A stretch of 64,000 nucleotides of DNA from assembly GCF_018304765.1 (NCBI RefSeq), contig NZ_CP072642.1, positions 1,703,819 through 1,767,818 on the forward strand, read 5' to 3'. Positions 1 through 64,000 of the stretch are shown piece after piece (position 1 is the first letter of the stretch; every line of letters starts with the position of its first letter). The stretch comes from Chloracidobacterium sp. N. Lineage in GTDB: Bacteria; Acidobacteriota; Blastocatellia; Chloracidobacteriales; Chloracidobacteriaceae. Made by a program: the position numbers and the translations under genes. Under the pieces are notes generated by a model that saw only the letters and a list, made by a program, of their open reading frames with translations, was not told the DNA's origin and ran no database searches.

Positions 1-2
1 AC

Positions 3-791
3 GACATGATTGCCCCGCTCATTCGTGACCTTGGGGCGATGCTCGTCATGGGCGCGACGCCACGGGAACTGCTCCTGCAGTACATGGCCAAGCGCGACAG
101 CCCCACCCGTGGGCGCGACCTGCAGATTCACTATGCCGATTTGCAGCGGGGCTTCATCGGTCCCATTTCCCACCTGGGCGACATGCTGCCGGTGATGTGC
201 GGCATTGCGCTGGGCTCCCGTCTGCGGCGCGAATCGCGCGTCTGTCTGGTCTATATGGGCGATGGCGCTTCCTCGACCGGCGCGTTTGCCGAAGGCATGA
301 ACTTCGCCGCCGTGCAGCGGCTTCCTGTGGTCGTCATCGTCGAAAACAACGGCTACGCCTACTCGACGCCAACCAGCCGCCAGATGGCCGTCGAGCGCAT
401 CGTGGACAAAGCCGTGGGCTTTGGCGTCCGGGGCGAGCGGGTTGACGGGAACGATGTTCTCGCGGTGTACGATGTCACACGGCGCGCCGTCGAGCACGCC
501 CGTGCCAGCGGCGGTGTCACGCTCATCGAGGCCGTCACTTTTCGGATGAAAGGCCACGCCGAGCACGACGACCAACGCTACGTGCCAAAAGAACTGCTGG
601 CGGCGTGGGCCGCCAAAGACCCTCTGCAACGCTATGAGCGGTATCTGCTCGAAACCGGACTGGCGACGCCGGACGAACTGGAAGCCATCACGCAGCGGAT
701 TTCCCGGCAACTCGATGACGACGTAGCTTTTGCCGAAGCCAATCCCATGCCCGAACCGGCTTCGGCGCTGCTCGATGTCTATGCGTCCTGA
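3..791 (+). CDS. 2-oxoacid dehydrogenase E1 component, alpha subunit (5' end missing)
   Basis: Thiamine-diphosphate-dependent alpha subunit of a pyruvate or branched-chain 2-oxoacid dehydrogenase, which decarboxylates the 2-oxoacid and passes the acyl group to the E2 lipoyl domain. The thiamine-diphosphate motif is clear: GDGASSTG followed about 25 residues later by ENNGYAYSTP, then the phosphorylation-loop-like stretch RMKGHAEHDD. The frame is open to the left window edge, and the 262 visible residues are fewer than the usual 320-360, so the true start lies upstream and the ATG at position 6 is probably internal. The beta subunit gene is not seen downstream; it must lie upstream or elsewhere. 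Substrate (pyruvate, acetoin or branched-chain oxoacid) cannot be decided from this part. Confidence 0.88.
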   Translation, partial: DMIAPLIRDLGAMLVMGATPRELLLQYMAKRDSPTRGRDLQIHYADLQRGFIGPISHLGDMLPVMCGIALGSRLRRESRVCLVYMGDGASSTGAFAEGMNFAAVQRLPVVVIVENNGYAYSTPTSRQMAVERIVDKAVGFGVRGERVDGNDVLAVYDVTRRAVEHARASGGVTLIEAVTFRMKGHAEHDDQRYVPKELLAAWAAKDPLQRYERYLLETGLATPDELEAITQRISRQLDDDVAFAEANPMPEPASALLDVYAS

Positions 792-818
792 CCACCATCT
801 GCCACGAAAGGTCTGGTC

Positions 819-2378
819 ATGTCCGTTGCCCTTCCGTCGCCTTCGTTTCGTTCCGCGCCGCCGCTGGTCAGCCTGACCAAAGCCTTTCCGACGCCTTTCA
901 AAAACGTCATTGCCACGGCGCGAACGTGCTATTCGGCGCGCGGCATCGTCCGCGACGAAGACATCCAGACCGGATTTGAGCCACTGGCGCAGAGCATCTA
1001 CGAAGCCGGACACCACACGACCTACCAGCACGCCCACTTCCAGTTTGCCCTGGCGAACGTGTCGCGGCAGTTCATCTGGAGCTTTCTGCACGCCCACCCG
1101 TTTTACAACTCCGAGCAGGTCAGCCAGCGGTACGTGCCGGTCAAACCGGGGACGTACTTCATTCCCGCGCTGTCTGGCGAGGCGCTGGCGGTGTATGAAG
1201 CGGCTGTTGCGCGCCAGTTCGACGCCTACCGGACGCTGACCGAACGCTTGCAGCCGGTCGTCGCGGCCGAGTACCGCAAGCTGTTTTCCAAACACGACCC
1301 GCAGCACCCCAAAGTACGCCGCAAAATCGAGAAGCGCGCCATGGAGGTCGCGCGGTACGTCCTGCCCGTGGCCACCTTTGCCTACCTGTACCACACGGTT
1401 TCGGGCATCACGCTGCTGCGCTACTGGCGGCTGTGCGAGCAGTACGACGCACCTGAAGAAACGCGCGCCGTGGTAGGTGCGATGGTGGCGGCGCTGCTGG
1501 CGCACGATCCGCTCTACCAGACGGTGCTGGAAGAACCCCTGCCGCTGGAAGCCACGCTGGAGTTCGACTTTGCCGGGTGGGGAACCTCTGACGGGCAGCG
1601 GCAGGTCTTCCGGCAGGAATTCGATGCGAGCCTGGGCGGGCGGATTTCGCGCCTTGTGGATTGGAAGCCGCAGAATGAAACCCTGCTGGCGGCGACTGTC
1701 CGGGAAGTTCTGGGACTGCCGGCGGCGGCGCTGTCCGACGATGACGCCGTGGCGCTCGTGCTTGATCCGGCGCGCAACCGGCTGCTGGGTGAAAAACTCA
1801 ACCTGACAACGCACGCGAAGCTGACGCGGGCGCTGGCGCATCCGCACTACACCTTCCGCAAGAAACTGAGCCACACGGCGGATTCACAGGACCAACGCCA
1901 CCGGCTGACGCCCGGCTCGCGCCCCCTGCTGGTCGGACATCTCGACGCCGAGCCGGATTACGAAACCCCGGCGCTCATTCGTCTCGACGAACAACTGGGA
2001 CGGTTTTACCGCGAAACCATGGCGCGGACGTGGGAAGCCATCGGACGGCTGAAGGCGCTGGGCGTGGCGGCCAGCGATGCGGCCTATCTGCTCCCCAATG
2101 CTGTCTCGATCCGCTTCACGGAGTCGTCCGACCTGCTCAATCTGCACCACAAGCACCGCATGCGGTTGTGTTACCTGGCGCAGGAAGAGATCTGGCGGGC
2201 ATCGGTCGAAGAAGCCCAGCAGATTCGGGAGATCAACCCCCGGATTGGGCGCTGGCTGCTTCCGCCCTGTGGTCAGCGCGCCGCAGCCGGAGTGCGTCCG
2301 ATTTGCCCGGAGGGCGAGCGGTTTTGCGGCGTCCGCGTGTGGAAGCTCGACCTCGCGGATTACCAGCGTACGTTTTAG
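819..2378 (+). CDS. Double-domain ThyX-like (FAD-dependent thymidylate synthase family) protein
   Basis: A 519-residue protein, about twice the usual 220-250 residues of ThyX, which methylates dUMP with methylenetetrahydrofolate and FAD. The N-terminal half opens with a ThyX-like segment (NVIATARTCYSAR near residue 29) and has the family signature region at residues 89-105, ending VSQRYV. The canonical RHR triplet is replaced here by His-Ala-His (91-93). A second, weaker ThyX-like half has SHTADSQDQRHR in the equivalent position. The start has a GAAAGG about 10 bases upstream. Divergent double-length members of this family are annotated in other bacteria, but whether they make dTMP is not evident from sequence. 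No thyA is seen in the window. Family assignment is firm, enzymatic role is not. Confidence 0.78.
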   Translation: MSVALPSPSFRSAPPLVSLTKAFPTPFKNVIATARTCYSARGIVRDEDIQTGFEPLAQSIYEAGHHTTYQHAHFQFALANVSRQFIWSFLHAHPFYNSEQVSQRYVPVKPGTYFIPALSGEALAVYEAAVARQFDAYRTLTERLQPVVAAEYRKLFSKHDPQHPKVRRKIEKRAMEVARYVLPVATFAYLYHTVSGITLLRYWRLCEQYDAPEETRAVVGAMVAALLAHDPLYQTVLEEPLPLEATLEFDFAGWGTSDGQRQVFRQEFDASLGGRISRLVDWKPQNETLLAATVREVLGLPAAALSDDDAVALVLDPARNRLLGEKLNLTTHAKLTRALAHPHYTFRKKLSHTADSQDQRHRLTPGSRPLLVGHLDAEPDYETPALIRLDEQLGRFYRETMARTWEAIGRLKALGVAASDAAYLLPNAVSIRFTESSDLLNLHHKHRMRLCYLAQEEIWRASVEEAQQIREINPRIGRWLLPPCGQRAAAGVRPICPEGERFCGVRVWKLDLADYQRTF

Positions 2379-2483
2379 GTCCGGCCGACACGGCGCGGGC
2401 TGCGGAGGGCTCATGACGTACAGGCTGGCGGGAAAACCCCGTGTCGGCTAAGCCCCGTCGCAGTCCCAGGAAAAGCCCGTTGC

Positions 2484-2512
2484 TTGACATGCTATGACCG
2501 GGCATCTATGTT
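2484..2512 (+). promoter_or_regulatory. Sigma-70-type promoter for the 2550 TPR gene
   Basis: A perfect -35 TTGACA (2484-2489), a 17-base spacer and a -10 TATGTT (2507-2512) lie 38 bases before the start codon. An inverted repeat TGACCG (2495-2500) / CGGTCA (2513-2518) brackets the -10 element and could be an operator. The start itself is preceded by AAGGA at a good distance. Confidence 0.6.
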
Positions 2513-2549
2513 CGGTCACTTGACTTTTATCTGAGGCAAGGATTGTTTC

Positions 2550-3431
2550 ATGGCGATTGGTGTCAAGCTCACGACCACGCGCAACCAGGAAAAAGCCAAA
2601 GCGAAAGCAGCGCAGGCCGCAACGGCCGCGCCGCCGATGACGCCGGAACGCGAAGAACTGCTCCGGCCGCCGGCTTTTGACCTTTTTCTCCAACGCATCC
2701 GTCAGGCCGTCGAAGAGACTGAAATCCCGTTAGGCAAAATCGGGCTGGCGCTGCTCATGGTGGTTGTGGTTTCAGGCGGGGCCTACTGGTTTTACAGCTA
2801 CAACCAGGCGAAAGGCGAGCAGGCATTTGCCGAGGCGCTGGCGATGTACAACGCCGAAGTCAGGGAAGCGCCAAAGGAAGGTGAGGCAGCCGAAGATGAG
2901 CCGCCCGTTCCCGGCAAAAAGACCTACCCGGACGAAAAAACCAAGTACACCGAAGCCGCCGCCGCCTTTGACAAAGCCGCCGGCTACGCTTCGCAGAGTT
3001 TCATGAGCCGCTACTATGCGGCTTTGTGCCGGCTCAAACTCGACCCGGCCCAGGGCATTCAGGCCCTGCGGGACCTCTCCGTAACTCCTGGTGCCGTCGG
3101 TCAGCTCGCCACCCTCGCGCTGGCGGATGCCCTGGCCGCCGAAGGCAAGGTGGATGAAGCCATTGCGCAGTATCAGCAACTCCGTGAGAAGTGCGCGCAG
3201 GCTGGCAACAATGCCGTGGTTTCGCCGGAGGTCATTGCCTTCGCACTTGGAAAGCTCTACGAAGCCAAACAGGACCCGGCAGCGGCCGTCAAAGAGTACG
3301 CCATTGCAGCCAAGTCACGCAGCATGGCACTGCTTGGGCAGCAGGCTTACCAGCGCCTGGCGGCGCTCGACCCGGAAATGGCCCGTCAGATTCCTGAACC
3401 CAAACAGGGGGGTGAAGACGACACCTTCTGA
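2550..3431 (+). CDS. Membrane-anchored tetratricopeptide-like protein
   Basis: A 293-residue protein with a charged, Ala/Lys-rich cytoplasmic N-terminus, one transmembrane helix at about residues 66-86, an acidic Pro-rich linker (about 105-130), then TPR-like helical pairs to the end, for example around ALADALAAEGKVDEAIAQY. The layout recalls YfgM/BamD-like single-pass TPR proteins that act with envelope assembly machinery, but no specific relative is recognisable. It has its own strong promoter and a Shine-Dalgarno AAGGA. It sits upstream of cdsA and of another membrane-anchored TPR protein, so an envelope role is a reasonable guess only. Confidence 0.75.
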   Translation: MAIGVKLTTTRNQEKAKAKAAQAATAAPPMTPEREELLRPPAFDLFLQRIRQAVEETEIPLGKIGLALLMVVVVSGGAYWFYSYNQAKGEQAFAEALAMYNAEVREAPKEGEAAEDEPPVPGKKTYPDEKTKYTEAAAAFDKAAGYASQSFMSRYYAALCRLKLDPAQGIQALRDLSVTPGAVGQLATLALADALAAEGKVDEAIAQYQQLREKCAQAGNNAVVSPEVIAFALGKLYEAKQDPAAAVKEYAIAAKSRSMALLGQQAYQRLAALDPEMARQIPEPKQGGEDDTF

Positions 3432-3464
3432 GGCGCTCGCTCCGACGGCGCAGCGCCCTGCCCA

Positions 3465-4286
3465 ATGTCCAACCTTGCCTGGCGCGTCATCACGGCGCTC
3501 ATCGCACTGCCGCTGTTGTTCTGGAGTATCTGGCTCCCGACGCCCTTTCTCTTTGTCGGATTCGTCATTCTCGCCACGCTGTTCGGGCTGGTCGAGTACT
3601 TTCACCTCGCCGAAAAACTGGGCTTCATTCCCTTTGTAAGCATTGGCATCTGCGGACTGCTCGGCGTCCATGGACTGTTCTACGCGCGCGCCATTGAATT
3701 TTTGCCGGCGCTGCTGGGCCTGCTGCTCGGCGCCACGATGGTGCAGGGCGTGCTCACCGAACGCGATTTCAAAAAGTCACTTCCTTCCCATGCGGCCACG
3801 CTGCACGGCGTCGTCTATGTAGGGGTGCTGTGTGGTTTTCTCATCGGCCTCAAGCGGCTTGAACCGCCCGAACTGGGCAGCCGGTTTCTCACCTTTTTCT
3901 TTGTAGTCATCATGGCCGGGGACGTTGCGGCGTATTTCGTCGGACGCGCCTTCGGGCGGCATAAGCTGGCGCCGCTGGTCAGTCCCGGAAAAACGATTGA
4001 AGGGGCGGTGGGCAATGTCGGTGGCAGCCTGGCGGCGGCCGTGGCGGTTCATTACGGGTTGTTTCCGGCACTCCCCCTCGCCCACGCCTTGGTTCTGGCC
4101 GTCGTAATGAACATTATCGGACAACTCGGCGACCTGTACGAATCGCTTCTCAAACGCGGCGCTGGCACCAAGGATGCCGCTGCCGTGCTGCCCGGCCACG
4201 GCGGGCTGCTCGACCGACTCGACAGTTTGCTCTTCAATGCGCCGGTGCTTTATTACTATGCACAGTACGGCCTGCCCCCGACCTGA
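3465..4286 (+). CDS. cdsA: Phosphatidate cytidylyltransferase
   Basis: Makes CDP-diacylglycerol from phosphatidic acid and CTP, the branch point for bacterial phospholipids, in the inner membrane. The 273-residue length is typical, the protein is hydrophobic through most of its length with several transmembrane helices, and the family signature is present near the C-terminus: KRGAGTKDAAAVLPGHGG, followed by DRLDSL, with the upstream SPGKTIEGAVGN motif. The stop codon lies in the loop of a GC-rich hairpin. The ribosome-binding site is weak; the gene follows the 2550 TPR gene by 33 bases and is probably co-transcribed with it. Confidence 0.94.
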   Translation: MSNLAWRVITALIALPLLFWSIWLPTPFLFVGFVILATLFGLVEYFHLAEKLGFIPFVSIGICGLLGVHGLFYARAIEFLPALLGLLLGATMVQGVLTERDFKKSLPSHAATLHGVVYVGVLCGFLIGLKRLEPPELGSRFLTFFFVVIMAGDVAAYFVGRAFGRHKLAPLVSPGKTIEGAVGNVGGSLAAAVAVHYGLFPALPLAHALVLAVVMNIIGQLGDLYESLLKRGAGTKDAAAVLPGHGGLLDRLDSLLFNAPVLYYYAQYGLPPT

Positions 4287-4296
4287 CCGGGGGCAG
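4272..4296 (+). other. Hairpin across the cdsA stop codon
   Basis: CTGCCCCCG (4272-4280) pairs with CGGGGGCAG (4288-4296) around a 7-base loop that contains the cdsA TGA. No T-run follows, so it is not a standard intrinsic terminator; it may stabilise the 3' end or modulate readthrough into the next gene. Confidence 0.5.
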
Positions 4297-4366
4297 CCCC
4301 AATGGATGTTTGACCAGGATCGGGCCTGCCGCCCCAGCCCATGCGCCCTGGCCCACAAGACAAAGC

Positions 4367-5188
4367 ATGAAACCATCCACTCTGGCGGTTGCCGTGACGT
4401 GCCTCGTCATCGGCTTTTTCATCGGATTTGCCTACACCAACAGCCGCAACCGGGAGTTCATCCGCGAGCAGGCTGAGAAAGCCCGCGCCGAAGCCTTTGC
4501 CGCCAGCAACCGGACGGCCGGCGGCGCAGCACCCGATGATGACCTGCACCGCAACCCGAACGTGGAGACGGCGCTGGCTGAAGCCGCCAGCAAACGGGAT
4601 GACTTCGACGCCCAAACCCGGCTGGGCATCTTTCTGGCCGAAAACGGCCGCATTCCCGAAGCGCGGGAATGCTTCGAGGCCGCCGTCAAACTCCGCCCGG
4701 ACGACTGGCAGGCGCTGGCCATTCTGGGACGGTTGCTCGCCGCCGAATCGAAATACCCGGAAGCCATCGCCCGGTTCGAGGCGGCCTACAAGCTGCAACC
4801 CAACAATGGGCAGATTGTGGTTGGGCTGGCCAACGCGCTCTTTGACGCCAAACGCTACGAAGACGCCCAGAAGTGGTACGAAAAGGCGCTCACCCTGACG
4901 CCCAGGGATGTCAACGTCATCACCGACCTGGGACTGACGTACTACTTCCGCCGGCCACAGCAGTTGGACAAGGCCATGGCGTACTTCCAGCAGTCGCTCA
5001 GCATTGACCCAAACCACACCCTGACGCTTCAGAACTACGCCATTGCCCTGCTGGATGCCAATCGTCCCGCAGAAGCCAGGCCCATCGTGGAAAAGCTGGA
5101 ACGACTCGCACCCCAGAACGAAATGCTGCCGGCCATCCGGCAGCGGCTGGCCCAGGCGAACACGACCGGCAACATTCCGCCCCACTGA
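4367..5188 (+). CDS. Membrane-anchored TPR protein
   Basis: A 273-residue protein with an N-terminal membrane anchor (residues 2-24, starting MKPSTLAVAVTCLVIGFF) followed by about five TPR units; clear repeat text includes AQKWYEKALTLTPRDVN and AMAYFQQSLSIDPNHT. The start was chosen at 4367 rather than an in-frame ATG at 4310 because it puts the hydrophobic anchor at the N-terminus. TPR arrays bind partner proteins; no partner is indicated. It is 80 bases after cdsA and ends tail-to-tail with the moxR gene, with only 14 bases between them. Confidence 0.78.
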   Translation: MKPSTLAVAVTCLVIGFFIGFAYTNSRNREFIREQAEKARAEAFAASNRTAGGAAPDDDLHRNPNVETALAEAASKRDDFDAQTRLGIFLAENGRIPEARECFEAAVKLRPDDWQALAILGRLLAAESKYPEAIARFEAAYKLQPNNGQIVVGLANALFDAKRYEDAQKWYEKALTLTPRDVNVITDLGLTYYFRRPQQLDKAMAYFQQSLSIDPNHTLTLQNYAIALLDANRPAEARPIVEKLERLAPQNEMLPAIRQRLAQANTTGNIPPH

Positions 5189-5202
5189 CGGGACGGCCCA
5201 AA

Positions 5203-6162
5203 CTAGCGTGGGACAGCCAAGCGCCGGATGATGTCCGTGATGATTTCATCGGGCGTGATGCCGTCAATCTGGGCTTCCGAGCGCAGGACGACCCGGTGCC
5301 GCAGCACCGGCAGAGCCACGGCCTTGACATCATCCGGCGTGACGAACGTCCGCCCATCGAGCGCCGCCTGGACTTTCGCCGTGAGCAGCAACGCCACGGC
5401 CGCACGGGGACTGGCCCCCCACGTCAGGTTGGGTGCGGCCGGCGGACGTGTGGCACGAACGAGATTGACCATGTAGCGGCGGATGCCTTCCTCGACGACG
5501 ACATCCCGAACCGCCGCCCGGCACTGAAGGATGACGCTTGAATCCGGCAGGCACTCCAGCGGGAGCACGTCGAGCCGCCGGGCATTGAAGCCGCTGCTCC
5601 AGTTGGAAACCACCTGGACTTCCTCTTCGAGCGAAGGGTAATCCACGAGAATTTTCAGCAGGAAACGGTCAAGCTGGGCTTCGGGCAGGGGGTACGTGCC
5701 CTCGTACTCAATCGGATTCTGCGTGGCCAGCACCATAAACAGCGGCGACATGCAATGGGTTTCGCCATCCACCGTCACCTGCCGTTCCTCCATGGCTTCG
5801 AGCAGCGCCGACTGGGTTTTGGGCGGTGTGCGGTTGATTTCATCCGCCAGCAGCAGGTCGGTGAAAATCGGCCCCCGGCGAAAGGTGAACACCCCGGTCG
5901 CCGTGTTATAGACGTTCGTTCCGGTCACATCGGCCGGCATCAGGTCAGGGGTGAACTGGATGCGGTTGAACCCGGCCCCGATGACGCGCGCCAGGGTTTT
6001 GACGAGCAGCGTCTTGGCCGTGCCCGGCGGCCCTTCAAGCAGAACGTGACCTTCGGTCAGAAGTCCGGTGAGAATCTGGTCAATGATGGCGTTTTGCCCA
6101 ACGATGACAAGACGCAGTTGCCGCCGGATGAAGTCGGCGACTTCCTGCACAGATGGCCCCAT
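5203..6162 (-). CDS. MoxR-family AAA+ ATPase
   Basis: A 319-residue AAA+ ATPase of the MoxR family. Walker A is GPPGTAKT (44-51), Walker B LLLADEIN (103-110) with the D107-E108 pair, and sensor 1 lies in [11 protein letters not shown], followed by the family text [12 protein letters not shown]. MoxR proteins act as chaperones that mature or insert metal cofactors into partner complexes, often with adjacent DUF58, transglutaminase-like and von Willebrand A genes. None of those neighbours is here; the next gene upstream on this strand is a Uma2 protein. The start has AAAGGAAACC ahead of it. Confidence 0.93.
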
Positions 6163-6186
6163 AAGGTTTCCTTTCCCGACCGTGGT

Positions 6187-7059
6187 TTATGTGCCGTTGG
6201 CGTCGAGTCCCAGTTCGCGCAGCCTGGCCGCCAGACGTTGCAAACGTGCTTCAGCGGCTTCCGCCCGATGACGTTCCGCCTCAGCCTGCTGCCACGCTGC
6301 CTCCGCCCGTTGCCGCTCGGCTTCCGCCCGCTGCCGCTCGGCTTCCGCCCGCTGCCGTTCGGCTTCCGCCCGCTGCCGTTCGGCTTCGATCCGTTGCTGC
6401 GCCAGGGCCGCTTCCTGGGCAGCTTGCGACAGCCGCTGGAGTTCTTCCCGCAGGAGGTCTTCGGGCATGGGCGGCGCCAGAATGGTCTCAACTGGCAGGG
6501 TCAGCCCGGCCAGCACCTGCGATGCGAGCACATCCCCCGGCTTGAGCACCTGCTCCTGATAGGTTGTGGCATCCTCCGCCAGATACAGCGCCACAACCTG
6601 TTTCCGGCGGCCGTCCACAATCCAGTACTCTGGAATCCGCCGCTGCTCATACTCGGCGCGCTTGTCGTAGTAATCGTCTTTCCAGTTCTCGCTTGTGACT
6701 TCGACGACCAGACGCATCGGCTCGCCGAGTCGCAGGACAGCCGGGCCACCCTGCTTCAGCAGACGTTCCCAGTCGTGGCGGTCATACACGGCAATGTCCG
6801 GCAGGCGCGACGTGTCTTCCTCGGTCTGGACGCCGGCATTGACCCGCACGACAAAGGGAAGGTCATGCGCGGCAATGAAGCGCATCATCATCGCGGCCAG
6901 AAAGCTGATGAGCAGTTCGTGCGCGGCAGTGGCCGTGGGCATAGGAACCAGCACCCCGCGCACCAGTTCGTAGCGGGTGTCCGTGCCATCGTCAAAACGC
7001 AGGTATTCCTCGAAGGACATCCGGCGTTCAACGGGCGGAGCCGAAGGCGCGCGTGACAT
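6187..7059 (-). CDS. Uma2-family (DUF820) nuclease-fold protein with heptad-repeat tail
   Basis: A 290-residue protein. The N-terminal 190 residues are a Uma2/DUF820 domain with PD-(D/E)XK nuclease-like residues: PD (87-88), E120-V, a D at 128-129 and K133 followed by AEYEQRRIPEYWIVD. These proteins are widespread in cyanobacteria, Chloroflexi and acidobacteria, and their substrates are unknown. The C-terminal 75 residues are a low-complexity coiled coil built of AEAERQR heptads encoded by 21-bp tandem repeats, a tail style common in this family. The start has GGGGAG ten bases upstream. It lies 24 bases upstream of moxR on the same strand. Confidence 0.85.
   Translation of the reverse strand: MSRAPSAPPVERRMSFEEYLRFDDGTDTRYELVRGVLVPMPTATAAHELLISFLAAMMMRFIAAHDLPFVVRVNAGVQTEEDTSRLPDIAVYDRHDWERLLKQGGPAVLRLGEPMRLVVEVTSENWKDDYYDKRAEYEQRRIPEYWIVDGRRKQVVALYLAEDATTYQEQVLKPGDVLASQVLAGLTLPVETILAPPMPEDLLREELQRLSQAAQEAALAQQRIEAERQRAEAERQRAEAERQRAEAERQRAEAAWQQAEAERHRAEAAEARLQRLAARLRELGLDANGT
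6294..6398 (-). repeat. Five tandem 21-bp units in the Uma2 gene
   Basis: Units begin at 6294, 6315, 6336, 6357 and 6378; the units at 6315 and 6336 are identical (gctcggcttccgcccgctgc plus c) and the outer ones diverge. Each encodes one AEAERQR-like heptad, so copy-number change would lengthen or shorten the coiled coil without shifting the frame. Confidence 0.9.
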
Positions 7060-7137
7060 CGTGCATCATCTCCCCAAAGGTTCTACGGTCAAGACGACCG
7101 GTTTCGAGCAGGCCGGTTCAGGAGCAAAGCCTGCTGG

Positions 7138-10100
7138 CTACAAACCTTCACCGACCGCATCGGTAAAGTTCAACTCACTGGTTGGCGTCAAGCCAAACAG
7201 GTTCTTCCGCACCGGTTGCTGCTCAAGACGCCGGCGCACTTCGGCCAAAAGCTGTCTGGCTTCATCTGTGGCGGCCGGTGAACTGGCGGCCAGCGCGAGC
7301 AAAGCCTGGGCAAACGTCATCGCCAGTTCCTCATCCTGCTGCGCCAGTGCTGCCGCCGCCAGACGGGACAACAACTGCCGCTGTGCAGCAAGCCGCTGGT
7401 CAGCAGCCTCCCGGCTGGCCGATGTGTACGCTGCCGCCGGCCAGGAAACCACCGGCTGCTCATAGACCAAACCGGCGGCCGGCAGGCCGGCGGAAGGCGT
7501 TTGCGGGACAAACTGCACATTGCGCGCCAGCGCCAGCGCCATTCCGGTCTGGTTGGCCGCCAGTGCTGCCCGAATGACCTGCTCCCGATCAGATGAGGCC
7601 CCTTCGCGCAGGGCCTGCACGTAGGCCGGGATGGCCTGCCCTGGCCGGTTCGTCCGTTCCAGAAATTGCCCGTAGGCTTCCCGCGTGCCCGTGGCGTATG
7701 GCATTTGCGCCGCCTGCTCAAAGGTTTTCTGGGCCTCGGTCGTACGCCCCAGCGCGTCCTGCAACACAGCCAGGCAGGTCAGACTTTCCGCATCAGAGGA
7801 CGCGCGGGCTTTACCCAACAGCGCCTCACCGACTGCCGGCTGCTGAAGCACCATGGCGGCCAGTTGCTGAAGTCCGCGCTGCCGTTCCTCCGCCTTCAAC
7901 CGGCGGTCCTGAGCGAGTTCATAGAGTTGCGTCGCGGCTGCTCCCAGATCGCCCGTACGCGCCAGCAGCCGCGCCATCTCAATCCGGTTTTCGGCATCTC
8001 CCGGAAGCAGCCGGTAAAGACGCTCACGCCACTTCAGGGCCGGCGCATAAGCCCCATATTTGGCCGCCAGCGCTGCCGCCTCGGCCAGCACCTGCGGTTC
8101 GGGGCGGCGCTCAACCAGCCGGCTGAGCTGCCGCAGCGCCACCTCGGTCTGCCGCCGCATCAACTGGGCTTCGATGTAGCCCAGGGCAACCCCCAGGCTG
8201 TCATCCTGGGCCATCTGCAACTGGTAGCAGGTTTCCAGAAACGCCGTGGCTTCCTCCGCTTTGCCTTCGTTCAGCAGCAGGTAGCAGGCATGTTGTGCCC
8301 GCTGAATGGCTCCCGTGTCGTTCGGCGCATCCGGCGTGGCCGCAGCCGGAGCGGCGACAAACGCCTTGAGGCGTTCGACGGCCGCCGCCGTGCGCCCACT
8401 GCGTATAGCCACTGCCGCCTGCGCCATGACGAGCCACTCGGGTTCGACCGCGACCGTCTCCGGCTCGGAAATGTACAGGTCAGGGGGCGCCTCCTCGCGC
8501 ATTCGCCCGAACAGCGTCTGGCGCAGCGTCACCATGTCGCGCAGTTCGCGTTCGGCCTCGGCGTAGGCTTTGGAAGCCACCAGCGCCGTTGCCCAGGCCC
8601 GCTGCACCTTGGATAGCGCACCGGCAAGGGTGTCGCTGCCAGGGACATCGTCGCTGTACAGGTCATAGTCGCCACGGGCATAGGCCGTGATGATCTGGTT
8701 GGCCAGGCGCTCGCTGGTCAGACGGTACAGCGGCAGCCGCGTCCGCTCCGGCAGGGCCTCGGTCAGGGTCAACTGCAGGCCAAGGCGGATGTCATCCGGG
8801 GTTGCCGCCAGAACCTGTACCAGCGCCGGCACGATCAGCGACTCCCGACCGGACTGACTGCGGGCCAGCGTGCAAAGCAGCGTCACCAGCGGTTCATAGG
8901 TGTCCTCATCGGCGCGCTCCCGCAGCCGGGCGACAAGATAGGCTTCCACCGGCGGTAGGGCTTCGTTGAGCAGGTCGTACCGGGCCAGCACTGAGAGAAA
9001 CGTCAGGTGGGCGGCAAGCTGGTTGCGTCGTCCGGCGAGCATCCGCCGCCACGTCCCCAGGGCGGCTGTCCGGTTGCCCATTTCATAGAGGGCGGCGCCT
9101 TCGGCCGCCATGGCTTCCGGGTCTTCCGGGGCCAGTTCACGCGCCAGCCGCGCATGCTCCAGGGCTTCGGGGTGGCGTTTGCGCGCACACAGAAAATAGG
9201 CCAGTGCCGTCTGTGCTGATGCCGAACGGGGAGAAGCTTCTGTTTCGGCCACCAGGAAGCGCAGGGCATCCGCCGCCCGCGAGTCATCCAGAGTCAGCCA
9301 GACGCCATAGTTGCGCGCCGTGCGAAACCAGTCTTCCCCGGTGAGTTCGCGTGCCGGGTCCGGCTTGCGGTTGGCCTGCTCGCCTATCGGCCGGATACCC
9401 AGCACCTGCCGGTACAGGTTTTCGACCTCCGGCGACCGGTTTCGGAAGTAGAGTTCAAGTTGCGCCAGCCGCGCCTGCTGCCAGGCAACCGGCTGTCCGG
9501 CGTTCTCAATGGCCAGCCTTGCCAGTTCCTTCTCGCGCACATAGACCAGAAAGTTGATGAGCTGAAGCTGATAGGGCGAATAGCTGGCAGCCAGTTTCCG
9601 CATGGTTTGCCGATCCCCCTGCTGGTGGAGCAGCTCCAGAAGCCGCATCACAAGCGGATTTTCTTCCGTGACAAGCGCGCCGGTACGTTGCTGGTAATAC
9701 TGCTCCAGTACCGTCCGCTCGGCCGCCACATCCCCAACGTTGCGGCAGAAGTCAGCCTTGGCGGCCGTGAAGTCGAAGGCCCCGGGAAAGCGGGCACGGG
9801 CTTCCTCAGCCGTCAGCAGCGCAAGCGCCGCCTTGGTGTCCAGACGGGATTCATAGAAGGACAGCAGCGCCCGCAGGGCATTCACATAGTTGGCATCTTC
9901 TGCCGACGTCTGCTTTGCATAAGCGTCATCCTTGCGGCGCAGCAGCGCCTGCTCCGTCGCCCGGTACAAGCCCAGATTGGCGGTGATGCTGGCCAGACGC
10001 TCAAACTCGGCCGACCCGACAACAGCCCGCGTCAGGCGTTGCGTCAGCGCCTCATCCAGTTGGGCAAGCTGGGCCGCCGTGGCATAGCCGCGGATGACCT

Positions 10101-13100
10101 GGGGGAAACGTGACGGCCGCACTGTGTAATCGAGCAGGCCGCGTCCACGCTGGACAACTGCATTCTGCGGGGCCTTGGCCAGAGCAGCCTCAAGGGCTTC
10201 GAGCCGGCCGAGCGCTGCCACGGCCGATTCACGGTACAGAATGGTCTGCAACCACGCGACCACGGCATCCTCATCGAACGTTTCCGTCGGCGGCGACTTC
10301 ATGACGCGCGCAAAGCCCTCGTCATAAAAGCTGCCGCCCTCGGCAACGGCGCCGGCCGTCAGCAGGGTCTTTCCGGCGGCAAAATACACCTGCGCCGACA
10401 ACTGTTTCCGCCTGGCAAAGGACTCCCGCAGCGCCGCGATGGCGCGTTCGGTCTGGCCCTGTTCGAGATACACCTCGGCCGTCGCGGCTGCCCAGCGCGG
10501 GTTTTGCGGCTCCAGCTCGGCCGCCCGTTTGAGCGTGGCCAGAGCTTCGTCGTAACGCCCCGCCTGGCGATAAAGCGCCGCCAGGGTACTCCTGAAATCA
10601 CCCCGCTGCGGCTCGTTGACAATGGCCCTGGCATACTGTTCCGCCGCGCCGCCCAGATTGCCCTGAAACCGGTAGATTTCCGCCAGAACGACATTCCAGC
10701 GGTAGTTGCGGTCCGCCTTGGCAGCCAGTTCGGTGTAGTAGCGCGTCATCCGCTCCAGCAGGTTCTGCTGCTCGGCATACCGCAGGGCCACCTGCAACCG
10801 GGACGAGTCTTCCGGCTCGCGGTTGATGAGTTCGATGTGCTGGTCAACGGCTTCCTGATGCCGGCCAAGGCGCGTCAACACTTCGATGTAGCCTTTCCGC
10901 AGCTCGAACTCATCGGCCCCGGCGGCCAGGTTGGCCAGCCCCTGCTGGTACAACGCGGCCAGATCGGCATCGCGTTTGGCGTCTGCCAGAAGCCGGGCCA
11001 GTTCGGTGAAGGCTTCCGTATCCGTGGGATTGGCGGCATACCATTCGCGCAGCGTCGTCTCGGCCGCCGCCACCTGCCCGCTTTCGCGCTGCCGTCGCGC
11101 CAACTGGAGCGTCAGACTTCGCCGGTAGTCGCCGGTGGCGATCTGGCGCGATGCCTGGGCCAGTGTCACCGCCTTGTCCACAGCCCCCAGCCGCCCGTAA
11201 AAGCGTCCCACTTCCTGCACGACACCCAGATTGTTGCGGTAGTCGCGCGCCAGACCGTCCAGCGTCTGGAGCGCCTCCCCACGCTGGTTGCGGGCTTCAA
11301 AAAAGGTTGCCAGTTGCAACCGGTACTTGATGTTTTCACGCTCGTCCCGCGCCAGGGCGACGAGACGTTCCAGCACTTTCCGCTCATCGGCCGCGCGCCC
11401 GGCAGCGCGAAACTCATCCCGGACGGCCTCCAGAAACGGAATTTCCGGCCGTCGCGTGGCCTCACGCGCCAGCAGATCAAGTGCGGCATCCCGCCGTTCG
11501 GCCCGCTTGAGATAGTCGGCATAGCCGAGAATGAGTTCCGGCGTGTTCTGTTTCGCCAGACGCGCCTGAAAGGCAGCTTCGATGGCGGCCGCCCCATCCT
11601 TGCGGCGGGAAAGCACAACCAGACGCTCGATGGCCGGTTCCCGTTCGGCGCCGCCGCCAACCGCAGCCATGTATTCGGCCAGTGCCCGCTCGCGCTGCTG
11701 CCGCTCCTCATAGAGCGCACCAAGCTGGTAGGCATAGAGGGTGTCATCGCCGACCCGCTGGCGCAGGGTTTGCAGTGTTCGGATGGCGTCGTCGTAGCGG
11801 TAATAGTCCCAGTAGAGCGTCGCCAACTCCAGGTAGGCTTCGGGATCACCCGGCGCGCGTCGGACAATGTTTTCCCAGTGTGCGGCGGCCCCTTCCCAGT
11901 CTCCGGCCTCGGCCCGCACTTCCCCGGCCAGCGTCAGAAAGCGGTTTTCAGCCGGATAGACCCTGGCGAGTGCCGCCCATTGCTGAGCGGCTTCGTCCCG
12001 CGCGCCAGGGCGCGTCGCAGCCAGCGAGCGCAGCAGCGTGGCCAGTCGCTCGGCGTAGTAAGTCTCCCCCGGATAGCGCGTCACGAGTTCACGGTAGGCG
12101 TCAACCGCTTCCTCATGACGCGAAAGCCAGAGCGCGGCATCGGCGGCAAACTGCCGGTGACTGGCGTCATTCTGTGCCCTGGCTTTGGCATAGCTGGTCG
12201 CTAGGCGGTTTTTCTCGGAAAGATAAGCCAGATAGGCACTGCGCAGCGTCGGGTCGGCAAAATAATACTGTGCGGCAAGGCGTTCCCACTCGGCCAGGCG
12301 GTTCGTTGCCCGGTAGTAGTTCAGCAGTCCGCGCACAAAAAACAGGTTCGTGGGAAAGCGGTCGTGCGCCATGCGGAAGAGTTGCAGGTACAGCCGGGCG
12401 TCATTGTTGCCCTCTTCGAGCTGAACATCCTCGAAAAACGCCTGCAAATAAGCGGCCAGGTCTTCGTCGTCGAGTGCTGCTGAAAGCTGCTTCGAGTACT
12501 GGGCAAAGGCCGCCTGACGGTCATTGCGGATGAACCACCGCGCCAGACGATGCCGCCAGGTGTTGTCGCCAAAACGTCGGACGGCCTCCTGGTAAGCGCG
12601 AAGCTGCTCATCCACCAGACTTTGCTGCCCCAGCCAGCGCAACAACCGTTCGTACAGCCCTTCTTCACGCGGATGTTTTTTGATTTCACCGTACAGAAAG
12701 GTCAGGGTCGGGTTGAGGCGTGGCGGCTTACCCGGCGATGACTCGTCAGCAGGGTTCTGCGCCTCGGTCGCAAAGCTGGCAATGACCCGCTCCAGCACCG
12801 AAGCATAAGTGACGGTTTCTTTCGGCTCGACTGACCGCCCCAGGTAGTCGGTCTGGTAGTCATAGTCCTGAAAATCCTGGGACTCATCCGAATCGTCGGT
12901 GTCGGTCAGGTCGTGGATGCGATAGGCCGACGACGAAGCCACATCTCCCTGTCCCGGTGTGTCCGTTGGGACAAACACCCACCGGCGCGTGGAAACCGGC
13001 ATCAGCGGCGCCCGCTCCGGTTTTCGTGCCGCAAGCCAGTCGAGCAGCGCGATCAGGCGTTTCCGTTCGGCATTGCGCCGTCCAAGGCGCGCTTCAGCCT

Positions 13101-14703
13101 CGGCGACCCGCAACGTCACATCGGGAAAGGTCGGCGCGTCTGGAAAGGCACGCAGGAAATCCTCGCCCAGCCGCACGACGGTCTCGTGTTCACCCATGGC
13201 GGCAAAGGCTTCAAGCAGTTTGGTGTGAAGTGGCAGCAGCCGCCCGGAACGGGGATACTCGGACTGAAGCGCCGTGAAGAACCGATAGGCCAGCGCCCGG
13301 TTGAAGTAGGCCGTTGCCGAACGGTTCGCGCGGGCATACTCGCGGGGAATGTTGTTGCCGGCCAGAATGAGTGACAGGACGCCATTGAGAAACCCGGCTC
13401 CCTGGTCAACCTGGGCAATGTCGGCGTACAGGGACAAATCCCCGGCGCTCAGGGTCGTCCCGACTTCGTTGGCGTCGAGCAGGGCCGCCGTGAGTTTGGC
13501 CAGCGTCGCCTCGCGCTCCGGCGAGCCGGGACTGGCGCCGCCCATGGCGTACAGGGAGTAGAGAAACCGCGCCGCCAGATCATACTGCCCGATGTTGAGA
13601 CACATAGCCGCCGCGCGGTCGAGTTCCTCACGCGGCCAGCCGGTCTTCTCGCGGCGTTTTTCGAGCGTGGTCAGGGTCTGCGCGGCTGCGGACAGGTTGC
13701 CTTCGTAGGCCAGCACATTGAACAGCCGCGCCGCCGTCCCAAAATCGGACGCCCCCTGGCGAAAACGCTCCTGGAGCTGGCGGCGGTAGGTGCGATAGCG
13801 CCCGTACTGGCGCAGCCGCTCATACCAGTCACGGACGATGGCCCGCGGCCAGAGCGGATCGAATGCCTGGTCATAGACGGCCACGACCACATCCCGCTGA
13901 CCGCGCCGGTCATACAGGCGCGCCCGCAGCTCAAGAAAGAAGCGCATCTCGTCAGGATACTTCGGCTGCCACATGTCCAACGCGCGCAGGGCTTCATCCG
14001 CTTTGTCATCCGCCACCAGCCGTTCGAGATAACGCTTCAGGAAGGTGATGTCTTCGGGGCGCTGCTCGATGAGCTGCCGATACCAGTCGGCCACATCCAC
14101 ACCGGTCAGGGCGCGTTTCTGAACCAGCCCGGAGACGCGGTCGGCAACGGCCTGGCGCTCAGCCGCCGAAGGCGTCAGCAAAGCCAGCCGTTGGAGCGTA
14201 CGGACTTCTTCACTGTAAAGCCCACGCCCGTGGTAAAAGGCCGCCAACCGCCGTACGCCATCCGTGCTTTCCGGCCGCAGGTTGGCGTAGCGCGTCATGA
14301 GTTGCAGCGCCCTGGGGATGTTGCCCAATCGCTCATTGAGAAAAGCCCCGTAGCGCAACAGCCGGACATCGGCCGGATACCTGGACTGCAAAGCGGTGAT
14401 CGCGGCTTCGGCTTCGGCAAACGGCCGGGGGACGAGCGTGGGAACGCCCAGGAAGGTTTCCGTTGCATAGAGGGCATCCCGCAGTTCGGCTGGCGTCGCC
14501 CGCGTGGCATCCGTCGCCGGCGGCGCCGACGGTTGGGATGGCTTTGCGGTCGGCGTCCCGGCCGGGGATTTCGGACGCGGCCGGTTCTGGGCCCCAACCA
14601 TCCACCACGCAACGGGCATCACCACCAGCCCCGCCGCAAGAATGACGAACAGAAAGAGAAAAAACCGCTGCCTGACGGGCTGGGTGGAGCGCGAGCCATC
14701 CAT
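7138..14703 (-). CDS. Giant membrane-anchored TPR protein (2,521 residues)
   Basis: One of the longest genes one expects in such a genome. After 16 mostly polar residues comes a single transmembrane helix (about 17-40, FFLFLFVILAAGLVVMPVAW), a Pro/Ala/Thr-rich linker, and then about 2,400 residues of TPR-like helical pairs, for instance AYLELATLYWDYYRYDDAI and YAYQLGALYEERQQRERALA. No catalytic domain is recognisable. Topology suggests a long superhelix in the periplasm. The start at 14703 is chosen over an in-frame ATG at 14844 because it has AGGGGA seven bases upstream and places the anchor at the N-terminus. The frame is uninterrupted, so it is not a decaying gene. Possible roles (envelope scaffold, exopolysaccharide or secretion assembly) are guesses. 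Confidence 0.85.
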   Translation of the reverse strand: MDGSRSTQPVRQRFFLFLFVILAAGLVVMPVAWWMVGAQNRPRPKSPAGTPTAKPSQPSAPPATDATRATPAELRDALYATETFLGVPTLVPRPFAEAEAAITALQSRYPADVRLLRYGAFLNERLGNIPRALQLMTRYANLRPESTDGVRRLAAFYHGRGLYSEEVRTLQRLALLTPSAAERQAVADRVSGLVQKRALTGVDVADWYRQLIEQRPEDITFLKRYLERLVADDKADEALRALDMWQPKYPDEMRFFLELRARLYDRRGQRDVVVAVYDQAFDPLWPRAIVRDWYERLRQYGRYRTYRRQLQERFRQGASDFGTAARLFNVLAYEGNLSAAAQTLTTLEKRREKTGWPREELDRAAAMCLNIGQYDLAARFLYSLYAMGGASPGSPEREATLAKLTAALLDANEVGTTLSAGDLSLYADIAQVDQGAGFLNGVLSLILAGNNIPREYARANRSATAYFNRALAYRFFTALQSEYPRSGRLLPLHTKLLEAFAAMGEHETVVRLGEDFLRAFPDAPTFPDVTLRVAEAEARLGRRNAERKRLIALLDWLAARKPERAPLMPVSTRRWVFVPTDTPGQGDVASSSAYRIHDLTDTDDSDESQDFQDYDYQTDYLGRSVEPKETVTYASVLERVIASFATEAQNPADESSPGKPPRLNPTLTFLYGEIKKHPREEGLYERLLRWLGQQSLVDEQLRAYQEAVRRFGDNTWRHRLARWFIRNDRQAAFAQYSKQLSAALDDEDLAAYLQAFFEDVQLEEGNNDARLYLQLFRMAHDRFPTNLFFVRGLLNYYRATNRLAEWERLAAQYYFADPTLRSAYLAYLSEKNRLATSYAKARAQNDASHRQFAADAALWLSRHEEAVDAYRELVTRYPGETYYAERLATLLRSLAATRPGARDEAAQQWAALARVYPAENRFLTLAGEVRAEAGDWEGAAAHWENIVRRAPGDPEAYLELATLYWDYYRYDDAIRTLQTLRQRVGDDTLYAYQLGALYEERQQRERALAEYMAAVGGGAEREPAIERLVVLSRRKDGAAAIEAAFQARLAKQNTPELILGYADYLKRAERRDAALDLLAREATRRPEIPFLEAVRDEFRAAGRAADERKVLERLVALARDERENIKYRLQLATFFEARNQRGEALQTLDGLARDYRNNLGVVQEVGRFYGRLGAVDKAVTLAQASRQIATGDYRRSLTLQLARRQRESGQVAAAETTLREWYAANPTDTEAFTELARLLADAKRDADLAALYQQGLANLAAGADEFELRKGYIEVLTRLGRHQEAVDQHIELINREPEDSSRLQVALRYAEQQNLLERMTRYYTELAAKADRNYRWNVVLAEIYRFQGNLGGAAEQYARAIVNEPQRGDFRSTLAALYRQAGRYDEALATLKRAAELEPQNPRWAAATAEVYLEQGQTERAIAALRESFARRKQLSAQVYFAAGKTLLTAGAVAEGGSFYDEGFARVMKSPPTETFDEDAVVAWLQTILYRESAVAALGRLEALEAALAKAPQNAVVQRGRGLLDYTVRPSRFPQVIRGYATAAQLAQLDEALTQRLTRAVVGSAEFERLASITANLGLYRATEQALLRRKDDAYAKQTSAEDANYVNALRALLSFYESRLDTKAALALLTAEEARARFPGAFDFTAAKADFCRNVGDVAAERTVLEQYYQQRTGALVTEENPLVMRLLELLHQQGDRQTMRKLAASYSPYQLQLINFLVYVREKELARLAIENAGQPVAWQQARLAQLELYFRNRSPEVENLYRQVLGIRPIGEQANRKPDPARELTGEDWFRTARNYGVWLTLDDSRAADALRFLVAETEASPRSASAQTALAYFLCARKRHPEALEHARLARELAPEDPEAMAAEGAALYEMGNRTAALGTWRRMLAGRRNQLAAHLTFLSVLARYDLLNEALPPVEAYLVARLRERADEDTYEPLVTLLCTLARSQSGRESLIVPALVQVLAATPDDIRLGLQLTLTEALPERTRLPLYRLTSERLANQIITAYARGDYDLYSDDVPGSDTLAGALSKVQRAWATALVASKAYAEAERELRDMVTLRQTLFGRMREEAPPDLYISEPETVAVEPEWLVMAQAAVAIRSGRTAAAVERLKAFVAAPAAATPDAPNDTGAIQRAQHACYLLLNEGKAEEATAFLETCYQLQMAQDDSLGVALGYIEAQLMRRQTEVALRQLSRLVERRPEPQVLAEAAALAAKYGAYAPALKWRERLYRLLPGDAENRIEMARLLARTGDLGAAATQLYELAQDRRLKAEERQRGLQQLAAMVLQQPAVGEALLGKARASSDAESLTCLAVLQDALGRTTEAQKTFEQAAQMPYATGTREAYGQFLERTNRPGQAIPAYVQALREGASSDREQVIRAALAANQTGMALALARNVQFVPQTPSAGLPAAGLVYEQPVVSWPAAAYTSASREAADQRLAAQRQLLSRLAAAALAQQDEELAMTFAQALLALAASSPAATDEARQLLAEVRRRLEQQPVRKNLFGLTPTSELNFTDAVGEGL

Positions 14704-14811
14704 ACGCGAATCCCCTGTCGGAGTGAACTTGGTGCCGTGTGTCTTTATTACCGGGCCGTGAGAAGTGAACCACAGGACTTGTACGGCATTGTTACTGAAA
14801 TCACCAGAGAC

Positions 14812-14850
14812 AGGCAAAAGAAAGGCGGTGCGCCGGCTGCGCACCGCCTT
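14812..14850 (-). terminator. Intrinsic terminator of the retropepsin-like gene
   Basis: Read on the minus strand, AAGGCGGTGCG (from 14850) pairs perfectly over 11 bp with CGCACCGCCTT (to 14822) around a 7-base loop and is followed by TCTTTT. It lies 44 bases past the stop codon of the gene at 14895-16580 and insulates it from the giant TPR gene. Confidence 0.85.
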
Positions 14851-14894
14851 GGTCTGGAAACGTAGGCTTGAGTCGCCAGGAAGAACGCACCGGT

Positions 14895-16580
14895 TCAGCG
14901 GGTGGGTTCTGTGCCACTGGCTGTCGGCTGCACCTCGATCTGGCGTCTGACAATACCGTTCGGAGCCGGTGTGAAGGCAATCTGCTGCTGCCGGAAATCA
15001 ATCTCGATACGGCAGTGGCTCAGGAAATCGCCCCCCAGGATACCGCTCTGTTCAAAACCCGATGACTCATTGAGGCGGCGCATGTCAATGACCGGCAAAC
15101 GGAGATCAGGGCGCACAAGGTCATAAATCCGCATGGCACCAATCGCCAGAACCGGCACTTTTTCGGATGACCCGGCCGCGCCGACGATCCGCACACACTG
15201 ATCGGGAAGAATCTTGGACTGCCAGTTGTGCCGCTCGACGACCGATTGATCCACAACCGAGGCACTGGCACCCGAATCCAGGATGAAGTTAAGGATGTGG
15301 CCGTCATCGAGCTGTGTCTCAACACTGATGAGTCCGCTTTCCGTCAGGCGGAAAGGCAGACGGGTCGCACCATCACCTGCCGGAGCCGGCTGGGACTTGG
15401 GCGCAGCATCGCGTGGAGCGTAACGCAAGCCCAGCGTTCGCTGTGAATAGTCAAGGGTCAGAACAAAATCGGCGAGCGTTGACAGTCCCAGAAAGCCATC
15501 CACCTTGGCGCCGTGGCTGTTCAGGCTCTGAATGTCACGGAGATAGACCGGCACGGTTTCAATCTTGATCGGGCCCAGTTCAAGCGACTTCAGGACGCCA
15601 TAGACGATAGGAAATGTCCCGCTCCCGCCCACGGCCCGGGCCTGTCCTCCGGCGGCCACCGGACGGATACCGAGTTTGGCGGCAGCCTCGTTGGAAAGCA
15701 CACAGGAACTGGCCCCGGTGTCGAGAACGAAGTTGAACGGCCCCTTGCCGTTGATGCGCACACTGATGTGCGGCCGCCGCCCGTGGAGTTCAAAGGGAAT
15801 GAGGGCATCGGCGCGTTCCTGAACGACGTTGATGCGTGAGGTTCCAAGGTAGGTGTAGAAACGAATCACCCCTTCGATCCGCTCACGCCGCTCGCTGTCC
15901 GTGCGTGGGGCAAGCCGCAGGAAGTTGCGCAGGGAGTCGGCCGCAAAGTGAAAATTCTCCAGCCGGGAGGCAATCCGCGCCGCCAGCAGGTGATAGTCCG
16001 GCTCTTCGGGGCTTTCACTGATGGCGGCCATGATGAGTTGCGCCGCCATGGGAAGCTGATTCTCATAACAGGCCAGCTCGGCAATCCCGGCCATGGCGAT
16101 GGCATTGTTGCGCTTAAGCGCGAGCGCCTGCTTGAGGGCCTCGAAACCATCCCGAAAGTAACCGGAACGCAGGAGCGCCACGCCTGAAATGGCGAGGGCT
16201 TCATCGTGCTTTGACAGCGGTGCAAGCAATGGACGCACCACATCGTAGGCTTCCGCATGGTGCCGGGTCTTGATAAGCAGCCAGGCCAGGCCGCAGCGTG
16301 CCGGGGCCAGTTCCGTATCGAGGGCCAGCGCCTGGCGGTACACGGCCTCAGCCGCCTCGAAGTCCCCGTTCCGCGCCAATTTGCGCCCCTGCTTCACGAG
16401 GTTGGCCGCCTGGCGACGCGCCTCGGAAGCCTCATCCCCCCCCAGGACTGAAGGTGCGGCCCACGTCACCGTCCCCCAGTGCGTAACGCAAAACGTCAGG
16501 CACAGGACGGTTGTCCACCGTACCAGGCTTTCAAAAGCCATCGGCCGCCATAAACGGGTAGCGCGGAGCAAGCTTCCCAT
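14895..16580 (-). CDS. Secreted TPR protein with two retropepsin-like aspartyl protease domains
   Basis: A 561-residue protein with a signal-peptide-like or anchor segment (about 20-42), TPR-like helices to about 240, and two copies of a retroviral-type aspartyl protease fold. The catalytic signatures are VLDTGASSCVLS (D287) and ILDSGASASVVD (D435). Single retropepsin domains normally dimerise; two in one chain could pair with each other. The start at 16580 is fixed by AGGGAGG eight bases upstream; a later ATG at 16541 lacks one. A promoter is predicted at 16792-16820, implying a leader of about 200 nt, and an intrinsic terminator follows. Substrate unknown; cleavage activity is likely since both D-T/S-G-A motifs are intact. 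Confidence 0.85.
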   Translation of the reverse strand: MGSLLRATRLWRPMAFESLVRWTTVLCLTFCVTHWGTVTWAAPSVLGGDEASEARRQAANLVKQGRKLARNGDFEAAEAVYRQALALDTELAPARCGLAWLLIKTRHHAEAYDVVRPLLAPLSKHDEALAISGVALLRSGYFRDGFEALKQALALKRNNAIAMAGIAELACYENQLPMAAQLIMAAISESPEEPDYHLLAARIASRLENFHFAADSLRNFLRLAPRTDSERRERIEGVIRFYTYLGTSRINVVQERADALIPFELHGRRPHISVRINGKGPFNFVLDTGASSCVLSNEAAAKLGIRPVAAGGQARAVGGSGTFPIVYGVLKSLELGPIKIETVPVYLRDIQSLNSHGAKVDGFLGLSTLADFVLTLDYSQRTLGLRYAPRDAAPKSQPAPAGDGATRLPFRLTESGLISVETQLDDGHILNFILDSGASASVVDQSVVERHNWQSKILPDQCVRIVGAAGSSEKVPVLAIGAMRIYDLVRPDLRLPVIDMRRLNESSGFEQSGILGGDFLSHCRIEIDFRQQQIAFTPAPNGIVRRQIEVQPTASGTEPTR

Positions 16581-17023
16581 GAGAACCAACCTCCCTGAAT
16601 GAGCAGATGAGACACAACCGAATCCGCGCAAGCACGGGAACTGGGGGGCAGCCCGTTTGCACCATCACCGGGTTGCTGGAAACCTAAAGCCGAGCCGTCA
16701 GACCGAAACCCGCTCTGACCCAAAAAGGCGTTGCAACGTATGAAAAAGGAGTAAGCCGAACGATAGCCTGCGTTTGTTGTGCGTGGGCAGGATTATAGGC
16801 TAACCCGCGCCGGTATGCAAAAAGATGTGGCGTGGCCGCCGTCCCTCACCGGAGGTATCTGCCTGACGCCCGCGGAGCACCCAACCGGGGATATGCCCGC
16901 CGGACGGAATTCCGATTTACCCTCATCGCCAAGGGAACTAGCATGGGAGTCACCATCTTCTGTGCCTCGTCCTGGACGGACACCCGTCCCAGTCGAGCCA
17001 TGAGTCGGGCCCTGAATTGAGCC
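16581..17023. other. 443-bp divergent intergenic region
   Basis: The only stretch over 300 bases without a convincing gene. It holds a minus-strand promoter (16792-16820) and about 200 nt of leader for the aspartyl-protease gene. Before the plus-strand gene at 17024 there is a short hairpin GGACGG (16974-16979) / CCGTCC (16984-16989) and a 10-bp palindrome CGGAATTCCG near 16910, of unknown meaning. I see no tRNA or riboswitch-like fold that I can name. Confidence 0.5.
16792..16820 (-). promoter_or_regulatory. Sigma-70-type promoter for the retropepsin-like gene
   Basis: On the minus strand: -35 TTGCAT (16820-16815), a 17-base spacer, and a perfect -10 TATAAT (16797-16792). Transcription would begin near 16785, about 205 nt before the start codon. 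Confidence 0.65.
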
Positions 17024-17992
17024 ATGAAAATTGTTTGTCCCGAATGTCAAACCGAAGCGGCGCCGGGGATGAAGTTTTGCCGCAACTGTGGCGAAAAGCT
17101 CCCTGACCCACTCGCATCGGCGCCGACGGTTGTTGGCACGGCCCTGCCACCACCAGACCTGGCAAGAACGGTTGAAAGTCCGGCCGCCATACCACCCAGT
17201 CCGCCACCTGAAGCCTTCAAAACCGTAGTGGGGCAGGCCGTCACACCGCCGAAGCCACCTCCCGACGCCTTCAAAACCGTAGTGGGGCAGGCCGTCACAC
17301 CACCCAAGCCACCTCCCGACGCCCTCAAAACCGTGGTGGGGCAGGCCGTCACACCGCCCAAGCCGCCTCCCGACGCCCTCAAAACCGTGGTGGGGCAGGC
17401 CGTCCCGGCCGCTGCCCCATCCCAACCCACATCGTCAGGCCCGGCGGCCACGGAGCCGGAACCGGCACAGGAACTGGCAGCCGACAGCGGCCGGCGCTTT
17501 GTGTACCTCATGCTGACGCTGGTGGCGCTGGGTTTTCTGGCCGGACTGGCGCTGTTTGTTGCCGTCTATGTCTTTGGCGAAAAACCCACGCCAGCCACCC
17601 CGGCAGCGCGTACGGGCACGGAGTTCCTCGACGCTTCCATCACCCGCATCGAGCTGTGCAGTTTTCGGGTGCTGCCGACCGAACCCGATGCCTTTGACTT
17701 CCAGGCAGCGTCCAGTGCCTTTCCGGCGGGCATCCGGGCGGTTGCCATTCGCGTCAGTGGCCGCACCCGCCCCGATGGCGACTACCGTGTGGTCTGGCGT
17801 CGGCTCGAAACGGCCGCGCCGCTGATGGCCCAGTCCATTCAGTCCCTGACCGAAAGCCAGCAGGCCGTCCGTCTGCTCTATCAGCCGGATGGAATGCCCC
17901 TGTCTTCCGGGGCCTATCTGGTTGAAATTCAGGATGGTGACCGGCCGCTGGCCCGTGCCTATTTCACGATTGGTCTTCCGGCCAAACCGTAG
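17024..17992 (+). CDS. Zinc-ribbon membrane protein with Pro-rich tandem repeats
   Basis: A 322-residue protein. It opens with a double-CXXC zinc ribbon (C5, C8, C19, C22; CPECQTEA... FCRNCGEK). Residues about 55-126 are four 18-residue repeats of the type PPKPPPDAFKTVVGQA. One transmembrane helix follows at about 158-183, then a roughly 130-residue extracytoplasmic domain that I do not recognise (contains RTRPDGDYRVVWRRLETA). The layout, cytoplasmic zinc ribbon plus a Thr-containing Pro-rich linker, resembles proteins regulated by Ser/Thr kinases in acidobacteria and myxobacteria; the repeated KTVVGQ threonine could be a phosphosite, which is inference. No strong ribosome-binding site is seen. 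Confidence 0.7.
   Translation: MKIVCPECQTEAAPGMKFCRNCGEKLPDPLASAPTVVGTALPPPDLARTVESPAAIPPSPPPEAFKTVVGQAVTPPKPPPDAFKTVVGQAVTPPKPPPDALKTVVGQAVTPPKPPPDALKTVVGQAVPAAAPSQPTSSGPAATEPEPAQELAADSGRRFVYLMLTLVALGFLAGLALFVAVYVFGEKPTPATPAARTGTEFLDASITRIELCSFRVLPTEPDAFDFQAASSAFPAGIRAVAIRVSGRTRPDGDYRVVWRRLETAAPLMAQSIQSLTESQQAVRLLYQPDGMPLSSGAYLVEIQDGDRPLARAYFTIGLPAKP
17186..17401 (+). repeat. Four tandem 54-bp repeats
   Basis: Units start at 17186, 17240, 17294 and 17348. The last three are nearly identical at the DNA level; the first is more diverged (PPSPPPEAF instead of PPKPPPDAF). The 54-bp period keeps the frame, so array length can vary between strains without breaking the protein. Confidence 0.92.
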
Positions 17993-18023
17993 GCCCACAG
18001 CCCGGAACTGCGCACGCGAACGG

Positions 18024-18686
18024 TCATCCGGGCAAGCTGGTGGGCAGGTCCGTTGTTTGGGCAGGGGACGCTTTGGCCGCGACACGGAGTTCCGCCAGCG
18101 CCGCCGAAAGCACCCGCACCGACGACACGAGCAGCAGAAGCACCAGCCCGCTGGCCACCACGACATCCGGCCACGCCGCCGCTGTCAACCACACCAGTGC
18201 GGCCGCCACCAGAACCGCCACATTCCCTGCCACATCATTCCGGGAACAGGCCCAGACGGAACTCATGTTGATGTCTTCCTCGCGGTGCTGCCACAGAAGC
18301 CACAGGCAGGCGCCATTGGCGGCGAGTCCGAGCAGACTGAAGACGCCCATGACCTCAAACAACGGCACGCCCGGATGGAAGAGCCGGTGGACGATTTGCA
18401 CCACAACCCCTGCGGCGGCGGCAAGGATGAGGCCGCCTTTGAACAGGGCGACGCGCGCCTTGGCGGCCCGGTCACGGGAAACCACGTAGAGGCTCAGTCC
18501 GTAGGTCAGCGCATCGCCCAGGTTGTCCAGGCTGTCCGCCAGCAGGGCTGTCGAACGGCCATACCACGCCGCACCGACCATCACGCCAAACATGAGCGCG
18601 TTGATGCCGAGCGTCAGCCACAGCGTACGCCGTTGCCGCGCGGAACAGGGATTGAACGCACTTTCGTCGTGGCAGCAGCTTCCCAT
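18024..18686 (-). CDS. Small cation diffusion facilitator-like transporter
   Basis: A 220-residue membrane protein matching the transmembrane half of the CDF family (metal/proton antiporters), with about six helices and no C-terminal cytoplasmic metal-binding domain. The usual metal-binding H-x3-D in helix 2 is D54-x3-D58 (ADSLDNLGDAL) and in helix 5 is C147-x3-D151. The N-terminus MGSCCHDE could also bind metal. These replacements mean the metal cannot be inferred by analogy with zinc exporters. It has GGGAGA ahead of its start and follows the ArsA-like gene by 21 bases, probably in one transcript. Confidence 0.75.
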   Translation of the reverse strand: MGSCCHDESAFNPCSARQRRTLWLTLGINALMFGVMVGAAWYGRSTALLADSLDNLGDALTYGLSLYVVSRDRAAKARVALFKGGLILAAAAGVVVQIVHRLFHPGVPLFEVMGVFSLLGLAANGACLWLLWQHREEDINMSSVWACSRNDVAGNVAVLVAAALVWLTAAAWPDVVVASGLVLLLLVSSVRVLSAALAELRVAAKASPAQTTDLPTSLPG

Positions 18687-18707
18687 GGCAGCCTGTCTCC
18701 CGCACCG

Positions 18708-19832
18708 TCAGGCAAAAGTGATCGTCAGGGTGTCACCGCTGTAGTCGGCGCCAACGGCTTCCTTGTTCCGTACTTCGGCCGGCAGCGGGATGTTCCGCTT
18801 GAAATGACCGATTTCAAGCACGAGTTCACCGGCGCGGGTGACGAGGTCAAGACGTTCCAGCTCCAGGTTGGGAAGCCGGAGTTTGAGGGCATGCTGACCC
18901 TCGGCCCCCGCTTCCAGCGTCATCAACGGCGACGGCAAAGCCCGTTCCAGTGGATCGCGTCCTTTGAAGACATGTTCGGCCAGCGCCGTCAGGGCTGGCA
19001 ACCCAATGGGTTCTTCCGCCTGGTCGGGTACTTCCACCACCGGCAGTCCGGCAGAGCTCTGCGCCAAGGTAGCCAGCGCCGCTTTCTGCGTGGGTAACTC
19101 CCGGCGGACACGATTGACGAAGATGCTTTCCACCGGACATTCGTACAAATGGTGATACGTCACCAGGCGAAGGCCGTCCGTCACGGCCAGCCGTTCCGGG
19201 CGCGTCACCAGACGGTGTGATGTCACTTCCGGGTTGGTCAGCGCCGCCCGCATTTCGCCGACCCGGCGGCTTACTTCCGGGAGCATGTCCATCGGATTCC
19301 GGCTGGGGAAAAGGGACTGCATCACGGGTGTCGCCACCAGGGCCAGCCGCCGATACCAGGTCTCGATGCTCGAAAGTATCCACTTGAGACCTTCCGGGCC
19401 GGACAGCAGGGTCATCATCCCGGCCGTGGGCGGCGTATCCACCACCACGACCTCATACTGCCCTTCGCGGCTGGCCCGCCAGATTTCCGTCATGGCCGTC
19501 AGTTCTTCGAGCGCCGGGAACAGCAGCACTTCCTGCACGTAGGCCGACTTGCCCGTGCCAATTCCGCGCAGAATCGTGGCCACGTAATCCTGTATTTCGG
19601 GCCACTGGGTGCGCATTTCGGCCAGGGCGCTGACTTCACGTGCCTCCAGGTTGGGAGCGACCGGCGTTGGTGCATGTCCGACCGTTGTTCCAAGTACGTC
19701 GCCGAGGTTATGCCCGGCGTTGACGCTCATCAGGAGCGTCCTGTGGCCACGGGCGGCACAGGCCAGGGCCGTGGCGGCTGACAGCGTCGTTTTTCCGACG
19801 CCTCCTTTGCCAAAATACGTCACAATCCGCAT
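18708..19832 (-). CDS. ArsA/Get3-family ATPase with C-terminal HSP20-like domain
   Basis: A 374-residue P-loop ATPase. The deviant Walker A is GKGGVGKTT (residues 8-16), and switch text VDTPPTAGMMTLLSGPEG matches the ArsA/Get3 class. The last 70 residues (LDLVTRAGELVLEIGHFKRN onward) form the HSP20-like domain found in bacterial and chloroplast ArsA homologues. The Cys triad that binds arsenite in true ArsA pumps is not apparent and no arsB or arsR is nearby, so a chaperone or membrane-protein-targeting role is more likely than arsenite export. The start has AAAGGAAAG upstream. It lies between the SpoIIE-type phosphatase and the small CDF transporter on one strand. Confidence 0.87.
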   Translation of the reverse strand: MRIVTYFGKGGVGKTTLSAATALACAARGHRTLLMSVNAGHNLGDVLGTTVGHAPTPVAPNLEAREVSALAEMRTQWPEIQDYVATILRGIGTGKSAYVQEVLLFPALEELTAMTEIWRASREGQYEVVVVDTPPTAGMMTLLSGPEGLKWILSSIETWYRRLALVATPVMQSLFPSRNPMDMLPEVSRRVGEMRAALTNPEVTSHRLVTRPERLAVTDGLRLVTYHHLYECPVESIFVNRVRRELPTQKAALATLAQSSAGLPVVEVPDQAEEPIGLPALTALAEHVFKGRDPLERALPSPLMTLEAGAEGQHALKLRLPNLELERLDLVTRAGELVLEIGHFKRNIPLPAEVRNKEAVGADYSGDTLTITFA

Positions 19833-19944
19833 ACGCTTTCCTTTGGAGCCTGCTTGCCAGAATGAGGGTTGTTCGTGGGCTGGCAGCCAACGATATGTGG
19901 TTCAGGCACGAAATGCCACACACCAGCGCGACCTGGGCTTGGAC

Positions 19945-22077
19945 TCAAGCCTGCCACAACACGCCCAGCACGGTGACGTCATCGCGCTGCACGGCTGTTC
20001 CACAATGCCGCTCGAAAGCCAGTGCCAGTTCCTTCCCCTGAAGCGCCGGGGGCAGCAGCGCCTGACGTGCCAGCAACGTACGTAGTCCTTTTGCCCCCAG
20101 TCCACGAGACGAGTGTTCACCATTCTGGTCGGCGAAACCGTCGCTGGTGAGGTAAAAACTGCGCACCGTGCTGAGTTCGATAGTTGTTTCAGCAAAGTAG
20201 CGGTCACTCCGCTGTCGCTCCCCGCCGATGCTCCGGCGGGACCCCTTGACCTCACAGCAGGTTCCGTCCAGGTGAACCACATAGAGTGGGCGGCGCGCAC
20301 CGGCAAACGTCATCTGTGTGCTGTCGTGCCGAAGATAGCACAGGGCCACTTCCATCCCGTCGCTGGCGGCCGTTCCATGTGTTTGGCCCTGTGTCTGGCG
20401 CAGGGCGTGGCGCACCGCCAGATCGAGCCGTTCGAGCAGCAGTCCCGGCGGAGGCATTTCCACCACCAGGCGATTGAGCAAATCAATCCCGATGAGGGAC
20501 ATGAACGCCCCGGCAACCCCATGTCCGGTACAGTCGGCAACGGCCAGGTACGTGACCTGGGAGGTGTGGTGAACCCAGTAGAAGTCGCCACTCACCACGT
20601 CCCGCGGACGGAAAAAGACGAAAGCGCCCCGGCCGATGCGGGCCAGGTCATCGGCTTCCGGCAGCAAGGCCTGTTGAATCCGCTGTGCGTAGGCAATGTT
20701 GTCCGTCAACTCGGTCTGCTTTTGTTCCAGTTCATCCCGCTGGCGGGTGATGACCGAGGTTCGCTCCACCACCTTGGCTTCGAGGTCACGATTGAGGGCA
20801 TCGAGTTCGCCATAGACGCGGGCAAAACGGTTGGCGAGCGAAAGCGCCATGGAAAGAAGGATGGCTGCCAGGCCCCACGAAGTCAGAGGAATGGTTGTAT
20901 AAAACCCAAGCCGGATGCCCAGCAGGTCGTTGAGTGTGCAGCTCATCGAGATAAGCAGTCCGACCACAATCGTCCGTGCTTCACGGTTTCCACGTCTGGC
21001 TTCGGCAACGATCAGCGCCACGAACAGCGCCGGGAACAACAGCGATACCCATACCCGTGGCGTCGAAATCAGCAGGGAAAAGGCCAGACTGGGTATCACC
21101 ACGGGCGCTATCCCCAAAAGCGCCAGGAGGCCAAGGTAGCCTTTGACGAACCACCCCATGCGCCGCCCAAAGAGCGTCCACAGAAAACAGGCCTGCGGTA
21201 TGAACAGGACGGAGATCGTGAAGCTGTTGAGCTGCCACAGCGACACATAATCTATCCATTCCGAAGCCCACCACCGCGCCCCTGACCCATACCAGTTGAT
21301 GGCAAACAGAATGGCGAAAAGCCCGAACCACAGATACTCGCGCTGCTCGCGGCGGCGGAGAAAGAACAGCAGGTGAAACAGCCCGGCCAGAAAGAACACC
21401 AGCGCCAGCACGAGCTCGGTCACTTGTGACTGCTTGCGTTCCAGGATGGCCAACTGAACCGCCTGCTGCACCTGGAGGGCATCTCCGATGAGAAACAGGC
21501 CGCCGTCGAAACCACCTCCCTGGGGTGTCCGCTGCATGCTGGCCGGAAACGGCCGGAAGCGTACGGCAAGGACGAGCGGCCGGCCAGGCAAAAGGGCCTC
21601 GGCCGGTATGAAGAAAAACTGCGGATGTGGAACGGCAAACGTGCCTTGTCCAGCCCATGGCCCAAAGCGCCCCACCAGATACCCGTTGGCATAGACCTCA
21701 TAACTCGCCCAGTCAGCTCCCCCCAGCGCCAGTCCCAGCCCGGCGCGGGAGGCTCCAGCTTCCGGCGGCAACTGCACGGTCTGGCGATACCAGGCCACGC
21801 CGGCATACCCGCGATAGCCCTGTTTTCCCCACGGCCGGGTGATTTCGATGGGCGTCCATCCGGTGCTGGTCGTGTCCGGCGCGGCCCAGGCCGGGTCATC
21901 TCCCGTCCGAAACAGCCACTTCCCATCGAGTGACGTTGGGTGTTCCATCGTCACCCTTGGAACCGGCTCTCCAAAGGCCGGACTTCCTGCGCTGAGGACA
22001 AGCCCCCACCAGAGACCCACCGCCCAGGGAAGCCACACTACAAACATTCGGGATGTCCGCCTTGACCAGGCTGTCAT
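19945..22077 (-). CDS. Membrane receptor with SpoIIE/PP2C-type phosphatase domain
   Basis: A 710-residue signalling protein. After a signal segment, residues about 40-210 form a jelly-roll sugar-binding-like domain resembling the N-terminal domain of glycoside hydrolases (SLDGKWLFRTGDDPAW). Then come about seven transmembrane helices (7TMR-DISM-like layout), a short coiled coil with VVERTSVITRQRDELEQKQT, and a PPM/SpoIIE phosphatase domain with the metal-binding text VVSGDFYW, ADCTGHGVAGAFMS and LTSDGFADQNGE. Such proteins dephosphorylate anti-sigma-antagonist or similar partners in response to an external ligand. The start at 22077 has AGGACGG eight bases upstream; a TTG at 22083 is too close to it. 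No partner anti-sigma factor gene is in the window. Confidence 0.87.
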   Translation of the reverse strand: MTAWSRRTSRMFVVWLPWAVGLWWGLVLSAGSPAFGEPVPRVTMEHPTSLDGKWLFRTGDDPAWAAPDTTSTGWTPIEITRPWGKQGYRGYAGVAWYRQTVQLPPEAGASRAGLGLALGGADWASYEVYANGYLVGRFGPWAGQGTFAVPHPQFFFIPAEALLPGRPLVLAVRFRPFPASMQRTPQGGGFDGGLFLIGDALQVQQAVQLAILERKQSQVTELVLALVFFLAGLFHLLFFLRRREQREYLWFGLFAILFAINWYGSGARWWASEWIDYVSLWQLNSFTISVLFIPQACFLWTLFGRRMGWFVKGYLGLLALLGIAPVVIPSLAFSLLISTPRVWVSLLFPALFVALIVAEARRGNREARTIVVGLLISMSCTLNDLLGIRLGFYTTIPLTSWGLAAILLSMALSLANRFARVYGELDALNRDLEAKVVERTSVITRQRDELEQKQTELTDNIAYAQRIQQALLPEADDLARIGRGAFVFFRPRDVVSGDFYWVHHTSQVTYLAVADCTGHGVAGAFMSLIGIDLLNRLVVEMPPPGLLLERLDLAVRHALRQTQGQTHGTAASDGMEVALCYLRHDSTQMTFAGARRPLYVVHLDGTCCEVKGSRRSIGGERQRSDRYFAETTIELSTVRSFYLTSDGFADQNGEHSSRGLGAKGLRTLLARQALLPPALQGKELALAFERHCGTAVQRDDVTVLGVLWQA

Positions 22078-22186
22078 GCCCAACCGTCCTGCCCAATCAT
22101 TCCTGTATCAATCCTGTACCGACGGCGCGTTTTTCGTCGGGCTACGCTAAAGTGTTCCCGGCCGCCCTGCAAGCGAGCCACCCCGG

Positions 22187-23014
22187 ATGCCCACCCTTGC
22201 CGTCATCATCATTGCCCGCAATGAAGCCGCCCGGTTGCCGGCGGCGCTGGATTCCGTCGCCTGGGCGGATGAACGCATCGTCGTCGTGGATACGACAACC
22301 ACCGATACCACGGCCGAAGTCGCCACGGCGCACGGGGCGCGGGTTGTCTGGCATCCCTTCACCGGCTACGCCGCGCAGCGCAACTTTGGCGACACCCTGA
22401 CCACCTGCGACTGGATTTTCTGCCTTGATGCCGACGAACGTGCCACGCCGCCCCTGCACAAGGCCATTCACACAGCCATGCAGACGCCGTCGCCCTGCGT
22501 GGCCTTCACCGTCCGGCGGCGCAACCGTTACCTTGGGCAGTGGGTCCGGTACGGCGGCTGGTATCCCGACCGCCAGTTGCGGCTCTATCGGCGTGGCGCC
22601 GGGCGTTGGCGCGGCGAGTTCATTCACGAGTCCTTCGAGCCGATGGGGCCGGTCGGCCACCTCGACGCAGACATCGAGCACGAGGCCATCACCTCCCTGG
22701 CTGACCACCACGCCAAAATGAACCGCTACACCGACCTGGCCGCCCGGGCACTCCTGGCCGCCGGGCAGCAGTGCCCGTTCTGGAAGCTGCTTTTCTGGCC
22801 GCCGGCCACCTTTTTCAAAACCTATTTCCTGCGCCTGGGCTGTCTCGACGGCTTCCCGGGCCTGTGCATTGCCTGGTTTGCCGCGCATTACGTGTTTTTG
22901 AAGTACGCCAAGGCCCGCGCCCTTGCTGCCGCACCGCCCACGCCGGATAACCCGGCGCTGGAAAACCCGGCACAGACGCCGGAAGACGCCACCCACGCGG
23001 ACTTGCCTCACTGA
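22187..23014 (+). CDS. Family 2 glycosyltransferase (lipopolysaccharide core KdtX/WaaE-like)
   Basis: A 275-residue GT-A-fold transferase starting with the typical LAVIIIARNEAARLPAALDS and carrying the metal-binding DADER motif near residue 84, followed by VRRRNRYLGQWVRYGGWYPD, which is characteristic of the WaaE/KdtX group that adds sugars to the lipopolysaccharide core. A hydrophobic C-terminal part (about 200-245) suggests membrane association. A low-complexity tail follows. It overlaps the 3' end of the convergent permease gene by 7 bases. No other lipopolysaccharide gene is nearby, so the acceptor is uncertain. Confidence 0.85.
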   Translation: MPTLAVIIIARNEAARLPAALDSVAWADERIVVVDTTTTDTTAEVATAHGARVVWHPFTGYAAQRNFGDTLTTCDWIFCLDADERATPPLHKAIHTAMQTPSPCVAFTVRRRNRYLGQWVRYGGWYPDRQLRLYRRGAGRWRGEFIHESFEPMGPVGHLDADIEHEAITSLADHHAKMNRYTDLAARALLAAGQQCPFWKLLFWPPATFFKTYFLRLGCLDGFPGLCIAWFAAHYVFLKYAKARALAAAPPTPDNPALENPAQTPEDATHADLPH

Positions 23015-24453
23015 ACCGGAGCATTGTTGACATGCTGTTCGGTTGTGCGCTGGCGCATCTGGCGGCGATTGAATCCGTAGAGCGGCAACCCAAGAGCAAT
23101 GATGCCCAGACCAATCCCGGATGAAACCGGATTGGTCACCAGCGTGTTGACGATGAGCCACCCGGCCACGCCGAGAAACACCAGCGGCACGACGGGATAC
23201 CCCAGCGTCCGGTAGGGACGCGCCACCTGCGGCTGCGTCCGGCGCAGCACGAATACCCCGGCCGTGGCGAGGCCGTAAAACACCCAGGACGCAAAGACGA
23301 CATAATCCGTCAACTGGTCAAACGTGCCGGACACCGCCAGAACGCAGGCCCAGAGTCCCTGCGCCAGCATGGCCCAGGCTGGCACAGCCGCCCGGTTAAG
23401 CTGCCCGAAGCGGGCAAAAAACAGGCCGTCCCGCGCCATGGCGTAGGGCACCCGCGCGTTGGTCAGAATAGAACCGTTGAGCGCACCCAGGCTCGACAGC
23501 ACGAACGCCACGGACACCAGCCGGGCCCCGCCGTCGCCAAAGAACGTCTGGGCGGCTCTGGTCGCCACGGGCGGCGCTTCCGGGTAGGCCGTGGAGTTGG
23601 CCGTGGCAATGGCGCTCATCGGCAGGGCGTAGCAGTACGCCAGGTTGGCCAGGCCATACACCGTCAGCACGATCAGCATGCCGAAGATGAGCGCCCGGGG
23701 GATGTTCCGTTCGGGATGCTGCACCTCGCCGGCCGCCATCGGCAGGTTGTTCCAACCATCGAACGCCCACAGCGCCGCCAGCATGGCCGCCCCGAAGGTT
23801 GTGACATTGACCGTTGCCGGCACGTCAGAGACCCAGACGTTGGACCAGTTCCCGGTCGGCGAGCCAAGCAGAATACCCCCCACAATGGCGACGATGGCGC
23901 CGACCTTGACGGCCGTCAGTACGGATTGCAGCCGCCCCCCAACCACGACACCCAGGCTGTTGAGCAGTGAAAACAACGTGATTGCGCCAATGGCGATGAG
24001 CTGGCGCGGCCCGAACTGCCAGGCTATATCAGCCCCGAAAAGGCGGAATGTCGTGACATACCAGGGACGGCCATAGTCCACGACCCCGCCCAGAAAAATG
24101 GCCAATCCCACGCCGTAAATGGCTATCGAACCGGCCGCGGCCACGGCAAACCGCATCCAGCCGTAGAGAAAGGCCAGCCAATCGCCATAAGCCGCGCGCA
24201 GAAACACGTACTCACCGCCGGCGCGTGGCAACATCGCACCCAGTTCGGCGTAGGTCAGGGCGCCGGCCAGAGACAGCAAACCGGCAGCCACCCAGGCGGC
24301 CAGCACGGCCAGCGGTGAACCCAGCGCCTGCCCCATCACGGCCGTCTTGAGAAAAACACCCGTTCCGATAATCGTCCCAACGGTCAGCGCCAGCGCGTCG
24401 GTCAAGGTCAGTCCACGCCGGAGTTGTGGTTCGTCGGTCGGTACAGAAGCCAT
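23008..24453 (-). CDS. APC-superfamily amino acid permease
   Basis: A 481-residue membrane transporter with the family start of helix 1 (LALTVGTIIGTGVFLKTAVM, residues about 20-40) and about 12 helices. Similar proteins are LAT/cationic amino acid exchangers of the APC superfamily. The start at 24453 gives a short polar N-terminus before helix 1; an upstream in-frame start at 24558 would add an Arg-rich stretch of low-quality sequence. The gene is divergent from the M1 aminopeptidase gene, 132 bases away, which would fit peptide breakdown plus amino acid uptake, but that link is inference. Confidence 0.88.
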   Translation of the reverse strand: MASVPTDEPQLRRGLTLTDALALTVGTIIGTGVFLKTAVMGQALGSPLAVLAAWVAAGLLSLAGALTYAELGAMLPRAGGEYVFLRAAYGDWLAFLYGWMRFAVAAAGSIAIYGVGLAIFLGGVVDYGRPWYVTTFRLFGADIAWQFGPRQLIAIGAITLFSLLNSLGVVVGGRLQSVLTAVKVGAIVAIVGGILLGSPTGNWSNVWVSDVPATVNVTTFGAAMLAALWAFDGWNNLPMAAGEVQHPERNIPRALIFGMLIVLTVYGLANLAYCYALPMSAIATANSTAYPEAPPVATRAAQTFFGDGGARLVSVAFVLSSLGALNGSILTNARVPYAMARDGLFFARFGQLNRAAVPAWAMLAQGLWACVLAVSGTFDQLTDYVVFASWVFYGLATAGVFVLRRTQPQVARPYRTLGYPVVPLVFLGVAGWLIVNTLVTNPVSSGIGLGIIALGLPLYGFNRRQMRQRTTEQHVNNAPVQ

Positions 24454-24585
24454 AGTTTCAGGACGGACAGCCCGACGCCGGCGATGAAGCCGCTGCCGGT
24501 TGAGCCAGCCTCCGTCAGGGAGTACAAAGTTGTGACGACAAAGGTATGGTGTTGCCACCTTATCCCGCTTCCAAAAGAAAGCAAC

Positions 24586-26532
24586 ATGTTCCCGGCCCGC
24601 CTGACTGCCTGCTCCCTCGCCAGCTTCCTGCTCCTTGGACTCGTGACGCTATGGCCACTCCGGCCGGTCGCCCTGGCCCAACGGGCGGACCCGGAAGCCC
24701 CGCCCGCCCAGTGGACACGCATCAGTGATTTCGATACGCAGCACCTGGCGCTGGACCTGCGTTTCGACTGGCCAACCGAAACCGTCCACGGCACGGCGCG
24801 GTTGACGTTCAAGCCTGTCCGGTCGGATTTCCGCCGCCTCACGCTCGATGCCGGGCAGCCGATGACTGTTCTCGAAGTCACCACGGAAAGCGGTGCAAAG
24901 CTGGACTTCCAGCACGACAAAGCGGCCGAAAAACTCACGATTTCGCTCGACCGAGGCTATGGGCGAAGCGATACCGTGACACTGGTCATCACCTATCAGG
25001 CCCGGGCGACACCGCCCACCGGCGGACTCTTCGGCGTGTTTGGCACGGGACTGACATTTCTGCGCCCGACCTCGACGGCTTCCAAACGCCGGTATCAAAT
25101 CTGGTCCCAGGGTGAGACCGAATACAATCGCAACTGGTTTCCCTGTTTTGACTTTCCCAGTGACAAGTTCACCTCGGAAGTCCGCGCCACGGTCGAAACA
25201 CCCTACACGGTCATCAGCAACGGGCGGCTGGTTTCGGATACAGACAACGGCGACGGTACGCACACCGTCCACTGGCGGATGGAACAGCCGCATGCCAGTT
25301 ATCTGCTCTCGATTGCCATCGGGCAGTACCGCGTCATCACCAACGAGTACGACGGCATTCCGGTGCAATCCTACGTCTATCCTGACCGGTACGCCGACGC
25401 CCGGCGCGCCTTCGCCAACCTGCCGCGCATGATGGCGTTTCTTTCGACCGAAACAGGCATCCGCTACCCTTATGCCAAATATGCCCAGACGATGATTGCC
25501 GAGTTTGGCGGCGGCATGGAAAACATCACGACGACCCACCTGGCCGATAACCTGCTCCCCCGCGCCCATGAGGAACTCGATAACATCGAAGCCCTGCAGG
25601 CTCACGAACTGGCCCACCAGTGGTTCGGCAATCTGGTGACGTGCCGGGACTGGTCGGAAATCTGGCTGAGCGAAGGTTTTGCCACCTATTTCGAGGCGCT
25701 CTACATGGGGGAGCGGTTTGGGATGGCCCGGCTGCGGGCCATCCTGGCCGAACACCACGCCACGTATCACCAGGCCTGGAATGAAGGGCTGCGGCGGCCC
25801 ATGGTCACCCGGCAGTTCGCCCACCCGGACCTGCTCTTTGACGCCTACGCCTATTCACGCGGCGCGCTGGTGCTCGACATGCTGCGGTTTGTCGTCGGCG
25901 ACGAAGCCTGGCGCGAAGGCATCCGGCACTACCTGCAACGGCACCAGTTCCAGAACGTCGAAACCGGCGACTTCCGGCGGGCGATGGAAGAAGCCAGCGG
26001 TATGGGGCTTGACTGGTTCTTTGACCAGTGGGTGTACCGCATGGGACATCCGGTGTTTGAAGTCACTCATCGTTACGACGCCGACCGGCGGCAACTTACC
26101 GTGAAGGTTTGCCAGGTGCAGAAGCCGGAGCCGGCATCCCGACACGTGCAGACGGAGTATTTCCGCACCCCGGTTGAAGTGGAGATCGTCTCGGCCCAGG
26201 GACGCCGGCAGACTGTCCGGTGGTTTGTCGAAGCCCGGGCCGAGCAGGAATTTTCACTCCCGCTTGACGCTGCGCCACGGGCGGTTCGCTTTGATCCGCA
26301 GCACCGCCTGATTCGGGAAGTCGTCGGCGAAACAGCGCCGCTCCGGGAAGTAGCGGGTGTGGGATGGTGGGGCTGTCAGCACCGGCATCAGCACTGGTAT
26401 CAGCCGGGGCTGTCGGCCACGGCCGTGACACATCGGCGATGCAATCCATTGCTGAGTCGTGTAGTCTTTCCCCACAGGCATTCCCAGCACTGCGAGGACG
26501 AGGGCCATGAGCGAACCGACTTCACTCGATGA
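24586..26532 (+). CDS. Secreted M1-family metallo-aminopeptidase
   Basis: A 648-residue gluzincin. A signal peptide (about 1-33, cleavage after VALA) leads into the M1 N-terminal beta domain. The exopeptidase motif is FGGGMENITT (GAMEN variant) and the zinc site is H340-E-x-x-H344 with E363 (HELAHQWFGN, WLSEGFATYFE). It should trim N-terminal residues from peptides in the periplasm or outside the cell. The start at 24586 puts the signal peptide first; upstream in-frame codons add sequence unlike the family. The last roughly 65 residues, after RLIREVVGE, are rich in His, Trp, Cys and Arg and look like translated non-coding DNA; the frame runs 26 bases into the next gene. Confidence 0.9.
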   Translation: MFPARLTACSLASFLLLGLVTLWPLRPVALAQRADPEAPPAQWTRISDFDTQHLALDLRFDWPTETVHGTARLTFKPVRSDFRRLTLDAGQPMTVLEVTTESGAKLDFQHDKAAEKLTISLDRGYGRSDTVTLVITYQARATPPTGGLFGVFGTGLTFLRPTSTASKRRYQIWSQGETEYNRNWFPCFDFPSDKFTSEVRATVETPYTVISNGRLVSDTDNGDGTHTVHWRMEQPHASYLLSIAIGQYRVITNEYDGIPVQSYVYPDRYADARRAFANLPRMMAFLSTETGIRYPYAKYAQTMIAEFGGGMENITTTHLADNLLPRAHEELDNIEALQAHELAHQWFGNLVTCRDWSEIWLSEGFATYFEALYMGERFGMARLRAILAEHHATYHQAWNEGLRRPMVTRQFAHPDLLFDAYAYSRGALVLDMLRFVVGDEAWREGIRHYLQRHQFQNVETGDFRRAMEEASGMGLDWFFDQWVYRMGHPVFEVTHRYDADRRQLTVKVCQVQKPEPASRHVQTEYFRTPVEVEIVSAQGRRQTVRWFVEARAEQEFSLPLDAAPRAVRFDPQHRLIREVVGETAPLREVAGVGWWGCQHRHQHWYQPGLSATAVTHRRCNPLLSRVVFPHRHSQHCEDEGHERTDFTR

Positions 26533-27160
26533 GCAACTCAGTCAGCTCGAAACCGAAATCCGCCGTCTCAAAATCGAGTTTGACATCTTTTTCAATGGGG
26601 GACGGGAGCGCCCGCCTTACGACACGAAATACCGCATTGACAAGATGGTGAAGCGAATCGAGGAAAACAAATCGCTGCGGTTTCAGCAACGGTTTCGCTT
26701 CAATCAAATCCTGGCGCGTCTGGCAGCTTTCCAGCGACTCTGGGACCGCACCGTGAAGGACCGGGAAGAAGGACGTGACCTGCGTACGCAGTATCTGGTG
26801 AACTTCCGTGAAAACGAGGAGCGCCGCCGCGAAGAGTTCGGCGAAGCCATTGACGAACTCGATGTGGATGCCGTGCTCAGTGACTTCCGAAACAACCCGC
26901 TGCCGCCACGTTTTGAACCCACCACGGTACAGATGAGCCGCCACGTATCGCAGGACCAACAGGAATCCAACATTCGCCGGCTCTACGAGAGCCTCCAGCA
27001 GGCCAAGCGCACGGTGGGTGAGCCAGTCAACACGAGTTATGAGCAGTTCCGGCAGATCATCGTCCAGAACACCCAGAAACTGTGCGCCGAACGCCAGACG
27101 GACCAGGTGAACTTCACCGTGGACATCGTTGATGGCAAAGTGAAGTTCAAAGCCAAGTAA
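26507..27160 (+). CDS. Coiled-coil protein resembling the MXAN_5187 C-terminal domain family
   Basis: A 217-residue soluble protein, mostly helical and charged. The text LKIEFDIFFNGGRERPPYDT near the N-terminus resembles a conserved block I recall in Myxococcus MXAN_5187-type proteins, followed by a helical region (RIDKMVKRIEENKSLRFQQR). Its function is unknown. The start has GAGGACGAGGG just upstream. It lies 25 bases before the Ser/Thr kinase gene in the same direction, so it could be a kinase substrate or part of the same signalling unit; the sequence itself does not show this. Confidence 0.7.
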   Translation: MSEPTSLDEQLSQLETEIRRLKIEFDIFFNGGRERPPYDTKYRIDKMVKRIEENKSLRFQQRFRFNQILARLAAFQRLWDRTVKDREEGRDLRTQYLVNFRENEERRREEFGEAIDELDVDAVLSDFRNNPLPPRFEPTTVQMSRHVSQDQQESNIRRLYESLQQAKRTVGEPVNTSYEQFRQIIVQNTQKLCAERQTDQVNFTVDIVDGKVKFKAK

Positions 27161-27185
27161 TCCTTTTCTCCACAGCACGGCACCC

Positions 27186-29378
27186 ATGGCCAAACAACCT
27201 GAGCTGACACCGGATGCCATCGGGCAAACCCGCCTTGCGTCGTCAACCAGCGCGCCGGCCCTGACGGAAGGGCTGCCCGACCAGACGCAGGTCTCTGCCA
27301 GAGAGTCCGGCACCAGAGCGGAAACCGGCCCGGTGGCGGAACAAACCATCCAGCTTGGCACGGGGCCGGTGGACCAGCGGGAGGCAGGGCGGAAGACGGC
27401 CCCGGCGCAGCCGCCTTCCACCCAACCCGTCGGCATGGAGACAACCTCTCCTCCAAGACAACGTCCGGTTGAAGGGCTGGCTATCGGGCAACGCTTCCAG
27501 GGCAAGTACGAAATCCTCCGGCTGCTTGGCGTCGGCGGCATGGGGCGGGTCTATAAGGCACGTCACTGCGAACTCGATACGCTTGTCGCCATCAAAATCA
27601 TGGTCGGCAGCCTGTCGAGTGACCGTGAAGCCATCGAGCGTTTCAAGCGTGAGGCCCGGGCAATGGCGCGCGTCCAGCATCCCAATGCCGTACGGGTGCT
27701 CGATTCCGGCCTCGAGCAGGGGGATTGCTACCTCATCATGGAGTTCCTCGAAGGCGAAACGCTCCGGGAACGCATGACGCGCCTGCGCCAGCAGGGCACA
27801 TCCCCTTCGCTGGAAACCATCATCCGCTACGCCGAACAGGTTTTTGCCGTGCTGGAGTTCATGCACCGGCAAAACATCACGCACCGCGACCTCAAACCCG
27901 ACAACATCTTTCTGGCCCGCACGCCTGACGGAGAAGAAATCGTCAAGGTGCTCGACTTCGGGATTGCCAAAATCCAGACCGCAACCGTGGTCGGCATGAC
28001 GACCGAGGGTACGATGATGGGCACACCACGCTACATGTCCCCGGAACAGTGCCGTGGGGCGGCCATTGACGGACGTGCGGACATCTACTCCATGGGCGTC
28101 GTGCTCTACGAAATGCTGGCTGGTCAACCACCCTTCGACGGCGACACGGCCATTGCCGTCGCGCTCAAGCACATCAACGAGCCGCCGCCCCCGCTGCGGC
28201 AACTCAACCCCAACGTTCCCGAAGCCGTGGCCGCCGTCATCCACCGCGCCCTTGAAAAATCGCCCAGTCAACGTTTCCGCACGGCGCAGGAATTTTCGCA
28301 GGCGCTTCTAAAAGCCGCCGGCCTGACACCGGTGCAGCCGGGATTACCGGCGGCCGTCGCTCCTTCCAGTGGGATTCCCAGCGAGGACGTGCCCACGCTG
28401 AAGCGACCGGCCGACAGCGGTGACACGCGCCCCTACGGCAGCGGTCTGCCGCTGGACGAAGGTGCGGCCAAGCGGCCCAACTGGTTCCTTGCCGCCGCCG
28501 CCGGCATCATTGTCTTGGGACTGATCGTTGTCGGTGTACAACTGTCTCGGCAATCTGTGTCCCAGCCGGCTTCACCTGTTACATCCCCGTCCCCAAGTGC
28601 CCCGGCAGCGCCCAAGGTGCTGGAAAACTTCATCCTCATTCCGGCGGGAACCTTCACCATGGGGCGCGATGCCGGCCCGGACGATTTCACCTCCGACAAG
28701 CGCGTGCCGGCGGATGAAACCCCTGCCCACCAGGTCACGGTCCCGGCTTTTTATCTGGCGAAGTATGAGACGACCAATGCCGAGTACAAACGCTTTGTTG
28801 CAGCAACGGGCCACCGGGCACCGCGAAGCTGGAAGCAGGGCAACTATCCGCCCGGACAGGACGATTTCCCGGTCACGGATGTCTCCTGGCAGGATGCGGT
28901 AGCCTACTGCGAATGGCTGACGAAGACGAATGGGGAAGGCATCACCTTCCGCCTGCCTACCGAAGCCGAATGGGAGTATGCCGCGCGTGGCACGGACGGC
29001 CGTCTTTTCCCGTGGGGCAGCTTCTGGCGCGATGGCACCGCCAACACCCGGCAGGCCAAGGTAGGAGCGACTGGCCAGTCGCCCCTACTGTTGCTCCTGC
29101 CGGTCAATGTCGAGCCGAACAACACCCGCGACAAAAGCGCCTTCGGCGTCTTTGGCATGGGGGGCAACGTGTGTGAATGGACGGCATCCGATTTCGCGCC
29201 GTATCCCGGCAGCACCTACCGCCCGGCCGGGCGTGATCTTGAATGCAAGGTGTATCGCGGCGGCCACTTCGCCTCACCGCTCAGCGATGCCCTCGCCTCC
29301 AGCCGCAAATGGACCTTGCCCGACAAAACCCAGGAATTCCTTGGCTTTCGTGTCGCCGCCACCCCGGCGCAACCATGA
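27186..29378 (+). CDS. Transmembrane Ser/Thr protein kinase fused to a formylglycine-generating-enzyme-like domain
   Basis: A 730-residue receptor-like kinase. A disordered N-terminus (1-98) precedes a full Hanks-type kinase domain (about 108-378): GVGGMGRVYKA, catalytic Lys in VAIKI, HRDLKPDN (233-240), DFGIAK (257-262) and APE-equivalent SPEQ. One transmembrane helix lies at 432-453. Residues about 481-730 are a sulfatase-modifying-factor (SUMF1/FGE) fold outside the membrane, with IPAGTFTMGRDAG, RLPTEAEWEYAARGTDG and FGVFGMGGNVCEWTAS. The catalytic Cys pair expected near the C-terminus is absent (RGGHFASPL there), so this domain is likely a ligand-binding sensor. Its stop overlaps the next start (ATGA). 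Confidence 0.92.
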   Translation: MAKQPELTPDAIGQTRLASSTSAPALTEGLPDQTQVSARESGTRAETGPVAEQTIQLGTGPVDQREAGRKTAPAQPPSTQPVGMETTSPPRQRPVEGLAIGQRFQGKYEILRLLGVGGMGRVYKARHCELDTLVAIKIMVGSLSSDREAIERFKREARAMARVQHPNAVRVLDSGLEQGDCYLIMEFLEGETLRERMTRLRQQGTSPSLETIIRYAEQVFAVLEFMHRQNITHRDLKPDNIFLARTPDGEEIVKVLDFGIAKIQTATVVGMTTEGTMMGTPRYMSPEQCRGAAIDGRADIYSMGVVLYEMLAGQPPFDGDTAIAVALKHINEPPPPLRQLNPNVPEAVAAVIHRALEKSPSQRFRTAQEFSQALLKAAGLTPVQPGLPAAVAPSSGIPSEDVPTLKRPADSGDTRPYGSGLPLDEGAAKRPNWFLAAAAGIIVLGLIVVGVQLSRQSVSQPASPVTSPSPSAPAAPKVLENFILIPAGTFTMGRDAGPDDFTSDKRVPADETPAHQVTVPAFYLAKYETTNAEYKRFVAATGHRAPRSWKQGNYPPGQDDFPVTDVSWQDAVAYCEWLTKTNGEGITFRLPTEAEWEYAARGTDGRLFPWGSFWRDGTANTRQAKVGATGQSPLLLLLPVNVEPNNTRDKSAFGVFGMGGNVCEWTASDFAPYPGSTYRPAGRDLECKVYRGGHFASPLSDALASSRKWTLPDKTQEFLGFRVAATPAQP

Positions 29379-30760
29379 GGTTGAAAACCGTCAACCACCC
29401 TCTGCATTCCCTGCTCGTGTTGCTCACCGTTCTGGCGGTCAGCGGCTCGTCCGCAATGGCCCAGAAAGAAGCCGGTGTCATCGTCGAGAAAAAAGTCAGG
29501 ACGGCGAACTATCGCCCGCCTTCCGTAGGGTCGCTCATGGTCGCCAGCAACACCCCAACGGGCGAAGTACTGCTCAACGGCCAGCCCAGCGGACAGTTGA
29601 CCGATGCCAGGTTCATGAAGCGGCTCAATCCGGGACGTTATCGGCTTGAAGTCCGTGCCGCCGACTACCTGCCCTTCTCCCGCGAAGTCACCATCACGGC
29701 CGGACGCGCGGAAGCCGTCATTGCCGAACTCAAACCCAACTTCGCCACCCTTTCCCTGCCAAACCTGCGCCTGCGCCCAACGCCCAAGCCGGCCGTTTTC
29801 GTGGACGGCCAACCCCTGGACGAAGGACGGTGGCGGTTGGACGGCCAGCGGCTGGAAGCACGCATCAGCCCACCGGGCACACGCACCATCCTGGTCAGGC
29901 AGGGAACGCGCGTCGTCTATCGGGGAACCCTCAAACTGGAAGCGGCTGCAGCCAAGGTTGAAGTCGCCGAACCGCCGAAAGCCATCCTCCGCATCGAGTC
30001 GCTACCTACGGCCCGCGTCTATGCCGACGACGTGTACTGCGGAGATGTTTCAGCCGACGGCACGCTGGTGATTGACCAGCTTTCACCCGATGAAACCCAC
30101 CGGCTGCGCATCGAGGCCGAACGCTACCGGACGTTTGAAACCGACCTCATCGTGACGACTGAGCAACCGACCCTGCTGCGCGCCCGCCTGGAAGCCATCA
30201 TCGAGTTTGCGGACAACTTCACCAACCTTTACAAATGGGACGCCCCGCCCGGATGGGCCGTGGAAAACCAGCTTCTGCGTGTCAGCGGCCCGGCGTTTGC
30301 CGTCGGACTGCCCAGAGACGTTGGCTTTCGGGGCTGTGAAATCAACTTCGACCTGCGGATGACCCAGGGCTGGCGGGCCGCATGGATCGTACGTGGGCGC
30401 GATGAACGCAACGGCTACCTGTTCATTCTGGAAGCTCCAACGCCCACGACGAGTCGGATTGACACCTATCTCTACCGGGACGGCGCCATCGGGACGCCGG
30501 TGCAAAGCGACCCGCTGCCGCTGCGCTTCGAGGCGCGCAAGTGGAACCGCATCCGCATCGTTGCCCGCGACAACAAAATCAGCCACCTCATCACCCCCAG
30601 CGACAGCCCCGACGAAATCTCGGTGGCGCTGTTCCAGGACCGCGACAAGCTCTTTCCCTACGGTGCGCCGGGCTTTGTTTCCCTGCCGGACGCGACGTTC
30701 TATGTCGGTGGGTTTGTCGTCTGCCCGGAAGGGGCCGACTGCCGTCCCGAAATCAGGTAG
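29375..30760 (+). CDS. Secreted PEGA-repeat protein with C-terminal laminin-G-like domain
   Basis: A 461-residue protein with a signal peptide (1-30, ending SSAMAQ), PEGA-type beta repeats (about 45-113, a middle copy, and about 205-275; e.g. GEVLLNGQPSGQL, RLNPGRYRLEVRAADY), and a C-terminal concanavalin-like domain (about 280-460) with FADNFTNLYKWDAPPGW and NGYLFILEAPTP, resembling domains that bind or cleave glycans. PEGA domains are common in surface proteins and bind cell-wall or matrix components. The ATG at 29375 overlaps the kinase stop by four bases, which indicates translational coupling; it may be the extracellular partner of the kinase's FGE-like domain. Confidence 0.82.
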   Translation: MRLKTVNHPLHSLLVLLTVLAVSGSSAMAQKEAGVIVEKKVRTANYRPPSVGSLMVASNTPTGEVLLNGQPSGQLTDARFMKRLNPGRYRLEVRAADYLPFSREVTITAGRAEAVIAELKPNFATLSLPNLRLRPTPKPAVFVDGQPLDEGRWRLDGQRLEARISPPGTRTILVRQGTRVVYRGTLKLEAAAAKVEVAEPPKAILRIESLPTARVYADDVYCGDVSADGTLVIDQLSPDETHRLRIEAERYRTFETDLIVTTEQPTLLRARLEAIIEFADNFTNLYKWDAPPGWAVENQLLRVSGPAFAVGLPRDVGFRGCEINFDLRMTQGWRAAWIVRGRDERNGYLFILEAPTPTTSRIDTYLYRDGAIGTPVQSDPLPLRFEARKWNRIRIVARDNKISHLITPSDSPDEISVALFQDRDKLFPYGAPGFVSLPDATFYVGGFVVCPEGADCRPEIR

Positions 30761-30922
30761 CTGGTGCGGGCATCCACCAGCCCATCAACCCCACGGTCAC
30801 ATCCAGGAAGGCGGCAGAAACCACAGATGCGGTTTCCCAACGTGACAGTGCAGTGCCCGTGCGATGAGATTGCCCCAGGGCATCGAAAGCCAGAATGTCA
30901 GGCGTGGCAACGGCAACATGCT

Positions 30923-32020
30923 TCATTGACCTCCATTCTTCCCGGAGTGGGCCGTGGCGATGTGGGCCAGGCGGGTATCCAGACTCGGTAGCGGGTGAAA
31001 CACCTGCTGCTTGCGACCGGTGATGTCCGGCTGGGCGCGATTGATTTCTGCCAGTGCAATCAGGGTGTCGCGCAACACCCGTGGATCACCGCCCTGGGCA
31101 AGGTAAAAGCGGTCTGCCGCCAGAACGCTGCGCCGTCCCAGGGCTGGCAGGACAAACAGGCCGGCAAAGTTCCACCACGTCATGCCAACGGCCAGTGTCA
31201 GCAGGTCCGCCAGTCCGCCATTCAGCCCGAAGTTGGTCAGTGCAGCCACAACGGCCAGCCCGGCAGAAAGCCACAGGCTGGATACCAGAACGCCCAGCGT
31301 ACGGTGGCCCGTCTGGAGATGCCCCACCTCGCGCACGAGCAGGCAGGCCACCTGCTCCGGGCGCAGCTTGTCAAGCGTCGTCTGGCTTATCCACAACTGC
31401 GTCGTTGGCCCCCAGCCGACCAGGCCGCCATTGACGGCTTCATCCGCATCACCGGTGAAGACCACCAGTTTGGGTAGCTTTGAGCGTAGCGCAGGCGGCA
31501 CCGCGTCAACGACCGGCGGCGCGTCAAAGGGCTTCCGGCGCACCACCGGCGGCAGCAGGAAAGGCTGGAGCAGGGCCAGCACCAGAGAGACGCCGGCCAC
31601 CAACCCGGCCGCCGCCAGCCACCACCAGCCGGGCAGCCACTGATGCAACTGCCACAGGGCGGTCAGGCCGAGCACGAACATAACGCCCTGTCCGGTCACG
31701 CCGGTCAGATAAGCCATCAGCCAGTGACGCAACGTGCGCTGCGTCATGGCGAAACTGCGTTCTGCTGCCCAGCCGGTCAAAAGCTCCAGCGGTGCGTTGA
31801 CGGCGGCGTACAGGACATAAAAGGCCGCCAACCCCAGCACAATCCTCCCGACCGAAGGCTGGGCCTCGATACCCAACGCACGGGACAGGGCAACGTGTCC
31901 CCCGGCCAGGATGAACACCGTGAAAAACATCAGATTCCAGCCAATTGCGCCAATTCCGCTCCAGAGACGAAAGTCCTGGTAGGCGCGGCCTGCCGTCAGC
32001 AAAGCGGTTTGATTCGTCAT
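30923..32020 (-). CDS. M48/Ste24-like membrane protein lacking the zinc-protease motif
   Basis: A 365-residue protein with about seven hydrophobic helices laid out like CAAX-protease Ste24/HtpX. The text KLVVFTGDADEAVNGGLVGW and TTLDKLRPEQVACLLV are family features. Where active members have HEXXH, this one reads REVGHLQTGH: the first zinc His is Arg (codon CGC). In the later EXXAD-like motif the expected Glu is also gone (RRSVLAADRFYLAQGG). It is probably catalytically inactive, a pseudoprotease, and the frame is otherwise intact. Start at 32020 gives a short N-terminus before helix 1; no good ribosome-binding site is present. Divergent from fadR. Confidence 0.75.
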   Translation of the reverse strand: MTNQTALLTAGRAYQDFRLWSGIGAIGWNLMFFTVFILAGGHVALSRALGIEAQPSVGRIVLGLAAFYVLYAAVNAPLELLTGWAAERSFAMTQRTLRHWLMAYLTGVTGQGVMFVLGLTALWQLHQWLPGWWWLAAAGLVAGVSLVLALLQPFLLPPVVRRKPFDAPPVVDAVPPALRSKLPKLVVFTGDADEAVNGGLVGWGPTTQLWISQTTLDKLRPEQVACLLVREVGHLQTGHRTLGVLVSSLWLSAGLAVVAALTNFGLNGGLADLLTLAVGMTWWNFAGLFVLPALGRRSVLAADRFYLAQGGDPRVLRDTLIALAEINRAQPDITGRKQQVFHPLPSLDTRLAHIATAHSGKNGGQ

Positions 32021-32183
32021 ACGTCGTGGTGTTGCGAGGGGCAACCGGAGTAGCGCCCGGAGGGAGTCTGTGATGGTGATGCGCCAGTGAGCGGGACGCA
32101 ACCCGTCTTTCCCGTCCGGTTTCCTGTCCGGCAACCCGGCCGTCCGCGCCGGGCAGGGGCAGGCGAGAAGACAGATTTTTCCG

Positions 32184-32212
32184 TTGCATCCCGGCGTCGT
32201 TCGGCCTAATGT
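32184..32212 (+). promoter_or_regulatory. Sigma-70-type promoter of the fad locus
   Basis: -35 TTGCAT (32184-32189), a 17-base spacer and -10 TAATGT (32207-32212), 92 bases before the fadR start. The FadR-type palindrome begins two bases after the -10 and would cover the start point. Confidence 0.7.
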
Positions 32213-32213
32213 T

Positions 32214-32233
32214 CTGAATGATGGTTCATTCAG
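32214..32233. promoter_or_regulatory. FadR operator palindrome
   Basis: CTGAATGA (32214-32221), a TGGT spacer and TCATTCAG (32226-32233) form a perfect 8-bp inverted repeat. The arms TGAATGA/TCATTCA with a 4-base spacer match the operator consensus described for the TetR-type FadR (YsiA) of Bacillus subtilis (TGAATGAMTANTCATTCA). Its position over the predicted start point fits repression. Confidence 0.8.
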
Positions 32234-32303
32234 TGCATCAATCCGGTGCACGCCTTTTGTCCCACCAAACCTTGTCCCTGTTTCTGGAAAGGCGACTCCA
32301 CCT

Positions 32304-32972
32304 ATGGCGCGACTCGTGGCCAGCCGTACCGCCGACAAGCCTCCGGCCCCGGCTTCGCGGGGCGAAAACGGCAAGCATGACACGATTTTACGCGCGGCCG
32401 TCACGGTCTTTGCACGCAACGGCTACTTCAACTCGAAGGTGTCGGACGTGGCACGGGAAGCTGGCGTGGCGGATGGGACGGTCTATCTGTACTTCAAAAA
32501 CAAGGACGACCTGCTGTTTTCCATCATCACGGAAATGCTGGATTCGTTCATCGTCCACGTCCGAACGGCGATTGCGCCTCTGAGCAGCCCACTGGCCCAA
32601 CTGCGCGAAATTGCACGCCTGCACCTCGAAATGCTTGGCCGTGACCGCGACCTCGCCGTGGTGTTTGAAGTCGAAATCCGGCACTCGACGAAGTTCATGG
32701 AGGAGTTTTCGACCAAAAAACTGAGCGAATACCTTGACCTTATCCAGCAGGTCATTGAAGCCGGTCAGAGGGCCGGCGAGTTTCGTCCTGACATCAACCC
32801 GCGCATTGCCACCAAGGTCTTTTTCGGTGCGCTCGACGAAATGGTGACGAACTGGATTCTAAGTCGTCGCGGCAAGCCCCTGGCGGCAGCCGTCGAGCCG
32901 GTTCTGGACATCCTGCTGCATGGTTTTGTGCCCCATCCGGCGTCTGTCGCCGCATCACCGACCAAGGAGTAG
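32304..32972 (+). CDS. fadR: TetR-family regulator of fatty-acid degradation
   Basis: A 222-residue TetR repressor. The DNA-binding domain (about 25-75) contains FARNGYFNSKVSDVAREAGV and ADGTVYLYFKNKDDLL, close to the TetR-type FadR group of Bacillus and Thermus; the C-terminal part would bind acyl-CoA. It is the first gene of a beta-oxidation locus and lies just downstream of a FadR-type palindrome, so it should repress itself and the following genes until long-chain acyl-CoA appears. The start at 32304 has GGAAAGG upstream; an in-frame start 120 bases earlier would overlap the promoter. It ends three bases before the acyl-CoA synthetase gene. Confidence 0.87.
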   Translation: MARLVASRTADKPPAPASRGENGKHDTILRAAVTVFARNGYFNSKVSDVAREAGVADGTVYLYFKNKDDLLFSIITEMLDSFIVHVRTAIAPLSSPLAQLREIARLHLEMLGRDRDLAVVFEVEIRHSTKFMEEFSTKKLSEYLDLIQQVIEAGQRAGEFRPDINPRIATKVFFGALDEMVTNWILSRRGKPLAAAVEPVLDILLHGFVPHPASVAASPTKE

Positions 32973-32975
32973 CCC

Positions 32976-34826
32976 ATGGCTTACGGAACGTCCCCTGCCG
33001 TTGCCAAAGTCCCGACGACCCTGTGTGAAGCCTATGCTGCAGCCATCCGCAACCATGCCAAAGACGATGCCTTTGCCTACAAACACGCCGGGCAGTGGGT
33101 CAAGGTCTCGCACGCGGCCTTTGCCGAGCGCGTCCGCAAGGCACGCACTGGTTTCCTGGCACTGGGCATCCGACGCGGCGACCGGGTGGGGCTGCTTTCG
33201 GAAAACCGCCTCGAATGGACGATTACCGATGTGGCGCTGCTGAGCTGTGGCGCGGTGGATGTACCAATCTACGCCACCTCGACCGGCAGCCAGATTGCCT
33301 ACATCATCAACGATGCCGGCGCGGAAGCCTTAGTGCTGTCGAACCAGAAACAGTTCGACAAGGTGGCGGCCGCTATCGGCGAGATGCCCCAACTGAAGTT
33401 CATCGTGACGTTCGACCCGGTCAACGTCACGGCTCCGCTGCCGTCGCGGGTGAAAGTCCTCACCTTTGAAGAGCTGGCACAGCTTGGCGACCGTGGTGGC
33501 GCCGGCGAATTCCTCGATGAGATGGCCCATGCGGCCAGCCCCGAAGACCTGGCCACGCTCATCTACACCTCTGGGACAACGGGCGACCCCAAAGGCGTCA
33601 TGCTCACCCACGACAACCTGACGTTCAACCTCGTCGCCAATGTCGAACGGCTGACTGACCTGGGACCTGAAGATACCGCCCTGTCTTATCTGCCGCTTTC
33701 CCACGTCTATGAGCGGACGGTCATGAACGTCTTTGTGTATTCGGGCGTCTCGATGTACTTCGCCGAAAGCGTGGACACGGTGGCCCAGAACCTCATGGAA
33801 GTGCAGCCGACAGTCATGACGAGCGTCCCCCGTATCTTCGAGAAAATTCTGGCCAGGATTGAAGAAGAAGGACGCAAGGCCGGCGGACTGAAAACCAAAC
33901 TGTTCACCTGGGCTATGGAAACCGGCCGCGAGTACTCGCGGGCTGTGCACCGGGGAAATGTTCCTCCGATGCTTTCGCTTCAGTATGACATTGCCTATGC
34001 CTTGGTTCTTTCCAAAATCAGAAACAAAATCGCTCCGCGCATCAAGTTTTTTTCCTCTGGTGGTGCAGCCCTGGCCGAAGACGTGATGCATGCCTTCTCC
34101 AGCATGGGGCTTACCATCCTGCAGGGCTATGGGTTGACGGAAACTTCTCCGGTCATTACCTCCAACACGAAACACGAAAACCGGCCCGGCACCGTCGGCA
34201 AGCCTCTCCGTGGCGTGGAGATCAAAATCGCTCCCGACGGTGAGATTCTCACCCGCGGCCGGCACGTCATGCGTGGCTACTACAACAAGCCGGACAAGAC
34301 CGCCGAAGTGCTCACCCCGGATGGCTGGTTTCACACGGGCGATATTGGTGAAATTGACCCTGATGGTTTCCTGCGTATTACCGACCGCAAGAAAGACCTG
34401 TTCAAAACTTCGGGTGGCAAATACATCGCCCCGCAACCGATTGAAAATGCCCTGGTGACCTCCCCCCATATCACCCAGGCGGTAGTGGTTGGCAATGGGC
34501 GCAAGTTTCCCGGAGCTTTGATTGTGCCAACCCCTTCCAGTGTTCAAAACCTGGCCCGTGAGTTTGGACTCACCAATGCCAGTTACGCAGAACTGCTCAA
34601 GCATCCCAAGATTCTTGATTTCTACCGTCAGGAAGTGGCACGTCTGACGCCACATCTTGCCCAGTGGGAAAAGATCAAAAACATTGCCCTGCTTGAAAAT
34701 GAACTGACGATTGAAAGTGGCGAACTGACGCCGACACTCAAAGTCAAACGACGTATCGTGGATGAAAAATACAAAGCTGAAATTGATGCCATCTACGACG
34801 AAAAAAACCTGGCTTCGGCCAGCTAA
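32976..34826 (+). CDS. fadD: Long-chain acyl-CoA synthetase (AMP-forming)
   Basis: A 616-residue adenylate-forming ligase that activates fatty acids to acyl-CoA with ATP. The phosphate-binding loop is LIYTSGTTGDPKGVMLTH, with the family motifs QGYGLTETSPV, DGWFHTGDIGEIDPDGFLRI and the C-terminal ITDRKKDLFKTSGGKYIAP. The length matches eukaryote-like (FAA/ACSL) long-chain synthetases common in acidobacteria. An AAGGAG lies seven bases before the ATG, and the fadR stop is three bases upstream, so the two are co-transcribed. A hairpin follows the stop. Confidence 0.93.
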   Translation: MAYGTSPAVAKVPTTLCEAYAAAIRNHAKDDAFAYKHAGQWVKVSHAAFAERVRKARTGFLALGIRRGDRVGLLSENRLEWTITDVALLSCGAVDVPIYATSTGSQIAYIINDAGAEALVLSNQKQFDKVAAAIGEMPQLKFIVTFDPVNVTAPLPSRVKVLTFEELAQLGDRGGAGEFLDEMAHAASPEDLATLIYTSGTTGDPKGVMLTHDNLTFNLVANVERLTDLGPEDTALSYLPLSHVYERTVMNVFVYSGVSMYFAESVDTVAQNLMEVQPTVMTSVPRIFEKILARIEEEGRKAGGLKTKLFTWAMETGREYSRAVHRGNVPPMLSLQYDIAYALVLSKIRNKIAPRIKFFSSGGAALAEDVMHAFSSMGLTILQGYGLTETSPVITSNTKHENRPGTVGKPLRGVEIKIAPDGEILTRGRHVMRGYYNKPDKTAEVLTPDGWFHTGDIGEIDPDGFLRITDRKKDLFKTSGGKYIAPQPIENALVTSPHITQAVVVGNGRKFPGALIVPTPSSVQNLAREFGLTNASYAELLKHPKILDFYRQEVARLTPHLAQWEKIKNIALLENELTIESGELTPTLKVKRRIVDEKYKAEIDAIYDEKNLASAS

Positions 34827-34850
34827 AGCCAGCGGGTGTCAGGCTGGCTT
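34826..34850 (+). other. Intercistronic hairpin after fadD
   Basis: AAGCCAGC (34826-34833) and GCTGGCTT (34843-34850) form an 8-bp stem around a 9-base loop directly at the fadD stop codon. It has no T-run, so it is more likely an mRNA-stability or processing element than a terminator. Confidence 0.45.
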
Positions 34851-34860
34851 GGGCTGTGGC

Positions 34861-34902
34861 GATGACATTTCGACGACAAAGGATGACATTTCGACGACAA
34901 AG
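34861..34902 (+). repeat. Perfect 21-bp tandem duplication ahead of fadN
   Basis: Two identical copies of a 21-base unit, 34861-34881 and 34882-34902 (gatgacatttcg then acgacaaag). Each ends in AAAGGA when read with the next base, so the Shine-Dalgarno sequence is present twice; only the second copy is at working distance from the ATG at 34914. Confidence 0.9.
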
Positions 34903-34913
34903 GACGTGTGACT

Positions 34914-37295
34914 ATGGCTCGTAATATGGAAAAGGCGGCCGTACTCGGCGCCGGCGTGATGGGCGCCCAGATTGCCGCGCACCTGGCCAACGCCGGTATC
35001 CCCGTGGTTTTGCTGGACATCGTTCCGCCGGACACCCCGGCGGCGGCTGACGCCACAGCGCGCAGCCGTTTTGCCCGGTCGGCGCTCGAAAAGCTGCACA
35101 AGATGAAACCGGCGCCTTTTTTCCTGGCCAGCCATGCCGCCCGAATCCGGGCCGGCAACTTTGAAGACCACCTGGAATGGCTCCGGGACGCCGACTGGAT
35201 CATCGAGGCCGTTACCGAAAACCTCGCCATCAAACGGGCGCTCTACGAAAAGATCGAACCGTTCCGCAAACCCGGCAGCCTCATCACTTCCAACACGTCC
35301 GGGATTCCCATTGCCTCGCTGGCCGAAGGCCGTTCGGAAGACTTCCGGCGGAACTTTCTGGGCACGCACTTCTTCAATCCGCCGCGCTACATGTATCTCG
35401 TCGAGCTGATCCGCACGCCCGACACCGACCCCGAAGCGTCCTGCTTTGCGTCCAAGCTGTGCGACGAGCTGCTCGGCAAAGGCATTGTCTATGCCAACGA
35501 CCGCCCCAACTTCATTGCCAACCGCATCGGGATTTACGGCTTCATGCGGACGATTCAGGTCATGATGGAAATGGGGCTTTCCGTTACCGAAGTGGACAAA
35601 ATGACCGGCCCGGCCATCGGGCGTCCGAACAGTGCCACGTTTCGTACCGGTGACCTGTCCGGTCTCGACACCACGGTGGCCGTGGCCCAAACCGTCTATG
35701 AGACCATCCCGGAAGATGAATGCCGGGCGCTGTTCGTTCCGCCGGACTTCATTCGCCAGATGGTTGAGCGGCGCTGGGTTGGCGACAAAGCCGGACAGGG
35801 CTTCTACAAACGGGTGCAAACCGAAGCCGGGCGCGAGATTTATGAACTGGACTACCGGACGATGGAGTACCGTCCCCAGCCGAAGGTCAACTTCCTTTCC
35901 CTGGAAGAAGCCAAACGCATCAGCGATCCCCGTGAACGGCTGCGGTTTCTCATCAACGGCAAGGATACGGTCGGGCAGTTCCTGTGGTCGGTCATTGGAG
36001 ACGCCCTGGTGTACACCGCCAATCGCATCCCCGAAATCACCGACGATCTCGTGCAGGTGGACCGCGCCATGAAGTGGGGCTACAACTGGGAACTGGGGCC
36101 GTTTGAGACCTGGGATGCCTTGGGTGTTGCGGAAACGGCCAAGCGCCTGGAAGCCGACGGCAAACCGATTCCATCCCTGGTCACCGACCTTCTCTCCAGC
36201 GGCAAGACCAGCTTTTACGACAAGTACGAGACACAAACGGTCGTTTTCGTCCCAGCCAAAAAGACTCACGAACCGGTTGGCGACCGGGTGGGTGTGATCC
36301 TGCTCAAGTCGGTCAAAGAGCGGACGGGTGTCATCAGGAAAAATGCTGGTGCGTCACTCATTGATCTCGGCGACGGTGTGGCCTGTCTTGAGTTTCACAC
36401 CAAGATGAACGCGCTTGGGGGCGACACCATTCAGATGATCCAGTTCGCCGTCAAGGAAGTGGCGCAGAACTTCGTCGGCCTGGTTGTCGGCAACCAGGGC
36501 GAAAACTTCAGCGCCGGCGCCAATTTGATGATGATGCTGATGGGCGCCCAGGAAGGCGAATGGGACGAACTCAACCACGCCATTCGGACATTCCAGAACA
36601 CCGTCATGTCCCTGCGCTACTCGCCCAAGCCAACGGTCGTAGCGCCATTTGGGCTGACGCTGGGCGGCGGCTGCGAAATGACCCTGCACGGCGACCGGGT
36701 TCGGGCGGCGGCGGAAAGCTACATCGGGCTGGTTGAAGTCGGCGTGGGCCTTCTGCCGGCCGGCGGTGGCACAAAGGAGATGCTGGTTCGCTGCGCTGAC
36801 CGCGCCCGTGGGACGGAAGCTGACCTCATGGTGTTCATCAAGGAAGCCTTCCAGAACATCATGCTGGCGAAAACCTCCACCAGCGCCGAAGAAGCCCGCG
36901 AACTGGGCTATCTGCGGCCGACCGACGGCATCACCATGAACCGTGACCGCCTCATTGCCGATGCCAAGCAAGCTGTTCTGGCGCTGGCGCTCGAAGGCTA
37001 CCGGCAACCGGCGATGCGCACGGATATTCCTGCGCTGGGGGAGTCGGGGCTGGCGGTGCTCAAGCTGGGGCTGCACCAGATGCTCCGCGCCGGCTATGCC
37101 ACCGAACATGATGTGGTCATCGGAACCAAAGTCGCCAAAGTGCTGACCGGCGGTGATTTGAATCACCCCAGCACCGTTTCGGAGCAGGACCTGCTCGACC
37201 TGGAACGGGAAGGATTCCTGAGCCTCCTGGGCGAACGCAAAACCCAGGAACGCATCCAGCACACACTCAAAACCGGTAAACCACTGCGCAACTAG
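34914..37295 (+). CDS. fadN: 3-hydroxyacyl-CoA dehydrogenase / enoyl-CoA hydratase fusion
   Basis: A 793-residue two-function beta-oxidation enzyme of the FadN/FadB kind, with the dehydrogenase first. The NAD-binding motif AAVLGAGVMGAQIAAHLANA begins at about residue 6; the C-terminal dehydrogenase domains follow, and the crotonase (hydratase) domain occupies roughly 480-700, with oxyanion-hole text GENFSAGANL and LTLGGGCEMTLHGDR. It hydrates enoyl-CoA and oxidises the hydroxyacyl-CoA. The ATG at 34914 is preferred over a GTG at 34908 because AAAGGA is ten bases away. Its stop lies inside an intercistronic hairpin loop. Confidence 0.93.
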   Translation: MARNMEKAAVLGAGVMGAQIAAHLANAGIPVVLLDIVPPDTPAAADATARSRFARSALEKLHKMKPAPFFLASHAARIRAGNFEDHLEWLRDADWIIEAVTENLAIKRALYEKIEPFRKPGSLITSNTSGIPIASLAEGRSEDFRRNFLGTHFFNPPRYMYLVELIRTPDTDPEASCFASKLCDELLGKGIVYANDRPNFIANRIGIYGFMRTIQVMMEMGLSVTEVDKMTGPAIGRPNSATFRTGDLSGLDTTVAVAQTVYETIPEDECRALFVPPDFIRQMVERRWVGDKAGQGFYKRVQTEAGREIYELDYRTMEYRPQPKVNFLSLEEAKRISDPRERLRFLINGKDTVGQFLWSVIGDALVYTANRIPEITDDLVQVDRAMKWGYNWELGPFETWDALGVAETAKRLEADGKPIPSLVTDLLSSGKTSFYDKYETQTVVFVPAKKTHEPVGDRVGVILLKSVKERTGVIRKNAGASLIDLGDGVACLEFHTKMNALGGDTIQMIQFAVKEVAQNFVGLVVGNQGENFSAGANLMMMLMGAQEGEWDELNHAIRTFQNTVMSLRYSPKPTVVAPFGLTLGGGCEMTLHGDRVRAAAESYIGLVEVGVGLLPAGGGTKEMLVRCADRARGTEADLMVFIKEAFQNIMLAKTSTSAEEARELGYLRPTDGITMNRDRLIADAKQAVLALALEGYRQPAMRTDIPALGESGLAVLKLGLHQMLRAGYATEHDVVIGTKVAKVLTGGDLNHPSTVSEQDLLDLEREGFLSLLGERKTQERIQHTLKTGKPLRN

Positions 37296-37302
37296 GCAGT
37301 GG
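37281..37302 (+). other. Hairpin enclosing the fadN stop codon
   Basis: CCACTGC (37281-37287) pairs with GCAGTGG (37296-37302); the 8-base loop holds the TAG stop. No T-run. It is one of three hairpins between genes of the fad locus. Confidence 0.5.
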
Positions 37303-37335
37303 CCCGAACAACACAGCTTACCCCGTGGAGGACGT

Positions 37336-37542
37336 ATGGCCCGCACGCCTGAAGAAATCGTCAAGCGTTACAAGGAAGCCAACATCTGGCTGCGTCACTG
37401 GAAACAACAAATTGGACTCGCCAAAGATGCCGAGCAGCGGGAGATGTTTACGCAGTACTACGAAGAGCGTGTCCAGGAAATTGCGGCGCTCGAAGAACCC
37501 TACCGCGCAGCACTGAAGATACTCAACCAACAGGAGAGCTGA
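37336..37542 (+). CDS. Small conserved-looking charged protein of the fad locus
   Basis: A 68-residue, highly charged helical protein (YKEANIWLRHWKQQIGLAKD in the middle), with no signal or membrane segment. It has GGAGG five bases before the ATG, a good codon pattern and sits between the fadN and fadA genes with 34 bases on the fadA side, so it is likely real. I do not recognise its family. Location suggests a subunit or accessory factor of the hydratase-dehydrogenase/thiolase pair, but nothing in the sequence shows this. Confidence 0.65.
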   Translation: MARTPEEIVKRYKEANIWLRHWKQQIGLAKDAEQREMFTQYYEERVQEIAALEEPYRAALKILNQQES

Positions 37543-37576
37543 ACGCTGAACCGCAGTTTTTTCCGAGGTGTCACTT

Positions 37577-38767
37577 ATGAAGGAAGCCGTCATTGTTTCT
37601 GCCGCCCGCACGGCGGTCGGAAAAGCCAAAAAAGGCGCTCTGGCGCACGTTCGTCCCGATGACTTCGGCGCAGTTGCCATTCGCGCCGCGGTCGAGCGGG
37701 CATCCCCGCTCGACCCGGCCGCCATTGACGATGTCATCTTTGGTTGCGCCATGCCGGAGGCCGAACAGGGCATGAACGTGGCCCGGATCGCGGCCCTCCG
37801 TGCCGGCCTGCCGGTATCGGTCAGTGCGGTGACGGTCAACCGCTTTTGTGCTTCCGGTTTGCAGACGATTGCGTTTGCCGCTGACCGCATCCGGGCTGGG
37901 GGAGCTGAAGTTATTGTTGCGGGTGGCACGGAGAGCATGTCGCTGATTCCGATGACCGGCAACAAGCTGTCCCCCAATCCCACTCTGGTGGACACCTACC
38001 CCGATGTGTACCTGAGTATGGGGCTGACGGCTGAAATGGTAGCCCGCAAGTACGACATCTCCCGTGAGGATGCCGATGCGTTTTCGTACCGCAGCCATCA
38101 GCGCGCCCTTGCTGCCCAGCAGGCCGGCAGGTTTCAGCCGGAAATTGCCCCGGTGACCGTCATCCGCAAGGACCGTGACGCCCGTGGAAAAACCATCACG
38201 ACCGAGCAGGTGTTCGATGTGGATGAAGGCCCCCGGTCAGACACCACGCTCGAAGCCCTGGCCAGGCTCAAGCCGGCCTTTCACGTCGCCGGACAGGTGA
38301 CGGCCGGTAATGCTTCGCAAACCAGCGATGGCGCGGCGGCCGTGGTGGTGATGTCGGAAACCAGGGCCCGGGAACTGGGCCTCCCCCCCCTCGCCCGCTT
38401 CGTGGCGTTTGCCACGGGCGGTGTGGCTCCCGAAATCATGGGCATCGGACCCGTGGAAGCCGTTCCCAAAGCTCTCAAGCAGGCCGGCCTGAGCCTTGAT
38501 GCCATCAAACTCATCGAGCTCAACGAGGCCTTTGCGGCGCAATCGCTGGCAGTGATGAAGGTGCTGGAACTCGACCCGGAACGGGTCAACATCAACGGTG
38601 GCGCCATCGCTTTGGGGCATCCACTGGGCTGCACCGGCGCCAAGCTGACAGCTTCACTCATCTATGAACTACGTCGCCAGGGTGGGGGCTACGGGATGGT
38701 CACAATGTGTATCGGCGGCGGCATGGGTGCGGCCGGCATCTTTGAGGTCTTCCCCGAAGCTGCATAA
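37577..38767 (+). CDS. fadA: Acetyl-CoA acyltransferase (3-ketoacyl-CoA thiolase)
   Basis: A 396-residue thiolase that cleaves 3-ketoacyl-CoA to acetyl-CoA and a shortened acyl-CoA. The acyl-accepting Cys is C91 in [14 protein letters not shown], the His motif is [13 protein letters not shown], and the C-terminal Cys is in [14 protein letters not shown], all as in active degradative thiolases. The ATG at 37577 is preferred over a GTG at 37568 because GAGGTG lies six to eight bases upstream. It follows fadN and the 68-residue gene, reproducing the fadNA pairing known in Bacillus. Confidence 0.94.
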
Positions 38768-38791
38768 ATCCAGATGCGCGGAGGAATCGCC

Positions 38792-39430
38792 ATGATGATG
38801 CGTCGTACCTGGTACTGGGTTTCACTGACGATGGCCCTGTGGCTGACTGGGACGGTGGTGGCAGCCGCCCCCAGATGCGCACAGGAAAAAGCCGAACCCA
38901 ACACCCGTGCAGCTTCGGCGCCGGAAGTCGTCAGCGAGGCGCTCGGCATCCGGTTCACCAAACCGGACCGGCTGTGGACGGTCCTGAATGAAGAGGATTC
39001 AAGCCTCCCCAAGCTGGTCTGTCTGGCCGAGGAAGCCGATACTTGGTCTCCCCGTTTTGCGGTCTTGGCGCTTCCAAGCATCATCATGCCGAACGGCATG
39101 GAAGCCCGCCTGCGACATGTGAAGATAAGTTATGCCGACAATCGCCGCCTGGCCCAATCACAGGACACGGCCGACATCACGGCCTCTCAGCTTCGCATTC
39201 TCAAATTTGAGAAAACGACCTTTGCCGGCAGAGAGGCAACGCTCTTTGTTTACGAAATCAACAGTGAAAAGAGCTACCGCACGGTTGAATATGGGTTTCT
39301 TCATCAAAACAACTTTTACATCATCCAGGCTGCAGCACCGACTGACCTCTGGGAAAAACCGGAGGGCGCGGCCATGTTTGATCGCTCGTTCAAAAGCTTT
39401 TCATTCCTGAAGTCTTCATCACGTAAATAG
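38792..39430 (+). CDS. Secreted protein of unknown function
   Basis: A 212-residue protein with a signal peptide (residues 1-30, MMMRRTWYWVSLTMALWL) followed by a mature domain containing EALGIRFTKPDRLW and EINSEKSYRTVEYGFLHQNN. I do not recognise the family; the mature part looks like a globular beta-rich domain reminiscent of proteins that test for protein-protein or lipid binding, but that is not supported by a motif. Start chosen at 38792, six bases after GGAGGA, over an in-frame ATG at 38774. It lies 24 bases after fadA and is probably in the same transcript. Confidence 0.7.
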   Translation: MMMRRTWYWVSLTMALWLTGTVVAAAPRCAQEKAEPNTRAASAPEVVSEALGIRFTKPDRLWTVLNEEDSSLPKLVCLAEEADTWSPRFAVLALPSIIMPNGMEARLRHVKISYADNRRLAQSQDTADITASQLRILKFEKTTFAGREATLFVYEINSEKSYRTVEYGFLHQNNFYIIQAAAPTDLWEKPEGAAMFDRSFKSFSFLKSSSRK

Positions 39431-39473
39431 GCGTTGCTCCTCCCTCGACGCCAGCCATCACAACCCACTGACG

Positions 39474-39505
39474 ATACCGGGCCGGGAAGGCTTCCAACCC
39501 GGTAT
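39474..39505 (+). other. Nested hairpin just before the fadE ribosome-binding site
   Basis: ATACCGGG (39474-39481) pairs with CCCGGTAT (39498-39505), and inside them GGAAG pairs with CTTCC. The outer stem ends one base before the GGAAAGG that serves the acyl-CoA dehydrogenase start at 39523, so the structure could influence translation of that gene or mRNA processing. Confidence 0.6.
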
Positions 39506-39522
39506 GGAAAGGATGTTCACCC

Positions 39523-41343
39523 ATGTCAGCCGCAAGACCTGCCCCTGAAACCCAGGCCACCTATCCCAAAGGTGGTAGTTTCCTCATCGAAATGGTCTCT
39601 CCCCAGGAAGTTTTCACACCAGAAGACTTCAACGATGAGCAGCGCATGATTGCCAAAACAACGGCTGACTTCGTCAACAACGAAGTCCTGCCAAATATGG
39701 AAAAACTTGAAGAACAATACAAAACCGGTGACTTCAGTTTGACCGTCAGCCTGCTGCGCAAGGCAGCCGACATCGGACTCCTCGCTGGGGATATTCCGGC
39801 GAAGTATGGGGGACTCGAGCTGGACAAGGTATGCCAGATGCTGGTGTCTGAATTTATTTCGCGTTCGGGTGGCTTCTCCGTGTCGCTGGGTGGCCACACC
39901 GGCATTGGCACATGGCCCATCACCTACTTTGGTACTCCAGAACAAAAGGCATACTACTTGCCCAAGCTTGGAACTGGTGAGTGGCTGGCGGCCTACGCTC
40001 TTTCTGAACCGGGCAGCGGCTCGGATGCCCTTGGCGCGCGGGCCAGGGCGGTTCTCAATGCGGAAGGGACGCACTACATCCTCAACGGCACGAAGATGTG
40101 GATTTCCAATGCCGGATTTGCCGACATCTTCATTGTCTTCTGCAAGGTGGATGGTGAAAAGTTTTCAGCCTTTATTGTCCACCGCGACTACCCTGGTGTT
40201 TCGACCGGCAAGGAAGAAAACAAGATGGGTATTCACAGCTCATCCACCCGGCAACTCATTCTCGAAAACGTCCCGGTGCCAAAAGAAAATTTGCTTGGGG
40301 AGATCGGCAAAGGTCACCTCATTGCTTTCAACTGTCTGAACTTGGGGCGCTACAAACTCGGAGGTGGGGTCGTCGGCGGCGCAAAATCCATCCTCGAACA
40401 CACGGCCAAGTATGTGATGGAGCGCAAACAGTTTGACCGTCCGATTGGTTCATTTGGCGCCATCAAGCATAAGATCGGCGAAATGGTGGCCCGTATTTAT
40501 GCTACGGAGAGTATGTCCTACCGCACGGCCGGACTCATCCACAACATTCTGGCCGAGGTTGATGCCGACGATGCCGATCGCATCCTCAAAGGGATTGAAG
40601 AGTACGCCATCGAGTGCTCGATTATGAAAGTCTATGGCAGCGAAATGCTTGGCTACGTCGCTGACGAGGCGGTTCAGAGCTTTGGCGGGTATGGCTACTC
40701 CGAAGAATATCCGGTGGCCCGGGCCTACCGTGATGCGCGCATCAACCGTATCTTTGAAGGGACAAATGAAATCAACCGCCTTCTCATTCCCGGCATGTTG
40801 CTCAAGCGGAGCATGCGTGGAGAGTTGCCGATCCTGCAGGCCACACAGCGCATTCTCGATGAACTGCTGGCTGGGCCTTCCTTTGAGGAGGAGGATGACG
40901 CACCGCTGTCCAAAGAACGGAAAGCTATTGTGGATGCCAAGAAAATTGCCCTGCTCATTGCCGGCATTGCCGTCCAGAAATACGGTCAGAAACTGACTGA
41001 AGAGCAGGAAGTCCTGATAGCGTTCAGCGACATTGCCATGGATGTCTTTGCCATGGAGAGCAGTTACCTGCGGGCGCTCAAGCTTCACCAGTCCCGCCCC
41101 GCTGAAGCTGCGACCCGTGACGCCCTCGCCGCAACGCAGGTCTTTATTAACGATGCCGTCGGACGCATTGAGCTGACAGCCCGCCGCATCCTGCCCACCC
41201 TCTCGGAAGGTGACAACCTTCGGATACAGCTTGCCGCCGTCAAACGCTTCAGCAAGTACGATCTGGTGGACACGGTTCGGCTGCGCCGCTACCTGGCTGA
41301 CCGCGCCTGTGAGGTGCAGGGCTATCCGGTCTTTGCCATCTGA
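39523..41343 (+). CDS. fadE: Acyl-CoA dehydrogenase
   Basis: A 606-residue FAD enzyme that introduces the first double bond into acyl-CoA. The core has SEPGSGSDALGARA, TKMWISNAGFADI and the C-terminal FGGYGYSEEYPVARAYRDAR with an RIFEGTNEINR motif; a roughly 150-residue C-terminal extension makes it the length of the Bacillus FadE class (about 590 residues) rather than the usual 380. The ATG is ten bases after GGAAAGG. It is the last gene of the fad locus and is followed by a strong terminator. No electron-transfer flavoprotein genes are in the window. Confidence 0.92.
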   Translation: MSAARPAPETQATYPKGGSFLIEMVSPQEVFTPEDFNDEQRMIAKTTADFVNNEVLPNMEKLEEQYKTGDFSLTVSLLRKAADIGLLAGDIPAKYGGLELDKVCQMLVSEFISRSGGFSVSLGGHTGIGTWPITYFGTPEQKAYYLPKLGTGEWLAAYALSEPGSGSDALGARARAVLNAEGTHYILNGTKMWISNAGFADIFIVFCKVDGEKFSAFIVHRDYPGVSTGKEENKMGIHSSSTRQLILENVPVPKENLLGEIGKGHLIAFNCLNLGRYKLGGGVVGGAKSILEHTAKYVMERKQFDRPIGSFGAIKHKIGEMVARIYATESMSYRTAGLIHNILAEVDADDADRILKGIEEYAIECSIMKVYGSEMLGYVADEAVQSFGGYGYSEEYPVARAYRDARINRIFEGTNEINRLLIPGMLLKRSMRGELPILQATQRILDELLAGPSFEEEDDAPLSKERKAIVDAKKIALLIAGIAVQKYGQKLTEEQEVLIAFSDIAMDVFAMESSYLRALKLHQSRPAEAATRDALAATQVFINDAVGRIELTARRILPTLSEGDNLRIQLAAVKRFSKYDLVDTVRLRRYLADRACEVQGYPVFAI

Positions 41344-41368
41344 TACTGGCTGAGGGTGCCAATCCTGA

Positions 41369-41400
41369 CGCGGGAGCCGTTCCTGGCTCCCGCGCTTTTC
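41369..41400 (+). terminator. Intrinsic terminator of the fad locus
   Basis: CGCGGGAGCC (41369-41378) and GGCTCCCGCG (41385-41394) form a perfect 10-bp stem with a 6-base loop, followed by CTTTTC. It lies 26 bases after the acyl-CoA dehydrogenase stop. Confidence 0.85.
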
Positions 41401-41563
41401 ATTGACCTGCCTCTTGCCTCTGCGCCGATTGACGAAAACCAATTGCCGGAGTCAGCTTAATTCACCTACCGTTTGAATATGGGGCCAGGAAGCACGGACT
41501 GTACGGCAGGCCGCTGCGCGACCAGGCCCCGGGACAAGGCATATCCAACAAGGAAGGCGGCAC

Positions 41564-42667
41564 GTGTCGGACTGGTTGTGGATGATGACGGGCTTGCTTG
41601 TATGCCTCCCCGTTGGCGGGCTGGCTTTGGTTCTGCTCTATCGCACGATCCAAGTGCGGCGTGTCGCCCGGCAAAGACAGGATTACGAGCGTTGTCGCGC
41701 CCAGCTCCAGGAACTGTCTGACACCCTTGACCAGGCCCAGTCACCTGAAGACATTCTGCCGCTGACCCAACGGTTCAAGGCCACCACCCGCGACGAAGTG
41801 GCAGCTATCAAACATGTCATCATCGAGGCATACGGCACCGCACCGGAACCCACACGGAAAGCGCTCGCCCTGCTCTATGAAAGCCTCGGACTCATCGCTG
41901 ATGACCTTCAAATCATCCACAATGGCAACCTCGAAGAACGTTCACGGGCCACATTCCGGCTTGGGCGGCTCCGGTATCTCCCGGCCCTTGATGCCTTGGA
42001 GCGGGTCAGCAAACACAGCTCGACTGAATTGCGTTTGGTGGCCATCTGGGCATTGACGGAGATTGCCGATACCCGGTGTGTCAAGCCGGTTGTCATCGCT
42101 CTTTCCGAGGCCAATGGTTGGCAACTTATGCAGGCGGCCAACCGCCTGTTGGGGATGCAACGTGACCTGACACTGCCTCTGATGGAACTCTTGGATTCTG
42201 CCGGGGGCATGCGCGAACGCCGCGAGCGCATTATGACGACGGTGCTCGATCTCATCACGGACTTTGGAAGGCGCGCCCAAGAGTACATCAACCCCATTGC
42301 CGGACGCCAGGCAGCACTGCGCCTGCTGCAAAGTGACTCTGTCAATCTTCGTACCCGTGCCCTCCGCGCCCTGACGGCACTTGGAGTCGAGTCTTCCCAG
42401 GAAATCGAAAGTGTCTTACGGGCCCTCAGGGACAAAGACTGGGAGGTCCGTGCTGTGGCAGCCCGGGCAATTGGTGACTTACAGATCACGGCCGGACTGT
42501 CGGGACTTCAGGAAGCCGTGAGCGACCAGGCGTGGTGGGTTCGGCACAATGCAGCCCACGCCCTCAAAAAGCTGGGGGATGCCGGGGAAGTCGTCCTGCT
42601 TCAACTTCTGCAAAGTGATGACCGCTTCACCCGTGAAACCGTTACTCAGGTCCTGCAGGGCAGTTGA
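41564..42667 (+). CDS. HEAT-repeat protein with an N-terminal membrane helix
   Basis: A 367-residue protein with a GTG start seven bases after AAGGAAGG. A hydrophobic helix (about 4-26) anchors it, followed by helical pairs of the HEAT type, clear in RYLPALDALERVSKHSS, LRLVAIWALTEIADT and EVRAVAARAIGDLQITAGL. The anchoring makes a membrane scaffold or regulator likely; no enzymatic motif is seen. It is followed by deoC after 24 bases, in the same direction, so the pair may be co-transcribed, although no link in function is evident. Confidence 0.8.
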   Translation: MSDWLWMMTGLLVCLPVGGLALVLLYRTIQVRRVARQRQDYERCRAQLQELSDTLDQAQSPEDILPLTQRFKATTRDEVAAIKHVIIEAYGTAPEPTRKALALLYESLGLIADDLQIIHNGNLEERSRATFRLGRLRYLPALDALERVSKHSSTELRLVAIWALTEIADTRCVKPVVIALSEANGWQLMQAANRLLGMQRDLTLPLMELLDSAGGMRERRERIMTTVLDLITDFGRRAQEYINPIAGRQAALRLLQSDSVNLRTRALRALTALGVESSQEIESVLRALRDKDWEVRAVAARAIGDLQITAGLSGLQEAVSDQAWWVRHNAAHALKKLGDAGEVVLLQLLQSDDRFTRETVTQVLQGS

Positions 42668-42691
42668 CCCCTCTGGGACATTGGACAACCT

Positions 42692-43360
42692 ATGTCACTC
42701 GCCAGCTTAATCGATCATACATGGCTTAAACCTGAAGCTACCAAGGCCGACATCGCGCGGCTTTGCCACGAGGCACAGACCCATGGTTTTGCAGCCGTAT
42801 GTGTCAATCCCATCTGGGTTTCCCATGCCGCCCGGATACTGGCTGGTTGTGGTACAGCCGTATGTACCGTCATCGGCTTTCCCCTGGGGGCCACAACAAC
42901 CGAGGTCAAGGTCTATGAAGCCCGACAGGCGCTTGAGAACGGTGCCCGTGAAATAGACATGGTTATGGCTGTCGGGCAGCTCAAGGATCGGGATTTTTCA
43001 TTTGTTGAAGCCGACATCCAGTCCGTCGTCAACCTGACGCACCAATATAAGGCCCTGTGCAAAGTCATTATCGAGGCTGCATTGCTCACTGATGATGAAA
43101 AGGTACAAGCCTGCACCATTATCCAGGCGGCCGGAGCAGACTTTGTCAAAACATCAACTGGCTTCAGTCAAGGTGGGGCAACAGTAAGGGATGTCGTGTT
43201 ACTCCGCCAAAGCGTAGGTCCAGCCATCGGGGTCAAAGCTTCTGGTGGGATCCGCAGTCGGGAAACTGCCGAACAACTGATTGCGGCCGGTGCAACCCGC
43301 ATTGGCACAAGTAATGGCATAGCTATTCTGCAGGACCGTCAGGTATCTTCCACGTACTGA
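42692..43360 (+). CDS. deoC: Deoxyribose-phosphate aldolase
   Basis: A 222-residue class I aldolase that splits 2-deoxyribose-5-phosphate into glyceraldehyde-3-phosphate and acetaldehyde in nucleoside salvage. The Schiff-base lysine is K153 in [16 protein letters not shown], and the proton-relay lysine K182 is in [16 protein letters not shown]. Length and motifs match the family. It ends one base from the stop of the convergent 43362 gene. Its base composition is still close to that of the genes upstream. Confidence 0.94.
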
Positions 43361-43361
43361 G

Positions 43362-43760
43362 CTACTCGGCAGTTTTGTCCTTGAGCAGGGTTACACGGGT
43401 GAGTTGGGTAGGCAGAGACTCACGATAGACAACTTCCAGGCGCTGCCCCGGCTTGATGTCTGACAGGCGAATTTCCTTACTACGACCAAGTATTGGAAAA
43501 CCCTTTTCAGTTCCTATTTTGGCATTGCGTGAAACACGGTAGGTCAGTTCATCGCCCGTAATCTCGTCAGTTGCATCTATTGTATACAGGTCCGGGTTCA
43601 CCGATTTCACGACCAGAACCGTCTTCAGATTGCGCTTGACTTCACTTGCCGTACGTGGTGCCCTCCCAACTCCAACGCTGCCCTGCCCGAACATGGGGAC
43701 AGAACAGGTCAGCAGAAAGAAACCTGCAAACCAAACCAGATTGGCTGAAAGAAATCTCAT
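43362..43760 (-). CDS. Small secreted protein of unknown function
   Basis: A 132-residue protein with a signal peptide (about 1-26, ending VPMFGQ) and a short, beta-rich mature part (DLYTIDATDEITGDELTYRV; ending VTLLKDKTAE). I do not recognise its family. The start is firm: GAGGAGG lies six bases upstream. It is convergent with deoC, with a single base between stop codons, and divergent from the HAD phosphatase gene 41 bases away. It sits at the boundary where base composition falls. Confidence 0.7.
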   Translation of the reverse strand: MRFLSANLVWFAGFFLLTCSVPMFGQGSVGVGRAPRTASEVKRNLKTVLVVKSVNPDLYTIDATDEITGDELTYRVSRNAKIGTEKGFPILGRSKEIRLSDIKPGQRLEVVYRESLPTQLTRVTLLKDKTAE

Positions 43761-43801
43761 AGTTTACCTCCTCAGTAGGTTCAGAATCAAAGCAACCCAA
43801 T

Positions 43802-44503
43802 ATGATAAAAGCCGTCATCTTTGACTTCGATGGAATTATTGCGGACACCGAAGAACTTCATTTCACTTGCTTGAAAGACATCCTATATCAGGAAGAAATC
43901 TTCATCAATCGTCAAACGTATGACGAGATTTATTTGGCACTGGATGACAAAAACTGCTTTAAGAGGGCTTTTGCAACAGCCAAATCAAAAGAACTTTCTC
44001 ATCAGGAAATTGAAGAACTAGTCAAGCGCAAGGCAAATTTACTTCAATCTAATCTAACAGAGGTTAAATTATTCTCAGGAACTTCCGAGTGGATAAAAAA
44101 ACACGCATCAGAAGTTTTACTTGGTATATGCTCAGGCGCACTCCACCGGGAAATTACACAAGTTCTTAGCAAACACTCTTTGTTGGAATACTTTGCAGTT
44201 ATTGTCACGGCTGAAGATGTTGAGCAAAGTAAGCCATCACCAGAAGGCTACCTGTTGGCTTTGCAACGGCTGCAGGAAATATCAGGCAGACACATCTCCC
44301 CCTCCGAGTGCCTTGTCATCGAGGATTCAGTAGCCGGTATAGAGGCGGCCAAAGCGGCCCGCATGTACTGCGCAGCTATAACCAACTCTTATTCCAGAGA
44401 AAAACTCTGTCAGGCTGACGTTATCTTTGACTCAATCCTAGAGCTTTCCTTAGAAAGACTCGACATCCAGCTCAGGCCGCCTGACATTCTTCCATCTGGC
44501 TAG
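43802..44503 (+). CDS. HAD-family phosphatase (beta-phosphoglucomutase-like)
   Basis: A 233-residue HAD hydrolase with all four motifs: DFDGIIADTEELH (nucleophile Asp), the Ser motif in GICSGALHREI, Lys in QSKPSPEGYLLA, and EDSVAGIEAAKAA. The cap type and sequence place it with phosphatases and phosphomutases acting on small sugar phosphates; the substrate cannot be named. It is one base upstream of the CCA-type nucleotidyltransferase and has no clear ribosome-binding site. It is markedly AT-richer than the upstream genes (one sampled line 35% G+C). Confidence 0.87.
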   Translation: MIKAVIFDFDGIIADTEELHFTCLKDILYQEEIFINRQTYDEIYLALDDKNCFKRAFATAKSKELSHQEIEELVKRKANLLQSNLTEVKLFSGTSEWIKKHASEVLLGICSGALHREITQVLSKHSLLEYFAVIVTAEDVEQSKPSPEGYLLALQRLQEISGRHISPSECLVIEDSVAGIEAAKAARMYCAAITNSYSREKLCQADVIFDSILELSLERLDIQLRPPDILPSG

Positions 44504-44504
44504 T

Positions 44505-45857
44505 ATGTCACGTCAACTACCCAATTGGCTTATTGAACTCTGTAGAGACATCAGCTCAACAGGTGGAAAAGCATTGCTCGTAGGTGGCTGCGTCAGGGAC
44601 AGACTGCTTGGCTACCCGGTAAAGGATTACGATATTGAGGTTTATGGACTACCCAGTGAACAACTCAGGGAGGTGCTCGAAAAACATGGAAGAGTAAACA
44701 CAGTGGGCGAACACTTTGCTGTTTATAAGCTGAAACCCAATGCCGAACCAACTTATGAGGTAGATGTATCACTACCCAGACGCGAGTCCAAGCATGGGTC
44801 TGGACACCGCGGCTTCATCATTCAGGGAGACCCCTGGATGACATTTCAGGATGCAGCGAATCGGCGTGACTTCACCATCAATGCCATCCTGCAAGACCCA
44901 CTCAGCGAAACCATCATTGATCCCTGTCAGGGGTTGTCTGACCTCGGTAGAAGAGAGCTACGCGCCGTCAATGCAAATACATTCAAGGATGACTCGTTGA
45001 GAGTTCTGCGGGCAGCACAACTGTCTTCCAGATACAGGCTGAAAATAACTGATGAAACAAAACTCCTATGCCAAGAGACGAACTTGAAAGATATTCCCAA
45101 AGAACGGATATGGGATGAGGTTAAAAAACTTCTCTTGCTTTCTCCCTGCCCATCCTTGGGATTTGGCTATTTCTTGGAGCTTGGAGTTGTTGGGCAGCTT
45201 TTCCCTATGCTGTGGGAGTTGCAAAGCTCACTCGTTGGGAAAAACCCGTACTCAGCAGAATCTGCTTGGAACTACGTACTGTCTTCCCTCGACCGAGGGA
45301 AAACGTATATAGAAGAGTTGAGTGAACCTGAGAAAATATCAGTCCTTGTGTCTGTTATTGGGACAAGATTAAGTGAAAATAATCTGATAAAGCTCTTGGA
45401 TGCTCTTGGTATTTATACTTATCAGGGTTATCAACTGCGCGCTCAAATTATCACATTGAGCAAGATACACCTGCTTCCGTATAAAATTTTTCACCAGATT
45501 CAGGAGCAGAGGTTTTATGCTTTTGCCCTGAAGAGAGTGGCCAGACTTACTGATCTCAAGCTGATTGTCTGTCTCTCAGAGTCCCTACACCTTGATGCTT
45601 CGGAACAAATATCAGATTGGCTTAGGAAAAGTTCAAACTCGATAAGCCGATCGGAAAGTCCAATACTCAGAGGTCATCATATCCTGAGAACGGGCTTGAA
45701 CCAAGGACCGGCAGTAGGAAAACTGATTCGGCAGATTTATGAATATCAAATTGAAGGCAGAGTCAAAAACCTTGAAGATGCTGAGCAATTGGCAACAAAT
45801 CTTCTTCTGAGAGAAAAGTCAATTAGTGGTTTAGGAAAGTTTCAAGAAAACGGGTAG
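44505..45857 (+). CDS. cca: tRNA nucleotidyltransferase (CCA-adding / poly(A) polymerase family)
   Basis: A 450-residue class II nucleotidyltransferase. The catalytic head has [20 protein letters not shown] (residues about 26-45, with the metal-binding D-Y-D), then [27 protein letters not shown] and [14 protein letters not shown], which are the family signature blocks. Class II members add CCA to tRNA 3' ends or act as poly(A) polymerase; sequence alone does not separate the two. Its 3' end overlaps accC, on the opposite strand, by 35 bases. Like its neighbours it is AT-rich. Confidence 0.88.
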
Positions 45858-47169
45858 AGAAATGGCCCGATCTGAAAGTATCACTGTCCATAATTCTTTG
45901 GTGAAGCGGTATTGTTGTCTTGATCCCCTCGATAACAAAGGTTTCCAGTGCTCTTTTCATGCGGGCAATGGCTTGGTTTCGATTTGGTGCATGGACAATC
46001 AACTTGGCAACCATTGAGTCGTAGTAAGGCGGAACCCTGTAGCCTGAATACACATGGGTATCAACCCGAACACCAGGTCCACTGGGAATATTGAGGGAAG
46101 TGATACATCCCGGTGAAGGAGTAAATTTTTCTGGGTCTTCAGCATTGATCCGGCATTCAATTGCATGCCCCTTGAGATTAACTTTATCCTGCGAGATGGT
46201 CAGTTTCTCTCCGGCAGCAACAAGGATTTGCTCACGCACCAAGTCAACATCAGCGACAAACTCCGTCACTGGATGCTCAACCTGTATCCTTGTGTTCATT
46301 TCCATAAAATAAAAGTTTAATGCTTCATCTACAATAAACTCTACCGTTCCCACACCGGCATAATTCACCTTATGACAGGCCCCGAGTGCAGCCTGCCCCA
46401 TCTGCTCACGCATTTCGGGCGAGACAACTGGACTTGGAGACTCTTCTATAAGCTTTTGGTTTTTGCGCTGTATTGAGCAATCTCTCTCACCGAAATGAAT
46501 TGTATTACCATGTTTATCTGCCAAGACCTGAATTTCAATATGCCGGGGCTTTTCAATGTACTTCTCCACGTAAACACCAGGATTTCCAAAAGCAGCAGCA
46601 GCTTCTGATTGAGCCGACTGAAAGGCCGAGCGCAGTTCCTCAACTGATCTGACAATACGCATGCCCCGCCCACCACCACCGGCGGTAGCCTTGATCATCA
46701 AAGGGAAACCTATTTCGGCCGCAACAGATTCCGCCGCATCCAGCGACTCAAGCACTCCATCGCTACCCGGCACGACAGGAACACCCGCAGCCTGCATGGT
46801 GGACTTGGCTGTCGCCTTGTCACCCATAGTTCTGATAGCGCTTGGTGAAGGCCCGATGAAGGTGATGTTACAGGCTTCACAAACCTCAGCAAAGTGGGCG
46901 TTCTCTGATAGAAATCCATATCCAGGATGGATCGCGTCAGCATCCGTTACTTCAGCCGCACTAATCAAAGCGGGTATGTTCAGGTAACTTTGCTTGGAGG
47001 GTGGCGGGCCAATGCAGACAGCCTCATCGGCAAAGCGCACGTGCAATGAGTCAGCATCCGCCTGAGAATAGACAGCGACTGTTTTCAGTCCAAGCTCCTT
47101 ACAAGCCCATATAATACGGCAAGCAATCTCGCCTCGATTTGCAACAAGCACTTTTCTGAATAAAGGCAC
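45823..47169 (-). CDS. accC: Biotin carboxylase subunit of acetyl-CoA carboxylase
   Basis: A 448-residue ATP-grasp enzyme that carboxylates the biotin on BCCP. It begins [14 protein letters not shown], has the ATP-grasp loop [16 protein letters not shown], the [20 protein letters not shown] block and [18 protein letters not shown]. It starts with GTG, overlapping the accB stop by one base, so the two subunits are co-translated. It is the last gene of the minus-strand cluster and converges on the nucleotidyltransferase gene with a 35-base overlap. The carboxyltransferase subunits accA and accD are not in the window. Confidence 0.95.
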
Positions 47170-47666
47170 TATTGCTTCCTCTTCAAAGAAAAGAGTGGCT
47201 GACCGAATTCTACGGGTTTTCCATTCTCCTGATGTATTTTTACTATTTCGCCAGCAACATCAGACTCAACCTCATTCATCAACTTCATGGCCTCTATGAT
47301 ACAGAGCACAGTACCTGGTGAGACCTGACTGCCTACTTCAACAAACGGCTTGGAATCTGGACTGGGAGCACGGTAGAAAGTCCCAACAATTGGCGAAAAG
47401 ATTACATGCAGCGTACTATCTTCCATTTGATCTTCAGCACTGGCCGGCTCTTTTGCAGACTGACCAGCAGGAGGCTTTCCCTCTTGGGGAGAGAAACGTG
47501 ATTCGGCAGAGGAATCAGCAGAGGAAGAAGACACTGATGTGGTTGGGGTGCCGGTCAAATGAGTTGTCCTGATGCGGAGTTTCAAGCCAGCTTTATCAAT
47601 TTCCAACTCAGCTATGTTTTTACCGCTGACAAACTCTATAAGCTCTTTAATTTCTTTTAAGTTCAC
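47169..47666 (-). CDS. accB: Biotin carboxyl carrier protein of acetyl-CoA carboxylase
   Basis: A 165-residue BCCP. The N-terminal region [20 protein letters not shown] is family-typical, a Ser/Pro-rich linker follows, and the biotinylated lysine is K128 in the EAMKLMNEV motif of the C-terminal domain. The GTG start at 47666 has GAGG nine bases upstream; an in-frame start at 47705 would add an unusual Cys/Arg-rich piece. A 16-bp tandem duplication lies between it and rplQ. Placement straight after the alpha operon is uncommon. Confidence 0.93.
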
Positions 47667-47734
47667 CAGAGCCAACCTCTTAAAAAAGGAGCTTCGACAC
47701 CTCAAGTACCGAAGCCTGTCAGGATACCTGCTTA

Positions 47735-47766
47735 CTTACAAGGGGACTTTCTTACAAGGGGACTTT
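47735..47766 (-). repeat. Perfect 16-bp tandem duplication between rplQ and accB
   Basis: CTTACAAGGGGACTTT occurs twice in a row (47735-47750 and 47751-47766), two bases from the rplQ stop. It may reflect replication slippage; no regulatory role is indicated. Confidence 0.9.
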
Positions 47767-47768
47767 AT

Positions 47769-48194
47769 CTATCGCTCAGTGTCAACAAACTCGATGACGG
47801 CAAGCTCTGCTCCATCGCCCCGGCGGCTTCCAAGTTTCAGGATCCGGGTGTAACCGCCCTTCCTTTCTGAGTAACGTGCAGCGAGTACATCAAAAAGCTT
47901 GGCCAAGGCAGCAATCCCAGCCGTTCTTTCAGAACCGTGTTTCAAGCGTTTCGGATTTGCATTCCACCCCTGGTTGCCAGCATGAAAGTAGCCTGCCGCT
48001 AACCGTCGGGCATGTAAGTCGCCTCTTTTCCCAAGAGTGACAGCCCGCTCAACAAAAGGGCGAAGTTCTTTTGCCTTCTGCAGGGTAGTGATCAATCGCT
48101 CATTTAAAACCAGGGAGGTAGCCAGATTTCTCAGCAGAGATTTTCTGTGAGACGAAGTACGTCCCAATTTTCTGTGTGCATTCAAGTGTCTCAT
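47769..48194 (-). CDS. rplQ: Ribosomal protein L17
   Basis: A 141-residue L17, opening [20 protein letters not shown] as usual, with the [20 protein letters not shown] block. It is the last ribosomal gene of the alpha part of the cluster, right after rpoA. Confidence 0.97.
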
Positions 48195-48229
48195 ATCTGC
48201 AACTTCTCCATAAATTCAGTCAGAGAAAT

Positions 48230-49222
48230 CTAGTCATTTCTGTAGCCCATTATGTTTCCGTCCTCGTCGAATATCGCCCCCAAGCCAAGTCCCATGGCTG
48301 CCAGAATCTCTTTTATTTCGTTGAGAGATTTGCGCCCAAAGTTCTTGGTTTTCAACATCTCCTGTTCGTTTTTCTGTACAAGCTCCCTTATAGTCCTTAT
48401 GTCTGCGTTTTTTAGGCAATTGTATGATCTTACACTCAGTTCCAGTTCCTCTACAGAGCGATCCAGATTCTCATTCTGCACTGGTCGTCGCTCAGTTATC
48501 TTGACTGGCTCCATGTCAACTTCAGTTTCCTCGAAGTTTATGAAAATTGACATGTGATCCTTGACTAATTTTGCGGCCAGTCCGATTGAGTCAGCAGGCT
48601 TTATGCTTCCATTTGTCCAGACTTCAAGTATCAGCTTTTCATAATCTGTGTCTTGCCCAAGACGTGCTGACTCAACATTGCAACGAACACGTTTGATTGG
48701 TGAATGAACTGAATCGATTGGTATATATCCGATAGCAAGGTCTTCATCAAAATTCCTATCCGCAGATACATATCCACGCCCCATCTTCAAACGCATCTCG
48801 ATATTGAGCGATCCACCTTCACTGACAGTAGCTATGTAAGCATCGCTCTCTAAGACTTCTACCCCTTCCTCTACTTCTATGTCACGAGAATATACTTCAC
48901 CGGGCTGGTCACATTTCAGACGCAATGTTGAAACCAGCTTCCCGGAAGTTATCTTGAATGGTATCCTTTTGAGATTGAGAATTATGTCTGTTGCATCTTC
49001 AACAACGCCGGGTATCGAAGAGAACTCGTGCAGCACGCCCTCAATTCTGACGGCCGTAATAGCAGCCCCCTCCATCGAAGAATAAAGGGCACGCCGGATG
49101 CTGTTGCCAACAGTTGTTCCAAAGCCTCTCTCGAATGGCTGTGCATAAAAACAGCCATAAGTCTCTGTGAGGGTTTCAAGATTACAATCCAGTTTTTTTG
49201 GTCGCTGAAAGGGCGTCAACAT
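48230..49222 (-). CDS. rpoA: RNA polymerase alpha subunit
   Basis: A 330-residue alpha subunit with the assembly domain ([20 protein letters not shown]) and the C-terminal DNA-binding domain (about 245-320: [30 protein letters not shown]). Both domains and the linker are of normal length. It follows rpsD in the alpha operon and is AT-rich like its neighbours. Confidence 0.97.
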
Positions 49223-49258
49223 AATTTCTCACACCGTCTTGCAAATCGTTGGAAGTGG

Positions 49259-49897
49259 TTACTTGGAGTACAGCTCCACTATCATCTGTTCGTTGACTTG
49301 GTGCGTAATGTCCTCACGTCGTGGAAGTGCAACAATGCGCCCGGACAAAACCTGTCTGTCTCCAACCTCTATCCAGTCTGGACGTCCTCTGCCGACCGCA
49401 GTCTCAAAGGATTGAAGTATGTGCGGGTTGGATGCACTTTCTCTCTTTATTGAGACAATATCTCCCACTTTTACCTGAAATGAAGGTATGTCTATCTTTC
49501 TTCCATTTACCAAGACATGTCCGTGATTAACCAACTGCCTTGCATGAGCTCTGGAGGTAGCAAAACCAATTCTGTAAACAACATTGTCTAAGCGTCGTTC
49601 TAGCAGGATTAACAGATTTTCTCCTATGATCCCACGTTGACGGGATGCTTTTTCAAAGTAATTCCTGAACTGGCCCTCCAGCATTCCATATATTCTTTTT
49701 ACTTTTTGTTTTTCTCTTAACTGTTCACCGTATCCAGTCAACTTTCCACGCTTTGAGTCTTTGCCATGTTGCCCTGGAGGGTATGTACCTTTCTTCTCTA
49801 TTGCACAAGAAGGTTTGTAACATCGATTTCCCTTGAGAAAAAGTTTTACCCCTTCACGACGACAAAGCCGACAAACAGCGTCACGATATCTTGCCAC
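49259..49897 (-). CDS. rpsD: Ribosomal protein S4
   Basis: A 212-residue S4 of the zinc-binding form: four N-terminal cysteines C9, C12, C26 and C31 ([18 protein letters not shown]). It has the S4 RNA-binding domain with [19 protein letters not shown] and [14 protein letters not shown]. Zinc-binding S4 is one of two known forms of this protein. Confidence 0.97.
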
Positions 49898-49932
49898 GTT
49901 TCTTCCGCCTCCTTAGCTCTTGAAAAGACAAC

Positions 49933-50349
49933 TCACACACGACGGCGTTTGCGAGGGCGACATCCGTTGTGTGGGATTGGGGTTACATCGCGGATAAGCT
50001 GAACTTCTATGCCATTTGCCTGTATTGCTCTTATCGCCGATTCACGACCAGAGCCGGGCCCGCTGATTCTGACTTCGCAGGACTGCATACCTGACTCCTT
50101 GGCAATTGACGCAGCCTTGGCAGCAGCTTGCTGCGCAGCAAAAGGGGTTCCCTTTCTGGAACCTTTGAAGCCGAGTGCCCCGGAGCTGCTAGCAGCCAGA
50201 AGATTACCGCTCAAGTCAGTTATACTGACTATCGTGTTGTTGAATGAAGCTTGAATGTGGACTATACCTCTTGGGATATTCTTCTTTTCCTTTTTTTTGT
50301 AATTTTTCTTTTTCAGTCCACTCTTGGTAGTGTTGACCTTCTTTGGCAT
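49933..50349 (-). CDS. rpsK: Ribosomal protein S11
   Basis: A 138-residue S11 with [38 protein letters not shown] and the C-terminal [18 protein letters not shown]. It carries a Lys-rich N-terminal extension ([19 protein letters not shown]) longer than many S11 proteins. Confidence 0.97.
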
Positions 50350-50385
50350 ACTCTTAGACTCTCTCCAATCCTCAAGTCAATGAAG

Positions 50386-50769
50386 TTACTTCTTACCAGG
50401 CGCCTTCTTCTTAGCTATCGTTGCCCGGCGAGGACCTTTGCGGGTCCGCGCATTTGTATGCGTCCTCTGACCTCGAACTGGAAGACTTTTTCTGTGCCGT
50501 AAACCTCTGTAGGACTGAATTTCCATAAGGCGCTTGATGTCCAGTTGAATTTGCTTTCTCAGGTCTCCCTCTACAACAACAGAGTTGTCTATGACGGCTC
50601 TAATACGCCCCAACTCATCCTCAGATAGGTTACTCATTTTGGTATTGGGATCGACATTCGCCTTGTCTAGTATCTTAGTAGATAAAGACCGTCCTATACC
50701 ATATATGTAGGTCAAGGCTATAAGTACTTTTTTATTTTCTGGAAGATCAATGCCAGCAATACGCGCCAT
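50386..50769 (-). CDS. rpsM: Ribosomal protein S13
   Basis: A 127-residue S13: [20 protein letters not shown], then [13 protein letters not shown] and [20 protein letters not shown] with the basic C-terminal tail. It heads the alpha-operon section after rpmJ. Confidence 0.97.
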
Positions 50770-50796
50770 GTTACTATCTCCTGGTTTTCTATTCTG

Positions 50797-50910
50797 TCAG
50801 CCCTGCTTCTGTTTATGTTTGGGATTGACACAAATTACCCGAACGGTCCCAAACCTGATAATTACTTTACAGGATTTACAAATCTTTTTTACTGAAGCTC
50901 TTACTTTCAT
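50797..50910 (-). CDS. rpmJ: Ribosomal protein L36
   Basis: A 37-residue L36, read from the [23 protein letters not shown], then [17 protein letters not shown] and TGA. It is the zinc-binding form with C11, C14, C27 and H32. It lies between infA and rpsM, its usual neighbours. Confidence 0.95.
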
Positions 50911-50928
50911 AAACAATTTGCTCCTATT

Positions 50929-51147
50929 TCATTTATACCGGTAAACAATTCGTCCCCTTGTCAGATCATAGGGGGAAAGCTCAACTAGAACTTTGTCACC
51001 GGGTAGTATTTTTATGAAGTTTTTTCGCATCTTACCAGAAATACGCGCAAGCACTACATGCTTATTTTCAAGCTCAACCTTGAAGGTTGCATTTGGTAGT
51101 GCTTCTATGACAAATGCCGAAGCTTCAATTGAATCTTCTTTAGGCAC
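50929..51147 (-). CDS. infA: Translation initiation factor IF-1
   Basis: A 72-residue IF-1 (S1-like OB fold): [40 protein letters not shown] and [17 protein letters not shown]. The GTG at 51147 is chosen because it gives exactly the family length and has TAAGG eight bases upstream; a TTG at 51171 would add eight residues. Confidence 0.93.
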
Positions 51148-51202
51148 AACCTTTACCCTTACCTGAAACAAGAAGACTTGAGGTGATAACCTTTTGCCCC
51201 TC

Positions 51203-51952
51203 TCAGAGCGCCGTGAGAATCAACGGACCATTGGGTGTGATAGCAACAGTATGCTCAAAGTGGGCCGAAGGTTTGCCGTCATTTGTTACCACTGTCCAGC
51301 CATCACTTTCAATCTTCACACCAGCAGAGCCCATGTTAACCATGGGCTCTATAGCCAAAACCCACCCGCTTCTCAAACGAGGGCCTGTATTCGGACGATG
51401 CCCACAGTTAGGAACCTGTGGGTCTTCATGCATCTTACGCCCAACTCCATGACCACAGAACTCTTTCACCAAGCTATACCCATACGATTCAGTGTATGAC
51501 TGTATTGCATAAGTAATATCGTATAGGCGGTTTCCTTCCACCATCTGTGATATTCCATAGTAAAGTGAACGATTAGTGATACTTATCAGCTTTTGAAGCT
51601 GTTCTGAAACCTCCCCAACAGGAATTGTAATTGCAGCATCAGCTACATATCCATCAAATACAACCCCCGCATCTATGCTTACAATATCTCCATTCTTTAT
51701 CAGCTTTTGACCCGGAATACCGTGAACAACTTGTTCGTTCACAGAAACACATATACTTGATGGATATCCTCTATAACCTTTGAACGGCGAGTAAAGTTTT
51801 TTACGGACCAACCAGCCTTCTGCAATTTCATTCAACCTGGCTGTCGTTATACCAGGAACAGCAGTTTCCTTCAGCAAAGCCAAAAGCTCTGCCAGATACT
51901 TTCCGGCAGAATGCATTCTCTCTATTTGCTGACGTGTTTTAGTTGTAATCAT
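51203..51952 (-). CDS. map: Methionine aminopeptidase, type I
   Basis: A 249-residue enzyme that removes N-terminal Met from new proteins. Metal ligands are visible: two Asp in [20 protein letters not shown], His in [13 protein letters not shown], Glu in [10 protein letters not shown] and Glu in [10 protein letters not shown]. Its ATG overlaps the adk stop (ATGA), so the two genes are translationally coupled. Confidence 0.95.
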
Positions 51953-52617
51953 AGCACCTTGGATAAATGGCAGGTCAGCTCATCATAAACTTCATCCAGT
52001 GATCTATTCCCATCTACTGACACTAGCAGGTGCTTGGCTTTATAGTAATCCAAGACAGGAAGCGTTTGGAGCGTGTACTCTCTCAATCGCTCTCTGACAA
52101 CGAGCTCATTATCGTCAGACCTGTAAGCAAAATCAGCACTTCCACACTGATCACAGATTTTCTCGTTTCGCGGTCTAAGGAAATACTTATTGTATATTGC
52201 TCCACATCCTCTACAAGAAAAACGACCAGTTACTCTCTTCAAAAGAACATCTTCAGGAACTGCAATTTCCACCACCAGCAACTTGTAGTTTTTGACCTGC
52301 AAAAGGCTTTCTAAAAAAATGACCTGATCGATATTTCGCGGATAGCCATCTAATATAAAACCCTTTTTACAATCTGGCTCAGACAGCCTGGAAGTAACCA
52401 AGTCAGCCAATATACTATCAGGAACGAGGCCACCCGTTTCCATAATAGCCCTAATCTCTTCTGAATTCCGGCTGCTTCCTGATGCCACTTGGCGAAGAAT
52501 ATCTCCCGTTGATATCTTGGGTATTCCTAAAAATGCGCTGAGCTTGCTGGATTGAGTACCTTTACCCGACCCAGGTGGACCGATCATAACTATCGCAACA
52601 GGAACACTACTGTCCAT
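51949..52617 (-). CDS. adk: Adenylate kinase
   Basis: A 222-residue enzyme that balances AMP, ADP and ATP. P-loop IGPPGSGKGTQSSKL, the FILDGYPRNIDQVIFLE motif, and a zinc-binding LID domain with C-x2-C-x16-C-x2-C (CRGCGAIYNKYF ... KICDQCG). It overlaps the end of secY by 11 bases and the start of map by four. Confidence 0.95.
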   Translation of the reverse strand: MDSSVPVAIVMIGPPGSGKGTQSSKLSAFLGIPKISTGDILRQVASGSSRNSEEIRAIMETGGLVPDSILADLVTSRLSEPDCKKGFILDGYPRNIDQVIFLESLLQVKNYKLLVVEIAVPEDVLLKRVTGRFSCRGCGAIYNKYFLRPRNEKICDQCGSADFAYRSDDNELVVRERLREYTLQTLPVLDYYKAKHLLVSVDGNRSLDEVYDELTCHLSKVL

Positions 52618-54028
52618 CCGTAACCTCCTGTTGCATACGACGCCCTCTGACTTTGACCCCTCCTCCAGTTAGATCATACTTCTTGGCCAACAAACGAGCC
52701 TCCACCTGTTGCGCCGTGTCCATAGAGACACTTACAGCAATCAATAAGGATGTACCACCAAAATAGAATGCATAGCCAAAGCCCTTAACAATCCAAGAAA
52801 GGGCAGAGTTGGAGGAAAGAGCTGCATAAAGCCATTCACCAAATAGGGGAAACTCACCAACATCCAGTCCGCTTGCAATAAACTGAGGGATAAAACAGAC
52901 CATTGAAAGGTATAACGCCCCAACCAAGGTAAGTCTCGTTACAATCGTGTCCAAGTACTCAGCAGTTGATTTACCAGGTCTTACGCCTGGGATGTAACTA
53001 CCGTATTTTCTAAGGTTGTTTGAGACTTCTTGAACATCGAAAATTACAGACACATAAAAAAATGAGAAAAATATTATTCCTACCGTAAACACCAACTCAT
53101 ACAATGGATGGCTGGGACGGAGGTATTTTGTCATGATTTCGGCTAATGATCCATCTGCACTTGCAAACTGAGCTATTGTTATTGGAAAAGCAAGAAGAGA
53201 CGAGGCGAATATGACAGGTATCACACCTGACATATTTATCTTCAATGGCAGATAAGACTTGGACTCAGAAAGCTCATTTTTCCGTTTTGCATATTCAATG
53301 AGTATAGGGCGATACGCCTTCTCGACGAACACTATCACTGCCACAAGCCCGAGTAGCAATGCGAGTAGCAGAACTGTCTCGAGCGCCGAAATGGGATCAG
53401 ATCCTATGTTGCCAAAAAACTGAACAAGCATAGAAGGGAACCTGACTATAATACCAGCAAATATCAGAAGGCTGATACCATTCCCAATGCCTCGCTCTGT
53501 AATTTGCTCACCAAACCACATGACTATTGCCGTGCCAGTGGTCAGAGTGATCACTGAAACAGGAACAAACAAACTTGACGATATACTGACAAGACCAGGC
53601 TGAGACCGTATCCAAAGGGTTATGGCTACGGACTGAAATACAGACAGGCATATAGTCAAGTACCTTGTGTATTGATTGATTTTACGCCGCCCTACTTCTC
53701 CTTCTTCCTGAAGTCGCTTCAGAGACGGGATAACGACTGTGAGTAGCTGTACAACGATCGAGGAGGTGATATATGGCGTGATACCCAGCGCAAATATAGA
53801 TATTACCTTTAGATTCCCACCCGAAAACAAATCCAAAACGCCAACTAGGGAGCCCTGTAAGCTCTGCCATAGTATTTTCAGCTTTTCCTGATCTATTCCT
53901 GGGACACGGATGTGACTGCCTATTCTATACAACAAAAGCATCAAAAGAGTAAAAATCAATCTACTCCTTACGTCCTTTGATTGCAGAATAGCTGCTATTT
54001 TCTGCCTTATATCCTCTATTCTTAGCAT
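52607..54028 (-). CDS. secY: Protein translocase subunit SecY
   Basis: A 473-residue, ten-helix channel subunit of the Sec translocon. SecY text includes LLYRIGSHIRVPGIDQ in the first helices, RGIGNGISLLIFAGI and PLKINMSGVIPVIFASSLLA. It follows rplO by one base and overlaps adk. Slightly longer than E. coli SecY (443). Confidence 0.97.
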   Translation of the reverse strand: MLRIEDIRQKIAAILQSKDVRSRLIFTLLMLLLYRIGSHIRVPGIDQEKLKILWQSLQGSLVGVLDLFSGGNLKVISIFALGITPYITSSIVVQLLTVVIPSLKRLQEEGEVGRRKINQYTRYLTICLSVFQSVAITLWIRSQPGLVSISSSLFVPVSVITLTTGTAIVMWFGEQITERGIGNGISLLIFAGIIVRFPSMLVQFFGNIGSDPISALETVLLLALLLGLVAVIVFVEKAYRPILIEYAKRKNELSESKSYLPLKINMSGVIPVIFASSLLAFPITIAQFASADGSLAEIMTKYLRPSHPLYELVFTVGIIFFSFFYVSVIFDVQEVSNNLRKYGSYIPGVRPGKSTAEYLDTIVTRLTLVGALYLSMVCFIPQFIASGLDVGEFPLFGEWLYAALSSNSALSWIVKGFGYAFYFGGTSLLIAVSVSMDTAQQVEARLLAKKYDLTGGGVKVRGRRMQQEVTDGQ

Positions 54029-54029
54029 T

Positions 54030-54455
54030 TCAGAAGCCTACTGACTTTCGTAGCTTTGTCGAGAGAGTCAAGTTTTCTTCAATTACAACCTTCTTGCCTG
54101 CTGGTATCTCGCCAATTATCTTGAATCTCTGTGAAGACAACTTAATAAGTCCTTTTTCTACTAAAGATTTGGTAGATATTTGCTCATCTGAAGTGTAATG
54201 CTGGATGAGCTTACCAATGTCCAATGTGTGAAATTTGCTCTTTTTTTCTGTTGGACGGGTAAAACCTCGCTTTGGCAGTCTACGGTGCAAGGGCATTTGC
54301 CCACCTTCAAATCCACGCTTTGAAGCAAAGCCTGAACGAGACTTCTGACCCTTAACTCCTCGTCCCGAAGTTTTGCCAGTTCCAGAAGCCGGGCCGCGCC
54401 CTATCCTTTTCTTCGCCTTTCTGTCAGGACAGACAAGACTTTTCAAAGACAACAT
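54030..54455 (-). CDS. rplO: Ribosomal protein L15
   Basis: A 141-residue L15: [38 protein letters not shown]. The ATG at 54455 has GAGGGA six bases upstream; an upstream ATG at 54470 nearly abuts rpsE and is less likely. L30 (rpmD), normally between rpsE and rplO, is absent here: only 16 bases separate the two. Confidence 0.96.
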
Positions 54456-54471
54456 CTCAATCCCTCTCACT

Positions 54472-54975
54472 TTATAAGTCTGCTAAGTTCTTTCCCCTCA
54501 TCAAAGCCACCTGCTCCTTCGAACGAACAGCAGCGAGGCCGGCAAAAGTAGCTTGTACTATATTGGCTGGATTGTTAGATCCAAGAACCTTGGTGACAGC
54601 ATCTCGAACGCCAAGAACTTGTAGGACAGACCTTACAGTCGCACCAGCAATTACCCCTTTTCCTTCTTTGGCTGGCTTGATGAGCACCTTACCAGCACCA
54701 AACCTGCCAATTACACCATGAGGTAGAGTTCCACCATCCAAGTTTACCTTTATCAGATTTTTCTTCGCTGACTCTATGCCTTTCCTGATAGCTACAGGAA
54801 CCTCTGATGCCTTTCCCCGCCCAAAGCCCGCAACTCCGTTTCCGTTACCTACAACAACAAGAGCACTGAAGCTCATGTTTTTTCCACCCTTTACAACTTT
54901 TGTAACCCGCTTGATGGATATAACCGAGTCCTTGAGTTCAGTTTCACCCAACTCAAATGAAATTTTATTTCTCAT
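54472..54975 (-). CDS. rpsE: Ribosomal protein S5
   Basis: A 167-residue S5 with the dsRNA-binding fold ([20 protein letters not shown]), [18 protein letters not shown] and [19 protein letters not shown]. Placed after rplR and before rplO as usual. Confidence 0.97.
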
Positions 54976-54984
54976 GAGATTACC

Positions 54985-55332
54985 CTAAAAAATTAGTCCT
55001 TCTCGTCGAGCTGATTCAGCCAACTGCTTAACTCTGCCATGATATTTGTAACCATTTCTGTCGAAAAAAACTTTGGTTACACCTTTTTCTTTTGCTTTTT
55101 CAGCAATCTGCCTGCCAACTTGATCAGCTATGTACACCTTCCGGGTCATTCCAGCATCAGCGCGCGTTCCCTCTTGGAGATTCAATGAACTCGCTGCACA
55201 AAGGGTGATGCCTTTTATGTCATCTATAATCTGCGCATAAATATGCTTTGCACTTCGGTGTACGCACAAGCGAAGTCGAGAAGGTAACAGGTTTTTTCTT
55301 GTTCTCTTGTGATTCATACTTACTGTCCCCAT
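54985..55332 (-). CDS. rplR: Ribosomal protein L18
   Basis: About 115 residues: [36 protein letters not shown] and the C-terminal [20 protein letters not shown]. The start is uncertain: the ATG at 55332 lies four bases after the rplF stop and is preferred, while ATG 55317 would give 110 residues. Neither has a strong ribosome-binding site. Confidence 0.93.
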
Positions 55333-55336
55333 AGTT

Positions 55337-55903
55337 CTATTTTTTGCCACCCTTGGCACCTGATTTTCCAGGCTTCAGAAGCATTGGCCTGCCGGCATAG
55401 CGAATACCTTTACCCTTGTACGCATCAGGAACCCTGAGATTTACCAAGTTGGCAGCAACTTGTCCAACTTTTTCCTTGTCAGACCCTCTAATAGTTAGTG
55501 TTGTTTGATATTGTTGTATCTGTTTTTGCACTTTTTCAATCGTACAGTCTATGCCATCTGGGAGTAAATACTCTACGGGATGTGAGTATCCCAAGCTGAA
55601 GATGAGCTTGCCATCTTTCTTTTCAACTTTATAACCAACGCCAACCAAGTCCAGATCAATTGAGAAATTGGACTTGAATCCATTAACAGTGTTGTTGATT
55701 AGAGTCCTCAACAATCCTTGATACTGATGGCTCGACTTGTTTGTAGGTATAACACTAAGGTATCCATCTGAAATATCTATCTTTAATCCCTCGTTGATTT
55801 TTAATTCAACGAAAGTATTATCTTTGCCAATAATAAGCGTATTATTGGCGACCTTTACCGAGAGGTCAGAAACTTGAATCGGGCGATTACCTATTCTTGA
55901 CAT
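55337..55903 (-). CDS. rplF: Ribosomal protein L6
   Basis: A 188-residue L6: [38 protein letters not shown], and C-terminal [20 protein letters not shown]. Normal place after rpsH. Confidence 0.97.
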
Positions 55904-55931
55904 GGTTTTTCACAGTGACTTCGTGCAGCAG

Positions 55932-56324
55932 TCAGTAGACCAGACAGAGAACCTCTCCTCCAACGCGTTTCTGGTAGGCTTCCTTACCAGTCAGTATTCC
56001 ACAGGAGGTGCTCAGTATGCAGGTACCAAGTCCATTCAGCGGACGGGGTATTTTTTTTACGTTGACATAAACTCTTCTTCCAGGGCGAGACACCCTGGAA
56101 AGGTGATGAATTGCCGGCTCAGAAGATTGAGCATATCTTATGTAGATGCGTATTGTCCGCTTACAGCCGTCACCTGTAACTTTGTAATTATTGATATAGC
56201 CCTCTTCTCTCAAAAGTCTGACAATCTCCGCCTTCATTTTGGAGTAGCCAACGTCAACTTTCGAGTGACCTGCTTGGATGGCGTTTCGGATTCTGGTTAA
56301 GAGATCACTTATCGGATCGGTCAT
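55932..56324 (-). CDS. rpsH: Ribosomal protein S8
   Basis: A 130-residue S8: MTDPISDLLTRIRNAIQAGH and the C-terminal GTCILSTSCGILTGKEAYQK. It directly follows rplE by 36 bases; S14 (rpsN), which normally stands between them, is missing. Confidence 0.97.
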   Translation of the reverse strand: MTDPISDLLTRIRNAIQAGHSKVDVGYSKMKAEIVRLLREEGYINNYKVTGDGCKRTIRIYIRYAQSSEPAIHHLSRVSRPGRRVYVNVKKIPRPLNGLGTCILSTSCGILTGKEAYQKRVGGEVLCLVY

Positions 56325-56360
56325 ACTCCCCTCCCCAAGTCTAAGACCAAAGCATATCTG

Positions 56361-56897
56361 CTATTTTCTAAAAGGCATCCCAAGGCATGCGAGAAGCTCT
56401 TTTGCTTCTGTATCTGTTTTGGCTGAAGTAACAAATGTTATATTCATACCCCTAAGCTTCTCAACTTTAGCAATATCTATTTCAGGAAAAACAATTTGCT
56501 CCCTTATCCCAAGAGTATAATTTCCTCGTCCATCAAAGGATTTCGTGGATACTCCCCTGAAGTCACGAACGCGAGGTAGAGCTATGTTGACCAGTCGTTC
56601 AAAAAATTCATACATCCTTTTCCCACGCAAAGTAACCATCACACCTACGGGATCATTTTCACGGAGCTTAAATGATGCTATTGACAACTTTGCACGGGTT
56701 ACCACTGGTCTCTGACCAGTGATAAGAGAAAGTTCCTGTAAACCTGTCTCAAGAACCTTCATGTTCTTCGAGAGAACATATTCCTTACCAAGGCCCATGT
56801 TTATGACGATTTTTTCAAGCCTCGGTACAGACATAACATTTTTGTAACCAAATGTTTTGCACATCTGGTCTATCAGAACTTCTCTACTGGTTAACAT
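56361..56897 (-). CDS. rplE: Ribosomal protein L5
   Basis: A 178-residue L5: [39 protein letters not shown] and [20 protein letters not shown]. The ATG at 56897 is preferred; a TTG at 56903 adds two residues and has no better ribosome-binding site. Confidence 0.96.
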
Positions 56898-56925
56898 ATC
56901 CAAAATCCATAACTGAGTTATGCTG

Positions 56926-57165
56926 CTATTGCTTTCTGACCTTTGAAAAAGAAATCCAAGCTTCTTTTTCCACTATCCCTCCATCCTCTTGGGATGAGGC
57001 GTTCCTCTTAACATGCTTTTTGCTTACACAGGCCCCTTCCACCAGAAGCCGCAAACTATAGCGATCTACTTTTTTCACCAGACCAGTCTTACGCTTGTCC
57101 TTACCCGAGATCAAAATCACAGTATCCCCAACTCTCAGATTCTTCATCAGCTTCTTGCTTTTCAT
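56926..57165 (-). CDS. rplX: Ribosomal protein L24
   Basis: A 79-residue L24 with the KOW-type core [20 protein letters not shown] and [20 protein letters not shown]. It is short compared with the common 100-105 residues, lacking most of the C-terminal extension. Its ATG overlaps the rplN stop by four bases. Confidence 0.93.
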
Positions 57166-57539
57166 ATCACCTCTGGTGCCAGTGAAATTATCTTCATAAA
57201 CTTTCTATCCCGTAATTCTCGGGCAATTGGACCAGACACACGGGTTCCCACAGGGTCCCATCCCTCACTTCCTTTTTTTACCAAGACGGCTGCATTCTGA
57301 TCAAAGCGGACGTAACTGCCATCCTTTCTTCGTACCTCTTTGCGTGTCCTTACAATAACCGCCTTTACAACCTGTCCCTTCTTCACAGCACCATCAGAGG
57401 CTGCTTCCTTGACATTTGCAGTAATAATATCACCAAGAGATGCCTTTCTTCCGACTGAACCACCAAGCGGCAAGATACATGATATCTTTTTGGCCCCTGA
57501 ATTGTCAGCAACATCAAGCATAGTGCGCATCTGTATCAT
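57162..57539 (-). CDS. rplN: Ribosomal protein L14
   Basis: A 125-residue L14: [40 protein letters not shown] and [20 protein letters not shown]. Stop overlaps rplX (ATGA). Confidence 0.97.
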
Positions 57540-57569
57540 AGAAACACCTCCGTGACTTGTAGAATGACA

Positions 57570-57824
57570 CTACGGAATTCTCTGTATCAGCTCTTTTACA
57601 ATCCAGCGTTTTCTTGCAGACAGCGGACGGGACTCAATAATCTTTACTTTGTCACCAACTCTACAGGAAAGTTCATCATGGGCCAGAAATTTTGATCGGC
57701 GACGAACAAACTTTTTGTAGATTGGATGCATCACCAAACGCTCTACCTTTACTGTAACAGTTTTCTTATTCTTCGTGCTGACCACAAATCCTATCTTTTC
57801 TACCTTTTTACTTTTCATTATCAT
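57570..57824 (-). CDS. rpsQ: Ribosomal protein S17
   Basis: An 84-residue S17: [40 protein letters not shown] and the terminal [20 protein letters not shown]. Its ATG overlaps the rpmC stop by four bases; an in-frame ATG at 57818 would shorten it by two residues. Confidence 0.96.
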
Positions 57825-58015
57825 ACTTCTGCTCTCTTTTCATTTATTATCGTTTTAATTCTAGCTATACCTTTCCTGACAGTAGAAATTTTATTAGCCG
57901 CTTCGCGAATACCCAAGTTTTTCTTTATAGATAACTTTGCCAGCTCCAGCTTCATCTCTTTTTCCAACTCAACTAGTTCTTGCACAGACTTTGAGCGAAT
58001 TTCACTAAGTGTCAT
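57821..58015 (-). CDS. rpmC: Ribosomal protein L29
   Basis: A 64-residue two-helix L29: [20 protein letters not shown] and [20 protein letters not shown]. The ATG at 58015 overlaps the rplP stop by one base (TGATG); a GTG three bases earlier is the alternative. Confidence 0.94.
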
Positions 58016-58452
58016 CACAGTATTGCTCCGTTTTCAGATTCTCGGTGAACGAACTTGACCTTTATTGGTAGTTTTTGAGCAGCCAGATACATTGCATCAC
58101 GAGCCAAGTCCTCACTTACCCCTTCGACTTCAAAGAGTATTCTTCCTGGCTTAACCACAGCCACCCAACCCTCAGGAGCGCCCTTCCCTTTACCCATTCG
58201 GGTTTCGGCTGGCTTCTTTGTAATGGGTTTGTCCGGGAAAATCCTGATCCATATTTTGCCGCCCCTCTTGAGGGAACGTGATATGGCTATTCTGGCGGCC
58301 TCTATTTGACGACTGGTTATCCAAGCCGCTTCCAATGCTTTCAGACCAAATTGTCCGAAGCTGATGGTAGCACCAGACGTGGCCAGTCCTGAACGACGCC
58401 CTCTTTGCTGTTTTCTGTACTTTGTCTTTTTTGGAGATTTATATTCGGCCAT
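58015..58452 (-). CDS. rplP: Ribosomal protein L16
   Basis: A 145-residue L16: [61 protein letters not shown]-terminus slightly longer than the common form. Confidence 0.97.
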
Positions 58453-58462
58453 ACTTCCCGTC

Positions 58463-59152
58463 TCATTTCACAGAGTTGCTAGCACCCCTCCAAGAGTCAC
58501 CCTGATTGAGGCTACGCCTTGTAGAATATATTTCACCTTTGTATATCCAAACTTTTATTCCAATGACCCCATACGTGGTATGTGCCTCAGCAAACCCATA
58601 GTCAATATCGGCCCTTAGTGTATGGAGCGGCATTCTGCCCTCAAGATACTGCTCACTTCTTGCAATTTCTGCTCCATTGAGTCGGCCGGACACTATTACC
58701 CTGACCCCTTGCGCACCAAAGCGGCGTGAACTTTCAGTTACCTTCCGCATTGCCCTCCTGAAGGCAATGCGCTTTTCTATCTGTGAGGCAATCTGTTCCG
58801 CCTGCAACTGAGCGTTCAGTTCAGGTTTTTGTATTTCCTGTATGTATATGTTTACATCACGACCTGTTTTTTGCTGTATTTCAAGTTTTAGCTTATCTAT
58901 TTCAGCCCCCTTCCTGCCAATGATAACGCCAGGGCGTGAAGTATGGACAACGATCTTCAGCTTATTGACAGCCCGTTCTATATCAATGGAAGCGACTCCT
59001 GCGCCTGTAAAACGTTGTTTCAGGTCCTTGCGCAGGAAGAAATCTTCTGCGACGAGCTTTGCAAATTCAGCATCCTTACTTGAATACCAAGTTGACCGCC
59101 AATTACGTACAACTCCCAGTCGGAAACCATAGGGATGAACTTTTTGTCCCAT
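58463..59152 (-). CDS. rpsC: Ribosomal protein S3
   Basis: A 229-residue S3: [20 protein letters not shown], the KH-domain GXXG text [20 protein letters not shown], and the C-terminal [20 protein letters not shown]. The ATG at 59152 has AGGTGA seven bases upstream; a GTG at 59161 would add three residues. Confidence 0.97.
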
Positions 59153-59161
59153 TGTCTTCAC

Positions 59162-59524
59162 CTATTTTTCATTACTGTCAGAAAGGACAAACTTTACAGT
59201 GAAGAGTCGACGCTGTTCTCTATAGGCCCTTCCCATCGGGGCGGGACGAACACGACGTCTGTGCTTTGTTAAACCCGTGTTTATGTAACACTCTGTAATG
59301 AACAACTGCTCTATGTTCAGCTTTGAGTTCTTTTTTTCAGACAAGTGCTCAGCGTTGGAAATGGCCGACCACAAGACTTTTTTCAGAACAGAAGCTACTC
59401 TTTTTTTACTCAGGGTCAACAGTGCGAGTGCTTCGGTGACATTACGCCCTCGGACTTGATCAATGATCAATCTGGCTTTTTGAGGAGACCCCTTTGTAGA
59501 ACGAAGAACCGCAGTGGAGCGCAT
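59162..59524 (-). CDS. rplV: Ribosomal protein L22
   Basis: A 120-residue L22: STKGSPQKARLIIDQVRGRN, SKKRVASVLKKVLWSAISNA, and the loop residues TKHRRRVRPAPMGRAYR that line the exit tunnel. Confidence 0.97.
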   Translation of the reverse strand: MRSTAVLRSTKGSPQKARLIIDQVRGRNVTEALALLTLSKKRVASVLKKVLWSAISNAEHLSEKKNSKLNIEQLFITECYINTGLTKHRRRVRPAPMGRAYREQRRLFTVKFVLSDSNEK

Positions 59525-59551
59525 TGTTCAACCTCATTTTACGTATTATGA

Positions 59552-59839
59552 CTATCTACGCTTAGCCGATTTTTCATTCTTGTCACCGGCGTGTCCTTTA
59601 AATGTACGTGTCGGCGCAAATTCACCTAGTTTATGACCCACCATGTTTTCGGATATAAACACAGGGATAAACTTTTTTCCGTTATGTACCGCAAAGGTGT
59701 GCCCAACCATGTCTGGTATTATTGTTGATCTTCTTGACCAAGTTTTGATGACACGTCGTTCGTTTGTTTCTTTCAGGTGCTGAAGAACGTCGTGTATGGA
59801 GTTATCCAAAAACGGTCCCTTTTTTATTGATCGAGGCAT
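59552..59839 (-). CDS. rpsS: Ribosomal protein S19
   Basis: A 95-residue S19: [61 protein letters not shown] strong GGGGAGGAG precedes the start. Confidence 0.97.
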
Positions 59840-59859
59840 ACGCTCCTCCCCAAGTCCCT

Positions 59860-60681
59860 CTATTTCCTACGGCGGACTATATATTTCTCTGTTTGCTTGT
59901 TGTGCCGGGTCTTGTAACCACGAGTTGGTATTCCCCACGGGGTGACCGGGTGTCTTCCGCCTGAGGTTCTTCCCTCCCCCCCTCCATGTGGGTGATCTAC
60001 TGGATTCATAGCAACTCCACGAACTTCCGGGCGAAGCCCTCTCCAACGCGCCCGGCCAGCTTTCCCAAGGGATATGTTTTCGTGATCCGTGTTTCCCACC
60101 TGTCCCACAGTCGCATAACAGATAATAGGGATTTTTCTCACTTCACCAGATGGCATCCGCACCTGTGCCATCTTACTATCTTTCGCAATAAGCTGTGCTT
60201 TTACACCGGCTGCTCTCGCCAGTTGTCCACCTTTTCCCGGCTTCAGTTCAATGTTATGCAAATCTGTTCCGAGCGGTATTTTGTATATTGGTAAAGCATT
60301 ACCAGGAATAATGTCCGCATCAGGACCGGATACCACAGCTTGGCCCACTGCCAAGCCGTTCGGTGCAATTATGTAACGTTTCTCGCCATCAACATAGTGT
60401 ATCAGTGCAATTCTTGACGATCGGTTTGGATCGTACTCAATCCTTGCCACCTTACCAGGTATTCCAACCTTATCACGTTTAAAGTCTATGATTCTGTAAA
60501 GACGCTTGTGTCCACCACCACGATGGCGGGTCGTAACCCTACCGTCACTGTTTCTCCCTGAGATCTTCCTCTTTTTCTCTGTTAGGGACTTAACCGGGCG
60601 TTCCCGCGACAGATCAGTATCAACAATGAAAGTCTGAAAGCGTCTTGCAGGCGATGTGGGCTTTACACTCTTAACTGGCAT
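59860..60681 (-). CDS. rplB: Ribosomal protein L2
   Basis: A 273-residue L2: [40 protein letters not shown] and [20 protein letters not shown], including the conserved His of the peptidyl-transferase-proximal loop. Confidence 0.98.
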
Positions 60682-60699
60682 ATCAATTCCCCAACGTAT

Positions 60700-61002
60700 T
60701 TACAAAGAATTCAGATAGTCTTCTATATTATACCCAGGTGCCAAGGTGACATAGGCTTTCTTCCAATCACTCTTCTTGCCAACGTAGCGCCCCCGACGCA
60801 CAGTCTTTCCTTTGCAGTTTGCCGTGTTCACAGACCTGACTTTTACATTGAAGAGTTTTTCCACTGCGTTCTTGATGTCTGCCTTCTTTGATCTTCTGTC
60901 AACTCGAAAGGCAACCAATTGGCCTGCATTGGGTGACGAGTCTCTTAGATTAAGAGCTTTTTCACTCACTAGTGGCGATTTTATGACTTCATAAAATTTC
61001 AT
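60700..61002 (-). CDS. rplW: Ribosomal protein L23
   Basis: A 100-residue L23: MKFYEVIKSPLVSEKALNLR, VDRRSKKADIKNAVEKLFNV, GRYVGKKSDWKKAYVTLAPG. The ATG at 61002 follows GTGAGG; upstream in-frame codons back to 61044 would overlap rplD. Confidence 0.96.
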   Translation of the reverse strand: MKFYEVIKSPLVSEKALNLRDSSPNAGQLVAFRVDRRSKKADIKNAVEKLFNVKVRSVNTANCKGKTVRRGRYVGKKSDWKKAYVTLAPGYNIEDYLNSL

Positions 61003-61018
61003 TCTTACCTCACCGTTG

Positions 61019-61660
61019 TCATTCAGGCAGTATGCGTGAGACACACTCAGTCAAAACGCCAAGAGCCCGCTGACTAATCAGTATTTTTTCATGAAGAAGT
61101 AAATCATATATATTGACACCAAGTGAGTCTAAAAGCTTTGTACCCTGAAGGTTCCTTGTAGCAAGCACCAAGTTTTTATTTTCTGTCGAGTCCAGGATCA
61201 AAACCTTATGGTTTACGAGCCCCAGTGCTTGTAACTTGGACCTGAAAAGCTTTGTCTTATGACTTGATAACGTGAGGTCATCAACAACAACTACAGCTCC
61301 CTCACGGAGTCGCTCGGCAAAAGCGACGGCGATTGCTTTCCAGCGTTTCTTCCTTGGGAGACTGTATGACCAATCCCGAGGCTGCGGGCCGTGAACGTTT
61401 CCCCCACCTTTCCACAGAGGCGAGCGGAGGCTTGAGATGCGCGCGCGTCCGGTTCCCTTCTGCTTCCACAATTTCTTTCCTGAACCAGAGACATCACCTC
61501 TTGTTTTGGTAGCAACTGTTCCTCTACGCCCTCTGGCGCGATACTCATGAACAGCTTCCCATATCAATGTGCTATTCAGCTCCTGCTCAGAAAGAAGGCT
61601 GCTTATCTCCAGATCGAGAAGGGGCTTGTTATCCAGGTTACACACTTTTACGGTTGGCAT
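61019..61660 (-). CDS. rplD: Ribosomal protein L4
   Basis: A 213-residue L4: HEYRARGRRGTVATKTRGDV, GTGRARISSLRSPLWKGGGN, HGPQPRDWSYSLPRKKRWKA. In E. coli L4 also represses the S10 operon; no matching leader is visible upstream of rpsJ here. Confidence 0.97.
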   Translation of the reverse strand: MPTVKVCNLDNKPLLDLEISSLLSEQELNSTLIWEAVHEYRARGRRGTVATKTRGDVSGSGKKLWKQKGTGRARISSLRSPLWKGGGNVHGPQPRDWSYSLPRKKRWKAIAVAFAERLREGAVVVVDDLTLSSHKTKLFRSKLQALGLVNHKVLILDSTENKNLVLATRNLQGTKLLDSLGVNIYDLLLHEKILISQRALGVLTECVSRILPE

Positions 61661-61686
61661 CTCAGAACCTCTGTCGCGGAGTCAAT

Positions 61687-62319
61687 CTAGGAAGAAGCTT
61701 TCTTAATGACGAGATACGTTCCGTTGGCACCAGGAACAGCGCCTCGAACAAGTATGACTCCCGCGTTTTCGTCAACCTTCACAATCCTCAGATTTTTTAC
61801 TGTGCAGTTTTTGTTTCCCATGTGCCCAGCCATTCGACTTCCCTTAAAAACCCGCGAGGGAAAAGCTGAAGCACCAATTGAACCAGGTGCACGATGAAAC
61901 ATCGAACCGTGTGTGGCACGCCCACCACCAAAGCCATGGCGCTTGACAAACCCGGCAAACCCCCGTCCCTTTGACTTCCCGGTAATGGTGACCAACTCAT
62001 TTGAGCTGAATATATTTGCCAGAACCAGTGAACCTATTGGAAAATCTGCTGCGCTTTCCACCCGGAATTCTTTGAGAAGCCGGGTTGGTGGTGTCCCTTT
62101 AGCTGTTTTTTCAAAGTGTCCACGAAGCGGCTTTGTAACTTTCTTGGGTCCCTTTGCTTCAACCAGTCCAACTTGGATGGCATCATAACCATCTTTGGCT
62201 TTCGTTTTGTGCTGAGTTACAACACAGGGCCCAGCTTTTATAACTGTCACGGGAACCAGGAGACCATTCTCCTGAAAAATCTGCGTCATGCCGACTTTTA
62301 CGCCCAAGATGCCACTCAT
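61687..62319 (-). CDS. rplC: Ribosomal protein L3
   Basis: A 210-residue L3: [60 protein letters not shown]. Follows rpsJ. Confidence 0.97.
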
Positions 62320-62343
62320 TGTACGGTCCTACTTTGAAAGAGA

Positions 62344-62667
62344 CTATCTTTTTTCCTTGAAAAAGGTTTTTATCTGGACATCAACCCCAGCCGGTAAATC
62401 CAGCTTCATGAGTGCATCTACTGTCTGGGGAGTGGACATCAAAATGTCAACCAGTCGTTTGTGGGTACGAATTTCAAACTGTTCCCGTGACTTCTTATCT
62501 ACATGAGGTGAGCGAAGCACCGTAAAACGGCTTTTTGCTGTAGGCAGTGGGATCGGGCCAGCCACACGCGAACCCGTCCGGCGGGCAGTTTCGACAATTT
62601 CCATTGCCGACTGGTCGAGGATTCGGTGGTCGTAGGCTTCCAGTCTGATACGTATCTTGTCGTTCAT
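62344..62667 (-). CDS. rpsJ: Ribosomal protein S10
   Basis: A 107-residue S10: [60 protein letters not shown]. The ATG at 62667 has GGGAG seven bases upstream. It is 30 bases after tuf, so the S10 genes continue directly from the fusA-tuf unit. Confidence 0.97.
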
Positions 62668-62697
62668 CTCATTTCTCCCTACCAAATAAGAGCCGGT

Positions 62698-63885
<1,188 letters not shown>

Positions 63886-63921
63886 AACCACTCCTCAAAA
63901 AACCAGATTTTCTTTTGGCGC

Positions 63922-64000
63922 TCAGTTTGCGGCTGCCCCTTTTGCCTTTGCAATAATCTCTTCAGCCACAGACTTTGGAGCTTCCTCATAGGACTTGAAA
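63922..64000 (-). CDS. fusA: Elongation factor G, C-terminal end
   Basis: The last 25 codons of an incomplete gene that continues past the window, ending in TGA. The peptide FKSYEEAPKSVAEEIIAKAK plus GAAAN matches the EF-G C-terminus (typical VAEEIIAK end), and fusA directly upstream of tuf is the standard order. Composition is about 45% G+C over the visible part. Confidence 0.85.
   Translation of the reverse strand, partial: FKSYEEAPKSVAEEIIAKAKGAAAN

Follow-up and report, generated by a model that had tools for sequence, protein, structure and literature searches.

A membrane kinase with an FGE-like ectodomain and its conserved neighbour, a predicted secreted PEGA protein with a lectin-like fold, in Chloracidobacterium

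To our knowledge, a signal has been assigned to only a minority of bacterial receptor kinases. The stretch of 64,000 nucleotides of Chloracidobacterium sp. N DNA analysed here (further referred to as the window) raises this question for one such kinase, as the gene for a membrane Ser/Thr kinase with an FGE-like ectodomain (P0002; 730 amino acids (aa); 27186–29378) adjoins that for a predicted secreted PEGA-LG protein (P0003; 461 aa; 29375–30760) that might be part of its input. Upstream lies P0001 (217 aa; 26507–27160), the stop codon of which is located 25 bases ahead of the P0002 start. All three genes, and all features given below, are on the plus strand, and the P0002 stop and P0003 start share an ATGA overlap (29375–29378), in agreement with the tandem arrangement and four-base kinase/PEGA overlap described in a first-pass annotation of this DNA.

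Domains of the kinase and of the PEGA-LG protein

P0002 is predicted to be a Hanks-type Ser/Thr kinase, with a cytoplasmic kinase domain (residues 108–368; 27507–28289) that matches positions 1–256 of the 263 in the PF00069 model (5.3e-51) and carries the VAIK, HRDLKPDN and DFG motifs. A single transmembrane (TM) segment (residues 433–451; 28482–28538; from hydropathy) separates it from an FGE-sulfatase-like ectodomain of C-type-lectin fold (residues 481–724; 28626–29357), which matches almost the entire PF03781 model (2.4e-51). P0002 shares its kinase domain and single TM segment with PknB/StkP-type receptor kinases, but differs from them by the FGE-like ectodomain, by the adjoining gene for a secreted partner, and by the absence of any PASTA match in the Pfam scan. 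Moreover, its match to NF033483 (Stk1/PknB; 1.3e-97, 328 bits) does not reach the 450 bits required for that family.

The closest solved sequences to the FGE-like domain were 7SPQ ToxD and SUMF1. The catalytic Cys pair of FGE enzymes is presumably the C-x4-C following the GG motif, and in an alignment to human SUMF1 its positions (which we take to be Cys336 and Cys341 of the enzyme) are occupied by S697 and A702 of P0002, which has no C-x4-C. Despite its PF03781 match, the domain therefore differs from sulfatase-modifying factors in lacking this pair, as had been noticed before, and in being the ectodomain of a membrane kinase. Since the pair was also absent from all LG-paired FGE domains (0/36) and from the other FGE-like rows aligned, this loss does not single out the P0002 domain. 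A receptor role had been read from the missing Cys, which is uninformative by itself; that role nevertheless accords with the sensor function already proposed for the FGE-type lectin fold (PMC8195603).

P0003 has one hydrophobic N-terminal stretch (residues 10–28, from hydropathy), lying within a probable Sec signal peptide (residues 1–29; 29375–29461) with a cleavage site, placed by eye, between SAMA and Q. It is followed by a PEGA unit at residues 56–120 with the family HMM (29540–29734) or 52–121 with Pfam (1e-9), and by two PEGA-like units (residues 135–199, 29777–29971, and residues 207–273, 29993–30193) that were located with the family HMM on L005 and renumbered by subtracting 44 from its 505-aa frame. 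The C-terminal part (LG; residues 273–457; 30191–30745) is predicted to adopt a concanavalin-A-like lectin fold, as assigned with Foldseek and VIA-align to an AlphaFold2 model made from 17 sequences (mean pLDDT of 85). The best PDB match of this model was CBM66 (Z 19.6, rmsd 2.3, 156 aligned, ~15% identity), from which LG differs by this low identity and by not being attached to an enzyme; the likeness reported here is one of predicted fold. The earlier description as a PEGA/laminin-G-like protein was thus right about PEGA, with three units found, but not about the C-terminal part, as Laminin_G_3 matched only 1 of the 41 LG family members (E ≤ 0.01). The 3-keto-disaccharide hydrolase model PF06439 matched six of the 41 at the same threshold (best 6e-5), and its match to P0003 (E 0.14, 12.6 bits) was below the curated cut-off (26.8). 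Looking beyond the bacteria of this phylum, searches with two patterns returned no LG relatives among 2.9 million viral contigs, no plasmid matched, and the scan of genome contigs, its reach bounded by the patterns used, yielded 16 loci.

Conservation of the kinase-FGE/PEGA-LG pair

Among the PEGA+LG proteins from relatives that have no kinase domain in cis, 38 of 43 had an FGE gene immediately upstream on the same strand (33/38 outside the genus), with the window excluded from the count, as well as those named loci whose contigs had already been fetched (L119–L134 except L123 and L125). A kinase domain was visible in 34 of these 38 FGE genes, the other four being truncated or split at contig ends, and the gaps to the PEGA-LG gene ranged from –250 to +189 (longest ORFs). 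The five exceptions were one contig edge, two caspase fusions and two unlinked proteins (one of them L118). Within four genomes, 12 of 24 PEGA ORFs lay at most 1.2 kb from an FGE domain vs. ~0.2 expected, a count that omits nine partial matches to PEGA and six weak fragments of FGE domains; ten of the 12 were downstream of FGE on the same strand, and two were in one frame with it. Linkage of the P0002–P0003 type is therefore far beyond chance. In addition, LG-paired FGE domains clustered on a tree built without three genus relatives and duplicates and with unpaired rows hand-chosen from a list (6 label changes vs. 22.2 when shuffled, with 0/500 shuffles that low). No LG partner was found for the FGE kinases L001 and L002 (G000), many FGE kinases are unpaired, and the genus relative G003 yielded no P0003 match. 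As a side observation, two proteins (L152 and L153) appeared to join PEGA to FGE, with PEGA recognised by our own HMM only and Pfam reporting FGE alone on L152.

The two genes were co-inherited through paralogue duplications, with up to four pairs per genome, and because the pair is conserved and repeatedly duplicated, a functional link is likely. The lasting adjacency through these copies suggests that the kinase and the PEGA-LG protein may jointly sense something outside the cell. Our preferred reading, to which we give a probability of roughly 0.45, is that P0002 and P0003 form a bipartite extracytoplasmic lectin-like sensor, with PEGA-LG reporting to the kinase via the FGE ectodomain. Specifically, the PEGA-LG protein would be exported by Sec, and its three PEGA sandwiches would hold or space LG, either within the periplasm or on the cell surface. 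There, LG would bind a glycan or a glycoconjugate, which might plausibly be a substrate of outer-membrane barrels, and PEGA-LG would report to the FGE-like ectodomain, either by direct contact or through a common ligand, with kinase dimerisation and cytoplasmic Ser/Thr phosphorylation changing in response. A conserved gene for a secreted partner thus points to a specific candidate for the input of these Acidobacteriota kinases, which form a large and duplicated group.

Over 29 pairs (four genus relatives omitted), the LG and PEGA distances tracked those of the kinase domain (partial r of 0.47 and 0.67, respectively) more than those of the FGE domain (0.29 and 0.42), so this distance test revealed no FGE-specific co-evolution with PEGA-LG. 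The first-pass proposal that the PEGA protein is a ligand or co-receptor of the FGE domain is therefore favoured by the conserved and duplicated pairing, but not by these distances. The same result would suit an old operon whose products have no functional contact, although this is very improbable given that the pairing lasts through the paralogues and across families, and that cis fusions occur. It would likewise suit PEGA-LG being an output or client of the kinase, i.e., an envelope- or polysaccharide-associated structural lectin, the gene of which would stay in the kinase operon because its level or its assembly is under the control of the kinase. Co-directional genes with short or overlapping spacing fit this explanation as well, as do secreted PEGA proteins without LG that directly follow FGE kinases (L155–L158). 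We nevertheless consider it unlikely, as kinases and TIR proteins also exist that carry LG in cis after a TM segment, which is the position of a sensor.

LG in cis and next to outer-membrane barrels

In cis, LG was found after a kinase and TM segment in L104 and L138, in a single kinase-TPR-TM-PEGA-LG chain in L140, in TIR-TM-LG proteins at four loci (L116, L123, L125 and L135), and in caspase-PEGA-LG proteins at two (L093 and L113). Hydrophobic stretches at the N terminus of the caspase-LG proteins suggest that these are exported.

In a hand count, genes for outer-membrane barrels lay at most 500 bp from LG at 17 of 53 loci, vs. ~1.2 expected from an independent but loose density count; as several of the loci are closely related, the P value of this excess is too small, and the HMM used was made from eight barrels of LG loci and favours the LG side. 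The 14 loci used as controls showed no barrels, even with the threshold relaxed to E ≤ 1. SusC-linked sensors of Bacteroidetes offer an analogy, by which LG proteins of all architectures might monitor and regulate the import of nutrient glycans via OMP_b-brl_4/CarboxypepD_reg barrels. Apart from the excess of nearby barrels, this would agree with the Pfam-supported barrels in L119, L120, L126, L131, L111 and L118, with the kinase-FGE, barrel, PEGA-LG gene row of L118, and with L136, where LG is flanked by a barrel on both sides. However, the fetched regions of 32 of the 53 LG loci held no barrel of >500 aa, the count covering only ORFs above that length and missing barrels cut at region ends (e.g., L110 and L081). 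These 32 include all five loci from the genus to which the window belongs (L059–L063), and the link to barrels is accordingly absent there. Moreover, long neighbours in L124 and L130, taken for barrels by their length, turned out to be large NHL-repeat proteins. We regard nutrient-glycan sensing as a serious possibility, short of the bipartite sensor that we prefer.

The TIR and caspase architectures could also point to conflict or defence, with LG as an extracytoplasmic lectin-like sensor of invaders that would signal to effectors of the kinase, TIR or caspase type. Kaur et al. (PMC8195603) describe bacterial conflict systems in which FGS and NPCBM lectin-fold sensors are coupled to the same three effector types. 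These sensors are said to be intracellular, with frequent links to NTPases or retroelements, whereas the lectin-like parts here are predicted to be extracytoplasmic, and one has a concanavalin fold and usually sits on a separate secreted protein. A defence role is distinctly unlikely, in view of the suggested export of the caspase-LG proteins and of PADLOC returning generic kinase models for P0002 and nothing for P0003. The organism's own genome (n = 1) moreover has no reverse transcriptase (PF00078, 0 matches), which rules out a diversity-generating retroelement acting on the FGE domain there.

Taken more widely, and tentatively, LG could be a concanavalin-fold sensor of Acidobacteriota that acts outside the cytoplasm, has so far gone unrecognised and feeds several outputs: in trans via PEGA spacers and FGE kinases, in cis on kinases, across the membrane to TIR (a lectin-headed Toll-like topology), and in secreted caspase-like proteases, with barrels as usual companions. 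Such a sensor, although doubtful, would parallel in bacteria the immune sensors of concanavalin fold (SPRY), with which LG shares the fold class; SPRY-like domains had not yet been seen in prokaryotic conflict systems according to PMC8195603. No description of a PEGA-lectin partner of FGE kinases was found in the accessible parts of the open-access literature, including PMC7159879, PMC8195603, PMC10907252, PMC8436480 and PMC3174227 (subscription papers and preprints lie outside this scope). Should kinase, TIR and caspase outputs all draw on LG as their common sensor, LG would tie glycan recognition to outer-membrane transport and effector activation, and the domain could be used to find such systems.

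P0001 and its homologues

P0001 carries an MXAN_5187_C domain (NF041621; residues 152–217; E 1.1e-15). In the 20 homologue regions fetched, out of 37 genomes with a match, a P0001 homologue lay beside an FGE kinase in six (G008 and all but one of the six genus relatives), and no FGE ORF was near it in the other 14, which weakens the case for P0001 being a substrate of the kinase or belonging to the unit. The anticipated conservation of the three-gene order in relatives thus extends to the second and third gene, paired as widely as described above, but not to the first. With the three-gene set confined to the genus and G008, P0001 has no general claim to unit membership. Where FGE was absent, a kinase lacking FGE was close by in L068 and L069; in L072 and L076, the neighbour of the P0001 homologue was SelA (Pfam).

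Kinase-FGE genes and their PEGA-LG partners

The three ORFs that the first-pass annotation had grouped into one signalling unit, i.e., P0001 (26507–27160), the kinase-FGE ORF P0002 (27186–29378) and the PEGA-LG ORF P0003 (29375–30760), all on the forward strand of a 3.7-Mb genome in two contigs, were recovered at the same positions by ORF calling, with the P0002 stop and P0003 start overlapping in an ATGA (29375–29378). P0001 contains an MXAN_5187_C domain. P0002 comprises a kinase domain (residues 108–368), a single transmembrane segment (residues 433–451) and a predicted FGE-sulfatase-like (C-type-lectin-fold) ectodomain (residues 481–724), and P0003 consists of a hydrophobic N-terminal stretch, three PEGA-like units and a C-terminal domain referred to as LG (residues 273–457). 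Within 26000–31200, sigma-70-like promoters showed no excess (0 vs. 0.8 by shuffling) and the number of terminator-like sites was unremarkable (8 vs. 5.1 by shuffling).

The claimed linkage between the kinase-FGE and PEGA genes held in relatives. The fetched gene loci yielded 50 strong LG ORFs, and pairing was counted over the 43 that carry PEGA units but no kinase domain in cis. An FGE gene was located directly upstream on the same strand in 38 of these (five from the genus of the window), and a kinase domain was visible in 34 of the upstream genes, the other four being split or cut at contig ends. Of the five exceptions, L115 lies at a contig edge, L093 and L113 are fusions to a caspase, and L117 and L118 are unlinked; L118 (5548–13024) carries, on one strand, a kinase-FGE gene, an outer-membrane barrel gene and then the PEGA-LG gene. 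One genome (G009) alone harbors four pairs (L079, L084, L085 and L090). When LG pairing was mapped onto a tree built from 66 FGE domains, 6 label changes were needed, vs. a mean of 22.2 after shuffling.

In a control using curated Pfam models only, across four whole genomes, 12 of 24 PEGA ORFs were situated ≤1.2 kb from an FGE domain (about 0.2 expected), ten of them downstream on the same strand and two in the same frame as FGE. Since secreted PEGA proteins without LG also directly follow FGE kinases in L155–L158, the general pattern is that the gene after an FGE kinase encodes a secreted PEGA protein.

Two further arrangements were observed: in L122 (11321–14135), a PP2C phosphatase gene directly downstream of the pair is followed by an FHA-GAF-adenylate cyclase gene on the opposite strand, and elsewhere in the genome of the window (L001; G000:C1:2387688–2389088) a second FGE-like ORF follows another kinase-FGE gene.

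Fold and occurrence of LG

AlphaFold2, run on P0003 with 17 sequences, predicted an all-beta chain with good confidence (mean pLDDT of 85). In structure comparisons LG matched proteins of the concanavalin fold, best of all the Bacillus subtilis CBM66 (Z 19.6, rmsd 2.3, 156 aligned residues, 15% identity); ranked behind it were a putative glycosyl hydrolase domain, galactocerebrosidase, ERGIC-53 and legume lectins. The LG of the window had no match in a Pfam search, and 6 of 41 LG members weakly matched PF06439. Across 297 genomes from the phylum, the LG profile had a match in 36 at E ≤ 0.001; the 25 matches below 1e-30 were spread over 14 genomes, two of which fall outside the class.

LG also occurs in single proteins with other domains. 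Kinase-TM-LG proteins were found in L104 (its TM, under the hydropathy threshold, was recognised by eye) and L138, and a single 1622-aa chain in L140 (6633–11498) runs from a kinase domain through TPR repeats, a TM segment and PEGA repeats to an LG-like domain; LG matches in L138, L139 and L140 were weaker (1e-13 to 1e-19 with an HMM built in this analysis). Four TIR-TM-LG proteins (L116:5487–6764, L123:9182–10579, L125:9017–10579 and L135:5112–6521) read as putative TIR receptors with a lectin-like ectodomain. Two caspase (Peptidase_C14)-PEGA-LG proteins (L093:5858–8590 and L113:6341–9655) each have a hydrophobic N-terminal stretch and an adjoining outer-membrane barrel gene. Since the predicted topology puts LG outside and the signalling or effector domain inside (or, in the caspase forms, both outside), these architectures fit LG as a sensor module.

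PF25183-type outer-membrane barrel ORFs were present in 21 of 53 LG loci (23 ORFs in 655 kb) and absent from all 14 control loci (210 kb), even at E ≤ 1. In 17 of the 53 loci one lay ≤500 bp from LG, where a loose count over whole genomes predicts about 1.2. The link was strongest at LG loci without FGE-kinase pairing, and none was seen in those of the window's genus. Because LG loci supplied the seeds of the barrel HMM and close relatives among the loci do not count as independent, this enrichment is real in direction but rough in size.

A possible mode of action

PMC8195603, PMC7159879 and PMC10907252 already describe FGE/FGS domains that serve as sensors with a lectin fold and are coupled to TIR, caspase and kinase effectors. 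PMC8195603 treats these sensors as intracellular, whereas the kinase in the window has a separate PEGA-LG partner, predicted to be secreted; the same paper states that SPRY-like domains have not yet been seen in prokaryotic conflict systems. A search of the open-access literature returned no description of a secreted PEGA-LG partner, of LG as a module common to several architectures or of barrel neighbors of LG.

PEGA-LG would be exported and probably binds a glycan or glycoconjugate, its PEGA spacers allowing it to meet the FGE-like ectodomain, an encounter that would change the state of the kinase. The analysis establishes the gene pairing, the domain composition, the fold class and the fusions in cis, and from these infers where PEGA-LG sits, what it binds, its contact with the ectodomain and the activation of the kinase. 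The first-pass annotation had cast the FGE-like domain as a likely receptor and the PEGA protein as a candidate ligand or co-receptor. Direct FGE contact was not supported by a distance test on 29 pairs, as the kinase domain gave higher partial correlations (0.47 with LG and 0.67 with the PEGA part) than the FGE domain did (0.29 and 0.42, respectively). All four exceeded nearly all permutations, indicating co-inheritance rather than a specific FGE interface.

P0001 as a local neighbor

A P0001 match was present in 37 of 58 genomes, and the neighborhood was fetched for 20 of these 37. The proposed three-gene order was retained in five of six genus relatives (L059–L063), in part so in G008, where P0001 and the kinase gene adjoin at a contig end and the P0003 homologue opens a different contig; the sixth relative (G003) has neither P0003 nor a full match to P0001. 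The order did not extend to the remaining 14 of the 20 loci, which lack an FGE ORF, so P0001 is a local neighbor of the kinase-FGE/PEGA-LG pair rather than a general member. The N-terminal part of P0001 is kept throughout the class. In two of the FGE-less loci (L072 and L076) its homologue is adjoined by SelA (Pfam), and this small protein may therefore have a role of its own.
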